Shown here piece after piece: positions 1 to 41,613 of a DNA stretch of 41,613 bases. A program made the position numbers and the translations under genes. The stretch covers positions 1 through 41,613 of IMG/VR virus record IMGVR_UViG_3300046721_000195. One strand, given 5' to 3'. Numbering within the stretch: position 1 is the first letter of the stretch; every line of letters begins with the position of its first letter. The notes below the pieces were generated by a model. The model was not told where the DNA came from and did no database searches. It saw nothing but the letters and a program-made list of their open reading frames with translations. This stretch comes from a virus.

Positions 1-127
1 GCGTCTGAAACCAACACCGTTTTCGTGGGAGCAACACGATGCCGAACATCAACCCAAATGCCTCATATCAACAAATACTCTCGCTGGCCCTCGAAGACCG
101 GTCATCGGGATATCAGGATCTCGTCTC
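1..127. repeat. Left copy of 127-base terminal identity
   Basis: Bases 1-127 are identical to 41487-41613. The copy includes the ribosome-binding site and first 89 bases of the coat gene. A length of exactly 127 matches a common maximum k-mer of short-read assemblers, so it is best read as a circular-contig overlap rather than a biological terminal repeat. Confidence 0.95.
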
Positions 128-1061
128 CAACAATAACGCCATGCTCGCCGTCCTGCGACGCAAGGGCCTGTGGGAGACCTATAGCGGTCCACGTATTCGC
201 CAGACACTGCAGGTCTCAAAGCAGGTCGCCCAGTGGTACAGCGGCTACGACCAACTGCTGAACCCGGCAATCGATCTGTTCAACGATGCCTATTACGACC
301 CGAAAATGGTCGTCGTGCCGGTCATCCTGTCCATGCAGGAAATTCTCAACAACCAAGGCGACGCTCAACTGATGGATGTCTTCAAGACCTACATGAAGGC
401 CGCCGAGAAATCCCTCGAAGACACCATGGACGCCGGGATCTACTCGGATGGCACTGCCAACGGCGGCAAGCAAATCACCGGACTGGCAACCGCTATCCCC
501 ATTGCCAACACCTCCGGTACCTACGGCGGCATCGACCGCGGTTCGGCAACGATCTGGCGCACCTCGCTCTACGACGCGCAGACACTCAATACCGCAATCG
601 GCACCCAGGTCATATCAACGACCGTCAGGCCGTTCCTCAACACGATCATGACCAAGTCATCGCGCGGACGCGACTATGCCGATTTGCTCATCATGTCGCC
701 GGAACACTTCTCGGCATACGACGCCGCCACGGTCCTCATCCAGCGTCAGACCAACGAGACGACACTCGGCCAACTCGGCTTCTCGGCCATCGAATACATC
801 GGTGGCGGCAAGCGCGCCGAGATCGTCCTCGACGGCGGCATCGGTTCCAACATGCCGGCAAACACCACGTTCGGTATCAACACCGACAGCCTCCGCATTC
901 GCTACAACCCCGCCCGCAACTTCGACAACATCTTCCCGGGTGAGGGATTAAATCCTATAGATAAGGACGCCATAGCCCAGTTCATCGGGTGGATGGGAGA
1001 GCTCACGATGGTCAATCCGCTCTATAATTGGCGTTTCATCGACAGCAACCCCGCAGCTTGA
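39..1061 (+). CDS. Major capsid (coat) protein
   Basis: This 340-residue protein is the likely coat subunit that assembles the icosahedral head. Its length, the acidic helical N-terminal part, the GGKQITGL region near residues 147-154 and the position directly after a scaffold-like gene fit an HK97-fold coat protein of podovirus type. The start at 39 is supported by GGGAG about 7 bases upstream. The first 89 bases of the gene recur at 41525-41613 because the window closes on itself. The scaffold candidate (40113-41372) lies upstream across the join and an HNH endonuclease follows downstream. The family assignment rests on overall pattern and gene order, not on a catalytic motif. Confidence 0.85.
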   Translation: MPNINPNASYQQILSLALEDRSSGYQDLVSNNNAMLAVLRRKGLWETYSGPRIRQTLQVSKQVAQWYSGYDQLLNPAIDLFNDAYYDPKMVVVPVILSMQEILNNQGDAQLMDVFKTYMKAAEKSLEDTMDAGIYSDGTANGGKQITGLATAIPIANTSGTYGGIDRGSATIWRTSLYDAQTLNTAIGTQVISTTVRPFLNTIMTKSSRGRDYADLLIMSPEHFSAYDAATVLIQRQTNETTLGQLGFSAIEYIGGGKRAEIVLDGGIGSNMPANTTFGINTDSLRIRYNPARNFDNIFPGEGLNPIDKDAIAQFIGWMGELTMVNPLYNWRFIDSNPAA

Positions 1062-1095
1062 TTGGGTTTGTTGACACGACTGATAGAACTGTGCT

Positions 1096-1131
1096 CCTCT
1101 TTAGTTGGCGCTCATCAACCAACTTTAGAGG
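1096..1131 (+). promoter_or_regulatory. Hairpin burying the HNH ribosome-binding site
   Basis: Bases 1096-1108 pair with 1119-1131 (11 of 13 pairs, with a central TT/TT mismatch) around a 10-base loop. The right arm contains most of the AGAGGGG ribosome-binding site (1127-1133) for the HNH gene starting at 1137. In RNA this would occlude the site. There is no U-tract, so it is not an intrinsic terminator. Confidence 0.6.
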
Positions 1132-1136
1132 GGCAA

Positions 1137-1706
1137 ATGAAACGAGAGTTACCGTCGCAAGAGCATCTGCGCATGCTGTTGGATTACGATCATCTAAACG
1201 GGGTATTGCGCTGGAAAAAGCGTGATCTTTCGTTGTTTGAAAACGGTGGTCATGGTGCCGAGCACAATCGCGACAAGTGGAACGCCCGATGGGCCGGCAA
1301 GGAAGCCTTAGCTGCCATCAAGGGCGATGGATATAAACACGGCGCTATTGATGGCGTGCATTATGTCTCACATCGCGTCATCTGGAAATGGATGACAGGG
1401 AATGATCCAGCAGAGGACATTGATCATATTGATGGCAACAGAAAAAATAACAAATGGTCAAATCTTCGTTCAGTGAACCGGTCTGAAAATCTTCGAAACG
1501 CTGCCAGACACAAAGATAACTCTAGCGGCACTACGGGTGTTCGCTATGTCGCCAAGGGTGGGTTGTGGCAAGCATACATAATTCGAGGCCGTACTTTTAT
1601 TAGTCTCGGTTCTTACAAGAACAAAGACGATGCTATTGCGGCTCGAAAACAGGGCGAAAAAGAATACGGCTTTCACCCCAACCACGGACGAGACGCGATG
1701 AACTAA
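1137..1706 (+). CDS. HNH homing endonuclease with AP2-like DNA-binding tail
   Basis: This 189-residue protein is a selfish HNH-type DNA endonuclease of a kind often found between phage structural genes. The central segment reads HRVIWKWMTG then DIDHIDGNRKNNKWSNLR, the His-Asp-His/Asn core of the HNH_3 class. A C-terminal part (TGVRYVAKGGLWQAYI and onward) resembles the AP2-like domain that follows many such nucleases. An upstream TTG at 1062 would give a longer frame, but the ATG at 1137 has a good AGAGGGG site and gives a conventional N-terminus. It separates the coat gene from the next head gene, which suggests insertion. Its codon use is more AT-rich than its neighbours, consistent with transfer. 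Confidence 0.88.
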   Translation: MKRELPSQEHLRMLLDYDHLNGVLRWKKRDLSLFENGGHGAEHNRDKWNARWAGKEALAAIKGDGYKHGAIDGVHYVSHRVIWKWMTGNDPAEDIDHIDGNRKNNKWSNLRSVNRSENLRNAARHKDNSSGTTGVRYVAKGGLWQAYIIRGRTFISLGSYKNKDDAIAARKQGEKEYGFHPNHGRDAMN

Positions 1707-1708
1707 CA

Positions 1709-1785
1709 CCGGCGAGGCCTTCCATCGCCGGCCACCGAGACTGCTGTTCACCGACCCAGCCCGGTGTTGGGAGCGGCAGTCTCGG
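1709..1785 (+). other. Two consecutive hairpins between HNH and next head gene
   Basis: A 7-bp perfect stem (CCGGCGA 1709-1715 with TCGCCGG 1725-1731) is followed by a 10-bp perfect stem (CCGAGACTGC 1735-1744 with GCAGTCTCGG 1776-1785). No U-run follows, so these are either weak or Rho-assisted termination signals or mRNA-stabilising and processing structures after the coat gene. They may be the original 3' region of the coat gene displaced by the HNH insertion. Confidence 0.5.
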
Positions 1786-1811
1786 CCCCCTAACTGAGGA
1801 GAGACTGAACA

Positions 1812-2534
1812 ATGGCTTACGACTCCCGCGATCCCGACGCCTCACTGGTTGTGTCATTTCGCAATGTTGCCGTGAAGAATGATGCCAAGAGCAAGTTGGC
1901 AGGGCGGCCGATATTCGATGATGTTGAGCACTGTGAGATCCGCTTTCCCGGCCGAAAGGACTGGCAACCGTTTCCGGCGACCGCGTTCGCGGGATGGAGG
2001 ACCGATCAGTTTAGCGGCGAGCAGGTGTCGTACACCTATGCGGAGCGGTTCTCGAAACAGTATCGCCAGTTCAAGGAACACGTTGCGCAGACCAAGTCTG
2101 GCACGCCATTGGCCGAGGCGCCATTCCTGACCGAGGCACGGCGCGCGGAACTGCGGGCGCAGAACATCTACATTGTCGAACAGCTCGCCGCCATCGATGG
2201 CCAGGAACTGAAGAATCTCGGCCACGGCGGCCGTGACATGAAGAACCAGGCGCTCGAGTACATCGAGGCGAGCAAGGGCAACGCGCCGGATATGCAACTG
2301 AAGGAGCGGCTCGAGGCTGCGGAGATCAAGAATCGATTGCTCGAGGAGGATCTCGCGAGCGCCCGCAAGGCTGCGCCGCCTGTGTCGAACGGCACCGGCG
2401 AGTTTGCCGACATGACCGACGAGCAGCTGCGTGACTTCATCCGCGTCCACAGCGGACACACGCCGCAGGGCAATCTCAACCGCAAGGTGCTCGAGCGAAT
2501 GGCAATGGATCACCGGCCCAGCAAGGTGGCGTGA
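1812..2534 (+). CDS. Conserved virion-module protein of unknown function
   Basis: I do not recognise a named family for this 240-residue soluble protein. It is acidic and basic mixed, with a probable coiled coil around residues 155-195 (QLKERLEAAEIKNRLLEEDL), and its C-terminal third looks like a small helical domain. ACTGAGGAGAGA precedes the ATG at 1812. The stop overlaps the next ATG at 2534, so it is translationally coupled to the adaptor candidate. Position between coat and adaptor suggests a head-completion or head-stabilising role, which is inference from order only. Confidence 0.7.
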   Translation: MAYDSRDPDASLVVSFRNVAVKNDAKSKLAGRPIFDDVEHCEIRFPGRKDWQPFPATAFAGWRTDQFSGEQVSYTYAERFSKQYRQFKEHVAQTKSGTPLAEAPFLTEARRAELRAQNIYIVEQLAAIDGQELKNLGHGGRDMKNQALEYIEASKGNAPDMQLKERLEAAEIKNRLLEEDLASARKAAPPVSNGTGEFADMTDEQLRDFIRVHSGHTPQGNLNRKVLERMAMDHRPSKVA

Positions 2535-3250
2535 TGACGCTCATCTCGACGGTGCAGAGCGTAACCGCGGCTGTCGGCGTACAGATGCCGAGCTCCGTGT
2601 TTGCGGCGATCAATTCCAATCGCACCATGTTCGAGATGCTCGCCAATGCCAACGAGATGGCGCAGCGCATTGCCTACAACACGCGCGAATGGCAGGCGCT
2701 CAAGTCGATGGTGACCTTCAACGGTGACGGCGTCACGACGGCCTTCAATCTGCCCGCCGACTACAAGCGCATGCTGCTGAAGACGGACGTCTGGCGCTCG
2801 ACATCGGCCCTGCAACCGATGGCCTTCTATCCCGATCTCAATGAGTGGATGCAGCGTCGTCGGCGTAACATGCCCGGGCCTTGGGGTGAGTGGATAATCT
2901 ACGGCGGACAGATGCATATCGAGCCGGTGATGGGTACCGGCGTCACGGCAACGTTTGCCTACCTCAATCGCAACTGCATCAATTTGGCGAGTACTGTCGG
3001 TGGCCGCGGTGATCTTTTCATGGCGGACGGCGACAGTTTCGTGCTGGACGAACGTCTGCTGAAACTGGGCATGATTTTCAACTGGAAACAGCAGAAGGGA
3101 TCGCCCTACGCCGAGGACATGGGCACCTACAGCGATGCGCTGCAGATCGAGGTGGGTGCCGACTCGCCGGCGCCGATCATCATTGACAGCATGCCATCCT
3201 CACAGTTTGGCCCCCGTACTGCCTATCCGTGGCCGGCACCGTCGCCATGA
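2534..3250 (+). CDS. Phage adaptor / head-tail connector protein
   Basis: This 238-residue protein resembles the podovirus adaptor family (P22 gp4-like / tail tubular protein A-like) that docks under the portal and receives the tail nozzle. Supporting features are its length, placement immediately before the nozzle gene, the N-terminal helical region with NTREWQALKS, and the characteristic segment DERLLKLGMIFNWKQQKG near residues 173-190. A GTG at 2531 is in frame, but the ATG at 2534 overlaps the upstream TGA and is preferred. Its own stop overlaps the next start in an ATGA arrangement. Confidence 0.75.
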   Translation: MTLISTVQSVTAAVGVQMPSSVFAAINSNRTMFEMLANANEMAQRIAYNTREWQALKSMVTFNGDGVTTAFNLPADYKRMLLKTDVWRSTSALQPMAFYPDLNEWMQRRRRNMPGPWGEWIIYGGQMHIEPVMGTGVTATFAYLNRNCINLASTVGGRGDLFMADGDSFVLDERLLKLGMIFNWKQQKGSPYAEDMGTYSDALQIEVGADSPAPIIIDSMPSSQFGPRTAYPWPAPSP

Positions 3251-5460
3251 GTGTCCATCAGGCATTCCGTCGTCAGCCGGTGCCGGGGCAATACGCGCAG
3301 AACCTTGCACTCACGACGATCCCGGCACCAACCCGCGGGATCATCCAGAATGAAAACGATGCCTTCATAGGGCCTGGCGCCTGCATCGTCAGCGACAACT
3401 GGTTGCCGACAATGCGGGGCGTGAAGCTGCGCGGCGGAACAATCCGCTGGTGCGATCTGCACGCGCTCGACGCACCGGCATGGGTGACCGCACACGCATA
3501 CACGGTCGGAAACACGGCCTATGACGCGGCTGATGGCACGTTCTGGAATGTTGCGGTCAATCACACCAGTGCTGCCACTGGCACATTCGCCGCAGATCGT
3601 ATCGCGCACCCGACCTTTTGGACCGCCAACACGACCATAACCCGCTTGCCGGTGGTATCGGCGTTCGAGTATGTCAGTGGCAGTCAGCAACGCATGTTTG
3701 CCGGCCAGCAGACCAAGTTGTTCGATGTGACCAACACGACGCCGGTGCTGGTCAAGAGCGGGCAGACCAGCGGCAATTATTCCGCCGCCCAGCTCTCCAA
3801 CCAGGGTGGCTATTGGCTCATCGCGGTGAATGAGACCGGCGACTATCCGCTGCGTTTCAACGGCACGAGCTGGGTCACGCTCAACGGCACGCCGCCGACA
3901 GCCTGGGCGACCAGTCATGCCTACATCGTTGGAGACAGGGCACTCGACACGACCGACAACACATACTGGAAAGTGGCTGTTGCCCATACCAGCGCCGGCA
4001 CCGGCACGTTCTCGGCGGATCGCATTGCGCATCCGGGCAATTGGACAGCGGATACGGCATCCGATGGCGCCTCATGGATTACCGGGCCGCCTGGCAGTGC
4101 CGTCGCGAGTGGCAGCAACCTGAGTTACGTCTGCAAGTATCGTAATCGGCTGTTCTTCATCCAGACCAAGTCGATGAGTGTCTGGTATCTGCCCAACACC
4201 AACAGCATCGGCGGCCAGCTCATCGAGATCCCGCTCTCGGGTGCAGCCACGCACGGTGGCTACCTGATGTTCATGGCGAGTTGGTCAATTGACGCAGGGG
4301 ACGGCATTGACGACAAGCTCGCCGTAATGACGTCGGAAGGAGAGGTGCTGATCTTCACCGGCAATAATCCGGCCGATCCGAACAACTGGACCCAGGAGGG
4401 CCAGTATCACATCTCCCCGCCGCTTGGCATCAACGCGCACGACAATGTTGGTGGCGATTTGCTGATCCTGACGGTCGACGGCATCGTGCCGATCTCGCAA
4501 GCGATTACCAAGAGCGCTGGCGAACTCGAGCTTGCGCTGATCACCCGCGCCATCAAGCCGATGTGGCGCGATGAGGTGACCGCGAAACGGCAGTTCCCAT
4601 GGACGATGAAGAAGTGGGACGAATACGGCGGTAACTTCATCACGTTCCCGGGCGGCTCTCCCGGCGAGCGCTACTGCCTTGCGATGAACAACACGACCGG
4701 TGCGTTTGCGCGCTGTGTCGGATGGGATGCGATGTGCTTCATTCGATTACGCGCTGACATGTTCTTCGGCACGCAAGACGGCATCATCATGCAGGCCGAC
4801 CGAACCGGCTATGACGATGGCAGGCCTTACGTCGCCACGCTGGTTGGCGGCTGGGAAATGTTACAATCCGGGTCCGCCAATGCCGTGTGGCATCAGGCGC
4901 GCGCGATCTTCAAATCGCCGCCGGTCGAGCCGTTCGAGCCGCAACTCTCTGCGACCACCGATCTGATCGTCACGATTCCACCGCCGCCGCCGCCCGGTCC
5001 TGATCCGGGGCTTCTCGACGTCTGGGACGAGGGATTGTGGGGGCCGGACCCGGGCGTCAATTACGGTGCGCTGTGGCTAAACGCGCACGGCTATATTGCC
5101 GGCGACCGAGCTTATGATCCTTCCCCGGGAGCCGGTACCTGGGTTTGTGCGTTGCCTCATACCAGCGCGACAACCGGAACGTTTGCTGCAGATCGTGCAG
5201 CTCATCCGACATATTGGACGTTTGCATCTCCGCAGCCGGCGGCGCCACCGCCGACGCCAACGGAGATAGCGACGTATGCACAGTGGGACCAGCCGGCGGC
5301 CGGCAAGCCCGCCAATCGCAACACGATGTGGGTGTCCATCGGCATGACGGGATTCAGTCATGCGCCGATTGTGCAGGTGACTGTCGCGCAGCAAGCTAGG
5401 CCTGACGTGGAGCTCGTCGCGATTGCGGCGACCTACGAGCGCGCCGGCGTCAACGTATAG
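3247..5460 (+). CDS. Tail nozzle (P22 gp10 / T7 gp12-like) with three repeated surface modules
   Basis: This 737-residue protein is the likely beta-propeller nozzle below the adaptor. Typical signs are the N-terminal DNWLPTMRGVKLRGG region, a central stretch reading out values (WLIAVNETGDYPLRFNG), and a long C-terminal part ending in AATYERAG. It carries three copies of a roughly 49-residue module at residues 78-126, 219-267 and 609-658. The module pattern is aromatic-W, HaY.vGd, then W.vav.HTSa.tGtF.aDR.aHP..W. Copies lie inside blades or loops and resemble small carbohydrate-binding folds. I chose the ATG at 3247 (ATGA overlap with the adaptor stop) over an in-frame ATG at 3229. A proline-rich hinge (PPPPPP near residue 579) precedes copy three. 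Confidence 0.78.
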   Translation: MSVHQAFRRQPVPGQYAQNLALTTIPAPTRGIIQNENDAFIGPGACIVSDNWLPTMRGVKLRGGTIRWCDLHALDAPAWVTAHAYTVGNTAYDAADGTFWNVAVNHTSAATGTFAADRIAHPTFWTANTTITRLPVVSAFEYVSGSQQRMFAGQQTKLFDVTNTTPVLVKSGQTSGNYSAAQLSNQGGYWLIAVNETGDYPLRFNGTSWVTLNGTPPTAWATSHAYIVGDRALDTTDNTYWKVAVAHTSAGTGTFSADRIAHPGNWTADTASDGASWITGPPGSAVASGSNLSYVCKYRNRLFFIQTKSMSVWYLPNTNSIGGQLIEIPLSGAATHGGYLMFMASWSIDAGDGIDDKLAVMTSEGEVLIFTGNNPADPNNWTQEGQYHISPPLGINAHDNVGGDLLILTVDGIVPISQAITKSAGELELALITRAIKPMWRDEVTAKRQFPWTMKKWDEYGGNFITFPGGSPGERYCLAMNNTTGAFARCVGWDAMCFIRLRADMFFGTQDGIIMQADRTGYDDGRPYVATLVGGWEMLQSGSANAVWHQARAIFKSPPVEPFEPQLSATTDLIVTIPPPPPPGPDPGLLDVWDEGLWGPDPGVNYGALWLNAHGYIAGDRAYDPSPGAGTWVCALPHTSATTGTFAADRAAHPTYWTFASPQPAAPPPTPTEIATYAQWDQPAAGKPANRNTMWVSIGMTGFSHAPIVQVTVAQQARPDVELVAIAATYERAGVNV

Positions 5461-5469
5461 GAGAGCAGC

Positions 5470-6732
5470 ATGGCGTATGGGTTCGCAGATAGCGGTGACA
5501 TCAACGCGCAGCGTAATGCATTGGCCCTGGCGTTGATGCAGCAGGGCATAAGCACGCCTGGATCCTCGCTGTCTTTCCAAGATGCACTTTCGAGCGATCC
5601 TGCGAGCGATGCATCAGGTTTTACAGGTGCTACAGGTTTCACAACGGGAGCGCCGGGATTTGAAGCGGGAGGCAATGCCGCTATAGCTGGTGCAGGGCGT
5701 GCGTTGGGGTCGGCAGATCCTTCAGGAAATTCTGCGCTTGGTTTCACCGGTCCAGTCAGTGCCGCCACGCCGTCAAGCTTTGGTGATCTTGTTGGCTCCA
5801 ATAACTCAGCGATAAATACCGGCGGGATGACTATTGGTCAGCCGGGCTTTACCGTCGCGGATGCGCCGACTGCCAGTGCCCCGGCTCAGACGCAGGCGGG
5901 CGCTCCGGTTTCTGGTTCTCTTGGGCAATTTGGAACCGCTATCAGTCTCGGCAATGCCGCACCGGCGCCCAGTAGCTTCAATTCAACTGCGACCTTCAAT
6001 ACACCAGACGAAGAGGCCGCCCTTAATGCGGCGGCAGAAGAGGCCGCGCAGGCGCAGGAGGCGGCGACAAATCCGGGTGCGCCTGCTCAAAGCACGATGG
6101 GCGCGTTGACCGGCGGGTTGATGGGTTTGACCGGTCTGACTGGCAATGCTCTTGGGCAAGGACTGCAGGGTCTTGCCGGCGGCCTGTGGGGCGGCGGATT
6201 GAATGCCGTCTCCGGATTGTTTGGAGCTCCCGGTTCCCCGGCGGTTTCAGCCACTCCTGGCGGCGGCAGGACTGCAGGAGCACCTGCGACTTCCTTCGAA
6301 GGTGATCCCGGGTTCAACCAAGCCGTCAATGAGGCAGTTGCGGCGCAGGAGGCTGCGCAGGGGTTAAGCTCCGGTCCGAGCATCGGCAGTGCGAACATGG
6401 GTGGCGATGTAGGCTTCTCCGCTGGCGGCATGTTCGGCGGCGGTCCCGCCGGCGCGATGGCGGCGCAGGGCGGCCTCACCGGCATGGGCTTTGAGGGCGG
6501 CAGCTCGTTGGGTCAGGGCTTTGGCGGGATGGCCGGTCTCGGACCGGGCGGCGCAAATCAAGGTCTTGGTGGTCTTAGCGCCGCCGACAGCGGTCTTGGC
6601 ATGGGCGGCTTGTCAGCCGCCGATCAGGCTGCAGCCGATGCTGCGGCTGATGCCGCTGCTGATGCGGGTGATGCTGCTGGTGGCGATGCCGGCATGGGCG
6701 GTGGCGGCGAAGGCGATGGTGAGGGTGATTGA
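5470..6732 (+). CDS. Gly/Ala-rich internal virion protein candidate
   Basis: This 420-residue protein is dominated by Gly, Ala, Ser and Met. Only the N-terminal ~25 residues (DINAQRNALALALMQQG) look like an ordered amphipathic helix. The end is an acidic Ala-Asp/Gly tail. AGGAGAGC precedes the start. Similar low-complexity proteins between nozzle and lysozyme-type ejection proteins are common in podoviruses and may be packed in the head. No domain is recognisable. The same N-terminal QNALxxALM helix style recurs in the protein at 7691-8095 (RNRIAQALMRVQN), hinting at a shared docking peptide. Confidence 0.65.
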   Translation: MAYGFADSGDINAQRNALALALMQQGISTPGSSLSFQDALSSDPASDASGFTGATGFTTGAPGFEAGGNAAIAGAGRALGSADPSGNSALGFTGPVSAATPSSFGDLVGSNNSAINTGGMTIGQPGFTVADAPTASAPAQTQAGAPVSGSLGQFGTAISLGNAAPAPSSFNSTATFNTPDEEAALNAAAEEAAQAQEAATNPGAPAQSTMGALTGGLMGLTGLTGNALGQGLQGLAGGLWGGGLNAVSGLFGAPGSPAVSATPGGGRTAGAPATSFEGDPGFNQAVNEAVAAQEAAQGLSSGPSIGSANMGGDVGFSAGGMFGGGPAGAMAAQGGLTGMGFEGGSSLGQGFGGMAGLGPGGANQGLGGLSAADSGLGMGGLSAADQAAADAAADAAADAGDAAGGDAGMGGGGEGDGEGD

Positions 6733-7217
6733 TGCTCCACTACATCTACGGACACGACGAGGTCGTTGCGCACGCGGTCGCGCAGCTGATCCCGCATGCG
6801 CGTGGACGAGGCTTCGAGAACTACACGGCAATTGGCATTGCGGATGCAGACGGCAAATTCATCGCCGGCATCGTCTATCATCAATACGACAGTGTTGCGC
6901 AAACAATCGAGATCACTGGAGCGGCGCTGCCGAGAAGTGGATGGCTTACGCGCGAGACGCTTGCCATAATGTATCAATATCCATTCTTGCAACTTAAGTG
7001 CCAAATGGTGATCCAGCGTACACCGGCAGACAATAAGCGATTGTTGCGTCAGCTTGCTGTGGGCAATTTTAGTTTTATTCTAGTTCCTCGCATGTTTGGC
7101 CGAGATCGTGATGGTGTCTTATGCTGCTTGACATATGAGGCGTGGGCCGCGAATAAATTCTGCAGGCGATATCCGCATAATATGCGCGGAATTCGCGATA
7201 TCAAGGAGGCCGCATGA
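6732..7217 (+). CDS. GNAT-fold acetyltransferase-like virion-module protein
   Basis: A 161-residue protein resembling the GNAT-like proteins often encoded in podovirus structural operons. The order of elements fits: ENYTAIGIADADGKFIAGIVYH (strand-turn-strand), SGWLTRETLAIMYQYPFLQLKC, then RTPADNKRLLRQLAVGNF, where the usual acetyl-CoA Q/R-x-x-G-x-G loop is not clear. It may therefore be a structural relative without transferase activity. The ATG at 6732 overlaps the upstream TGA (TGATG), and its own stop forms ATGA with the following HNH gene. Confidence 0.6.
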   Translation: MLHYIYGHDEVVAHAVAQLIPHARGRGFENYTAIGIADADGKFIAGIVYHQYDSVAQTIEITGAALPRSGWLTRETLAIMYQYPFLQLKCQMVIQRTPADNKRLLRQLAVGNFSFILVPRMFGRDRDGVLCCLTYEAWAANKFCRRYPHNMRGIRDIKEAA

Positions 7218-7681
7218 TGGGCAAACGTGGACCGCAGCCCAAAGCATTGAAAGATCGGTTCTATACCTTCGTAGAAACGGGTGATGGATGCTGGGAATGG
7301 CTGGGCAGTAAATCGCAAGGATACGGTCAGATTAGTACGCCGGGACGGCATCCACGCCGAGCACATCGGGTTGCGTATGAATTCTGGTGCGGCCCAATCC
7401 CTGATGGAAGCTGTGTGCTCCACAAGTGCGATAATCGCGGCTGCGTGCGGCCGGATCATCTCTTTCTCGGAACCAAGGCAGACAATTCGCGAGACATGGC
7501 GCTTAAGGGACGCGCCGGAAAACGCAAGTTCAGTCCAGAGAATGCCTATGCTGTATTGTGGCGAGGGGGATCGGGCGAGACTTATACCGATTTGGCGGCT
7601 GAATATGGCATGTCTCGCCCGAATGTAAGAGACATTGTCTCTCGACGTACCTGGGTCTCCCTCTCGCAATCTCACGATTAG
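7214..7681 (+). CDS. HNH homing endonuclease (Cys-containing HNH_3 type)
   Basis: A 155-residue HNH nuclease, the second in the virion arm. The core is HRVAYEFWCG followed by VLHKCDNRGCVRPDHLFLGT, giving the His-Cys-Cys-His arrangement typical of small phage HNH enzymes. The C-terminal DLAAEYGMSRPNVRDIVSRRTW (residues ~125-146) is a helix-turn-helix that would supply DNA specificity. AAGGAGG at 7203-7209 sits upstream, and either ATG (7214 or 7217) could be used. It lies between the GNAT-like gene and the Pro/Met-rich gene and is probably dispensable for the phage. Confidence 0.85.
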   Translation: MMGKRGPQPKALKDRFYTFVETGDGCWEWLGSKSQGYGQISTPGRHPRRAHRVAYEFWCGPIPDGSCVLHKCDNRGCVRPDHLFLGTKADNSRDMALKGRAGKRKFSPENAYAVLWRGGSGETYTDLAAEYGMSRPNVRDIVSRRTWVSLSQSHD

Positions 7682-7690
7682 GAGGAAGAT

Positions 7691-8095
7691 ATGGCATACG
7701 GATACAATCAAACCCCAGTAGGCATGGGAGCATCGGGCATCGCGCGCAATCGCATTGCGCAGGCCCTCATGCGTGTGCAGAACCCGCCGCCTGCATTGCG
7801 GGTGCCCGGGTTGCAGCAGCAACGTCCGATGCCCGGCGGTCCTCCCGCAGCCGGCGGACTGCCCGGATTGCCGCCACAGGGCATGCCGCAACCGGGAATG
7901 CCGCCGCCGCAGGGGATGCCCGGTGCGATGCCTGGAGCCATGCCTGCAGCAGCGACCGGCATACCGGGCGTTCCGCCTCAGCCAGGTGGGTTAATGCCTG
8001 GAATGCCATCCGACGCATATGGCGGCGGAAACGATTATGCGCCGACACCTTCAGTACCGCCCGTTCCACCGCCGGGAATGGCGCAGCAATATTGA
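7691..8095 (+). CDS. Pro/Gly/Met-rich small virion protein candidate
   Basis: This 134-residue protein begins with an ordered stretch (SGIARNRIAQALMRVQN) and then becomes a Pro-Gly-Met repeat region (repeated PQGMP, PGAMP, PGMP units) with no predicted fold. TAGGAGGAAGAT gives a strong ribosome-binding site. Neighbours are internal virion protein candidates, so a flexible structural or ejected role is possible. Function is unknown. Confidence 0.7.
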   Translation: MAYGYNQTPVGMGASGIARNRIAQALMRVQNPPPALRVPGLQQQRPMPGGPPAAGGLPGLPPQGMPQPGMPPPQGMPGAMPGAMPAAATGIPGVPPQPGGLMPGMPSDAYGGGNDYAPTPSVPPVPPPGMAQQY

Positions 8096-8104
8096 GAGGC
8101 AACG

Positions 8105-9742
8105 ATGTCCTGGTTCACCGGATCACCGCCACAGCCACCCAACCCGATTGCAACGGGTGCGGCGCAGACGGGCACCAATATTGGCACCGCGATTGCCAAC
8201 GCCAATTTGAACAATACAAACCAGGTCACGCCGCAGGGAAGCCTGACTTACGATCAGACCGGGACGTACAACTACACCGATCCGACCACCGGGCAGAGCT
8301 ATCCGATCCCGCGCTTCACCGCGACGCAGAACCTATCGCCGGCGCAGCAGAACCTCAGCAATCTTGGTGTTTCGGCGCAGACCAACCTTGCCAATCTCGC
8401 AAGCAACCAGAGCGGTCTGCTGACCAATCTGCTCGGCACACCGTTCAATCCGTCCACGGGCACTGCCGCGACGCCTGGTACGCCTGGCACGCCCGCCACT
8501 CAGAGTCCTTACTTTAACGCGCAGGCCTATCTGGCGGCCTATCCGGATGTGGCGCAAGCGGCTGCGGCGTCCGGATCAGACCCTAATACTTTTGCCCTTC
8601 AACACTATCAGCAGTTTGGCCAAGCTGAGGGACGCACCGCCGGATTCCCGATGATTCCAGGCACGCAAGCCACGCCTGGCACGCCTGCTACCGGGGCGGC
8701 GCCAAATGCCGGCAATGCAGATTTCAACATCGGCGATCCACTGAGTGCCTACAATCCAGGTGGCCTGCAGCAGACGACGTTCGGCGATGCCGGTGCGATC
8801 ACGACGGACTATGGCGTCGGTGATGCGGCTACCCAGCGCGACCGGGTCGAGCAGGCGCTGTACCAGCGCATGGACCCGCAGTTGCAGCGCGACCGCGCCA
8901 ACTTGGACGCACAGCTCGCCGACAAGGGCATGATGCCGGGTTCTCCCGGCTACCAGGCCGCGATGGATCAGTTCGGTCGGCAACTGACCGACACGCGATT
9001 GGGTATTACTGCGCAGGGCGGGCAGGAGCAAAAGCTGCAGGCCGACATGGCCGCGCAACGTGCCGGCTTCCAGAATGCCGCACAACAGCAGGCGTTCACC
9101 GAGGCACAGAGCCGCGGTCAGTTCGCCAATACGGCGCAGCAGGCGCAGTACACGCAGAACGCACTCGGCGCCCAGTTCTATAATTCGGCACAGGCGCAGA
9201 AGCTGGCGAACCAGCAGGCCCAGTTCAATGCGGCCAATCAAGCCCGGCAGCAGTACCTTAGTGAGGCATACACGCAGCGTCAGGAACCGATCAACGAGAT
9301 TACCTCGCTGATGTCGGGTTCGCAGGTGTCGAAACCGTCGTTCGTCAACACGCCGACAAACCAGATTCCAACGACCGACATTGCTGGACTGATCAACACC
9401 AACTTCAATCAGAATCTGCAGAACTATCAGCAGCAGAGTCAGAACTTCAACCAGATCGTCGGCGGTGTGTTCGGCGCGCTTGGCGGATACTTGCGTTCTG
9501 ATCGGCGCGCGAAGGAAAACATCCACCGCATGGGCACGGTGTTTGCGGCGAGTGTCGATGACGACGATCCAAAGAAGTTGCCGATCTATGCCTATAGCTA
9601 CAAGGACGATCCGGCGTCGACGCAGCATATCGGCCCGATGGCGCAGGACGTCGAGAAGATCGATCCTGGCGCGGTGGCAACGCGCAAGGGCGTGAAGTAC
9701 ATCGACCGCAGTCGTGTGATGGGTTCAATATTGAGGGCGTGA
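8105..9742 (+). CDS. Virion protein with C-terminal S74 intramolecular chaperone
   Basis: A 545-residue protein whose last ~80 residues match the Peptidase_S74 intramolecular chaperone that trims itself off trimeric tail proteins. The key S-D-x-R-x-K motif is at residues 465-470 (Ser465, Lys470), followed by PIYAYSYK and HIGPMAQDVEK. Cleavage before Ser465 is expected from the family. The middle (~230-400) is a long Gln/Ala-rich helical rod likely to trimerise. Residues ~134-178 hold a YLAAYPDVAQ...FGQAEGR module, bracketed by Thr-Pro-Gly linkers and common in bacterial secreted repeat proteins. It is probably a tail-associated fibre-like or internal needle protein. Confidence 0.75.
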   Translation: MSWFTGSPPQPPNPIATGAAQTGTNIGTAIANANLNNTNQVTPQGSLTYDQTGTYNYTDPTTGQSYPIPRFTATQNLSPAQQNLSNLGVSAQTNLANLASNQSGLLTNLLGTPFNPSTGTAATPGTPGTPATQSPYFNAQAYLAAYPDVAQAAAASGSDPNTFALQHYQQFGQAEGRTAGFPMIPGTQATPGTPATGAAPNAGNADFNIGDPLSAYNPGGLQQTTFGDAGAITTDYGVGDAATQRDRVEQALYQRMDPQLQRDRANLDAQLADKGMMPGSPGYQAAMDQFGRQLTDTRLGITAQGGQEQKLQADMAAQRAGFQNAAQQQAFTEAQSRGQFANTAQQAQYTQNALGAQFYNSAQAQKLANQQAQFNAANQARQQYLSEAYTQRQEPINEITSLMSGSQVSKPSFVNTPTNQIPTTDIAGLINTNFNQNLQNYQQQSQNFNQIVGGVFGALGGYLRSDRRAKENIHRMGTVFAASVDDDDPKKLPIYAYSYKDDPASTQHIGPMAQDVEKIDPGAVATRKGVKYIDRSRVMGSILRA

Positions 9743-9743
9743 T

Positions 9744-11888
9744 ATGGCAGATCCAACCAACCCTCTCGACTATCTCAACCCGTCGAGTCCTTCCTTCTTC
9801 TTCGCTGGAGGTTCCGGTGGCGTTGCTCCAAGTTACGCAGACCTTCAGCGTCGACGCCAGATCGCGGTGGCGAATGCAATGCGTGGGCGACCGTATCCAA
9901 AGAATATTGGAGAAGGCATAACGGCGATTGGCGAAGGTCTTGGCGAGGCTCGGGCGATGAGTCAACTCGCCGAGGCGGAGAAAGCACTCGCAGCGAAGGA
10001 TACATTGAGTCCACCACCGGTGACCGGGACTTCTCCGCCTGCTGTACGTTCGGATGCCGGCGATGCCACCGTTCCGACTAACCCGGTGGCTTATGCGCCA
10101 ACTGCAGACAATCCTGGCCGTGCTGCAATCACGCAAGCAATAGTTCGTTCCACGGCTCCGGGGGTGCCGCAACAAAACCCTACGGATACGGAGGGGCCAA
10201 CCCCTCCGGTTATTTCCCCGGTGCCAGACCCTGGTTCTTCAGCACCGGCGGATAGCATTCTGGCGGCGCGTCAGCAGGCGATTGGCGGCATTGAAAGCGG
10301 CGGCCGGAATGACCCGTACGCGACAGTCGGCGTTCCGACGAAGTACGGTCCTGCGCTCGGGCGCTACGGCATCGTGCAGGCGAATGTCGGGCCGTGGTCG
10401 AAGGCAGCGCTCGGGCAGGAACTGACGCCGCAGCAGTTTCTCAGCAGTCCACAGGCGCAGGATGCCATCTTCAACCACCGCATGGGCTTGTACGCCGACA
10501 AGTATGGCGAGGAGAATGCTGCCCGCGCATGGTTCGGCGGTCCCGGCAACATCCAGAACACCGGAGCGACCGATGCGTTCGGACGGCTGAATGTCGGCAC
10601 CTACGGCCAGGACTACATGCGCCGTATGCAGGGCGCGCAGCGCGGGGCGCCTACATCAGCGTTGACATCACCGGACACGATGTCGGACGCACCACCGCTC
10701 GGTGTGCCAAGCTCCATGATGGCATTTGCTGCAGGAGCACCGGCCGAGGCCGCAGGCAATCCGCCGATCCCAACCGACATCCAGCCGGCGCCAGTCATGG
10801 TCGCAGATGCTGGAGCAACTTCTCGCCCGGCAGGAGTACCACCCGTGCCCGCTGGAGCAAGGCCACCTGTTCCGCCGGCGGCCGGTGCTGTGCCGTCCAC
10901 CACAATGCCGACTTCGACGGTGAACCCATTTCCAGATCCCGGGCCGGAACCAAAGCCGCCGCCACCGACGCCGCAGATGGATTACTATCGCAAGGCGAGC
11001 GAGGAGACATGGCGCAGTCCCGAGACACGCGCCGAGGCGACGCGGTTGTATGAGGATCAGCAGCGCATCCAGCGTGAGGATTTCACGCGACAATGGAATC
11101 TCTGGAAAGAAAACAGGCAGGCAAGGCAACAATACGAGCTGAACCAACCTGCAATCGAGGCTGCGCGAGCGCAGCAGGCTCTCACGTTGAAACAGGCGCA
11201 GGAAGCTGAGACGGTCAAGGCAGCTTATGGAAATCTTCCACCGCCAGTGGCCGCACATCTTGATGCAAGCACTCAATTGGCCAAAACAGCAGCCGGGTCA
11301 CTTGAGGCATTTTCCAATGCCAAGGTCGCGATGGATGCAGGAACCATTTTCGGATTCGGCGCCGACGCAAAGTTGAACGCTTACCGTTTGGCGGCATTGG
11401 CAGGCAACAAGGATGCCGCGCGGATCGTTGCTGCTACCGAGACATTCAAACAGAATCTGGGTCCGATCATCCAGTCGACCATCAAGGGCTATGCCGGTTC
11501 TCAAATTTCCAACCGGGACCTGGATTTTGCCAGGCAGATGGCTGGACAGGACATCACTCTCAACAAGGAGAGTGCTCAGCGGTTGCTTGCAATCGGTGAG
11601 CAGGCTGCTCGTCAAACAATCAAGGAACACGGAGAGAAGGTCGATGCGGCATTGGCGGGCCAGCCAGAGCCGGCGCGGCCATTGTTGCGTTCGATGTATT
11701 ATGTTCGTGAGCCGCTGCCGAGCGTGCCGGTCGGGGGTGGCGGACCACCATCTGCGGCGCCTGGCTCTGCTCCAGCCTCCGCAGCAGGTTCGGCAACCGC
11801 CGCACCGGCCGTTACTGATGGAACGACTGCTACAGGACCGGGTGGTCAAAAACTCATTCGGCGCGGCGGACGTTGGGAGCCAATGTGA
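9744..11888 (+). CDS. Internal virion protein with lytic transglycosylase domain
   Basis: This 714-residue protein carries an SLT-type peptidoglycan lytic transglycosylase segment at about residues 175-300. Catalytic Glu184 lies in IGGIESGGR, followed by GRYGIVQANVGPW and the AWFGG signature. It would cut the cell wall as the tail penetrates during DNA ejection. N- and C-terminal parts are Ala/Pro-rich and probably disordered or helical (coiled region ~430-500). The start follows the previous stop by one base, and the end overlaps the next ATG (TGATG). Its neighbours at 8105 and 11888 are likely partners in the ejection machine. Confidence 0.82.
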   Translation: MADPTNPLDYLNPSSPSFFFAGGSGGVAPSYADLQRRRQIAVANAMRGRPYPKNIGEGITAIGEGLGEARAMSQLAEAEKALAAKDTLSPPPVTGTSPPAVRSDAGDATVPTNPVAYAPTADNPGRAAITQAIVRSTAPGVPQQNPTDTEGPTPPVISPVPDPGSSAPADSILAARQQAIGGIESGGRNDPYATVGVPTKYGPALGRYGIVQANVGPWSKAALGQELTPQQFLSSPQAQDAIFNHRMGLYADKYGEENAARAWFGGPGNIQNTGATDAFGRLNVGTYGQDYMRRMQGAQRGAPTSALTSPDTMSDAPPLGVPSSMMAFAAGAPAEAAGNPPIPTDIQPAPVMVADAGATSRPAGVPPVPAGARPPVPPAAGAVPSTTMPTSTVNPFPDPGPEPKPPPPTPQMDYYRKASEETWRSPETRAEATRLYEDQQRIQREDFTRQWNLWKENRQARQQYELNQPAIEAARAQQALTLKQAQEAETVKAAYGNLPPPVAAHLDASTQLAKTAAGSLEAFSNAKVAMDAGTIFGFGADAKLNAYRLAALAGNKDAARIVAATETFKQNLGPIIQSTIKGYAGSQISNRDLDFARQMAGQDITLNKESAQRLLAIGEQAARQTIKEHGEKVDAALAGQPEPARPLLRSMYYVREPLPSVPVGGGGPPSAAPGSAPASAAGSATAAPAVTDGTTATGPGGQKLIRRGGRWEPM

Positions 11889-13468
11889 TGGCAGACGATC
11901 TCCCTCCCGGATTCACGGTTGACCCGCCTCCGTCGCCAACGGATTTGCCACCGGGCTTTGCTATCGATCAACCAGATCCCGGTATTCCCACCGGGACGCA
12001 AACCGGCAGCATCGTGCGCGGCATTCCGATTATCGGCCCCTTGCTCGACAAGGGCGTAGCCGCAGTCGCTGCCGCGCCCGCAGCCGTGATCCCCGGCATG
12101 TCCTACAAGGACATGTACAACAAGATGATCACCGGCCAGGACCGCTACGAGGCGGCAAATCCTGTCTCCGCGGGCATTGGTGGACTCGCCGGCAGCGTGA
12201 TCAGCACCGTTCCGGTTGCTCGTGCATTTCCTGCGCTGTTCGGCGGCAGTGGTTTTTGGGGACAGACAGCGGCGGGCGGAGCTATCGGTGGCACCGATGC
12301 TGCCATACGCAGCGGCTTTGATCCCGGAGCAACCGCAGTGGGTGCGGGTATTGGCGCAGCTGGGCCGACGATGGGACAGATCTTGGCACCGGTTGGCCAA
12401 CTTGCTGGAGCTGGTGTGCGCTGGGCCACAGACAAAATACCTGGTGTGAATACGATTGCACCGCGCGTGTTGCCGCCTTCGACTCCTGAAATACTCGCGG
12501 CTGCAGAGACCAAGTATAACAATCTCGGGAGCATGGCAAACTACGATCCAGCAGTAATCAAGGATTTGGGCACTCTAACCAAGTGGGATATCAAGACCGG
12601 GTCTATAGGCACGCCCAAGAGCGCGCCTGCCACCCACAAAATCATTAATGATATGGGCAATATGCCACCCAATCCTGCATCCTTGCACAATACGAGAAAG
12701 CAACTGGGAAGCGTCATAGAAAAAGATCCCGGAAGTGCTGAAGGGCAAAGCGCTATTTTGGCAAAGGAAAGAATTGACAACTTTCTCGAGAATCCACCGC
12801 CTAATGCCGTAGCGACTGCTCCAGGCGTGCAGCCATCCGACGTATATCGCACGTTGCAGGAAGCCAATGCCGATTGGAGAACTGGTCTGAATAGTAATAA
12901 TTGGCGCAATCGAATCACGGCGGCAATCGAGGAATCGAAAACAGCCAATCAGATTCCATTCATGGCTGAAGGACAGGCGCTACGAAAAAACGCAGCCAAT
13001 TTTGTCAAGAATCAAAATGCCATGAAATTCATGCGTCCGGAGGACAGGGCCGCGCTCGGAGAAGTAGCTCCGGTCGGATCGCTCGGCGAACTCGGGCTGC
13101 GGATCGGCGGTGGCCTGTCAGGAACATCACGGATAAATTTCCACACACTTTTGCCGTTCGGAGGTGCATACGCGCTGACCGATCCGTTGACCGCAACCGC
13201 GATCATGGCTGGTGGAACTGCCGCTACGGCTGGATCGAGTGCTCTGACCCGTCTGGCTGCTGAACGTGCTGATAATGTCATCAGGTCGGCATCGCCCTAT
13301 GCACAACAGCAGATGGCCCAGCAAGTGGCAGCGCGAACTCCAATCCCTGGCGCGCCATCGATAGCGCCGAGGTCGACGCTTGCTCCAAGCGCGCAGCGCG
13401 ACGAGATTGCCCGCATCCTCGCGCTCCAGCTCCAGCGGCAAGCAACGGAGTCAGGCAATGCCCCGTGA
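11888..13468 (+). CDS. Large internal/ejection protein candidate
   Basis: A 526-residue protein starting with a tandem LPPGFxxDxP peptide (residues ~4-11 and ~20-27), seen in many phage ejection-type proteins. A Gly/Ala-rich, partly hydrophobic segment (~50-170) could insert into or cross membranes, and a more helical soluble region follows (~190-420). A TTG at 11873 is in frame, but the ATG at 11888 overlapping the upstream TGA is preferred. It overlaps the fibre gene by 11 bases. The assignment as a DNA-ejection protein is by composition and order. Confidence 0.65.
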   Translation: MADDLPPGFTVDPPPSPTDLPPGFAIDQPDPGIPTGTQTGSIVRGIPIIGPLLDKGVAAVAAAPAAVIPGMSYKDMYNKMITGQDRYEAANPVSAGIGGLAGSVISTVPVARAFPALFGGSGFWGQTAAGGAIGGTDAAIRSGFDPGATAVGAGIGAAGPTMGQILAPVGQLAGAGVRWATDKIPGVNTIAPRVLPPSTPEILAAAETKYNNLGSMANYDPAVIKDLGTLTKWDIKTGSIGTPKSAPATHKIINDMGNMPPNPASLHNTRKQLGSVIEKDPGSAEGQSAILAKERIDNFLENPPPNAVATAPGVQPSDVYRTLQEANADWRTGLNSNNWRNRITAAIEESKTANQIPFMAEGQALRKNAANFVKNQNAMKFMRPEDRAALGEVAPVGSLGELGLRIGGGLSGTSRINFHTLLPFGGAYALTDPLTATAIMAGGTAATAGSSALTRLAAERADNVIRSASPYAQQQMAQQVAARTPIPGAPSIAPRSTLAPSAQRDEIARILALQLQRQATESGNAP

Positions 13469-14945
13469 CGGTTCAGGCATCTATACGCAACCCCTTCCCG
13501 ATGTGGTTCCGGCCACGACGATTGCGAGCACCGTGTACAACGGGTTCGTCAACGACGTCGAGACCGACCTCAACCAGCCGCGGCCGATCATCGCCGGCGG
13601 CACTGGCGCAACCAACGCAACGACCGCGCTGTACAATGTCGGCGGTGAGAAGGCGACGCAGGTCGTCACCAACTGGGACAGCCAGGTCTGGGTGCCTGGA
13701 TCGTTCTACGCAGCGGCAAGCGCAACCGGTTCTTCCCCGACTGCAGGACGTGCATTCGCCGGCACTGTTTACATTGGCGAGACACTTGCCAATCCGCCGA
13801 CGAACCAGAACGTTGTTCTCGAGGCGCGTGACCTAGACTATCCCACGCAGCCCGGGCCGCTCTATGCGCGCCAGAAAAAGGCTGGGGTATGGTCGGCCTG
13901 GACCAGCGGCGGTGGCAGCGCCGCGCCGTTCGATGCGCTCGCCTACAACGGGATTCAAATCAATGGATCGGCCGAGGTCAGTCAGGAAAGTGGCGCAAAC
14001 CTGATATCGGCCATCAACAATCAACATATCGTTGACGGCTTCAAGGTGTACGCAGCGGGGCCAGTCGTTGCGGCGCAACAGGTTGCTGACGGACCGCCGG
14101 GGTTCACCTCTTCGATCAAGATCACGGTAACAACCTCAAAGTCCTCGTTGGCGGCCACAGATTACGCACTCATACATACCAACATCGAAGGCTATCGCTC
14201 ATCTCGGCTTGCCTTTAGCACGGCAAATGCGCAACCGTTGACGATTGCATTCTGGACAAAAATACATCGAGCCGGTTTGTATTCCGGTGCAGTGAGAAAT
14301 AATGCGGACAACAGGTCATATCCGTTTACGTTCACGCAGAACGTCGCCGATACATGGGAATATAAGATAGTGACCCTTACCGGTGATACGACCGGAACGT
14401 GGGTGACGAACAATGGTATCGGCTTGAAGATGCAGTTCGCAATGGCAATGGGCACGACCTATCAAGGAACGGATGGTGTCTGGGCCGCCGCGCTCTATCA
14501 AGGCGCAACCGGAACCACGAACGGCGTTGCTGCAACCAGCGACACTTTCCAGATCACCGGCGTCGTCGTCCTCCCCGGCATCCAAGCCCCCACCGCCGCG
14601 CAGTCGCCGTTCATCATGCGGCCGTATGGCCAGGAACTGGAGATATGCCGCCGCTATTGGCAGAACGAAGCGTCATTGCCGCGTGTACAAGTTAATTCGC
14701 CAACTGCGGCAAACAACGTGACCGCAATATATATTCCGCTTAAGCCAGTTATGCGGGCATCGCCAGTCATAACGACAATCGACCCGCCCGGTGCAAGAGG
14801 AAAAGTTGGAATGTTTACCGCAAACGGGATAACACCTCTCAGCATCATCATTAATCCGAATGGATTTTATGTTACCGGGCAAGACCCCGGGACCACCGCC
14901 GTATCTCATATCGAGTTTGCCTATGAAGCTGATGCGAGGCTGTGA
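13458..14945 (+). CDS. Tail fibre / receptor-binding protein
   Basis: A 495-residue fibre. The N-terminus (DGSGIYTQPLPDV then TTIASTVYNGFVNDVETDLN and PIIAGGTGATNA) is the attachment module seen on many alphaproteobacterial phage fibres. The middle and C-terminal parts are beta-rich, with a jelly-roll-like lectin region (~250-420) and the segment QELEICRRYWQ typical of such fibres. The ATG at 13458 preceded by GGAG is chosen over upstream in-frame codons inside the previous gene. Downstream is a small coupled gene that could be its chaperone. Confidence 0.8.
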   Translation: MPRDGSGIYTQPLPDVVPATTIASTVYNGFVNDVETDLNQPRPIIAGGTGATNATTALYNVGGEKATQVVTNWDSQVWVPGSFYAAASATGSSPTAGRAFAGTVYIGETLANPPTNQNVVLEARDLDYPTQPGPLYARQKKAGVWSAWTSGGGSAAPFDALAYNGIQINGSAEVSQESGANLISAINNQHIVDGFKVYAAGPVVAAQQVADGPPGFTSSIKITVTTSKSSLAATDYALIHTNIEGYRSSRLAFSTANAQPLTIAFWTKIHRAGLYSGAVRNNADNRSYPFTFTQNVADTWEYKIVTLTGDTTGTWVTNNGIGLKMQFAMAMGTTYQGTDGVWAAALYQGATGTTNGVAATSDTFQITGVVVLPGIQAPTAAQSPFIMRPYGQELEICRRYWQNEASLPRVQVNSPTAANNVTAIYIPLKPVMRASPVITTIDPPGARGKVGMFTANGITPLSIIINPNGFYVTGQDPGTTAVSHIEFAYEADARL

Positions 14946-15211
14946 TGGCAGACTATCAACTCACCGAAACCGACAGCATCATCCGCACCGAGGACGGCGC
15001 TTGGATACCAGCCGACCCGGCCAACATGGCTTGGGTCGAGTATCAGGCATGGCTTGCCAAGGGTGGCGTGCCAGACCCGTACGTGCCGCCGCCGCCACCA
15101 CCGGCGGAGAAGCCTGCACCGCAGGATGCCGTGCTGTTCAATCATGAGAACCGGCTGCGCGCTATCGAGGGCCAGCCGCCACTGACATTGGCGGAATTTC
15201 ACGGAGACTAG
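14945..15211 (+). CDS. Small fibre-associated protein
   Basis: An 88-residue protein with an N-terminal half of the type found in fibre-assembly or fibre-tip proteins (SIIRTEDGAWIPADPANMAWVEYQAWLAKGG). A proline run (PPPPPPAEKP) and a short helical C-terminus follow. ATG 14945 overlaps the fibre stop (TGATG); GTG 14942 is an alternative. Tight coupling to the fibre gene suggests a chaperone or accessory role, which is inference. Confidence 0.65.
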   Translation: MADYQLTETDSIIRTEDGAWIPADPANMAWVEYQAWLAKGGVPDPYVPPPPPPAEKPAPQDAVLFNHENRLRAIEGQPPLTLAEFHGD

Positions 15212-15391
15212 ATGAACGTCCCGACCGACATCGCGAAGCAGGTGGTCGAGAGCCTCAAGGGCACGCCATTCGTGTTGTCGCTGTTGGTCGTGAACATCAT
15301 CGTGCTGATCGGCTTTGCACTGGTGCTGCATGAGGTGTCGCAAGCGATGGAGCGCCGCGAGGCATTGATCCTGAAGTGCATCGACAAGTAA
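15212..15391 (+). CDS. Single-span membrane protein, holin-like
   Basis: A 59-residue protein with an amphipathic N-terminus, one hydrophobic span (about residues 19-40, VLSLLVVNIIVLIGFALVL) and a charged C-terminus containing one Cys. Size, topology and location after the fibre genes fit a small holin or pinholin (type II or III), but no signature proves it. ACGGAGACTAG precedes the ATG. The next ATG immediately follows its stop. Confidence 0.6.
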   Translation: MNVPTDIAKQVVESLKGTPFVLSLLVVNIIVLIGFALVLHEVSQAMERREALILKCIDK

Positions 15392-15481
15392 ATGTTCAGA
15401 CTGATGACAACGCGCCAAGCCGTTGTCGCATTGATGACCTTGGCGCTGGTATGCGCGATCCTCGCTTTTTTGATCCACTGA
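15392..15481 (+). CDS. 29-residue membrane peptide
   Basis: Starting directly after the preceding stop (TAA then ATG), this frame encodes MFRLMTTRQAVVALMTLALV and a hydrophobic end. It has a basic N-terminus and one span, so it looks like a mini membrane protein or signal-anchor peptide within the lysis cluster. Coupling to its neighbour and the hydrophobic design support it. Function is unknown; an antiholin or holin partner is one possibility. Confidence 0.45.
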   Translation: MFRLMTTRQAVVALMTLALVCAILAFLIH

Positions 15482-15491
15482 GGAGGCAACC

Positions 15492-15707
15492 ATGATAGCA
15501 CTTGCCATTCAGATCCTGTGGCTGCTTATCGGCGTTCTTGTGCTGTTGGGAGTGTTGTGGCTTGTCTTCTACGCCCTTGCCAACTTCGGCATGAACGTGC
15601 CCGAAAACATCAAGAAGGGCATCTACATCATCGTGCTGATCCTGATCGTCATTGCGGGGCTGACTCTGTTGGCAGGAGGCAGTCTTCACGCGCCCTCCCT
15701 TCGATAG
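15492..15707 (+). CDS. Two-span membrane protein, lysis-cassette candidate
   Basis: A 71-residue protein with two strong hydrophobic segments (residues ~4-28 and ~43-66) joined by the loop NFGMNVPENIKKG. GAGGAGGCAACC gives a strong ribosome-binding site. It is the last gene of the virion arm and a second holin candidate next to 15212-15391. No endolysin gene is obvious in this cassette. The transglycosylase in 9744-11888 is the only wall-cutting enzyme I can see. Confidence 0.6.
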   Translation: MIALAIQILWLLIGVLVLLGVLWLVFYALANFGMNVPENIKKGIYIIVLILIVIAGLTLLAGGSLHAPSLR

Positions 15708-15825
15708 CCGCCGCGAGAGCCCAGTCGATCCCCTTCCGCCTTATCCACCAGCGCCGCCGTCAATCTGTGTGGGTTGCTGAGGAATGTGGTACCGTTTGTA
15801 CGCGCTCACCCAGAGGATATTCCCC

Positions 15826-16530
15826 ATGAGAAGACTGGCTCTCGCCGTCGCGGTCGCGGCGGCTTTCGCATTGCCGGCCAAGGCCGACGTGCTGCTCCAG
15901 TTCGGCACCCTGGCCAACCCGGTGCCGCAGTCGGTCAGTGACCCCTGCATCATCTGCGCAACCCAGCAGGCTCATAACCCGGACGGTTTCGGCTTCAACA
16001 ACTTCGTCAACACCGGCCAAACCGCAGGCGGGACTTTCTTCTCGACCGCTCTTGTCGGCGGGTCACTGGCCAGCGGCGACGAGGCTGACGCGCTCGCCTA
16101 CACCGCCGGCCAGATCATCACGGCACTCGCCAACAGGGCATCGTTCGGCGTCGCCATCGATGTGAACAGTGCGGAAGGTGCGCCGGCCATGACCCTGGAT
16201 TCATTCCGGCTCTTCCGGGTCGATGCGAACAACAACAATATCCAGACGCTGGCGCACTATGACGGGCCGACGCTGATGCCGGATATCCGGCAGGGCAACG
16301 GGTTCGGCGACTATATTCTGAGCGGGTTCGACCTGTCCGGTCTGCAGGCCGGAGATCGGCTCATCTTCAGGGCGCAGTTCTCGGGCGGAACGGATGGCGG
16401 CGAGAGCTTCTATCTCGTGCCGTTGGCGGTACCGGGTCCAATCGTCGGTGCAGGCATTCCTGGCCTTATCGCCGGATGTCTGGCATTAGTGGGACTCGGC
16501 CGCTTGCGACGCAAGCGTGCCGCGATTTGA
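15826..16530 (+). CDS. Secreted surface protein with VPGP/PEP-CTERM-like sorting tail
   Basis: A 234-residue exported protein. The signal peptide is clear (MRRLALAVAVAAAFALPAKA, cleavage after AKA). The mature part is beta-rich with a Cys pair (DPCIICATQQ). The C-terminus has a VPGPIVGAGIPGL motif, a hydrophobic span and an RRKR end, matching the tripartite plan of exosortase-type or VPxxP-CTERM signals in alphaproteobacteria. AGAGGA upstream of 15826 decides the start; an earlier ATG at 15784 would spoil the signal peptide. A strong terminator follows. It is not a virion gene by design and is a candidate lysogenic-conversion (moron) gene altering the host surface. Confidence 0.78.
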   Translation: MRRLALAVAVAAAFALPAKADVLLQFGTLANPVPQSVSDPCIICATQQAHNPDGFGFNNFVNTGQTAGGTFFSTALVGGSLASGDEADALAYTAGQIITALANRASFGVAIDVNSAEGAPAMTLDSFRLFRVDANNNNIQTLAHYDGPTLMPDIRQGNGFGDYILSGFDLSGLQAGDRLIFRAQFSGGTDGGESFYLVPLAVPGPIVGAGIPGLIAGCLALVGLGRLRRKRAAI

Positions 16531-16551
16531 TTCCCCCCATCGACCCAACTG

Positions 16552-16582
16552 AAAAGCCCCGGCTCGCACCGGGGCTTCTTTT
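16552..16582 (+). terminator. Rho-independent terminator
   Basis: A 9-bp perfect GC-rich stem (AAGCCCCGG 16554-16562 with CCGGGGCTT 16569-16577) and 6-base loop are followed by CTTTTC. It ends transcription of the secreted-protein gene and of the virion arm reading rightward. Confidence 0.9.
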
Positions 16583-16612
16583 CGTTGTTACGCGGCAGTA
16601 TGATCCGGAGAC

Positions 16613-16762
16613 ATGCGTGGGTACTGCAAGTATGAGGACGGCCTCTGGCGCTTCGGCCGCTGGACCTTCGGTCTATTCGATGACGGGTGGATGATCGCCC
16701 GCGACATGATCATCAAACGCGAAGGCCGGTGGCCGACGTATCGGACGTTCTGGTGGAGGTGA
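16613..16762 (+). CDS. 49-residue Trp/Arg-rich small protein
   Basis: A short frame with GGAG six bases before the ATG. The product has seven Trp and an Arg-rich pattern (DGLWRFGRWTFGLFDDGW, ending TYRTFWWR). It lies between a strong terminator and the convergent secreted-protein gene, so it needs its own promoter, which I did not find. The even, non-random composition and good start support a real gene; function is unknown. Confidence 0.5.
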   Translation: MRGYCKYEDGLWRFGRWTFGLFDDGWMIARDMIIKREGRWPTYRTFWWR

Positions 16763-16774
16763 TGCGTCCCTCTT

Positions 16775-17239
16775 TTATCTCCAGTCGTCGGCGGTTCGCC
16801 AGAAGAGTATCAGCCCCCGCGAAAATGTAAAACGTGGCCCCGGCGAAACGGTGAGCGGCGGCGGTGAAACGGCGGTGGGCGGCGGCATACCGGCGGCGTT
16901 GCGGAACTGTTGCCACCAGAGGACAGCAGCTTCGCGTGACTTCGTGGCAATCGATGGAGCATCATTAGCCGGTTCGTTGATCACGATGCGAACGGTGCGG
17001 ACGCTTGACGCCGGCAAGTTTTCCTGCGTATCGGCGGCGCCGGTTACGTCCAGCAGCCATGGCGAGCCGATGATTTGCGACTTTGGCCCAACCTCCCAGA
17101 GCGGAGCGGTCACATAATGGCGTTCAGCTTCTGGCACGGGAGCGGGAACGGGGCCGGTGCGCGGCAGTCTCCAATTGTCCTGCGCGTTGACAGTGCCGGC
17201 TGTGCCCAGGAGAACGAGGCAGATTACGATTGTCTTCAT
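16775..17239 (-). CDS. Secreted protein with N-terminal signal peptide
   Basis: A 154-residue protein beginning MKTIVICLVLLGTAGTVNAQ, a clear Sec signal peptide. The mature domain is Pro-rich with no Cys, and I do not recognise its family. The ATG at 17239, with AAGGGAAG upstream, is chosen over a longer frame from 17341 because it restores the signal peptide. It lies downstream of int in the same direction and convergent with 16613-16762. Its ribosome-binding site falls inside a perfect 12-bp inverted repeat (17243-17290). Probably a second moron gene. Confidence 0.68.
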   Translation of the reverse strand: MKTIVICLVLLGTAGTVNAQDNWRLPRTGPVPAPVPEAERHYVTAPLWEVGPKSQIIGSPWLLDVTGAADTQENLPASSVRTVRIVINEPANDAPSIATKSREAAVLWWQQFRNAAGMPPPTAVSPPPLTVSPGPRFTFSRGLILFWRTADDWR

Positions 17240-17242
17240 GTT

Positions 17243-17290
17243 TGGCTTCCCTTGTGTTGTCTCAATAGACGGCCCCCGCAAGGGAAGCCA
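17243..17290 (-). promoter_or_regulatory. 12-bp inverted repeat sequestering the RBS of the secreted-protein gene
   Basis: TGGCTTCCCTTG (17243-17254) and CAAGGGAAGCCA (17279-17290) are perfect reverse complements, 24 bases apart. On the minus transcript the second-read arm is the ribosome-binding region of the gene starting at 17239. Transcripts entering from int would fold this site shut. An outer 8-bp inverted repeat (17271-17278 with 17299-17306) overlaps and could form a competing fold. Confidence 0.6.
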
Positions 17291-17352
17291 TTCCGAAACG
17301 GGGGCCGGGGCGACCGTCGCCAGGGTAAGTGGCCGGATCACCCATCGGCACC

Positions 17353-18552
17353 CTAGGCAACCCTGTCCATTCGCACAACGTTGCTCGGGGGCAGGGCATA
17401 GTCGGCCCAGGCCTGCATGACGGCGCGGCGGCGCTCGATCACGCTGCTGGTCAGGTAGGCGCGCGCCGCCTCGTCACCGACGACGTGCGCGAGGCAGTAC
17501 TCTAGCGTCTGGTATTCCTCGGAGTTAGTCTCAGCTCCCCAGTTCCGGAACGTGGCGCGGAAGCCGTGCTGGGTGACGCCGGCGATCTCCGTCGCGACAC
17601 GCAGTAAGGTGCGGGCCGTCACGGCCTCGTCGGCGTCGAACATCTTCTCCGAGGTGAACACATAGTCTTTCGACTTCGGCATCGCCTTGATGATCGCAAT
17701 GGCCTGGCGCGACAGCGGCACGATGTGCTCCTTGCGGGCCTTCATCCTGATGGCCGGGACCGTCCAGGTCGCCTTGTCGAAGTCGATCTCGGACCACTGC
17801 ATCAACCGGATTTCTTTCGCCCGCGCACAGGTCAGGATCGCAACCTCGAGACACCGGGCCGCAACCCGGTTTTCGGACTGCAGTTTCCGCATCAGCTCAG
17901 GAAGCTGCTGCCAGGGCAGGGAGGCATGATGGACGCGCTCCTTCGCGGCGCGCTTCTTGTCCGACGCAATGGCGGGGATGTGCTTCAACAGCGACCATGC
18001 TGCCGGGTTGTCGCCGAAGAACTGTTTTTTCACCTTGGCAAGGTTGAACACCGTCTCGATGCGCCAGCGGACACGGTCGGCGCTGGCCGGTATCCTGTCG
18101 AACAGGGGCGTCAACGCGTCCACGATGTCGTCGAGCGTGATCGACGCAAGTGCGCGGTCGGCCAGTGTGGGGATCTGCGACGGCAGGCGCTTCCACAGGT
18201 ATTCCTCCATCGGGTTTTTGTTCTTGCACCAGTCGGCGGTGTGTTGCTCGACAAAGGCCTGGAACGTGATGCCCGCCGCTGCCCGGATGCGGCGCGGATC
18301 GCCGCCGCTGCGTATCAGCAGGCGCCACTCGGTCGCGATCTTCGCAGCCCGGGTGAACGCCATGTCGGCGCAGTCGGCGATCTTGAGCTCGGGGCGCGAG
18401 CGGTCCGCGGCGGTCCAGCGGAAGTAGTAGGCGCGATGCAATGTGCCATCGCTCAATCGGGTGATGCTGACGTACATGCCGCCGCCGCAGGCGACCTGGC
18501 CAACTTCGTTGAGAAAAGTAATGTCCTTGGAACTTTGTGGCTTGGTGGTCAT
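17353..18552 (-). CDS. int: Tyrosine-family site-specific integrase (P4-like)
   Basis: A 399-residue tyrosine recombinase that would insert and excise the phage at attB/attP. All core residues are visible: Arg244 (TCARAKEI), His329-x-x-Arg332 (HGFR), His356 (LAHVV) and Tyr366 (ARAY), followed by the RRRAVMQAWADY tail typical of P4-type enzymes. The N-terminal ~95 residues fit the arm-binding domain of this class. AAAAGGGAAGCCAACCC precedes the ATG. It is the last gene of the leftward early operon, separated from xis by a 286-base repeat-rich region proposed to hold attP. Confidence 0.95.
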   Translation of the reverse strand: MTTKPQSSKDITFLNEVGQVACGGGMYVSITRLSDGTLHRAYYFRWTAADRSRPELKIADCADMAFTRAAKIATEWRLLIRSGGDPRRIRAAAGITFQAFVEQHTADWCKNKNPMEEYLWKRLPSQIPTLADRALASITLDDIVDALTPLFDRIPASADRVRWRIETVFNLAKVKKQFFGDNPAAWSLLKHIPAIASDKKRAAKERVHHASLPWQQLPELMRKLQSENRVAARCLEVAILTCARAKEIRLMQWSEIDFDKATWTVPAIRMKARKEHIVPLSRQAIAIIKAMPKSKDYVFTSEKMFDADEAVTARTLLRVATEIAGVTQHGFRATFRNWGAETNSEEYQTLEYCLAHVVGDEAARAYLTSSVIERRRAVMQAWADYALPPSNVVRMDRVA

Positions 18553-18575
18553 GGGTTGGCTTCCCTTTTGAGAGT

Positions 18576-18652
18576 GATGTCGCTGGAGACTTTCACCAAA
18601 CGATGTCGTTGGTTACTTTCCTCCGGACTCGATGTCAAGGTCGCCGATTTTC
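18576..18652 (+). repeat. Three GATGTC-type direct repeats upstream of int
   Basis: Copies begin at 18576 (GATGTCGCTGGAGACTTTC), 18602 (GATGTCGTTGGTTACTTTC) and a more diverged third at 18631 (GATGTCAAGG...ATTTTC). Spacing is 26 and 29 bases. They are likely protein-binding sites (Int arm or Xis). Confidence 0.7.
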
Positions 18653-18659
18653 CGCCACC
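18639..18659. repeat. 21-bp exact direct repeat, copy 1
   Basis: Identical to 18845-18865, which encodes the C-terminus of the excisionase-like protein (AGGGKSATG). The duplication 206 bases away, just upstream of int, may be a binding site or the remnant of a recombination within the att region. Confidence 0.9.
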
Positions 18660-18666
18660 ATGAGAG

Positions 18667-18692
18667 ATCGCGAAGGATCGCGGCAAATCGCG
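18667..18692. repeat. Three ATCGCG repeats at exact 10-bp spacing
   Basis: ATCGCG occurs at 18667, 18677 and 18687, one DNA turn apart, so bound proteins would align on one face. A fourth copy is at 18739. This helical phasing is typical of cooperative binding sites such as Xis-type factors. Confidence 0.65.
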
Positions 18693-18800
18693 GCAAGTAA
18701 AGAAACCGCTGTGCTGCAGTCACTTTTGCAAACGAGGGATCGCGATGGATAGCGTCAAAACACCCACTGGGCGGCGTCCATGACCAACGACATGGCCGAC

Positions 18801-18813
18801 TAAGCTATTGATA
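18801..18813 (-). promoter_or_regulatory. IHF-consensus site
   Basis: On the minus strand the 13 bases fit WATCAANNNNTTR exactly (TATCAATAGCTTA), next to an AT-rich patch (18808-18832). IHF bending is common in attP regions of tyrosine integrases. Confidence 0.5.
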
Positions 18814-18838
18814 ATGTTACAATATTTATTTTGCGACT

Positions 18839-19054
18839 TCAACCGGTCGCCGATTTTCCGCCACCTGCAAGCGGTAACTGGTGCAGCCAGAGTGCCAGAT
18901 CGGTGCGCAGTACGATCATGCGCCGGCCAGACTTGTGCGCCACCAATGTGCCGTCGTTGATCGCGCGGCGGATGGTCACGACGCCGACATTGGCGACCTT
19001 GCCGGCCTCTTCTGTCGACAGTGCCATTTTGTCGGCGACGCGAATGTCGATCAT
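18839..19054 (-). CDS. Excisionase-like HTH protein
   Basis: A 71-residue winged-helix or MerR-like HTH protein: LSTEEAGKVANVGVVTIRRAINDGTLVAHKSGRRMIVLRTDLALWL is the usual excisionase/HTH_17 plan. Its place just upstream of the proposed attP and int supports a recombination-directionality role. The start overlaps the preceding gene's end by four bases. Its 3' end contains copy 2 of the 21-bp repeat. Confidence 0.8.
   Translation of the reverse strand: MIDIRVADKMALSTEEAGKVANVGVVTIRRAINDGTLVAHKSGRRMIVLRTDLALWLHQLPLAGGGKSATG
18845..18865. repeat. 21-bp exact direct repeat, copy 2
   Basis: Lies in the last codons of the excisionase-like gene; see 18639-18659 for the partner. Confidence 0.9.
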
Positions 19055-19245
19055 TTCCCGTCCTTTTCATCGCGCATCTGATCGTATTCGAAGTCTGGGT
19101 CGCGCCAGTTGATGTGGCATTTTCCGGTGCAGCAGGTGGGTTGCCATCCACCGAGGCGCTCGTGCGGGAGTGCGCCACAGAACTCGCAGCGGTCATCGTT
19201 GGGGTCGTGGGTTTTCCAGTCGTCGTAGCCCGGGAGGTCAGTCAT
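19051..19245 (-). CDS. Small Cys-rich (zinc-binding) early protein
   Basis: A 64-residue protein with CEFCG and CCTGKC clusters, likely coordinating one zinc. The ATG at 19245 gives MTDLPGYDDWKTHDPNDD; a longer frame from 19338 overlaps the upstream gene and is not favoured. It overlaps both neighbours, so it belongs to the leftward early operon. Function is unknown. Confidence 0.65.
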   Translation of the reverse strand: MTDLPGYDDWKTHDPNDDRCEFCGALPHERLGGWQPTCCTGKCHINWRDPDFEYDQMRDEKDGK

Positions 19246-19588
19246 CTGGGTTGTATTCCGACAGTGCGGCGCCTTCTTTTGTGGCTGCGTACCCGCTGCC
19301 GCGCGGTTCTCCGTCTTCGGTCCATAGCCCGGTGGCAAACTGAGCGAGGCCCTTGCGCTTCAGGGAACGGCAAGCGCGGCGGACGGCCTTACGATCGAGG
19401 CCGGTTTCGTCCTGCAGGAAGGCGAAGCCGGAAAAGCAGGTACCGTCCTCGTTATAGTTCAGCGCCTTTAAGACCTTCCGCTCGTTGTCAGTCATCTCTC
19501 GCCTTCCACCATGCGGCTCTCCCGTCGCCTGAGGTTCTGCCACCCACATATTGGCCTCACTGCGCAGCCGTGCCACGATGTTGGTCAC
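19238..19588 (-). CDS. Early protein with winged-helix-like C-terminus
   Basis: A 116-residue protein. Residues ~32-100 (MTDNERKVLKALNY ... DRKAVRRACRSLKRKGLAQF) look like a winged helix of the kind used for sequence recognition, ending in an effector-like tail. The GTG at 19588 overlaps the upstream TGA (GTGA). An internal ATG at 19495 is a possible shorter start. Role in the early operon is unknown. Confidence 0.65.
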   Translation of the reverse strand: MTNIVARLRSEANMWVAEPQATGEPHGGRREMTDNERKVLKALNYNEDGTCFSGFAFLQDETGLDRKAVRRACRSLKRKGLAQFATGLWTEDGEPRGSGYAATKEGAALSEYNPDD

Positions 19589-19845
19589 TTTTTGTCGTTC
19601 TCCATTTTGAGGAATGCGACAAGGGCGACATCCTTTGCTCCACGCTTGATGGCGTCAGTTGCTGTCAGGATTGCTGCACGCAATCGTTTGTTTTCGGCCT
19701 CGAGTTTTGTCACCTTCTCGGCTACGTGAACGAGGCGGAAGACCTCATCGATGTCATGCTGCATGCCGGATACCATGAACTCACCCCACGCCGCCGATAT
19801 GCCGAAGGCGTCGTCTTTTAGTTTACGCCGTTTGACAACGGTCAT
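19585..19845 (-). CDS. Coiled-coil early protein
   Basis: An 86-residue protein with a leucine-zipper-like stretch (VAEKVTKLEAENKRLRAAIL, residues ~42-61). The ATG at 19845 overlaps the upstream stop in an ATGA arrangement and is preferred to a TTG at 19860. No known family was recognised. Confidence 0.65.
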   Translation of the reverse strand: MTVVKRRKLKDDAFGISAAWGEFMVSGMQHDIDEVFRLVHVAEKVTKLEAENKRLRAAILTATDAIKRGAKDVALVAFLKMENDKK

Positions 19846-20282
19846 CGCCGGCACCGCCAAGTCTTGCCGTAGTCGACCCGGTGCATGCCGTGTTTGGTGC
19901 AGACATCGCGGACGGGAGCAACCGGCCGCTCCCTAGGAACCGGCGGATCTTTGATCGCTTCGGCGATGGCCCGTACCGGCTCGGCGGCGGCCACCCGCAT
20001 CATGACGATTGGGATCACCCGCACCCGCTTGGCCAGCAGCAGCTCGACCGGCGCCCATCTGTCCTCGAATGAGAGTGGTTCGGTTGGAAAGCCTTCAGCC
20101 GGCCACCAGCGATCATTGAACGTGTCGACAGCCGGCGGGGTGAGAACCCCCTGTGTCTGAACGGGGGTTTCCACCCCGATCAGGGCAAACACGGCCAGGA
20201 CTACCAGGACGACGAAATGCGTCACGTCGCGCGGGCGCAAGCGTGTGGCGAAGTCCCAGAAAGCGATGATGTATCTCGTCAT
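19842..20282 (-). CDS. Single-span membrane protein
   Basis: A 146-residue protein with a short basic N-terminus, one hydrophobic span (about residues 19-37, THFVVLVVLAVFALIGVET) and a Pro-rich soluble tail with a C-terminal CTKHGMHRVDYGKTWRCRR. GGAGGCGAC precedes the ATG at 20282, which is favoured over a longer frame. It sits in the middle of the leftward early operon; function is unknown. Confidence 0.65.
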   Translation of the reverse strand: MTRYIIAFWDFATRLRPRDVTHFVVLVVLAVFALIGVETPVQTQGVLTPPAVDTFNDRWWPAEGFPTEPLSFEDRWAPVELLLAKRVRVIPIVMMRVAAAEPVRAIAEAIKDPPVPRERPVAPVRDVCTKHGMHRVDYGKTWRCRR

Positions 20283-20373
20283 GTCGCCTCCATGGCGCCA
20301 TGCCCGGCCACGCATGAGTGTGCTCGGAACCCTGCGTGGCCGGTACACGGCATCCCGGTGAGGAAGCACCGGG

Positions 20374-20706
20374 CTACTGCGGTCTGGGTGGCAGCACGCG
20401 CAAACGCGTCTTCATGTCCTCGTGCGTCGGCTGCGTCGGCGAAGCCGGCCGTTCGACACCATTGAGCACGCGGTGAGCATCAAGCATTTGCTCGCCGAAC
20501 TGCTTGAACCGCTCGTTCATTTGCTCGATTTGTTGCGTCTGAGCCTTGACCTGGTCGCGTAATATTTCGGCCAGGGATTCGGTCTGGTCGAGAATTGCTT
20601 GCGCCTTATCGACTTGGTCTTTTGCGGCGCGAACCAGCGAAGAAGCCAGGCCTTCGCCGAGGCGTACAAAGTCATAGCCGGCCGCATGATCGTCTTTCTC
20701 ATTCAT
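20374..20706 (-). CDS. Helical coiled-coil early protein
   Basis: A 110-residue protein, almost entirely helical (AKDQVDKAQAILDQTESLAE, then ILRDQVKAQTQQIEQMNERF) with a Pro-rich tail. AAGGAGAACAAG precedes the ATG at 20706. It overlaps the winged-helix gene by 8 bases. A 91-base gap separates it from the next gene. Function is unknown. Confidence 0.65.
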   Translation of the reverse strand: MNEKDDHAAGYDFVRLGEGLASSLVRAAKDQVDKAQAILDQTESLAEILRDQVKAQTQQIEQMNERFKQFGEQMLDAHRVLNGVERPASPTQPTHEDMKTRLRVLPPRPQ

Positions 20707-21004
20707 CTTGTTCTCCTTGTTCATCTTTGACGATGCGATAGCCTCGACCGGTACCGCCCTTGATCCGATAGTCGGTCGACGCCAGTGCGGAATTGATGTG
20801 GTGGATGTGGACCGAGATCGTGTTGGGGGTGGCCTTGTCCTCGCGATAGATTTGCGCAGCGAGATCCTTGCGCATGATGCCGTCCGGACCGGCGCGCACG
20901 ATGGCATCCACGATATGCAGCCAGATCGGCCGCAGTCGCACGCCAAAGCGCACGGCGTAGAGCGACTGACCGCATTGCGGACATGTGTGAATGCCTGCCT
21001 TCAT
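20699..21004 (-). CDS. Zinc-knuckle plus winged-helix DNA-binding protein
   Basis: A 101-residue regulator candidate. An N-terminal CPQCGQSLY knuckle is followed by a winged helix resembling the OmpR/PhoB output domain (LHIVDAIVRAGPDGIMRKDL, ISVHIHHINSAL, RIKGGTGRGYRIVK). No receiver domain is present. I chose the ATG at 21004 because it overlaps the stop of a small upstream gene (ATGA) and starts just before the knuckle; a GTG at 21112 would run through that gene. It could be an operon-internal switch controlling later genes. Confidence 0.7.
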   Translation of the reverse strand: MKAGIHTCPQCGQSLYAVRFGVRLRPIWLHIVDAIVRAGPDGIMRKDLAAQIYREDKATPNTISVHIHHINSALASTDYRIKGGTGRGYRIVKDEQGEQDE

Positions 21005-21135
21005 CGCCTCGTCCGGGTTCGCAACCGTTTCTCCAGCTCTTGGCTCAGCCGTGTGATCTCGTCGTGATCCTTGTGTGTCCGCAGCATTGCCATGCGAAAC
21101 ACCAGTAGACACTCACGGACTCTTCGCTCTTCCAT
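21001..21135 (-). CDS. 44-residue basic helical peptide
   Basis: A short frame (MEERRVRECLLVFRMAMLRT, then HKDHDEITRLSQELEKRLRT and a basic end) sits in the gap before the winged-helix gene. Its stop overlaps that gene's ATG as ATGA. The heptad-like, charged pattern and coupling argue it is real. Function is unknown. Confidence 0.55.
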   Translation of the reverse strand: MEERRVRECLLVFRMAMLRTHKDHDEITRLSQELEKRLRTRTRR

Positions 21136-21148
21136 TTCATCGACACGC

Positions 21149-21421
21149 TCAGTTCGATTTCTCGCGTACATAGTTTCGATCCCAAAACGTGTCGGCCAGA
21201 TATGGCGCTACCTCGCGGTCGAAGACGCTCAGCTCGGAATGCATCATTCGGATTGCGGCGCTGCCGCGTGAGGCGGCAAGGACGGCAGCGCGTGCGCCGT
21301 AGAAGAACATCAGGCGTGCCATCTCGATATCGACGGGGTCCAATCGCTTTTCGAGTTCGAAGCGTTTGTGGAAACTGTCCCATGCGCTCTTCAGCGGAAG
21401 ACCGGTGCCGTTATCCGTCAC
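21149..21421 (-). CDS. Small early protein downstream of RecT
   Basis: A 90-residue helical protein starting at a GTG that overlaps the RecT stop (GTGA) with GGAAGGAAC upstream. It has an Ala-rich helix (MARLMFFYGARAAVLAASRG). A longer frame from 21607 would be embedded in recT and is rejected. Function is unknown. Confidence 0.65.
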   Translation of the reverse strand: MTDNGTGLPLKSAWDSFHKRFELEKRLDPVDIEMARLMFFYGARAAVLAASRGSAAIRMMHSELSVFDREVAPYLADTFWDRNYVREKSN

Positions 21422-22323
21422 GTTCCTTCCTCCGTCCGAGAGGCAATCTGGTGATCGATCATGTCGACCAGGCGCTTGTGCTTGGTCTCGTCGTACTGCT
21501 TCAGCGCGTCGAGACCATCGGCGTTGCGGATGATCCATTCGTTCATGGTGTCGATGTCGGGCGAGGCTTTGATCTTGTCCAGTAGCAACTTGGCCCAGAT
21601 TGGCCAATCACCATCATCGTTTCCCTTGCTCAAGGTGCAGGGTTCGGTGCCGATGAGGGCGGATTCAATTTCGACCGGCGTCGGCTTTGGCCTCATCTGC
21701 GGCAATGGCTTGTCGGCAGGTGCGCTGAACGATTGCTGCGCTGCTGTTGCCGGTTCATATTCTTCCGGCGAAATAACTCCAAGCATGAGTTCAGGTCGAT
21801 GCCGGCGCGCCCAGACGCGCGTGCCGTGATACATCAGTTGCTGATCGGGTTGTTTGGTCCAGACCTGGTTTGGCGTGCGTGCGCTCTTGAGCGTTACTTC
21901 AACAGTGCGCGGTTCGGATTCACCGCGTAACTGTCCGCTCACAGTGATCGTGCGCTCGTCGCCTTCACCCTCGTAGGCGAATGAAAGACGCGAGGTGAGA
22001 TTGCCGCGCGCGTTGATGACGGCGGCAACCAACTTGCCGGAATACATCAGCTTGCCCTGGATCACGCTGCACTCCTGTGCGACGGCGAACGGGTCCATGT
22101 CCCAGCGGATTGCCTGTTGGATCACCATGAAGCAGTCGGCCGGGGATTTTTGCAGGGCGGCCGGAACGAGTCGTGCGCCGGCCATCATGTTGGCGAGTTG
22201 CATTCCCTCGGCAAAATTGGTCGGGAGAAGACCGAATGATGGGGGTATGGCGAGAGATTGCGCGAGCGTTACGGCGGTGTTCATTTGGTCCTCTGACGTT
22301 TTGATTGTTTCAGATTGCGTCAT
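21418..22323 (-). CDS. recT: RecT-family single-strand annealing protein
   Basis: A 301-residue recombinase. The segment LPTNFAEGMQLANMMAGARL, then DCFMVIQQAIRWDMDPFAVA and GKLMYSGKLVAAVINARG, is characteristic of RecT, as is the closing PDQQLMYHGTRVWARRHRPE. It anneals homologous single strands during phage replication and recombination. No RecE-type exonuclease is adjacent; the Gp157-like protein upstream is a common companion. The stop of the upstream gene overlaps its start by four bases. Confidence 0.9.
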   Translation of the reverse strand: MTQSETIKTSEDQMNTAVTLAQSLAIPPSFGLLPTNFAEGMQLANMMAGARLVPAALQKSPADCFMVIQQAIRWDMDPFAVAQECSVIQGKLMYSGKLVAAVINARGNLTSRLSFAYEGEGDERTITVSGQLRGESEPRTVEVTLKSARTPNQVWTKQPDQQLMYHGTRVWARRHRPELMLGVISPEEYEPATAAQQSFSAPADKPLPQMRPKPTPVEIESALIGTEPCTLSKGNDDGDWPIWAKLLLDKIKASPDIDTMNEWIIRNADGLDALKQYDETKHKRLVDMIDHQIASRTEEGT

Positions 22324-22877
22324 TTTACACGAATCGTGAGGTACGGCTCCGCGTTGCTTAAAGTCGCGCCGGGCACGTCGATGTGGTGCTCGATCTCGGC
22401 CTTGATGATGACTTTGTCCGGCTCGCGCTTCACTCTAATGCAGTAATCCGGCAGCTTGGTTTCATCCGTGATGACGACTTTCGCCACGCCGGCTCGTACG
22501 CTGAGTGTTGCGCGCGGCAGCACGACGCTTTTCACGTTGGCCTTCTGCATGATGTTCAGTGCGTGTTCGCGGTAGGTTTTGGCTCTTCGCTCGAACATGC
22601 CCTGGCGGATTATGAGTTCGGCAATCTCCGCGGCCGCAGCCTCGGCATAGGCATCGGCCTGCTTCATGTATTTGACCGTCAACTCGAGATGTTCGTAGAG
22701 ACGAGTTTCGCCCTCGAGCATGTTCGCGCGGATGGCCTCGTTGCCCTCATCGAAGATGTCGGGGCAACGGATGCGCAGCATCTCGATCTGCATCTTGACG
22801 TAGGTCGGGTCCAGCCTCTTGCCCTGCTGCCATGCGCGCACTTCGCCGCAGGCCGCGCTCGTCGGGTTTTCGGTCAT
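22320..22877 (-). CDS. Siphovirus Gp157-like protein
   Basis: A 185-residue protein with the Gp157 plan: a long helical N-terminal half and then VKSVVLPRATLSVRAG and KLPDYCIRVKREPDKVIIKA. Family members sit beside recombination genes. The ATG at 22877 overlaps the TGA of the upstream membrane gene (TGATG); a TTG at 22895 is less likely. It is coupled to recT, suggesting a shared recombination role. Confidence 0.8.
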   Translation of the reverse strand: MTENPTSAACGEVRAWQQGKRLDPTYVKMQIEMLRIRCPDIFDEGNEAIRANMLEGETRLYEHLELTVKYMKQADAYAEAAAAEIAELIIRQGMFERRAKTYREHALNIMQKANVKSVVLPRATLSVRAGVAKVVITDETKLPDYCIRVKREPDKVIIKAEIEHHIDVPGATLSNAEPYLTIRVK

Positions 22878-23008
22878 CAGCTCAGCCCTATGCAAAGCAA
22901 GATCAGGGCGACGGCCCAGACCATGAAGAAAAAGCCGGCGACGATCTCGGCGGCGAGGAAACTACCGGTATGAGGTGAGAGGTGCAGCATGGGGCGCTCC
23001 GTCAGCAT
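22877..23008 (-). CDS. 43-residue single-span membrane protein
   Basis: A short protein with one strong hydrophobic span (residues ~20-42, AEIVAGFFFMVWAVALILLC). CTGGAG precedes the ATG at 23008; a second ATG at 22990 is also possible. It overlaps the upstream HNH/HTH gene by 7 bases and the Gp157-like start by one. Function is unknown; superinfection exclusion is one idea given its early position. Confidence 0.6.
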   Translation of the reverse strand: MLTERPMLHLSPHTGSFLAAEIVAGFFFMVWAVALILLCIGLS

Positions 23009-23508
23009 GGTGAACTCCAGAGATCTTCCGGCTTGATTTGCAATGCAGTCGCATAGGCAAGTTGTTTTCTGCCATTCAGGCGCCACGGATCGCGCTCTAT
23101 GCGGTAGACACTCTCACGCGCAATACCGAGGCGCCCAGCCATGGCTTCGGCTGAGATACCTTTGGCTTCCCGGTGCTCTGTGAGGAAAAGGCGACGGGCA
23201 ATTGTCATCGGATGGAGGTTGCCTGCGCGTTGTTCCGCGGCATGGTGCAGTTGATGGTGCTGACGACAGAGCCAACGCACGTTGAGTGGTTGGCCGTAAT
23301 CGTCATGATGTGCGTCAGCTTTGGGTTTGCCGCAGATTTCGCATGGCCCGCGGGTCAGTTTCCCCTGCTTAATGGCAGCATGGACTTTGGCTTGGATGGC
23401 GAGCTGGAATTTGTCGCGCCTGTGTGCGCATGACCAACATCGTTGCCGTCTGGCGCATCGTTGGAAAGATGCGCCGCAGTCAGGGCAGGTTTTGGTCCGA
23501 GCTTCCAT
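23002..23508 (-). CDS. Zinc/HNH-like protein fused to XRE helix-turn-helix
   Basis: A 168-residue first product of the leftward promoter. The N-terminal CPDCG and CWSCA pairs form a zinc ribbon. The middle CEICGKPKADAHHDDYG ... LCRQHHQLHH is an HNH-like zinc segment. The C-terminus (GISAEAMAGRLGIARESVYR, then QIKPEDLW) is an XRE HTH. The ATG at 23508, with ACGGAGCG upstream, lies about 20 bases after the predicted start of transcription. The fusion could act as an early DNA-binding regulator or a targeted nuclease; catalytic competence is uncertain. Confidence 0.72.
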   Translation of the reverse strand: MEARTKTCPDCGASFQRCARRQRCWSCAHRRDKFQLAIQAKVHAAIKQGKLTRGPCEICGKPKADAHHDDYGQPLNVRWLCRQHHQLHHAAEQRAGNLHPMTIARRLFLTEHREAKGISAEAMAGRLGIARESVYRIERDPWRLNGRKQLAYATALQIKPEDLWSSPC

Positions 23509-23533
23509 GGAAGCGCTCCGTGCGTGACGGAGA

Positions 23534-23562
23534 GCAATAGGACACGCTGTCCTAAGTGTCAA
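23534..23562 (-). promoter_or_regulatory. Leftward early promoter (PL-like)
   Basis: On the minus strand, -35 TTGACA (23557-23562), a 17-base spacer and -10 TATTGC (23534-23539). The operator at 23539-23553 fills the spacer up to the -10, and the second operator abuts the -35. It drives the HNH/HTH-recT-xis-int operon. Confidence 0.75.
23539..23553. promoter_or_regulatory. Operator O-L1 (GGAC-N5-GTCC dyad)
   Basis: AGGACACGCTGTCCT is a perfect dyad (arms extend to TAGGAC/GTCCTA). It lies between -35 and -10 of the leftward promoter, so a bound repressor would block RNA polymerase. Confidence 0.75.
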
Positions 23563-23576
23563 GGACTCATTGTCCT
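23562..23576. promoter_or_regulatory. Operator O-L2 (GGAC-N5-GTCC dyad)
   Basis: AGGACTCATTGTCCT, 23 bases centre-to-centre from O-L1, overlaps the edge of the -35 element and ends just before the repressor gene's stop. Confidence 0.75.
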
Positions 23577-23581
23577 GACGA

Positions 23582-23869
23582 TCAGGCGGCCTTGCGCCGG
23601 CGGACGCGAACCGGGACTTCCTTGGGATAGTCGGCCGGGCCTTGGCCTTCTCCGGTAAGGAGCCACTCCATCGATACCCTGGTAGCGGCGCAGAATTTCG
23701 GGATGAAGCGGTGCGGGAGTGGGGTCCTGGTTTCGTATTGCTTGTAGGTGCCCTGTTCCACGCCGAGAATGGTCATCATCGGTTTTTGTGTATCGAACGC
23801 GGCTTCGCGTGCCTGCTTCACCCGACGGACGAAGCTAAGCCTTTCTTCCGTTTCCGACATCCGGGCCAT
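23582..23869 (-). CDS. Short XRE-family phage repressor
   Basis: A 95-residue HTH protein (RLSFVRRVKQAREAAF ... MTILGVEQGTYKQYET ... IPKFCAATRVSMEWLLTGEG) with a basic tail. Such small XRE proteins act as phage CI-type repressors. It lacks a LexA/CI-like cleavage domain, so induction must work by another route. It lies between two clusters of the same operator dyad. Start options are ATGs at 23869, 23860 and 23875; one operator (23870-23882) covers the first codons. A longer frame from 24058 would run through the operators and cro and is rejected. Confidence 0.78.
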   Translation of the reverse strand: MARMSETEERLSFVRRVKQAREAAFDTQKPMMTILGVEQGTYKQYETRTPLPHRFIPKFCAATRVSMEWLLTGEGQGPADYPKEVPVRVRRRKAA

Positions 23870-23882
23870 GGACATAGTGTCC
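23870..23882. promoter_or_regulatory. Operator O-R3-like (GGAC-N5-GTCC)
   Basis: GGACATAGTGTCC abuts the repressor start codon. Occupancy here would shut the repressor's own transcription, as at lambda OR3. Confidence 0.7.
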
Positions 23883-23905
23883 CAAAGCGGATGGCTGTGG
23901 TCACG

Positions 23906-23918
23906 GGACTCCTTGGCC
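23906..23918. promoter_or_regulatory. Imperfect operator O-R2-like
   Basis: GGACTCCTTGGCC matches 7 of the 8 conserved half-site bases. It lies just upstream of the -35 of the rightward promoter, a position suited to cooperative repression or activation of the repressor promoter. Confidence 0.5.
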
Positions 23919-23947
23919 TTGAAAAAGGGGACGATTTGTCCTATGGA
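23919..23947 (+). promoter_or_regulatory. Rightward early promoter (PR-like) with operator O-R1
   Basis: -35 TTGAAA (23919-23924), 17-base spacer, -10 TATGGA (23942-23947). The spacer ends with the perfect dyad GGACGATTTGTCC (23929-23941) directly against the -10, exactly as in the leftward promoter. Confidence 0.65.
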
Positions 23948-23954
23948 CTTTGAC

Positions 23955-24293
23955 ATGCCTGATGCCTCTCGAATTTCCTTTCGCGACATCATGAATCTCT
24001 GGCCGTCAACGGATGCGATGGCGGATGAGTTTGGCGTGAGCACAATGGCTGTACGCAAGTGGTGGCAGCGCTACCGTATCCCACTCGAATATTGGAGTGA
24101 GGTGCTGGCTGCGCCGCGTGTGAAGTCAGCTCATATCACTCTCGATCAGTTGTTGGCGGCGTTCGATGCCCTGCCGCGGAAGGAACCGCAAAAAGGACGC
24201 CGCCGAATGGCATTTGGTATGTCCCGGCGAGCTGCACAAGGGGCAGCGGACATGTCAGGACGACGCAAGGGTTTAGTCCGCAATACGCTTTAA
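23955..24293 (+). CDS. Cro-like / YdaS-like HTH protein
   Basis: A 112-residue DNA-binding protein transcribed divergently from the repressor. HTH region: NLWPSTDAMADEFGVSTMAV then RKWWQRYRIPLEYW (residues ~13-46), followed by a basic tail. An ATG at 23943 gives four extra residues but lies inside the predicted -10, so transcription starting around 23954-23956 would make the mRNA leaderless at ATG 23955. The likely role is lytic-side control of the operators and first gene of the rightward operon. Confidence 0.7.
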   Translation: MPDASRISFRDIMNLWPSTDAMADEFGVSTMAVRKWWQRYRIPLEYWSEVLAAPRVKSAHITLDQLLAAFDALPRKEPQKGRRRMAFGMSRRAAQGAADMSGRRKGLVRNTL

Positions 24294-24314
24294 TCATCAC
24301 ACTGGGGTTGGCAT

Positions 24315-24737
24315 ATGATTGGACGCCAGCTCGATATATTTGGTGGTAAACGCCATCGCGGCAAGCAATTGCCGCCGCTGAAAGAATTCGAACTGCACTG
24401 CATGGTGGCGGATGCATTGCATCGGTGGTGCCATCCGGATTGGCGATATACGCATCTACCGCTCGGAGAGTATCGCACGCCGGCGACTGCGGCGCGGCTT
24501 GCTCGGATGGGCGTACGACCTGGTTGGCCGGATTTCGTTTTCATCAGCAGGATACCGGGTAGTCCGGCGCAGTTCATGGAACTGAAGCGACGCGGCGGAC
24601 GATTATCGCCGGATCAGGAAGATTTTGCGCGCCACGCAAGGGCGGGCGGTTGCGGGCATTACGTGGTGGATAGTTTTGATGATGCGCTGCGAGTGCTGCG
24701 CGAGGCGGGCATTGTGCGTGTAAAGGTCAGTACATGA
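24315..24737 (+). CDS. VRR-NUC domain nuclease
   Basis: A 140-residue protein with the VRR-NUC layout: ELHCMVADALHRW with a conserved Glu-x-x-His, then GVRPGWPDFVFI (catalytic Asp) and FMELKRRGGRLSPDQEDFAR (catalytic Glu-x-Lys). Such single-domain enzymes are branched-DNA or holiday-junction-type nucleases in phage replication modules. It lies between the Cro-like and VapE genes, with one base between its stop and the VapE ATG. Confidence 0.85.
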   Translation: MIGRQLDIFGGKRHRGKQLPPLKEFELHCMVADALHRWCHPDWRYTHLPLGEYRTPATAARLARMGVRPGWPDFVFISRIPGSPAQFMELKRRGGRLSPDQEDFARHARAGGCGHYVVDSFDDALRVLREAGIVRVKVST

Positions 24738-24738
24738 C

Positions 24739-25962
24739 ATGGACGAGATCCCGGACAATGTGGTGGCGTTCAAGGCCAGTCGGGAGGGATGGCAAAAGCG
24801 ATGCGTGAAGAACAAGCAGGGCAAGATCGTGCCCAATCATGCATCCGCGATGAATGCGCTGCGGTTCGACGCGGATTTGCGGGATTGCTATGGCTACGAC
24901 GAAATGCTGCGCGCGGTTGTGGTGCAGCGCGAGATCGGGCGGATGGATTCGGCCAACCGATGGGTGAGGGACGCCGATATTGCCTCCCTGACGGAATGGT
25001 TACAGGAAAACGGGCTAGCCGGCGTCGGGCCCGAGACGGCGCGATTTGCGATGTCCGCGCGCGCGCATGAATGTTCTTTTCATCCGGTGGTCGATTATCT
25101 GATGTCGTTGCAGTGGGATGGCGTACCGCGGCTTGGCACGTGGTTGACGGTTTATCTCGGTGCGCCGCTGGACAAATATAACGAACATATCGGGCGAATG
25201 TTTTTAATTAGCATGGTTGCGCGGATATTCAGCCCCGGATGCCAGGCGGATCATATGATCGTGCTGGAGGGACCGCAGGGGATATTGAAGTCGAGTGCGT
25301 GCAAGGTGCTTGGGGGGCAATGGTTTAGCGATGGATTGCCAGACATTACGGCGGGCAAGGAGACGAGCCAGCATTTGCGCGGCAAGTGGTTGATCGAGGT
25401 GGCCGAAATGCATGCGATGTCAAGGGCGGAGGCGGCGCTGCTCAAGTCGTTCATCAGTCGGCAGATTGAGCGATATCGGCCGGCGTGGGGGCGTATGGAG
25501 GTGAGGGAGCCGCGCCAGTGCGTTTTTGTCGGGACGACCAACCAGGACGCATATCTGCGCGATCCGACTGGCGGGCGGAGATTCTGGCCGGTCAAGACGG
25601 GGGTGTCGGGAAGGATAGAGTTGGGATTGCTGGCGGACTATCGCGATCAGCTGTTCGCCGAGGCGGTTGCGGCGTTCCAGGACGGCGGGCAATGGTGGCC
25701 AGATTCACAATTCGAGCGAGAGTTGATCATGCCCGAGCAGGCCGCGCGATATTCGGGTGATATCTGGGAGGATAAGATAGAGCGGTATATCGCCGACAAG
25801 GAGCGGGTGACGGCGGCCGAGATAGCACGGGATGCGTTGTCGATTCCGGATGGGCAAATGCGGCATGAGCATGCATTGCGGATTGCATCGACATTGCGCA
25901 ATGCGGGATGGGAATTGCGGCGCACCGAGCGCGTGCGATGGTGGAGGCGGATCGGGGCTTAG
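24739..25962 (+). CDS. VapE-family primase/helicase
   Basis: A 407-residue D5-like P-loop ATPase of the VapE family. Walker A is GPQGILKS (178-185), the Walker-B-like segment is WLIEVAE (217-223), sensor Asn is in GTTNQD (~265-270), and the TGGRRFWPV arginine motif is at 277-285. A C-terminal HTH-like region (~355-400) may read DNA. The N-terminal ~110 residues are too short for a full primase, so helicase loading or unwinding is the main role. It most likely acts at the iteron region near 27.6 kb. Its last 4 bases overlap a convergent leftward gene. Confidence 0.88.
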   Translation: MDEIPDNVVAFKASREGWQKRCVKNKQGKIVPNHASAMNALRFDADLRDCYGYDEMLRAVVVQREIGRMDSANRWVRDADIASLTEWLQENGLAGVGPETARFAMSARAHECSFHPVVDYLMSLQWDGVPRLGTWLTVYLGAPLDKYNEHIGRMFLISMVARIFSPGCQADHMIVLEGPQGILKSSACKVLGGQWFSDGLPDITAGKETSQHLRGKWLIEVAEMHAMSRAEAALLKSFISRQIERYRPAWGRMEVREPRQCVFVGTTNQDAYLRDPTGGRRFWPVKTGVSGRIELGLLADYRDQLFAEAVAAFQDGGQWWPDSQFERELIMPEQAARYSGDIWEDKIERYIADKERVTAAEIARDALSIPDGQMRHEHALRIASTLRNAGWELRRTERVRWWRRIGA

Positions 25963-26156
25963 GCCAAGGCCTTGATCAGATCGGTGATGGTTTCATTGCC
26001 CTCGTGGATGGCACAGTAGCGCGTCCAGGCTTCGGCGACATCGGCTAGTGGCTTGTCGGCGAACATCGCGTCGAACGTAGCGGCATCGAATTTGCCGTCT
26101 TGATGCCGCGCATCGTCCGTTAGTGCCTCTATCACCATCTTCAGCACCTCATGCAT
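25959..26156 (-). CDS. Small acidic protein, end of the leftward accessory operon
   Basis: A 65-residue, mostly helical acidic protein (HEVLKMVIEALTDDARHQDG then FADKPLADVAEAWTRYCAIH). It starts at ATG 26156, overlapping the HTH gene by 8 bases; a longer frame from 26291 lies inside that gene and is rejected. Function is unknown. Confidence 0.6.
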   Translation of the reverse strand: MHEVLKMVIEALTDDARHQDGKFDAATFDAMFADKPLADVAEAWTRYCAIHEGNETITDLIKALA

Positions 26157-26346
26157 CGCGCCATTCTTTCGGGATGCCGTATCGTTCCAGCATGAGCAGG
26201 TAGCGCTCGATGTGGGTTGGGATGACGGTATGGCCATGCACGTAGCGGATGATGGTCGAGCGGGAAATGCCAAGCACGCGCTGCGCCGCATAGTGGGATG
26301 TGATATCGAGCGCGTGCAACATGGCGGTGAGTTGGCGGCCGGTCAT
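26149..26346 (-). CDS. Small HTH protein
   Basis: A 65-residue protein, essentially only a helix-turn-helix: TAMLHALDITSHYAAQRVLG then ISRSTIIRYVHGHTVIP. ATG 26346 overlaps the upstream stop as ATGA. It may control the accessory operon or the two look-alike promoters at 26.6 and 27.5 kb. Confidence 0.68.
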   Translation of the reverse strand: MTGRQLTAMLHALDITSHYAAQRVLGISRSTIIRYVHGHTVIPTHIERYLLMLERYGIPKEWRDA

Positions 26347-26540
26347 GACGTGGCCATCCGGGCTGATTGATACGCGTCGTTGAAGGCCGCACGCGCAAAC
26401 GGGCGACAGTCGGGGGATTCGGTCTCCAGCATGCGGATGAGGTGACGCTCTTCGACTGCGACAGCGGCGGCATCGTTGGCATTGCGGGCGGCCGCAAACG
26501 TCAGGCCACAATGCGCGTAGGCGTCCAAGGGATTAAGCAT
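26343..26540 (-). CDS. Small helical protein, first main gene after the 26.6 kb promoter
   Basis: A 65-residue protein (AYAHCGLTFAAARNANDAAA, VAVEERHLIRMLETESPDCR). It starts at ATG 26540 about 50 bases after the predicted transcription start. Its stop overlaps the HTH gene's ATG. No family recognised. Confidence 0.6.
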   Translation of the reverse strand: MLNPLDAYAHCGLTFAAARNANDAAAVAVEERHLIRMLETESPDCRPFARAAFNDAYQSARMATS

Positions 26541-26571
26541 TGATTTCGTCCGGATTGATCAGGCCAGCCAA
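26533..26571 (-). CDS. Possible 12-residue leader peptide
   Basis: TTG start at 26571, nine bases after an AAGGGAAG site that otherwise has no start codon to serve. It encodes MAGLINPDEINA and ends across the ATG of the 26343-26540 gene. It may couple translation to that gene. Tiny size makes this tentative. Confidence 0.25.
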   Translation of the reverse strand: MAGLINPDEINA

Positions 26572-26598
26572 ATGATGTGGCTTCCCTTGTGTGTGTGT

Positions 26599-26629
26599 AT
26601 CATATGGCACTAGTTGGATGGCGTGTCAA
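26599..26629 (-). promoter_or_regulatory. Leftward promoter A
   Basis: -35 TTGACA (26624-26629), 19-base spacer, -10 TATGAT (26599-26604) on the minus strand. The spacer end and -10 read ACTAGTGCCATATGAT, closely matching promoter B at 27468-27497. It drives 26343-26540 and downstream genes. Confidence 0.65.
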
Positions 26630-26635
26630 GTGGCG

Positions 26636-27418
26636 CTAGGCCGCCTGACGGATGACAAAACCCGATGTGTCGCGCTTGGCGCGATTGCCCTTCGGCGCAA
26701 GGCCGATCACGGTGCCAACAGGGCCGCGCGGGTCAAGCTGGCGAAGGTCGTGCTTGTCGCCATCAATGACGTTGAAGCCATTCCATGATGCGGGTTTGTC
26801 GCCAGCAAAGACAATCGCAACATTCACGCCACGGTTCAGGAGATCAATGGCGATATGTTCGTTGTCTTCCGAACGGCTGAACGTCAGATGGTAATTCGAT
26901 GGAAGCGGACGGTTAAAACGGTTGGGGTTTTTCGTGTAGTCGACAAAGGCAACTGTGGGGAATATCTCAAATATGCTCATGCCAATGAATGGCGTGAGAT
27001 ATGGGTATTTGATCGACCACTCGGCACGTATGCGAATGCCCTCGTAGGCGACATCCGTGCTGCCATTCAGACGAACACACGGAATTAGGCGCATCCGCGC
27101 CGCACGGGCAATAAGAAGCTCGGTCGACCGAATGACGTCGTTCATGTAGCCGCCACGGTCAGCCATGAAACGACGCGCCTTGTCCGCACGCGACTTGCGG
27201 GTGCTGTTCCCCTCCATGTCCGATTGGTCTTTGACCATCGAGGCTTGCCCAGAATAAAGGCCGAGACAAAGACTAATGCACGCAGAAGACGCGTGGCTGC
27301 ACAGATTCCCAACGCCGCCAGAGGTATGCGGGGACATATAATGGATGCCATTCAGATAGCCGTAAGATTGTGCTTTTAGTGCTTTCGCACTATCGATTGA
27401 GTAAATTGTGTTTTGCAT
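26636..27418 (-). CDS. GP88-family phage protein
   Basis: A 260-residue protein resembling the GP88 family first named from mycobacteriophages. Supporting signs are the Cys cluster (Cys40, Cys47, Cys51 in NLCSHASSACISLCLGLYSG), the middle VRLNGSTDVAYEG and FPTVAFVDYTKNPNRFNRPL, and the C-terminal VIGLAPKGNRAKRDTSGFVI. Biochemical function is unknown. The ATG at 27418 is about 40 bases after the predicted start of promoter B, and GGGGATA precedes it; the longer frame from 27472 begins inside the -10 and is rejected. It reads away from the origin. Confidence 0.8.
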   Translation of the reverse strand: MQNTIYSIDSAKALKAQSYGYLNGIHYMSPHTSGGVGNLCSHASSACISLCLGLYSGQASMVKDQSDMEGNSTRKSRADKARRFMADRGGYMNDVIRSTELLIARAARMRLIPCVRLNGSTDVAYEGIRIRAEWSIKYPYLTPFIGMSIFEIFPTVAFVDYTKNPNRFNRPLPSNYHLTFSRSEDNEHIAIDLLNRGVNVAIVFAGDKPASWNGFNVIDGDKHDLRQLDPRGPVGTVIGLAPKGNRAKRDTSGFVIRQAA

Positions 27419-27467
27419 TTTGGTATCCCCATGCCGTCTAAACCAGACCATCCAGTTTATGGCTAGC

Positions 27468-27497
27468 ATCATATGACGCTAGTGGCGGGAGAGTCAA
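27468..27497 (-). promoter_or_regulatory. Leftward promoter B
   Basis: -35 TTGACT (27492-27497), 18-base spacer, -10 TATGAT (27468-27473) on the minus strand. The spacer end plus -10 (ACTAGCGTCATATGAT) matches promoter A at 14 of 16 positions, suggesting a shared regulator. It drives the GP88-family gene. Confidence 0.65.
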
Positions 27498-27499
27498 TA

Positions 27500-27790
27500 G
27501 GGGATTAGCAAATATATTAACGGGGGAATGTTGTGGACCAAGCCGTCATGTAACCGTCAGGGGGTCTGTAAATCATGACGGCTCCAGTATCAGGGTATGG
27601 TAAATGACGGATCATGACGGCTTCGCTCTATATACGTCTACGTGAAACTGGTTGAGTCAAAAAGAGAGAGAGAGAATTTAGCGCGCGTATATAGGACAAA
27701 GCCGTCATGAACCGTCAGCCGTCATGGCAACCGTCATGCCAGGAAAATCAGCCAATTGTCATAATTGGGGTTAGCAAGAAAATTAATGGT
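27500..27790. other. Candidate replication origin with CCGTCATG iterons
   Basis: A gene-free region carrying nine CCGTCATG-type iterons. Full copies: 27543, 27702, 27719 and 27731 on plus; 27574 and 27613 on minus. Partial copies are at 27554, 27604 and 27712. The iterons form two clusters (27543-27620 and 27702-27738) around an 81-base AT- and purine-rich segment (27621-27701). The clusters share a 25-26-bp direct repeat (27535-27560 and 27694-27718). The whole is bracketed by a ~24-bp imperfect repeat (27500-27523 and 27767-27789), and a CCAATT-N5-AATTGG dyad lies at 27752-27768. The VapE-type protein is the likely initiator partner. Confidence 0.7.
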
Positions 27791-27827
27791 AAGCCACGGC
27801 TGACCAAGAACGGACAAAACTAAAAAC

Positions 27828-27872
27828 TTGCGCGAAATATTGTTGCGCGCAATAATGTTGCGCGCTCATTTC
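27828..27872 (+). promoter_or_regulatory. Promoter embedded in three 15-bp TTGCGCG repeats
   Basis: TTGCGCG recurs at 27828, 27843 and 27858, exactly 15 bases apart. The first copy is a -35 (TTGCGC, 27828-27833), with a 17-base spacer and a -10 AATAAT (27851-27856). Transcription would start near 27863 and enter the packaging/virion arm. The repeats suit an activator or repressor of late expression, or a packaging-protein site. Confidence 0.6.
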
Positions 27873-27888
27873 AGGACTAGGTTTTGAC

Positions 27889-28188
27889 GTGGCGAAAGAC
27901 CCAGTGGATTTGCGGTCGCTCGCTAGATCGCATGCGGACATGTGTGTTCGCGTGCTTTGCGGCATCGCAAAACATAGCCGATCCGACTCGGCTCGCGTGT
28001 CCGCTGCAGCGCTGTTATTTGAGCGTGGATACGGCAAAGCGCCGCTAATCCTGGGCGAGGACGGCGAGGGTTCGATCCAGGTAATCATCCGGCACATTGT
28101 CGAGTCCGTGCCAGCGCCTCGCACCATCGATCATGCGCCGTTGACTACAAATAATGGTGGCGACCAATCGTCGGACGATTCGTCGTGA
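27889..28188 (+). CDS. Candidate small terminase-like protein
   Basis: A 99-residue helical protein (SLARSHADMCVRVLCGIAKH then SARVSAAALLFERGYGKAPL) of the type seen ahead of terminase genes in alphaproteobacterial phages. GTG start at 27889, with AGGA about 13 bases upstream. It is the first gene after the origin and the TTGCGCG promoter, and the most plausible DNA-recognition subunit. It is shorter than usual, and a C-terminal motor-binding part is not evident, so the role is tentative. Confidence 0.5.
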   Translation: MAKDPVDLRSLARSHADMCVRVLCGIAKHSRSDSARVSAAALLFERGYGKAPLILGEDGEGSIQVIIRHIVESVPAPRTIDHAPLTTNNGGDQSSDDSS

Positions 28189-28190
28189 GC

Positions 28191-28330
28191 ATGTTGGCAA
28201 GCAGTGTCCCTCATGAGGGGACGTGGGTGCCTAGCAATATCAATGACTTAGCCGATTTGTGTCCCCAGTTGTGTCGCGAACCGCATGCGCACTGGCGACT
28301 CGCTAGCGCTCGGCGCGCAGCTGACGAACC
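28191..28330 (+). pseudogene. Possible frameshifted N-terminal part of the 28285-28479 gene
   Basis: A frame from ATG 28191, two bases after the previous stop, encodes a plausible segment (NDLADLCPQLCREPHAHWRL) and then appears to lose coding character. The adjacent frame is clearly coding from about 28285. One extra base between ~28285 and ~28330 (error, mutation or programmed shift) would join them. The right boundary given is approximate. Confidence 0.3.
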
Positions 28331-28479
28331 CCGGCATTCCCCACCCTGGATTCATGCTGAGGGAACCCGATCACGGGTCCTACGAATGGCAACGTCCCCC
28401 GTCTATTCGTGTTTGGATTCCGCTCTTTCCATCGCACCACCCACCGCATTTTTTGCTGGAGGAAATCCGTGATGATTGA
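28285..28479 (+). CDS. Small conserved-looking virion-module protein
   Basis: A 64-residue frame with good coding character (LTNPGIPHPGFMLREPDHGS, YEWQRPPSIRVWIPLFPSHH, PPHFLLEEIRDD). The ATG at 28285 has no clear ribosome-binding site, so the true N-terminus may lie in another frame upstream. Its stop overlaps the next gene's start by 8 bases. No family recognised. Confidence 0.55.
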   Translation: MRTGDSLALGAQLTNPGIPHPGFMLREPDHGSYEWQRPPSIRVWIPLFPSHHPPHFLLEEIRDD

Positions 28480-29035
28480 GTTGGATATCGCTCTGCGCAA
28501 GGAACATCCGTACGATTGGCGCGGATATTACCGGGTCGAGCGTGATGGGGTTGAGCTTGTTGCATCCACGCGGGAGCCGTTGCTGGACGGATCGCGGGCG
28601 TTGCTGGCGGCGGGAGTTGACCCGGCGGTTGAGGTTGGCATCCGGCGGGAAGGTTCATCGGTTGTTGCGCTGAGTTCGCGAGTTGGGATAGCGGCGGGAT
28701 TGACGGTGAAGGAGGACGGTGACGGTCCGAGGTTTGTCCCGGTCAGGGATGGCCCGCAAAGCCGTCCAGATGGCTCACCCGTCGCGCAATCTAAACTGGG
28801 TGCTATCCCCATACACAAAACGTCCCGGAAGCGTCCTGCGCGCTCCCGGCCAAAGATTGCGGGAATTGTCCGGGACGACGTTTATCCTCGGATGTGGCGT
28901 GTTCGGTATGTGGACGGGACGACGTCCGGGATGGTGAATTTCACGCGTGCGAAGGAGGCGATGCGGGCGGCTGGGAAGCCTATTCCGGCGGACTGTTCGG
29001 CGTCGGTATACGCGGACGGTTACTGGGGCGTGTGA
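28472..29035 (+). CDS. Two-domain hypothetical protein before terminase
   Basis: A 187-residue protein starting at ATG 28472 with a strong GGAGGAAA site. The N-terminal ~90 residues are compact and beta-rich (YDWRGYYRVERDGVELVAST). A basic linker (~110-130) leads to a C-terminal beta-rich segment (VYPRMWRVRYVDGTTSGMVN ... YADGYWGV). Its TGA overlaps the next ATG. Possibly DNA-binding; no known family recognised. Confidence 0.65.
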   Translation: MIELDIALRKEHPYDWRGYYRVERDGVELVASTREPLLDGSRALLAAGVDPAVEVGIRREGSSVVALSSRVGIAAGLTVKEDGDGPRFVPVRDGPQSRPDGSPVAQSKLGAIPIHKTSRKRPARSRPKIAGIVRDDVYPRMWRVRYVDGTTSGMVNFTRAKEAMRAAGKPIPADCSASVYADGYWGV

Positions 29036-29277
29036 TGGGGGTTCGTCGGCGGCAATATCGGGATGATTTTGGGCGCTACATTCATTCGGCGGACCCGCTG
29101 ACATTCCGGTGTGTCCGGTGTGGGTTGGAGAAGGACTGGCGTCCGCGGAAGGATCGGCCGGGTGGTCAGCCGTATTGCAAGGGATGCATGCATGCGTACT
29201 GGCAGGTTTGGCGGCGGAAGCGGCGTGATGCGGCGATAGCGGCCCGCAAGGCCACGATAGCGGCGGGGTGGCGGTGA
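29035..29277 (+). CDS. Zinc-finger protein next to terminase
   Basis: An 80-residue basic protein with CVRCGLEKDW and YCKGCMHAYW, two CxxC pairs about 20 residues apart, and a basic helical tail. It resembles phage zinc-ribbon or HNH-linked fragments without the catalytic His. Start and stop overlap neighbours by one base (TGATG), so it is translated as a unit with terminase. It could assist DNA recognition in packaging. Confidence 0.68.
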   Translation: MGVRRRQYRDDFGRYIHSADPLTFRCVRCGLEKDWRPRKDRPGGQPYCKGCMHAYWQVWRRKRRDAAIAARKATIAAGWR

Positions 29278-30641
29278 TGGGTGTACCGCTCCCGCACAAC
29301 GGGTGGCTTCCCCGGCCGCACCAATTGGCACTGTGGAAACACCTCCAGGCCGGCGGGCGTCGTTCGATGGCGGTTTGGCACCGGCGTGCGGGCAAGGACG
29401 AGATTTGCCTGCATCATGCGGCGTGCAGTGTGATGCAGCGGCCGGGCAATTACTGGCACTGTCTTCCTGAATTCCTTCAAGGCCGGAAGGCGATCTGGAC
29501 GGCGATCAACGCGCACACGGGCAAGCGGCGGATTGACGAGGCATTCCCTGTCGGCATTCGTGAGACGGTGAACGACAATGAGATGTTCATTCGTTTCGTC
29601 AATGGCAGCACGTGGCAAATAATAGGCTCTGACCGTTATGACGCCACGGTTGGCTCGGGTGTCGCGGGCATCACATACTCCGAGTGGGCCTTGGCTGTTT
29701 CATCCGCGTGGGCGTATCACCGACCGATGGTTGAGGAGAATAACGGGTGGGTTATATTTATCACGACCCCGCGCGGCCGTAATCATGCGTTCAACATGTA
29801 TAATCATGCCAAATCCTCCCCCCAATGGTTCTGTGAATTGCTGACCGCGACGGATACGGGTGCATTATCCCCGACCCAACTCGATGAATCGCTGGAGGAG
29901 TATTGTGCGCTGTATGGGGAGGATGTCGGGACGGCGCAGTTTAACCAGGAGTATAACTGCGACTGGAGTGCCGCGATCCTCGGATCATTTTATTCGCGTG
30001 AGATGGCGGGCGTGCGGATTGAGGACCGTATCCGTCCGATAGAACATCTTCCCGACCAGCCGGTTCACCGGGCGTGGGATCTCGGGATGCGGGACGACAC
30101 GAGCATCTGGTGGTACCAGGTCGTGGGCGCCCAACTCTTTATCCTCGACCATTACGCGACCAGCGGGATGGGGATCGAGGAATGGCGTGATCTGATCGAG
30201 AAGAAGCACAAAACCCATGGCTGGAAGCACGGCATCGACTATGTGCCGCACGATGCGAAGGTGCAGGAGATGGGGACCGGGCGGACGCGGGTCGAGGTGA
30301 TGCTGCAGGTCGGGCTCAAGCCGCAGGTTGTACCGAAGGCGAACCTTGCGGACGGGCGCAGCGCGGTTCGCAGAACCCTCCCGCTCTGTGTTTTTCATCC
30401 GCGCACCGAGGACACCGGCATCCGGGCGCTGGAGGAGTACCGGCGCGAATGGGACGACGAGAAGAAGGCGTTCCGGTCGAATGCTGTGCACGACTGGACA
30501 TCACACCCCGCAGACAGTTTCATGTATCTGTCGCTGTCGTGGAAGCCGACCACCGTGCGCCGCCCGCGTGAACCACAACGCACCGGCTGGATCATTCCGC
30601 CGCCGCGCGAGATATGGCGCAACCAGGGGATCGTGTTGTGA
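29277..30641 (+). CDS. Terminase large subunit
   Basis: A 454-residue packaging motor. ATPase: Walker A WHRRAGK (34-40), Walker B with Glu136 in GITYSEWA, and coupling motif ITTPRG (162-167). RNase-H-like nuclease: Asp268 in AWDLG, Asp326 in PHDAK and Asp413 in PADSF. It would cut concatemers and pump DNA through the portal. The ATG at 29277 overlaps the upstream stop. Ends of the real genome cannot be deduced here; a headful mechanism would explain the circular assembly. Confidence 0.93.
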   Translation: MGVPLPHNGWLPRPHQLALWKHLQAGGRRSMAVWHRRAGKDEICLHHAACSVMQRPGNYWHCLPEFLQGRKAIWTAINAHTGKRRIDEAFPVGIRETVNDNEMFIRFVNGSTWQIIGSDRYDATVGSGVAGITYSEWALAVSSAWAYHRPMVEENNGWVIFITTPRGRNHAFNMYNHAKSSPQWFCELLTATDTGALSPTQLDESLEEYCALYGEDVGTAQFNQEYNCDWSAAILGSFYSREMAGVRIEDRIRPIEHLPDQPVHRAWDLGMRDDTSIWWYQVVGAQLFILDHYATSGMGIEEWRDLIEKKHKTHGWKHGIDYVPHDAKVQEMGTGRTRVEVMLQVGLKPQVVPKANLADGRSAVRRTLPLCVFHPRTEDTGIRALEEYRREWDDEKKAFRSNAVHDWTSHPADSFMYLSLSWKPTTVRRPREPQRTGWIIPPPREIWRNQGIVL

Positions 30642-30651
30642 GGGCTTCCCG

Positions 30652-31029
30652 ATGAGCACCAACGGCAGACATGACGTAGACGAGGGCCCGCGCATGCAGC
30701 ATCTGCTGCACGGGGCGCGCGGCGTCGGTTGGGTCATTCCACTGCTGACCGATGCGGCGCGTGCGCTCGACGCGGCCGGCGATGCGCTGCAGCAGATTGC
30801 CGATGACCTTTCGACAATCAGCGCCAACACCGCGCGCGCGCTCTCGGACACGACCGAGATGAAGCGGCATTTGCGCGCCATCACCGAACGCGAGCAGATC
30901 CTGCGGCGCGAGGTGGATGCGCTCAAGTTGCAACTGGCGCGTCAGCGGCCCACCCACACCCGCAACGTGCTTGCGAAAAAACCGGCAGGGAAGAAACGGC
31001 GGATCAAACGGGGGAAGCCAAATGCCTAA
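30652..31029 (+). CDS. Coiled-coil protein between terminase and portal
   Basis: A 125-residue protein with an amphipathic N-terminal half (GVGWVIPLLTDAARALDAAG) and a long coiled coil (~40-95), then a basic KKPAGKKRRIKRGK tail. It overlaps the RHH-like gene by 8 bases. The basic tail suggests contact with DNA. Function is unknown. Confidence 0.65.
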   Translation: MSTNGRHDVDEGPRMQHLLHGARGVGWVIPLLTDAARALDAAGDALQQIADDLSTISANTARALSDTTEMKRHLRAITEREQILRREVDALKLQLARQRPTHTRNVLAKKPAGKKRRIKRGKPNA

Positions 31030-31357
31030 ACGCACCACGGGCGGCACCGGCAAGCGCATGCCGATGAACATGCGCACGACGCAAGCCCTGCGCGCCAAGA
31101 TCGACAAGGCCGCGCGCAAGTCAGGCCGCTCTCTGGTGCAGGAGGTGGAATACCGGGTCGAGCGGAGTTTCATGCGCGACGAGGCGTATGGCGAGATCGA
31201 GCGGATACGCCGCCATGTTCTCGGCATGCTGAACGTGACTGACGGCAAGGTCGAGAGGCTGCTCGCCCTGGTCGCCAGCATCATTCACCGTCTCGACGAG
31301 CAGATGCTGCGCGAAAACGGCGCTCCGATGCAGAACGGGACGCAACCCCATGGCTGA
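31022..31357 (+). CDS. Arc-like ribbon-helix-helix protein
   Basis: A 111-residue protein whose residues ~15-45 (MNMRTTQALRAKIDKAARKS then GRSLVQEVEYRVERSF) fit the Arc/MetJ ribbon-helix-helix fold that binds DNA as a dimer. A helical C-terminus may oligomerise it. GGGGGAAG precedes the ATG at 31022. It lies in the packaging cluster and is a candidate regulator of the TTGCGCG-repeat promoter or of head genes. Confidence 0.68.
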   Translation: MPKRTTGGTGKRMPMNMRTTQALRAKIDKAARKSGRSLVQEVEYRVERSFMRDEAYGEIERIRRHVLGMLNVTDGKVERLLALVASIIHRLDEQMLRENGAPMQNGTQPHG

Positions 31358-31526
31358 ATACGATTTTGATATGCCGCGCACCGTAACGCCGGCCGAAGTG
31401 CTCGCGGCTTGCGAGACCTTGCTGCTCGCCGGATACACGCAGGAAGCCATCTCCGTCCTCCTCCCCTTCATGATGAGCGCCGACGCAGCGCGCAAGCTGC
31501 TGACACCGGAGGCACGCGATGGCTGA
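31350..31526 (+). CDS. 58-residue portal-linked small protein
   Basis: A short helical protein (TVTPAEVLAACETLLLAGYT, QEAISVLLPFMMSADAARKL) overlapping both neighbours by 8 bases. Its first residues MAEY resemble the portal's MAEY start. A shared MAEYxxxxP opening hints at a common partner. Function is unknown. Confidence 0.6.
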   Translation: MAEYDFDMPRTVTPAEVLAACETLLLAGYTQEAISVLLPFMMSADAARKLLTPEARDG

Positions 31527-33906
31527 ATACCAAGCCCCCGGGCCGCCAGTCAAAGAAGATATTCGGTTTGACGATCATGAGTTCAATCCCGCGCTCGAGC
31601 CTAAAAGCTCCCGCGCCTGGCTTAATCTCCTGGAGGAATCCGAGGACGCCTTCAAGGACTGGCACGACCACTGCGACAATATCGAAAAACGCTACGCCAA
31701 CATGGAACGCCTCGCCGACATGAGCCGGCCAAAGGAGTTCCAGATGTTCTGGGCCAACATCGAGGTGGAAAAACCCGCGATCTATTCCAACCCGCCCGAG
31801 CCGGTCGTCGTCACCAAGTTCAAGGACCGCCGCCCGGTCTACCAGGCCGCCGCCGAAATGCTCGAGCGCTGCACCACCGTCGCGTTCGACCTCGCCCACA
31901 TCAACAATCTCATGCTCGCCGTGCGCGACGACGTCGTGCTGATCGGCCGCGGCGTCGCCTGGTGCCGATACGAATCCGGCGGCAAAGGTAGCTTCTACAA
32001 CTACGAGAAGGTCTGCATCGACTTCAAGAACCGCCGCGATTTCCTCCACTCGGTCAGCCGCTCCTGGGCCGAGGTCACCTGGGTTGCGGCGGCCTCATAC
32101 CTCACCCGATCCGAGGCCCGTGATCGATTCCGCCCCTACTCTGGCGATGCCTACCAGGACGCCGAGTACAAGGTCGACAAGGAAGCCAACGAGGTCGGCG
32201 GCGCCGACAAACGCGAGCGCGCCAAATTCTGGGAGATCTGGCACAAAGGCGAAAAGCGCGTCGTCTGGGTCGCCAAAGGCTGCGAGGACATCCTCGACGA
32301 GGACGACCCCCACCTCGACCTGCGCGATTTCTTCCCCTGCCCGCAACCCGCCTACGGCACCGTCCAGCGCGGCTCCCTCGTCCCCGTCCCCGACGTCATG
32401 CAGTACAAGGACCAACTCGACGAGCTCAACTCCCTCACCACCCGCATCCACGCCATCGCCCAATGCCTCCAGGTGCGCGGCTTCTATCCGTCCGGATCGA
32501 CCGAGATCGGCGACGCCGTCCAGGCCGCGCTGGCCAACCAGTCGCCCGGCCGCGTCCTCGTCCCGATCTCCAACTGGGCCGCATTCGGCGGCACGTCCGA
32601 AGTCATCATCTGGATGCCAATCGACGTGATTGCCCAGACCCTCACCCAGCTCGTCTCAACCCGCCAGCAGATCATCCAGGACATCTACCAGATCATGGGC
32701 CTGTCCGATCTCATGCGCGGCGCAACCGATCCGCGCGAGACACTCGGCGCCCAGGACCTCAAGGCCCAGTACGGCTCCTCCCGCGTGCGCGACAAGCAGG
32801 GCGAGCTCGTCCGCCTCGCCCGCGACCTGGTCGAGATCTGCGGCGAGATCATCTTCCAGAAGTTCGACGACGACACCATCGTCGAAATGAGCCAGACCCA
32901 ACTGCCGACCAAGGCCATGGTCGAGAAACAGTTGCGCGAGATCGCCGATCAGCTCGACAAGCAAAGCCGCATGCTGCAACTCGCCCAGCAGGTCGCACAG
33001 CAAGGCCCGCCGCCCGCTCCCCCGCCCGGAATGGGACCGCCCGGCCAGGGCATGGCACCGCCCCCACAACCCGACCCGGGCAAGCTCCAGCAGATGCTCC
33101 AGATGGGACAGCAGGTCATCGACCAGGGCAAGCAGGCCATGGCGCAAATCGCCTCCAAGCCAACGCTCGACCAGGTGCTGACGCTGCTCAAGGACGAGCG
33201 CACCAAGGCCTTCGTCCTCGACATCGAGACCGACAGCACGATCCAGATCAACGAGAACGAACAGAAACAGCGCACCGCCGAGTTCGTCGCCGTGCTCGCG
33301 CAACTGATCCCGCAACTCGCCCAGTTGGTCCAGGCCTATCCGCAGAGCGCCAACTTCGCCGGCGAGATCCTCAAGTTCGCCACCAAACCCTACCGCGCCG
33401 GGCGCTCGCTCGATGGCGCCATCGACAAGTTCGTCCAGGACACCGAGGACATGGCCAACCAGCCGCGGCCCGACGACCCGACCACGGCCCAGAACAAGAT
33501 CGCGGTCCAGATCGAGCAGATGAAGATCGACTACCAGAAACAACGCGATCAGGGCGAACAGCAGCTCAAGGCCGCCGAACTGAAAATGAAGGACGACCAC
33601 GCCAAGATGAAAGTCCAGGCCGACACCCAGGTCGGTATGGCCAAGGTGCAGGCCACCAAGGACGAAAGCGCCGCCGACGCGATGGAGGCCAACCAGGCCG
33701 CCATGCACGACCGCGAGACGCACCAGGCCGACATGATCGCCAAAGGCGCCGACATCCTGGCTCAGCGGCAGAAGGCCAATATCGACGTCCAGACCGCCAT
33801 CATGAAACAGCGCGATATCCAAAGCCGCGCCGACGAACGCCGCGCCATGCAGCAGTTCAAGATGACCCAGCCACAACGCCAGCCGGGAGGATTCCCCGGT
33901 GGCTGA
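31519..33906 (+). CDS. Portal protein (P22-like)
   Basis: A 795-residue portal. The length, the N-terminal KDWHDHCDNIEKRYANMERL region, the central LIGRGVAWCRYE and the stem region DVIAQTLTQLVSTRQQIIQD fit the large podovirus portal type. The C-terminal ~280 residues form a long Gln-rich coiled coil (barrel-like extension as in P22), preceded by a Pro/Gly/Met linker. CCGGAGG lies upstream of ATG 31519. It forms the DNA gate with the adaptor 2534-3250. Confidence 0.85.
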   Translation: MAEYQAPGPPVKEDIRFDDHEFNPALEPKSSRAWLNLLEESEDAFKDWHDHCDNIEKRYANMERLADMSRPKEFQMFWANIEVEKPAIYSNPPEPVVVTKFKDRRPVYQAAAEMLERCTTVAFDLAHINNLMLAVRDDVVLIGRGVAWCRYESGGKGSFYNYEKVCIDFKNRRDFLHSVSRSWAEVTWVAAASYLTRSEARDRFRPYSGDAYQDAEYKVDKEANEVGGADKRERAKFWEIWHKGEKRVVWVAKGCEDILDEDDPHLDLRDFFPCPQPAYGTVQRGSLVPVPDVMQYKDQLDELNSLTTRIHAIAQCLQVRGFYPSGSTEIGDAVQAALANQSPGRVLVPISNWAAFGGTSEVIIWMPIDVIAQTLTQLVSTRQQIIQDIYQIMGLSDLMRGATDPRETLGAQDLKAQYGSSRVRDKQGELVRLARDLVEICGEIIFQKFDDDTIVEMSQTQLPTKAMVEKQLREIADQLDKQSRMLQLAQQVAQQGPPPAPPPGMGPPGQGMAPPPQPDPGKLQQMLQMGQQVIDQGKQAMAQIASKPTLDQVLTLLKDERTKAFVLDIETDSTIQINENEQKQRTAEFVAVLAQLIPQLAQLVQAYPQSANFAGEILKFATKPYRAGRSLDGAIDKFVQDTEDMANQPRPDDPTTAQNKIAVQIEQMKIDYQKQRDQGEQQLKAAELKMKDDHAKMKVQADTQVGMAKVQATKDESAADAMEANQAAMHDRETHQADMIAKGADILAQRQKANIDVQTAIMKQRDIQSRADERRAMQQFKMTQPQRQPGGFPGG

Positions 33907-35254
33907 CAACGTCATGGGATCACTCGCGGATCAGAGCAATTACGATCCGGCGACCGGCATGCCGTACCCGGGCAATGCGCCCGACTACGGCGATCTCTCG
34001 CAGCGCATGACCAATGCGCAGCAGCGGCTGGCCGCGGGCATCTATGAGGCCGGCGCAATGCCTGGCCGCGCGTTCGGCACGGTGCCGGGCGGCCCGCCAA
34101 CACCGGAGGAGGAGGCCAACTGGGGCGCCGGCACGGCTCTCGGCATGCTCGGCGCATCGCGGTTGCCGGGCGGTGCGCCTGCGGGAGCGGTGGGCGCCGG
34201 CGGCGCCAAGCTCGTCCAGCCCGAGGGCATCTTCGCCTATCACTCCTCGCCCTACACGTTCGACAAGTTCGACCCGTCCATGATCGGCACCGGCGAGGGC
34301 GCGCAGTCATACGGCCACGGCTTCTACTTCGCCGAGAACCCGGCGGTGTCGGGTCAGGGCGGGCAGTATTGGAATAGTTTCATGCAGCGATTCCCACCGC
34401 ATGAAATGGACGCGGCACAGTTGCTCAAGCAGGCTAACTTCGACCGCGACAAGGCCATCGCGCTCGCGCAGCAGAAAGTCGACAGCACGCGCGCTACAAT
34501 TGCGGGTGGCAGTGAGAATGCATTTGCGCTGCCGATGGCGGAGGCTTTCCTGCCGCGCGATCAGGCGGCGCTCGATCTGCTGAGAAGTCGCCAGCCAATC
34601 GTCGGCCCGCGCACCTACGAGGTGAACATCAATGCGCGGCCGGAGCAGATGCTGAACTGGGACGCGCCGTTGCATGCACAGCCGCAAATGGTTGAACCAT
34701 TGAGGAGGGCTGGTTTCAATCTTTCGCCTGCTGTTGGTGATTTGAGTTATCTGACGCAGAAGGCAGCGGAGGCTGGCCCCGATAGCTGGTACGCAGCACA
34801 ATTACGCGCAGTCGGAGATATGAGGAACAAGACGGGCGCGGAGTTCAGGCCGAAGACGCCGGATGAAGCTGCTGCCCTGAACGAAGCCGGCATTCCCGGC
34901 ATCCGCTATCTCGATCAGGGGTCGCGCGCGCTTGGCAGCAAGGCAAGTCCGAACGATACACTGGCAAGCATTCTTGATGCAGTCGGTGGAGATCGCGCAG
35001 CTGCGTTAGCCGAGGTTAACACGCGCATTCAGCACGCGGCTAATTTGCCCGCACAGTATCGCTCAACAAGTTCGAATCTACCGGCAGTGCGCGACATGCT
35101 GCTCGATCCGAATTTCAAAGACCCGCGCACCAGCAACTACGTCATTTTCGATCCATCCAGGATCGACATTCGCAAGATGTACGCCGTTCCGGGCGCAGTC
35201 GGCGCCGGCGGCATGGGCGCACTCGCCACGCAGGACAACTACCAACCACAGTGA
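33899..35254 (+). CDS. ADP-ribosyltransferase-like (ART-PolyVal) virion protein
   Basis: A 451-residue protein carrying a split ART-PolyVal-like fold: AYHSSPYTFDKFDPSMIGTG then SYGHGFYFAENP (residues ~113-147; candidate His115, Tyr143) and, after ~180 residues, GIPGIRYLDQGSR and NYVIFDPSRIDI (~330-421). The ~100-residue N-terminus looks like an internal-virion packing segment. GTG start at 33899, with GGGAGGATT upstream and 8-base overlap with the portal. Position beside the portal suggests it is packaged and injected, modifying a host target with ADP-ribose; no target can be named. Confidence 0.7.
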   Translation: MADNVMGSLADQSNYDPATGMPYPGNAPDYGDLSQRMTNAQQRLAAGIYEAGAMPGRAFGTVPGGPPTPEEEANWGAGTALGMLGASRLPGGAPAGAVGAGGAKLVQPEGIFAYHSSPYTFDKFDPSMIGTGEGAQSYGHGFYFAENPAVSGQGGQYWNSFMQRFPPHEMDAAQLLKQANFDRDKAIALAQQKVDSTRATIAGGSENAFALPMAEAFLPRDQAALDLLRSRQPIVGPRTYEVNINARPEQMLNWDAPLHAQPQMVEPLRRAGFNLSPAVGDLSYLTQKAAEAGPDSWYAAQLRAVGDMRNKTGAEFRPKTPDEAAALNEAGIPGIRYLDQGSRALGSKASPNDTLASILDAVGGDRAAALAEVNTRIQHAANLPAQYRSTSSNLPAVRDMLLDPNFKDPRTSNYVIFDPSRIDIRKMYAVPGAVGAGGMGALATQDNYQPQ

Positions 35255-35264
35255 GGAGACGAAC

Positions 35265-35987
35265 ATGGCCCAGAGTCCACTGACAGTCACAAACCCGAAC
35301 CCGACTCCACCGACCAACTTGTCGTCCACCGGCTCGACGCTGCCGAACCCGGCGACATTCGCGTCCGCCATCTACGGCACCGATCTGCACTATCCGCCCA
35401 ACCCGAACTCATCGCCGATCTACTACGATGACGGCGTGGCCAACACCTATCCGGTGATCAGCCAGAACGAGGGCGGCGGCGTCAACGGAACGACAAATCC
35501 ATCACCCGTCGGCACGCTCACGTCGTTCGCCGCCAACCATGCGGCAGTCGCAACCGGCGGCACGTCCGTCGCGGCCGAAGGCGCCGGCACCGAGGTGCTG
35601 GTCACCCTCAGCGTGCCCAATCCCTCCCCGGCCGGCCAACTGAAGATGGTGAGCTGCGGCCCGGTCCTGACACCCGGCGTGCTGCCACAGCCTAACCAGC
35701 TCGCCGCCTCGACCCTGAACCCGACGACAAATCCGGCGCTGGCCAGCATCTCGCCGACGACCCTGGCATCCGCATCGAGCGGCACGCAGGTGATTACCTG
35801 TACCGGCACGAACTTCACTCGCGGCTGTTATATCTGGGTCGACAATCAGCAGCGCGACACGACGTTCACCAGTGCCACAACCATAACCGCGACGGTCAAT
35901 AAGAAGCCGAACCCGGGGATCTGGCTGGTCGACGTCAAAATCGGCGGCGTCGCCGTCCCGACAACGCAGTCATTCACCTGGACATGA
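35265..35987 (+). CDS. Head decoration-type protein with C-terminal IPT/TIG-like domain
   Basis: A 240-residue Pro/Thr/Ser/Asn-rich protein. The C-terminal ~85 residues (ISPTTLASASSGTQVITCTG, TNFTRGCYIWVDNQQRDTTF, ITATVNKKPNPGIWLVDVK) form an IPT/TIG-type immunoglobulin fold typical of capsid or tail decoration. GAGGAG precedes ATG 35265. It is the first of three related small domains in a row (35265, 36001, 36435). Confidence 0.65.
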   Translation: MAQSPLTVTNPNPTPPTNLSSTGSTLPNPATFASAIYGTDLHYPPNPNSSPIYYDDGVANTYPVISQNEGGGVNGTTNPSPVGTLTSFAANHAAVATGGTSVAAEGAGTEVLVTLSVPNPSPAGQLKMVSCGPVLTPGVLPQPNQLAASTLNPTTNPALASISPTTLASASSGTQVITCTGTNFTRGCYIWVDNQQRDTTFTSATTITATVNKKPNPGIWLVDVKIGGVAVPTTQSFTWT

Positions 35988-36000
35988 TTGGAGGAACGAC

Positions 36001-36435
36001 ATGGGAATCCGCTCGATAAATGAGCCAGATGGCCCCGGCCGCCTTACGATGCTCTTTCCTATTTCGATCAATGAACCGGTGGAGATCCCGTCGCAAGAGG
36101 ATCTTACGCCGGTCATCACCGGCCTTGATCCGGTCGCCTGCGATATCGGCGACACCGACTTCACGCTGTTCGTCAGCGGCGAGAAGTTCACCGCGGAGAG
36201 CGTGATCTTCTTCGCCGGACACGACGAGCCCACGACGCTCGAGGAGGACGGGACGCTCTCGACCGGCGTCAAGCCGTCGCTGTGGGAGGCGGCGGTCGTC
36301 GTGGACTGCCAGGTCCGCAACGGAGAACTCTACTCCGAGCCGGTGCAGTTCTCGTTCGATGAGCCGGCCGAGGTGCACAGGTCCAAGCGCACGACGCCTC
36401 GCGGCAAACGAACCCGGCGTGACGGGAGCTATTGA
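36001..36435 (+). CDS. Small IPT/TIG-like decoration protein with SINEP peptides
   Basis: A 144-residue protein with two SINEP peptides in its N-terminus (residues 5-9 and 22-26), then an Ig-like core (VITGLDPVACDIGDTDFTLF ... VQFSFDEPAE) and a basic tail. GGAGG lies upstream. The stop overlaps the next ATG. The SINEP pairs recur in the next protein, suggesting a shared docking peptide. The role is probably decoration of the capsid. Confidence 0.62.
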   Translation: MGIRSINEPDGPGRLTMLFPISINEPVEIPSQEDLTPVITGLDPVACDIGDTDFTLFVSGEKFTAESVIFFAGHDEPTTLEEDGTLSTGVKPSLWEAAVVVDCQVRNGELYSEPVQFSFDEPAEVHRSKRTTPRGKRTRRDGSY

Positions 36436-36809
36436 TGGCCGTTTTCAAATCTATCAACGAACCGTTGCCATACTCGTTTGAGGGGATGATGCCGTCCAGC
36501 ATCAATGAACCACCAAATGTTCCGGCGGGCGTATTCGCGCCGAAGATCACGCTGCTGACGCCAAATACTTGCGTGATTGGTGGTCCCGACATCACGGTGA
36601 CGGTCACTGGCACGGGATTCTTCAACAAGAGTGTGTGCTTTGTCGGTGACGTGATCAGGACGACGGTATTCAATGCGAACGGCACCTTGTCCGTCACGTT
36701 CAAGCCGGCCACACGAAATCCTGGAGTTATGCCTGTCGTTGTGCGTAACGGCGCCTACTCGAGCAACTCCATGCCCTTCACGTTCACCGCAACGAAGGAT
36801 GCCGAGTGA
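36435..36809 (+). CDS. Second IPT/TIG-like decoration protein with SINEP peptides
   Basis: A 124-residue paralogue-like protein: SINEP at residues 6-10 and 22-26, followed by an Ig-like core (KITLLTPNTCVIGGPDITVT then VTGTGFFNKSVCFVGDVIRT). It starts at ATG 36435 overlapping the previous TGA; a TTG at 36432 is less likely. The arrangement suggests duplication of a small decoration gene. Confidence 0.62.
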   Translation: MAVFKSINEPLPYSFEGMMPSSINEPPNVPAGVFAPKITLLTPNTCVIGGPDITVTVTGTGFFNKSVCFVGDVIRTTVFNANGTLSVTFKPATRNPGVMPVVVRNGAYSSNSMPFTFTATKDAE

Positions 36810-38068
36810 TGGGCCAACCAGTCGTCACGGTCGCATCTGGCGGTCGCCCGGTCGTCGTGTCGACCAACGGCTTCGGCATCCCGGTGGACGAGGCCACCAA
36901 CGGCCGCGGCATTGCGGTGACCCAGGTCACCAACTTCGGCATGCCGGTGATCTACGTCACCGGCGGTGCCCCTGTGATAACGCCGACTCTGACACTGACA
37001 TCGCCGACGACCGACAACACGCCTGACTTCACGTTGACCGGCGATCTGGCGGTGAACGATGTGGTCCGGTTTCAGTACGCCAACAACTCGAGCTTTACCG
37101 GCGCTACCGACATCACGCATACGATCACCGCACCCGAGGATGCCGCAAACTCGTTCAGCTTCTCGACCGGTACACTTGCGTTGGGCGCCTGGTGGTTCCG
37201 CGCCCGCGTTGAGCGGCCGGTTATCGGCAACAGCGGATGGTCGAATACTGTAACCGAGACGATTGTTGCTTCCTACACCGGTCCCGGCGACAAGGTGGCG
37301 GGCGCATTAGGCTGGTGGGGGTTGGCTGGCTATACTGCCGCATACTCCACCGGCAGTAATCCGGCAATTGACATAACGGACCAAGCTGGTGCTAACGCGC
37401 TCACGGTCAACATTCGCTCAGATGGTATGTTGGACACCGCAACAGTCTCGGCTTGGGTTACGGCACATTCCGTGTCGCAGATAAAGATCACCAAGTTATA
37501 CAATCAGGCGGGCGGGACTATTGGAAATCTTACGCCGTTCTCCGGTACTTCTATTTACCTGATATTGAACGCAAGCGGTCTTGGTGCCGGTAAGGCGACA
37601 ATTGATTTGTTCACCGGCTCTGCATTTTTTGTCAGTGCTGGAAGCGTAACCATCAATCAACCGTTTTTTGTGGCAACGGCGATATCTGCCGATGTAAGCA
37701 TGGCCGGGAACGATCAATATTTTGGTGATACTGCTCTCGGGGTATATTCTCAATATAGGACCAGCTCGTCCTCATTTGCAGTGAGCGGCGGCAGTGGCGA
37801 AGTTGTGCGAGCAGCAACCACGGTCACCTTTCATGCAGTTCAGACCATGTTGCTCAATACAGGCTCCGGTACCGTTTATATCGATGGTACTGGAACGACT
37901 GGTTCGGGGGTCGGCACGACGGGTATTGCAAATATTTTGAGAGTTGGTGCCGGATTTGGATCATCATGGGCAGGGCGCTTTTCGGAACTTGGCGTTTGGG
38001 GTATAGCTCCGACAGCACAAAACAATATCGATATCGATGCTAACATCAGACTCCGGTGGGGCTTCTGA
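36809..38068 (+). CDS. Lectin-like adhesin
   Basis: A 419-residue surface protein. The N-terminal GGRPVVVSTNGFGIPVDEAT region is the attachment type seen on alphaproteobacterial phage adhesins. A beta-sandwich segment (~55-155, NTPDFTLTGDLAVNDVVRFQ) precedes a concanavalin/LamG-like part beginning GALGWWGLAGYTAAYSTGSN and continuing LDTATVSAWVTAHSVSQIKI. It probably binds a polysaccharide. ATG 36809 overlaps the preceding stop. Confidence 0.68.
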   Translation: MGQPVVTVASGGRPVVVSTNGFGIPVDEATNGRGIAVTQVTNFGMPVIYVTGGAPVITPTLTLTSPTTDNTPDFTLTGDLAVNDVVRFQYANNSSFTGATDITHTITAPEDAANSFSFSTGTLALGAWWFRARVERPVIGNSGWSNTVTETIVASYTGPGDKVAGALGWWGLAGYTAAYSTGSNPAIDITDQAGANALTVNIRSDGMLDTATVSAWVTAHSVSQIKITKLYNQAGGTIGNLTPFSGTSIYLILNASGLGAGKATIDLFTGSAFFVSAGSVTINQPFFVATAISADVSMAGNDQYFGDTALGVYSQYRTSSSSFAVSGGSGEVVRAATTVTFHAVQTMLLNTGSGTVYIDGTGTTGSGVGTTGIANILRVGAGFGSSWAGRFSELGVWGIAPTAQNNIDIDANIRLRWGF

Positions 38069-39450
38069 TGACAAACCTTGCGCTTGCGTCGATCAAGGCG
38101 ACGGGGTCCACGACAACCAGAAGTCTGGGCACGCGCGCGGCCGAGGTTATCAACGTCAAGGACTATGGCGCAACGGGCGACGGCTCAACTAACGACACGA
38201 CGGCAATCCAGGCGGCAATCGATGCTGCGTTCGGGACGACCGGGTCACCACATGGCGGCAATTCCCCCGGCATCTATACCAACAAGTCGCTGTTCTTTCC
38301 GAACGGGCACTACATCATCACCAGCGCACTGACGCTGACGAGCGTGGCGGGCGCGCATATCTACGGAGGCGGGCGCCTATCAACGCTCATCGAGAACACG
38401 ACGACGAATGGGTCGGTTTTTCTCACTAATGGCTTCATGTATTCAAAGGTTGAAAACATCAGCCTGCTAACGCCGGCCGGAACCGGCTCATGTTTTGAAA
38501 TGTACTGGGACGGGACGGGGTCGGCATCCTCGCAGTCGGTTACGTTTGCTGACATGACCTTTGGAGGTCTTGGTTCCTACGGATTGAAGATACCCTCTAC
38601 TAGCAACATGGGCTCGGAGATTTTGAGTTCTAATTGCTATTATAATAACTTTTCTGCAGCTGGCATTTACGTTGGCGAAGCTAACGCCCTGCAAATAACA
38701 GTTGTCGGAGGAAACATTTCGCAATGTGCCAAGGGCATTTATTGCCAGAACGGCTCTATGTCTACTATTCTTGGAGTTAGTTTTCAGCTCAATACTACGA
38801 TGGATATTCATATCCAGGGTGGTATTCAAGACGGATGGATCATCGCGGGGTGTCGATCCGAGAGCACAAATTTTCTGGAGTCGCAGCCGGATAGTTTCGT
38901 TTCTGTCATCGGATGCACGCAGACATCGAGTGCTGACGGGTATTTTCTGAATAACTGCGGCTCCAAGATGACGGTCATTAGTTGTCATTCGGTCAATGGC
39001 AAGGTTCATGGGTCATCTTCGCTCAATGTCATTGGGTCCAAGTTTGATCGTTCGGACTGGAACGCTTGGTTCGGATCAATTGGTGGCGAACTATCTGTCG
39101 CGCCATACGTTACGAGGACTGCTAACCTCGCGTTGACATCCGCGATGTCGGGTACGATATTTGACAATATAGGGGCGAGTGCAGAAGTAGATTTTACTCT
39201 GCCAACGGACTCCAATGCCGGGCGCTTGCCGCCCGGCACCTGGTACGGGTTTTATGTCGCAGCTGCCCAGATACTGAAGATCAAGACAGGGACGGGCGCC
39301 AACATACGCATAGCGGCGTCAACGTCGACCACGACAACGGGCGACATCCATGCCAGCACAATCGGCAATTACGTGGAGTTGATGTGTACCGCCGATGGCG
39401 GATCGACGTGGGTTGCAAGGTCAACTATTGGCACCTGGACGATTGTTTGA
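38068..39450 (+). CDS. Pectate-lyase-like tailspike / depolymerase candidate
   Basis: A 460-residue beta-helix protein. INVKDYGATGDGSTNDTTAI then QAAIDAAFGT near residues 28-60 is the hallmark opening of Pectate_lyase_3 tailspikes, followed by short-period coils and a C-terminal beta-rich cap (~350-460). It would bind and probably cleave a surface polysaccharide. No catalytic acid pair can be assigned by eye. The start at ATG 38068 overlaps the previous stop; a codon at 38056 lies within the adhesin end. Confidence 0.78.
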   Translation: MTNLALASIKATGSTTTRSLGTRAAEVINVKDYGATGDGSTNDTTAIQAAIDAAFGTTGSPHGGNSPGIYTNKSLFFPNGHYIITSALTLTSVAGAHIYGGGRLSTLIENTTTNGSVFLTNGFMYSKVENISLLTPAGTGSCFEMYWDGTGSASSQSVTFADMTFGGLGSYGLKIPSTSNMGSEILSSNCYYNNFSAAGIYVGEANALQITVVGGNISQCAKGIYCQNGSMSTILGVSFQLNTTMDIHIQGGIQDGWIIAGCRSESTNFLESQPDSFVSVIGCTQTSSADGYFLNNCGSKMTVISCHSVNGKVHGSSSLNVIGSKFDRSDWNAWFGSIGGELSVAPYVTRTANLALTSAMSGTIFDNIGASAEVDFTLPTDSNAGRLPPGTWYGFYVAAAQILKIKTGTGANIRIAASTSTTTTGDIHASTIGNYVELMCTADGGSTWVARSTIGTWTIV

Positions 39451-39507
39451 GTTCAGTTGCGCAATAATGCGGGGGTGATGTAGCCACTTCTTGCGGGAGA
39501 GGATCCG

Positions 39508-39624
39508 ATGCTGGTCGATGACAACGCGGTTTCGAGTTTTGTCGACGACAATGGCGTCACCATTTTCGTCGACGACAATGGCCTGTTTTTGGGCGGTCGG
39601 CAGTTTGCCGTTCATTTTGTGTGA
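39508..39624 (+). CDS. 38-residue VDDN-repeat peptide
   Basis: A short frame with a strong GGGAGAGGA site. It encodes two near-identical VDDNG units (SFVDDNGVTI, FVDDNGLFLGG). It lies between the tailspike and the 39629 gene, whose start is only five bases after its stop, so it may act as a coupled leader. Its role is unknown. Confidence 0.5.
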   Translation: MLVDDNAVSSFVDDNGVTIFVDDNGLFLGGRQFAVHFV

Positions 39625-39628
39625 TGCC

Positions 39629-39958
39629 ATGAAGCTGATCGAGATCGAGCCGGGAAGGTGGCGAGTTTCACGGGAAACGATTCCGGTCGCACGCTCGAGC
39701 CTACCGCTGCCGCATGTGATCTCGGACGAGATGCCGGCGACCGAGCAGGTTGATGGTCGTTTCTACACGAGTAAGCGCCGATTCCGCGCTGTCGGTCGCG
39801 CACTCGGGTTGACGGAAGTCGGCGACCAGAAGTTCAAGCCCAAGGTCCGTGGCACCGAAACGCGCGAGTGGAAAGAGGGCCAGGAGCGGTCCTGGAAGAA
39901 AGCCATCGAGCGATATCAGGCCGGTCACCGGCCGAGGAGGCAAAATGCCGAGCCATAG
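39629..39958 (+). CDS. Small basic protein before the scaffold genes
   Basis: A 109-residue protein with EQVDGRFYTSKRRFRAVGRA and a basic helical end (WKEGQERSWKKAIERYQAGH). It is related in style to conserved phage proteins located near capsid assembly genes. It starts at ATG 39629, coupled to the VDDN peptide, and overlaps the next gene by 14 bases. Function is unknown. Confidence 0.62.
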   Translation: MKLIEIEPGRWRVSRETIPVARSSLPLPHVISDEMPATEQVDGRFYTSKRRFRAVGRALGLTEVGDQKFKPKVRGTETREWKEGQERSWKKAIERYQAGHRPRRQNAEP

Positions 39959-40112
39959 CAAGAAGCAGGCGGCACTTTTTCGTGCCGTTGCCAATAACCC
40001 GGAATTCGCCAAACAAGTCGGAATCCCACAAGAGATCGCGCGGGAGTTCCTAGCCGCCGATAAAAAACGCGCTGGACAGAAAGCCGCGAAGCCCGTGCGC
40101 AAGGGGAAATAG
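39945..40112 (+). CDS. 55-residue basic helical protein
   Basis: A short Lys-rich protein (PSHSKKQAALFRAVANNPEF, EFLAADKKRAGQKAAKPVRK). GAGGAGG directly precedes the ATG at 39945. It resembles the small lysine-rich proteins found ahead of scaffold genes in alphaproteobacterial phages. Charge suggests DNA or capsid contact; the function is not known. Confidence 0.6.
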   Translation: MPSHSKKQAALFRAVANNPEFAKQVGIPQEIAREFLAADKKRAGQKAAKPVRKGK

Positions 40113-41372
40113 ATGTCAGACGTCGCATACGTTCCGGACACAAGTCCGCCGCCGGCGTCCTCGCCGGCACCAGCACCATCGAACGAGGCGGTCATCAACC
40201 CCTCACCGACGTCCTCGCCGCAGCCCATCGGCTCACAGGCCCCGCAAAAGCCGATCAGCGAACGACCGATAGAGGATTCGGTCCAGAAGGCGTTCGACCG
40301 CGCGAAAGATCCAAACCGGCCAAAGCCTACTCCCCGCGAAGCCAAGATGGGCGACAACAACCCGCCCGAGGAGACAAAGCGCGAGAAGTTCGACCTGAAA
40401 AAGCGACCGGTTGATCAGCCGGCACGTGATCGCGCCGAGCATGGGCATTTTGCCAAGTCGGATGCAACTTCGGCGCAAGAGAGAAAACCCGTTGCAACTC
40501 CGTTGCAACCGGATCAACCGGGGCAGGTTGCCCAACCGCATCCGCAGCTTCCCGAGACAGCGCCCTACCGCGCCCCGCCGGGGCGCTTCAAAAACTCTGC
40601 CAAGGCCGAATGGGCTGCAGCACCGGAAAGCGTGCGCGGTGAAGTCTATCGCATGCATCAGGAATACGACCAAGCCTATCGGCAGTATCGCGCCGACCAC
40701 GAGGTGATGAACTCAATCCGGCCGTTCCATCAAATGGCCCAGCAGCAGGGAACCAATCTCAATCGCGTGCTTGGAAACTACACCACAATCGAGCACAAGC
40801 TCCGCGGCGATCTTCTCGGTGGCCTGGACGTCATTGTCGACAATCTCAATCTGCATGCGCAGGACGGTCGCAAGATCACGTTCCGCGACGTCTGCTGGCA
40901 CGTCGTCAATCAGACGCCAGAACAGATCAACTTGATGCGGGCCAACAATGCCCAGATTGCGCAAGCTCACCAGCTCGCCAGACAGCAGCAGGAAATTCAG
41001 GCCCTGCGCGCCGAGCAACAGCGTGCGGAATATATACAGCGCTTCAACATGACGCGAAGTCAGGTGGATCAGTACGCCGCGTCACATCCGCGAATGGACG
41101 AGCTTGCCAATCTGATCAAACAGGAGATAGACTTTGGCTTCGATCTCGATACGGCCTATAAGCGTGCCGAGAGACTTTCGCCCGTTAGTCAGGCGGCTCA
41201 AACCCGCGGTAACGGAACGACCCAGGCGGCTCAGACCCGCAAACCAGACCGCTCCATCCACGGCTCGCCGGACGTTGCTCCCTCAAACGGAGCGTCCCGC
41301 CGCCCGATGAAGCAGCCGAGCATAGACGACGCCCTCACCAACGCATTGCGGACGGTGAGAGGTCATCTCTAA
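40113..41372 (+). CDS. Scaffolding protein candidate
   Basis: A 419-residue protein directly before the coat gene, the usual scaffold position. The N-terminal ~150 residues are Pro/Ser/Lys-rich and disordered, the central ~165-320 is helical (AEWAAAPESVRGEVYRMHQE ... LARQQQEIQALRAEQQRAEY), and the C-terminus repeats QAAQTR before a basic end. These traits are typical of podovirus scaffolds but not specific. The start follows a TAG with GGGGAAAT upstream. Confidence 0.68.
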   Translation: MSDVAYVPDTSPPPASSPAPAPSNEAVINPSPTSSPQPIGSQAPQKPISERPIEDSVQKAFDRAKDPNRPKPTPREAKMGDNNPPEETKREKFDLKKRPVDQPARDRAEHGHFAKSDATSAQERKPVATPLQPDQPGQVAQPHPQLPETAPYRAPPGRFKNSAKAEWAAAPESVRGEVYRMHQEYDQAYRQYRADHEVMNSIRPFHQMAQQQGTNLNRVLGNYTTIEHKLRGDLLGGLDVIVDNLNLHAQDGRKITFRDVCWHVVNQTPEQINLMRANNAQIAQAHQLARQQQEIQALRAEQQRAEYIQRFNMTRSQVDQYAASHPRMDELANLIKQEIDFGFDLDTAYKRAERLSPVSQAAQTRGNGTTQAAQTRKPDRSIHGSPDVAPSNGASRRPMKQPSIDDALTNALRTVRGHL

Positions 41373-41446
41373 GCTCTATTTGCAGGCGGCTCAAACCCGC
41401 ACCCACGGCGCCTCAGACGCGCACAGACGACAACGGCTCAAACCCG
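41190..41446 (+). repeat. CAGGCGGCTCAAACCCGC-type repeats crossing the scaffold stop
   Basis: Copies at 41190-41207, 41223-41240 and 41383-41400, with degenerate copies near 41407-41422 and 41434-41446. The first two encode QAAQTR in the scaffold; the rest lie after its stop, in the leader of the coat gene. The coat gene itself begins at 41525/39. Confidence 0.75.
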
Positions 41447-41486
41447 TTCCCCCTGATCGCTCGCTCCGACGCGAGTGCGCGCGGAC

Positions 41487-41613
41487 GCGTCTGAAACCAA
41501 CACCGTTTTCGTGGGAGCAACACGATGCCGAACATCAACCCAAATGCCTCATATCAACAAATACTCTCGCTGGCCCTCGAAGACCGGTCATCGGGATATC
41601 AGGATCTCGTCTC
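41487..41613. repeat. Right copy of the 127-base terminal identity
   Basis: Identical to bases 1-127. It shows that the sequence is circular and that the coat gene at 39 is the same gene as the partial frame starting at 41525. Confidence 0.95.

Follow-up and report, generated by a model that had tools for sequence, protein, structure and literature searches.

A probable compact lambdoid immunity switch with GGAC-N5-GTCC operators and a short 434-type repressor in phages of Alphaproteobacteria

Temperate phages of the lambda, 434 and P22 type carry their repressor gene between two operator clusters lying on divergent early promoters; OR has three sites, among them a weak middle one and one over PRM, and the first rightward gene, divergent from the repressor gene, codes for Cro. 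In lambda, CI activates its own promoter from OR2 and shares its operators with Cro. The half-site core of phage 434 is ACAA, and the glutamine which contacts the outermost A of that half-site is Gln28. Gln28Ala is a specificity mutant of the 434 repressor, and the mutant made by Wharton and Ptashne in 1987 reportedly pairs Ala with T. The contact of a 434 glutamine with an A:T base pair has been documented (PMC6230420). Other repressors follow different schemes: those of the RstR family from CTX-type small phages (NF041951) are short HTH proteins without S24 domain, and GfoR, GfhR and GtgR of the Gifsy phages are uncleavable repressors of lambda-like switches, used together with antirepressors. 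Finally, Cluster A mycobacteriophages are a large natural collection of phages whose operator motif varies with the repressor, and the C-terminal region of that repressor also influences specificity (PMC6550527).

The locus described here shares features with all of these systems. Like the lambda, 434 and P22 switches, it has a repressor gene between two operator clusters on predicted divergent early promoters, three OR sites of which the middle one is weak, judging by its letters, and one overlies the presumed PRM, and a divergent Cro-like first rightward gene. Unlike them, it has two OL sites, operator 1 fills the promoter spacer, the repressor gene lies directly next to OL, the repressor of about 95 aa has no oligomerisation or cleavage domain and the Cro-like gene is probably leaderless. 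The repressor is closest to that of phage 434 by profile and fold, and its position 28 likewise correlates with the outermost base (Gln and A), whereas the core half-site is GGAC, the C-terminal domain is absent and the family contains natural Ala/Pro/Thr and bulky/basic classes. NF041951 is the best NCBIfam match, but the family members tested scored far under its curated cut-off (21.7-35.6 versus 80 bits). In contrast to the Gifsy switches, no LexA-box signal was found here, and in contrast to the many scattered, directional stoperators of Cluster A phages, four or five dyads lie at the switch.

Predicted operators, promoters and genes of the immunity region

The window, that is the whole stretch of DNA analysed, is a complete phage genome record of 41,613 bp with a 127-bp direct terminal repeat, and also codes for an integrase, RecT, a Gam/Gp157-like protein, a VRR-nuclease, a VapE-like helicase/primase and a terminase. 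The perfect dyad GGAC-N5-GTCC occurs exactly four times in it, and all four copies (OL1, OL2, OR3 and OR1 in Table 1) are confined to 402 bp (23540-23941) around the repressor gene; because the genome record is complete, this confinement is true of the whole phage. Shuffled versions of the window contained on average 0.69 perfect dyads, four or more being reached by 1 of 100 shuffles, and a Poisson estimate with clustering gave an expectation of about 3e-8 groups of four dyads within 402 bp. Among the dyads listed for 29 further records, most lie in the immunity region, with a few strays. The fifth copy, OR2, has one mismatch and, taken alone, has little meaning, since the window holds 15 sites with at most one mismatch versus 20 expected; relatives nevertheless hold it at the same position. 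The earlier note on this DNA had put four perfect dyads and the imperfect one at just these places, in two clusters flanking one short repressor gene without self-cleavage domain and sitting on divergent early promoters, and had expected enrichment only there. The genome-wide count and the protein analysis agree with it on these points, as do, by their letters, the promoter-like PL and PR.

Table 1. Features of the immunity region (positions in the window; promoter elements are read from the sequence)
Feature	Position	Strand	Description
First leftward gene	23002..23508	-	HNH-like + HTH protein
Short hairpin	23516..23532	-	near 5' end of predicted PL mRNA; Shine-Dalgarno-like GGAG in 3' arm
PL (predicted)	23534..23562	-	-35 TTGACA (23562-23557), 17-bp spacer, -10-like TATTGC (23539-23534)
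OL1 operator	23540..23552	.	GGACACGCTGTCC; within 17-bp PL spacer; same position in relatives
OL2 operator	23563..23575	.	GGACTCATTGTCC; adjoins PL -35; 23 bp from OL1
Repressor gene	23582..23869	-	95 aa; five-helix HTH of 434/P22 type with basic tail, lacking an S24 domain; alternative in-frame starts at 23875 and 23860
OR3 operator	23870..23882	.	GGACATAGTGTCC; at repressor start; holds -10-like CACTAT (23879-23874, -) of presumed PRM
Presumed PRM -35-like GTGACC	23899..23904	-	19-bp spacer here, 17 in several relatives
OR2, imperfect operator	23906..23918	.	GGACTCCTTGGCC; adjoins PR -35
PR (predicted)	23919..23947	+	-35 TTGAAA (23919-23924), 17-bp spacer, -10-like TATGGA (23942-23947)
OR1 operator	23929..23941	.	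GGACGATTTGTCC; within PR spacer
Cro-like first rightward gene	23955..24293	+	112 aa; ATG 13 nt after OR1

The two clusters are built on the same plan. On the minus strand the left one reads GGACAATGAGTCC-TTGACA-CTTA-GGACAGCGTGTCC-TATTGC: the -35 hexamer directly follows OL2, and 13 of the 17 bp of the PL spacer are occupied by the second operator, OL1. The right one reads, on the plus strand, GGACTCCTTGGCC-TTGAAA-AAGG-GGACGATTTGTCC-TATGGA. A strict sigma-70 consensus scan called neither PL nor PR, and both are assigned because of conservation, TTGAC directly following OL2 in 38 of 44 family loci. OR2 and OR1 are 23 bp apart in family loci, OR2 is imperfect in 42 of 44 and OR3 perfect in 19 of 44; in the window, OR3 directly adjoins the repressor ATG at 23869. 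The OR2 defect is recurrent, 22 of the 29 one-mismatch cases sharing a GTCC to GGCC (T-to-G) change or the mirrored A-to-C change, a pattern suggesting that weakness of the middle site is selected for, as in the case of lambda OR2.

The repressor was characterized by structure prediction and profile searches. Its AlphaFold model (pLDDT 87) has the XRE/434-type fold, a five-helix, lambda-repressor-like HTH, with no further domain, and its best PDB fold matches include the 434 repressor and Cro, P22 c2, 186 CI, lambda repressors and SinR. Neither the domain search nor the structure model revealed a C-terminal S24 self-cleavage/oligomerisation domain, and the score against Pfam PF07022 (Phage_CI_repr) was 16.6 for a gathering cut-off of 22 bits: although the construction of the switch follows lambda, its repressor is no full CI. 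Most repressors of the family have about 80-110 aa and many have a basic tail. 

On the right side, a Cro-like gene is the neighbor in nearly all family loci. The products are HTH proteins of 65-112 aa, related to the carph-isopro domain and weakly to P22 Cro and YdaS, with matches below curated cut-offs (for the window protein, 36.9 versus 38 bits for NF046037). Their ATG lies 12-13 nt downstream of OR1 in 37 of 44 family loci, where transcription from a -10 element touching OR1 would start, so that the mRNA of the Cro-like gene is probably leaderless; in many members the repressor ATG may stand in a similar relation to a CATAAT-like sequence inside OR3. On the left side, the first gene product presents an HNH-endonuclease-like part fused to a C-terminal HTH domain. 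The PL leaders of relatives also show a short hairpin at the predicted mRNA start, often with a Shine-Dalgarno GGAG in the 3' arm, and the longest stem in PL leaders averages 6.4 pairs versus 4.6 in shuffles and 5.2 in PR leaders.

Recurrence of the layout in other phages and prophages

Relatives were sought both through the protein and through the DNA pattern. A protein-blind scan of IMG/VR for dyad-N10-dyad yielded at least 119 stretches, and in at least about 40 of them a repressor homologue adjoins the dyad pair in the same OL/OR layout; the rearranged control GTCC-N5-GGAC gave 15 IMG/VR stretches, none of which had a family-level repressor homologue. The stricter pattern dyad-TTGAC-N5-dyad was found in 41 IMG/VR stretches and, in 257 Gb of bacterial and archaeal sequence (85,000 genomes), in eight places, seven of them alphaproteobacterial contigs (Hyphomicrobiales, Bradyrhizobium, Pseudorhodoplanes, Chelativorans, Methylocystis, Methyloceanibacter and Sphingopyxis), all seven with a repressor homologue beside the match; the loci in Sphingopyxis bauzanensis DSM 22271 and Bradyrhizobium sp. 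Arg816 are prophage-like. The eighth, in a Desulfosarcina MAG (L140:2502-2537), is a perfect OL-type cassette with no recognised repressor nearby, and represents either contamination or a diverged member. Altogether, at least about 45 further phages or prophages from IMG/VR and the 85,000 genomes show the switch layout beside a homologous repressor, with 26-80% identity, and the hosts are alphaproteobacterial wherever they are known.

Most family loci were found via the motif itself, but that search alone does not account for the layout, which is also present in members found by protein alone. The protein-led scans gave L005-L008, which, where the locus spans both sides, show the same dyads together with the imperfect one; these four, L164, L209 and L216 have the same dyads in the same places, L209 and L216 with a 24-bp spacing in OL and OR alike. 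L192 and L193 present one perfect site per side. L213 preserves the spacings of 57 and 23 bp and has AGAC half-sites: at L213:2429-2941, three of the four sites have AGAC in one half at the exact family spacing, a possible variant of the operator core. At the edge of the family, L179 and L190 (E of about 1e-22 to 1e-24) do not have the set of sites, so the pairing of repressor and operator marks a subfamily. Finally, L168 (L168:255-1114) combines the same operator-TTGAC-operator cassette with a full-length repressor having an S24 peptidase domain, with Arg at the apparent 434-position 28 and G outside most sites; this type of operator has apparently passed between repressors that are cleavable and others that are not.

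Searches among sequenced isolated phages found no carrier of the switch. Three family repressors, compared by tblastn with 50,697 phage records, had no close homologue there (best CI-like matches 39% identity), and the immunity region of the window had no DNA match in them. Psychrobacter phage Psymv2, a weak tblastn match, was rejected as a carrier, having no dyads in the stretch examined. The nearest isolated phages by terminase (46-59% identity), Rhizobium phage RHph_I3_18, Bradyrhizobium phage ppBjS10J-1 and Acetobacter phage phiAX1, have other immunity regions, without clustered dyads and repressor, and were rejected as well. A GGAC-N5-GTCC operator of this kind was not found in the literature searched. 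Since neither the phage records nor the literature searched gave a close match, and the nearest isolated relatives by terminase have other immunity regions, we regard the switch as a form of the lambdoid switch not described before, and not as a new kind of system. The novelty that the earlier note had claimed for the operator holds within the records and literature searched, but the dyad as such also occurs, iteron-like, in unrelated phages.

Residue 28 of the repressor and the base flanking the operator

The repressor profile aligns without gaps to the 434 repressor, and the Gln of the window protein (...GVEQGTYKQYE...) falls on 434 Gln28. When loci were sorted by recognition helix, the base outside GGAC tracked the residue at this position. 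Over all loci with readable sites, Gln went with A at 57 of 59 sites, Ala or Pro with T at 19 of 19, and Phe, His, Tyr, Lys or Leu with G at 16 of 16, while Val went mostly with G and Thr was mixed. L113, like the window, is a Gln locus, L114 and L036 belong to the Ala/Pro class, and L065 and L026 have Phe. Residue 28 predicts the flank base in 51 of 51 unambiguous loci, namely those in which the OL1 and OR1 flanks do not disagree, by means of three classes (Gln-A, Ala/Pro/Thr-T, bulky or basic-G) whose grouping, with Thr beside Ala/Pro and Val and Leu beside the bulky residues, was completed after seeing the data. Its mutual information with the flank equals the full label entropy and is the best of about 90 columns, and its leave-one-out accuracy is 0.96 versus 0.78 for the next best column. 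The window itself is slightly mixed, OR1 being preceded by G and not A, and L216, L027 and L050 are likewise mixed.

The rule was written down before further scans. Of the loci read for the first time afterwards to which it applies, L171, L192, L193 and L209 agree with it and L216 is mixed; the test is a modest one, because L171 and L209 are closely related to the first set. The class changes number only about four on a tree that was built without the residue-28 column and is poorly resolved; the flank matches them, and in a phylogenetic independent-pairs test all informative pairs agree, their number being too small for significance. Taken at the level of sequence, residue 28 probably sets the outermost base pair and hence the immunity group. 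We lean towards the broader proposal that this large, uncultured family of alphaproteobacterial phages diversifies its immunity by a one-residue code, in which a change at residue 28 with matching changes at the four or five sites would create a new immunity group. The likeness to lambda OL and OR, which the earlier note had proposed from a single genome, gains from both observations: layout and dyad are found again in at least about 45 further loci beside homologous repressors, and the operator flank varies together with the repressor residue.

Mechanism, alternative readings and induction

We consider it very probable that the locus is the lysis-lysogeny switch of a temperate phage, with the repressor acting at the GGAC-N5-GTCC dyads. 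From the sites, their spacing and layout, their conservation, the residue-base covariation and the predicted fold, we infer the following scheme of binding, repression, activation, looping and Cro action. A dimer of the 95-residue repressor would bind each dyad via its 434-type recognition helix, the half-site being roughly A-GGAC in the specificity class of the window. Bound at OL1 and OR1, between the -35 and -10 elements of PL and PR, it would block RNA polymerase, and OL2 and OR2, which abut the -35 elements upstream, would add occupancy. OR2, weak by its conserved one-base defect, lies between the presumed -35 elements of PR and PRM, from where bound repressor could activate its own promoter, while repressor bound at OR3, which overlies the start of its gene, would regulate itself negatively. 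The two clusters may be joined by OL-OR looping, and the first rightward gene, probably leaderless, would be the analogue of Cro.

It is possible, though we rate it below an even chance, that the main role of the dyads is as operators of the Cro-like protein, or of both proteins, and that the preference of the repressor itself is different. The near-constant presence of the Cro-like gene beside the sites fits such a role, and the conserved asymmetry of the middle OR site might discriminate the two proteins. Against a primary role of the Cro-like protein, the flank base tracks one column of the repressor recognition helix, the very one predicted by the 434 structure; sharing of the sites is still compatible with this.

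How the repressor would be inactivated is a separate question, and the answers are compatible with action of the repressor at the dyads. The earlier note had held that induction must differ from that of lambda; this stands for the window protein, which is without S24 domain, but not for the family at large, since L168, with the same operator layout, carries one. An uncleavable repressor could be removed, as in Gifsy, 186 or N15, by a LexA-controlled antirepressor coded elsewhere in the phage, a route established for uncleavable lambdoid repressors (PMC3121763). We rate this route, too, below an even chance here: 21 family records together had 22 alphaproteobacterial LexA boxes (GTTC-N7-GTTC), about equal to the control matches and hence no enrichment, the sole box of the window lies inside a gene, and the leftward operons of family loci, whose genes are mosaic, contain no conserved antirepressor candidate.

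That the dyads are replication-origin iterons is very improbable, even though the same dyad does occur in arrays phased by 22-23 bp inside O-type replication-initiator-like genes of unrelated phages (L111:10393-11370, L053:3732-4670, L062:4612-5601, L025:4110-4886, L072:2931-3863, L067, L137, L117, L044 and L048). These phased arrays probably are origin iterons; the genes that contain them were identified by eye. Most non-family matches of the dyad-pair scan were iteron-like arrays of this sort, those examined lying in initiator-like genes, and were rejected as relatives. The dyads of the window, however, flank the repressor gene left and right and are not inside an initiator gene, each pair surrounding a -35 element, and TTGAC is absent between the copies of the iteron-like arrays. 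Chance or compositional clustering of short palindromes has a negligible probability, for although one-mismatch copies are no commoner in the window than expected, the clustering estimate and above all the conservation in the diverged loci refute it.

The operator and its repressor form a compact, rule-like immunity module which can be recognised in metagenomes by its DNA pattern alone and which predicts which phages should be mutually immune. If true, the one-residue code would be the equivalent in nature of the Gln28 specificity mutants of 434. Since no carrier was found among the isolated sequenced phages searched, lysogeny in Alphaproteobacteria may have a common switch that has so far escaped examination, and its dozens of natural repressor-operator sets make the HTH recognition code and the crossing between immunity groups directly testable.
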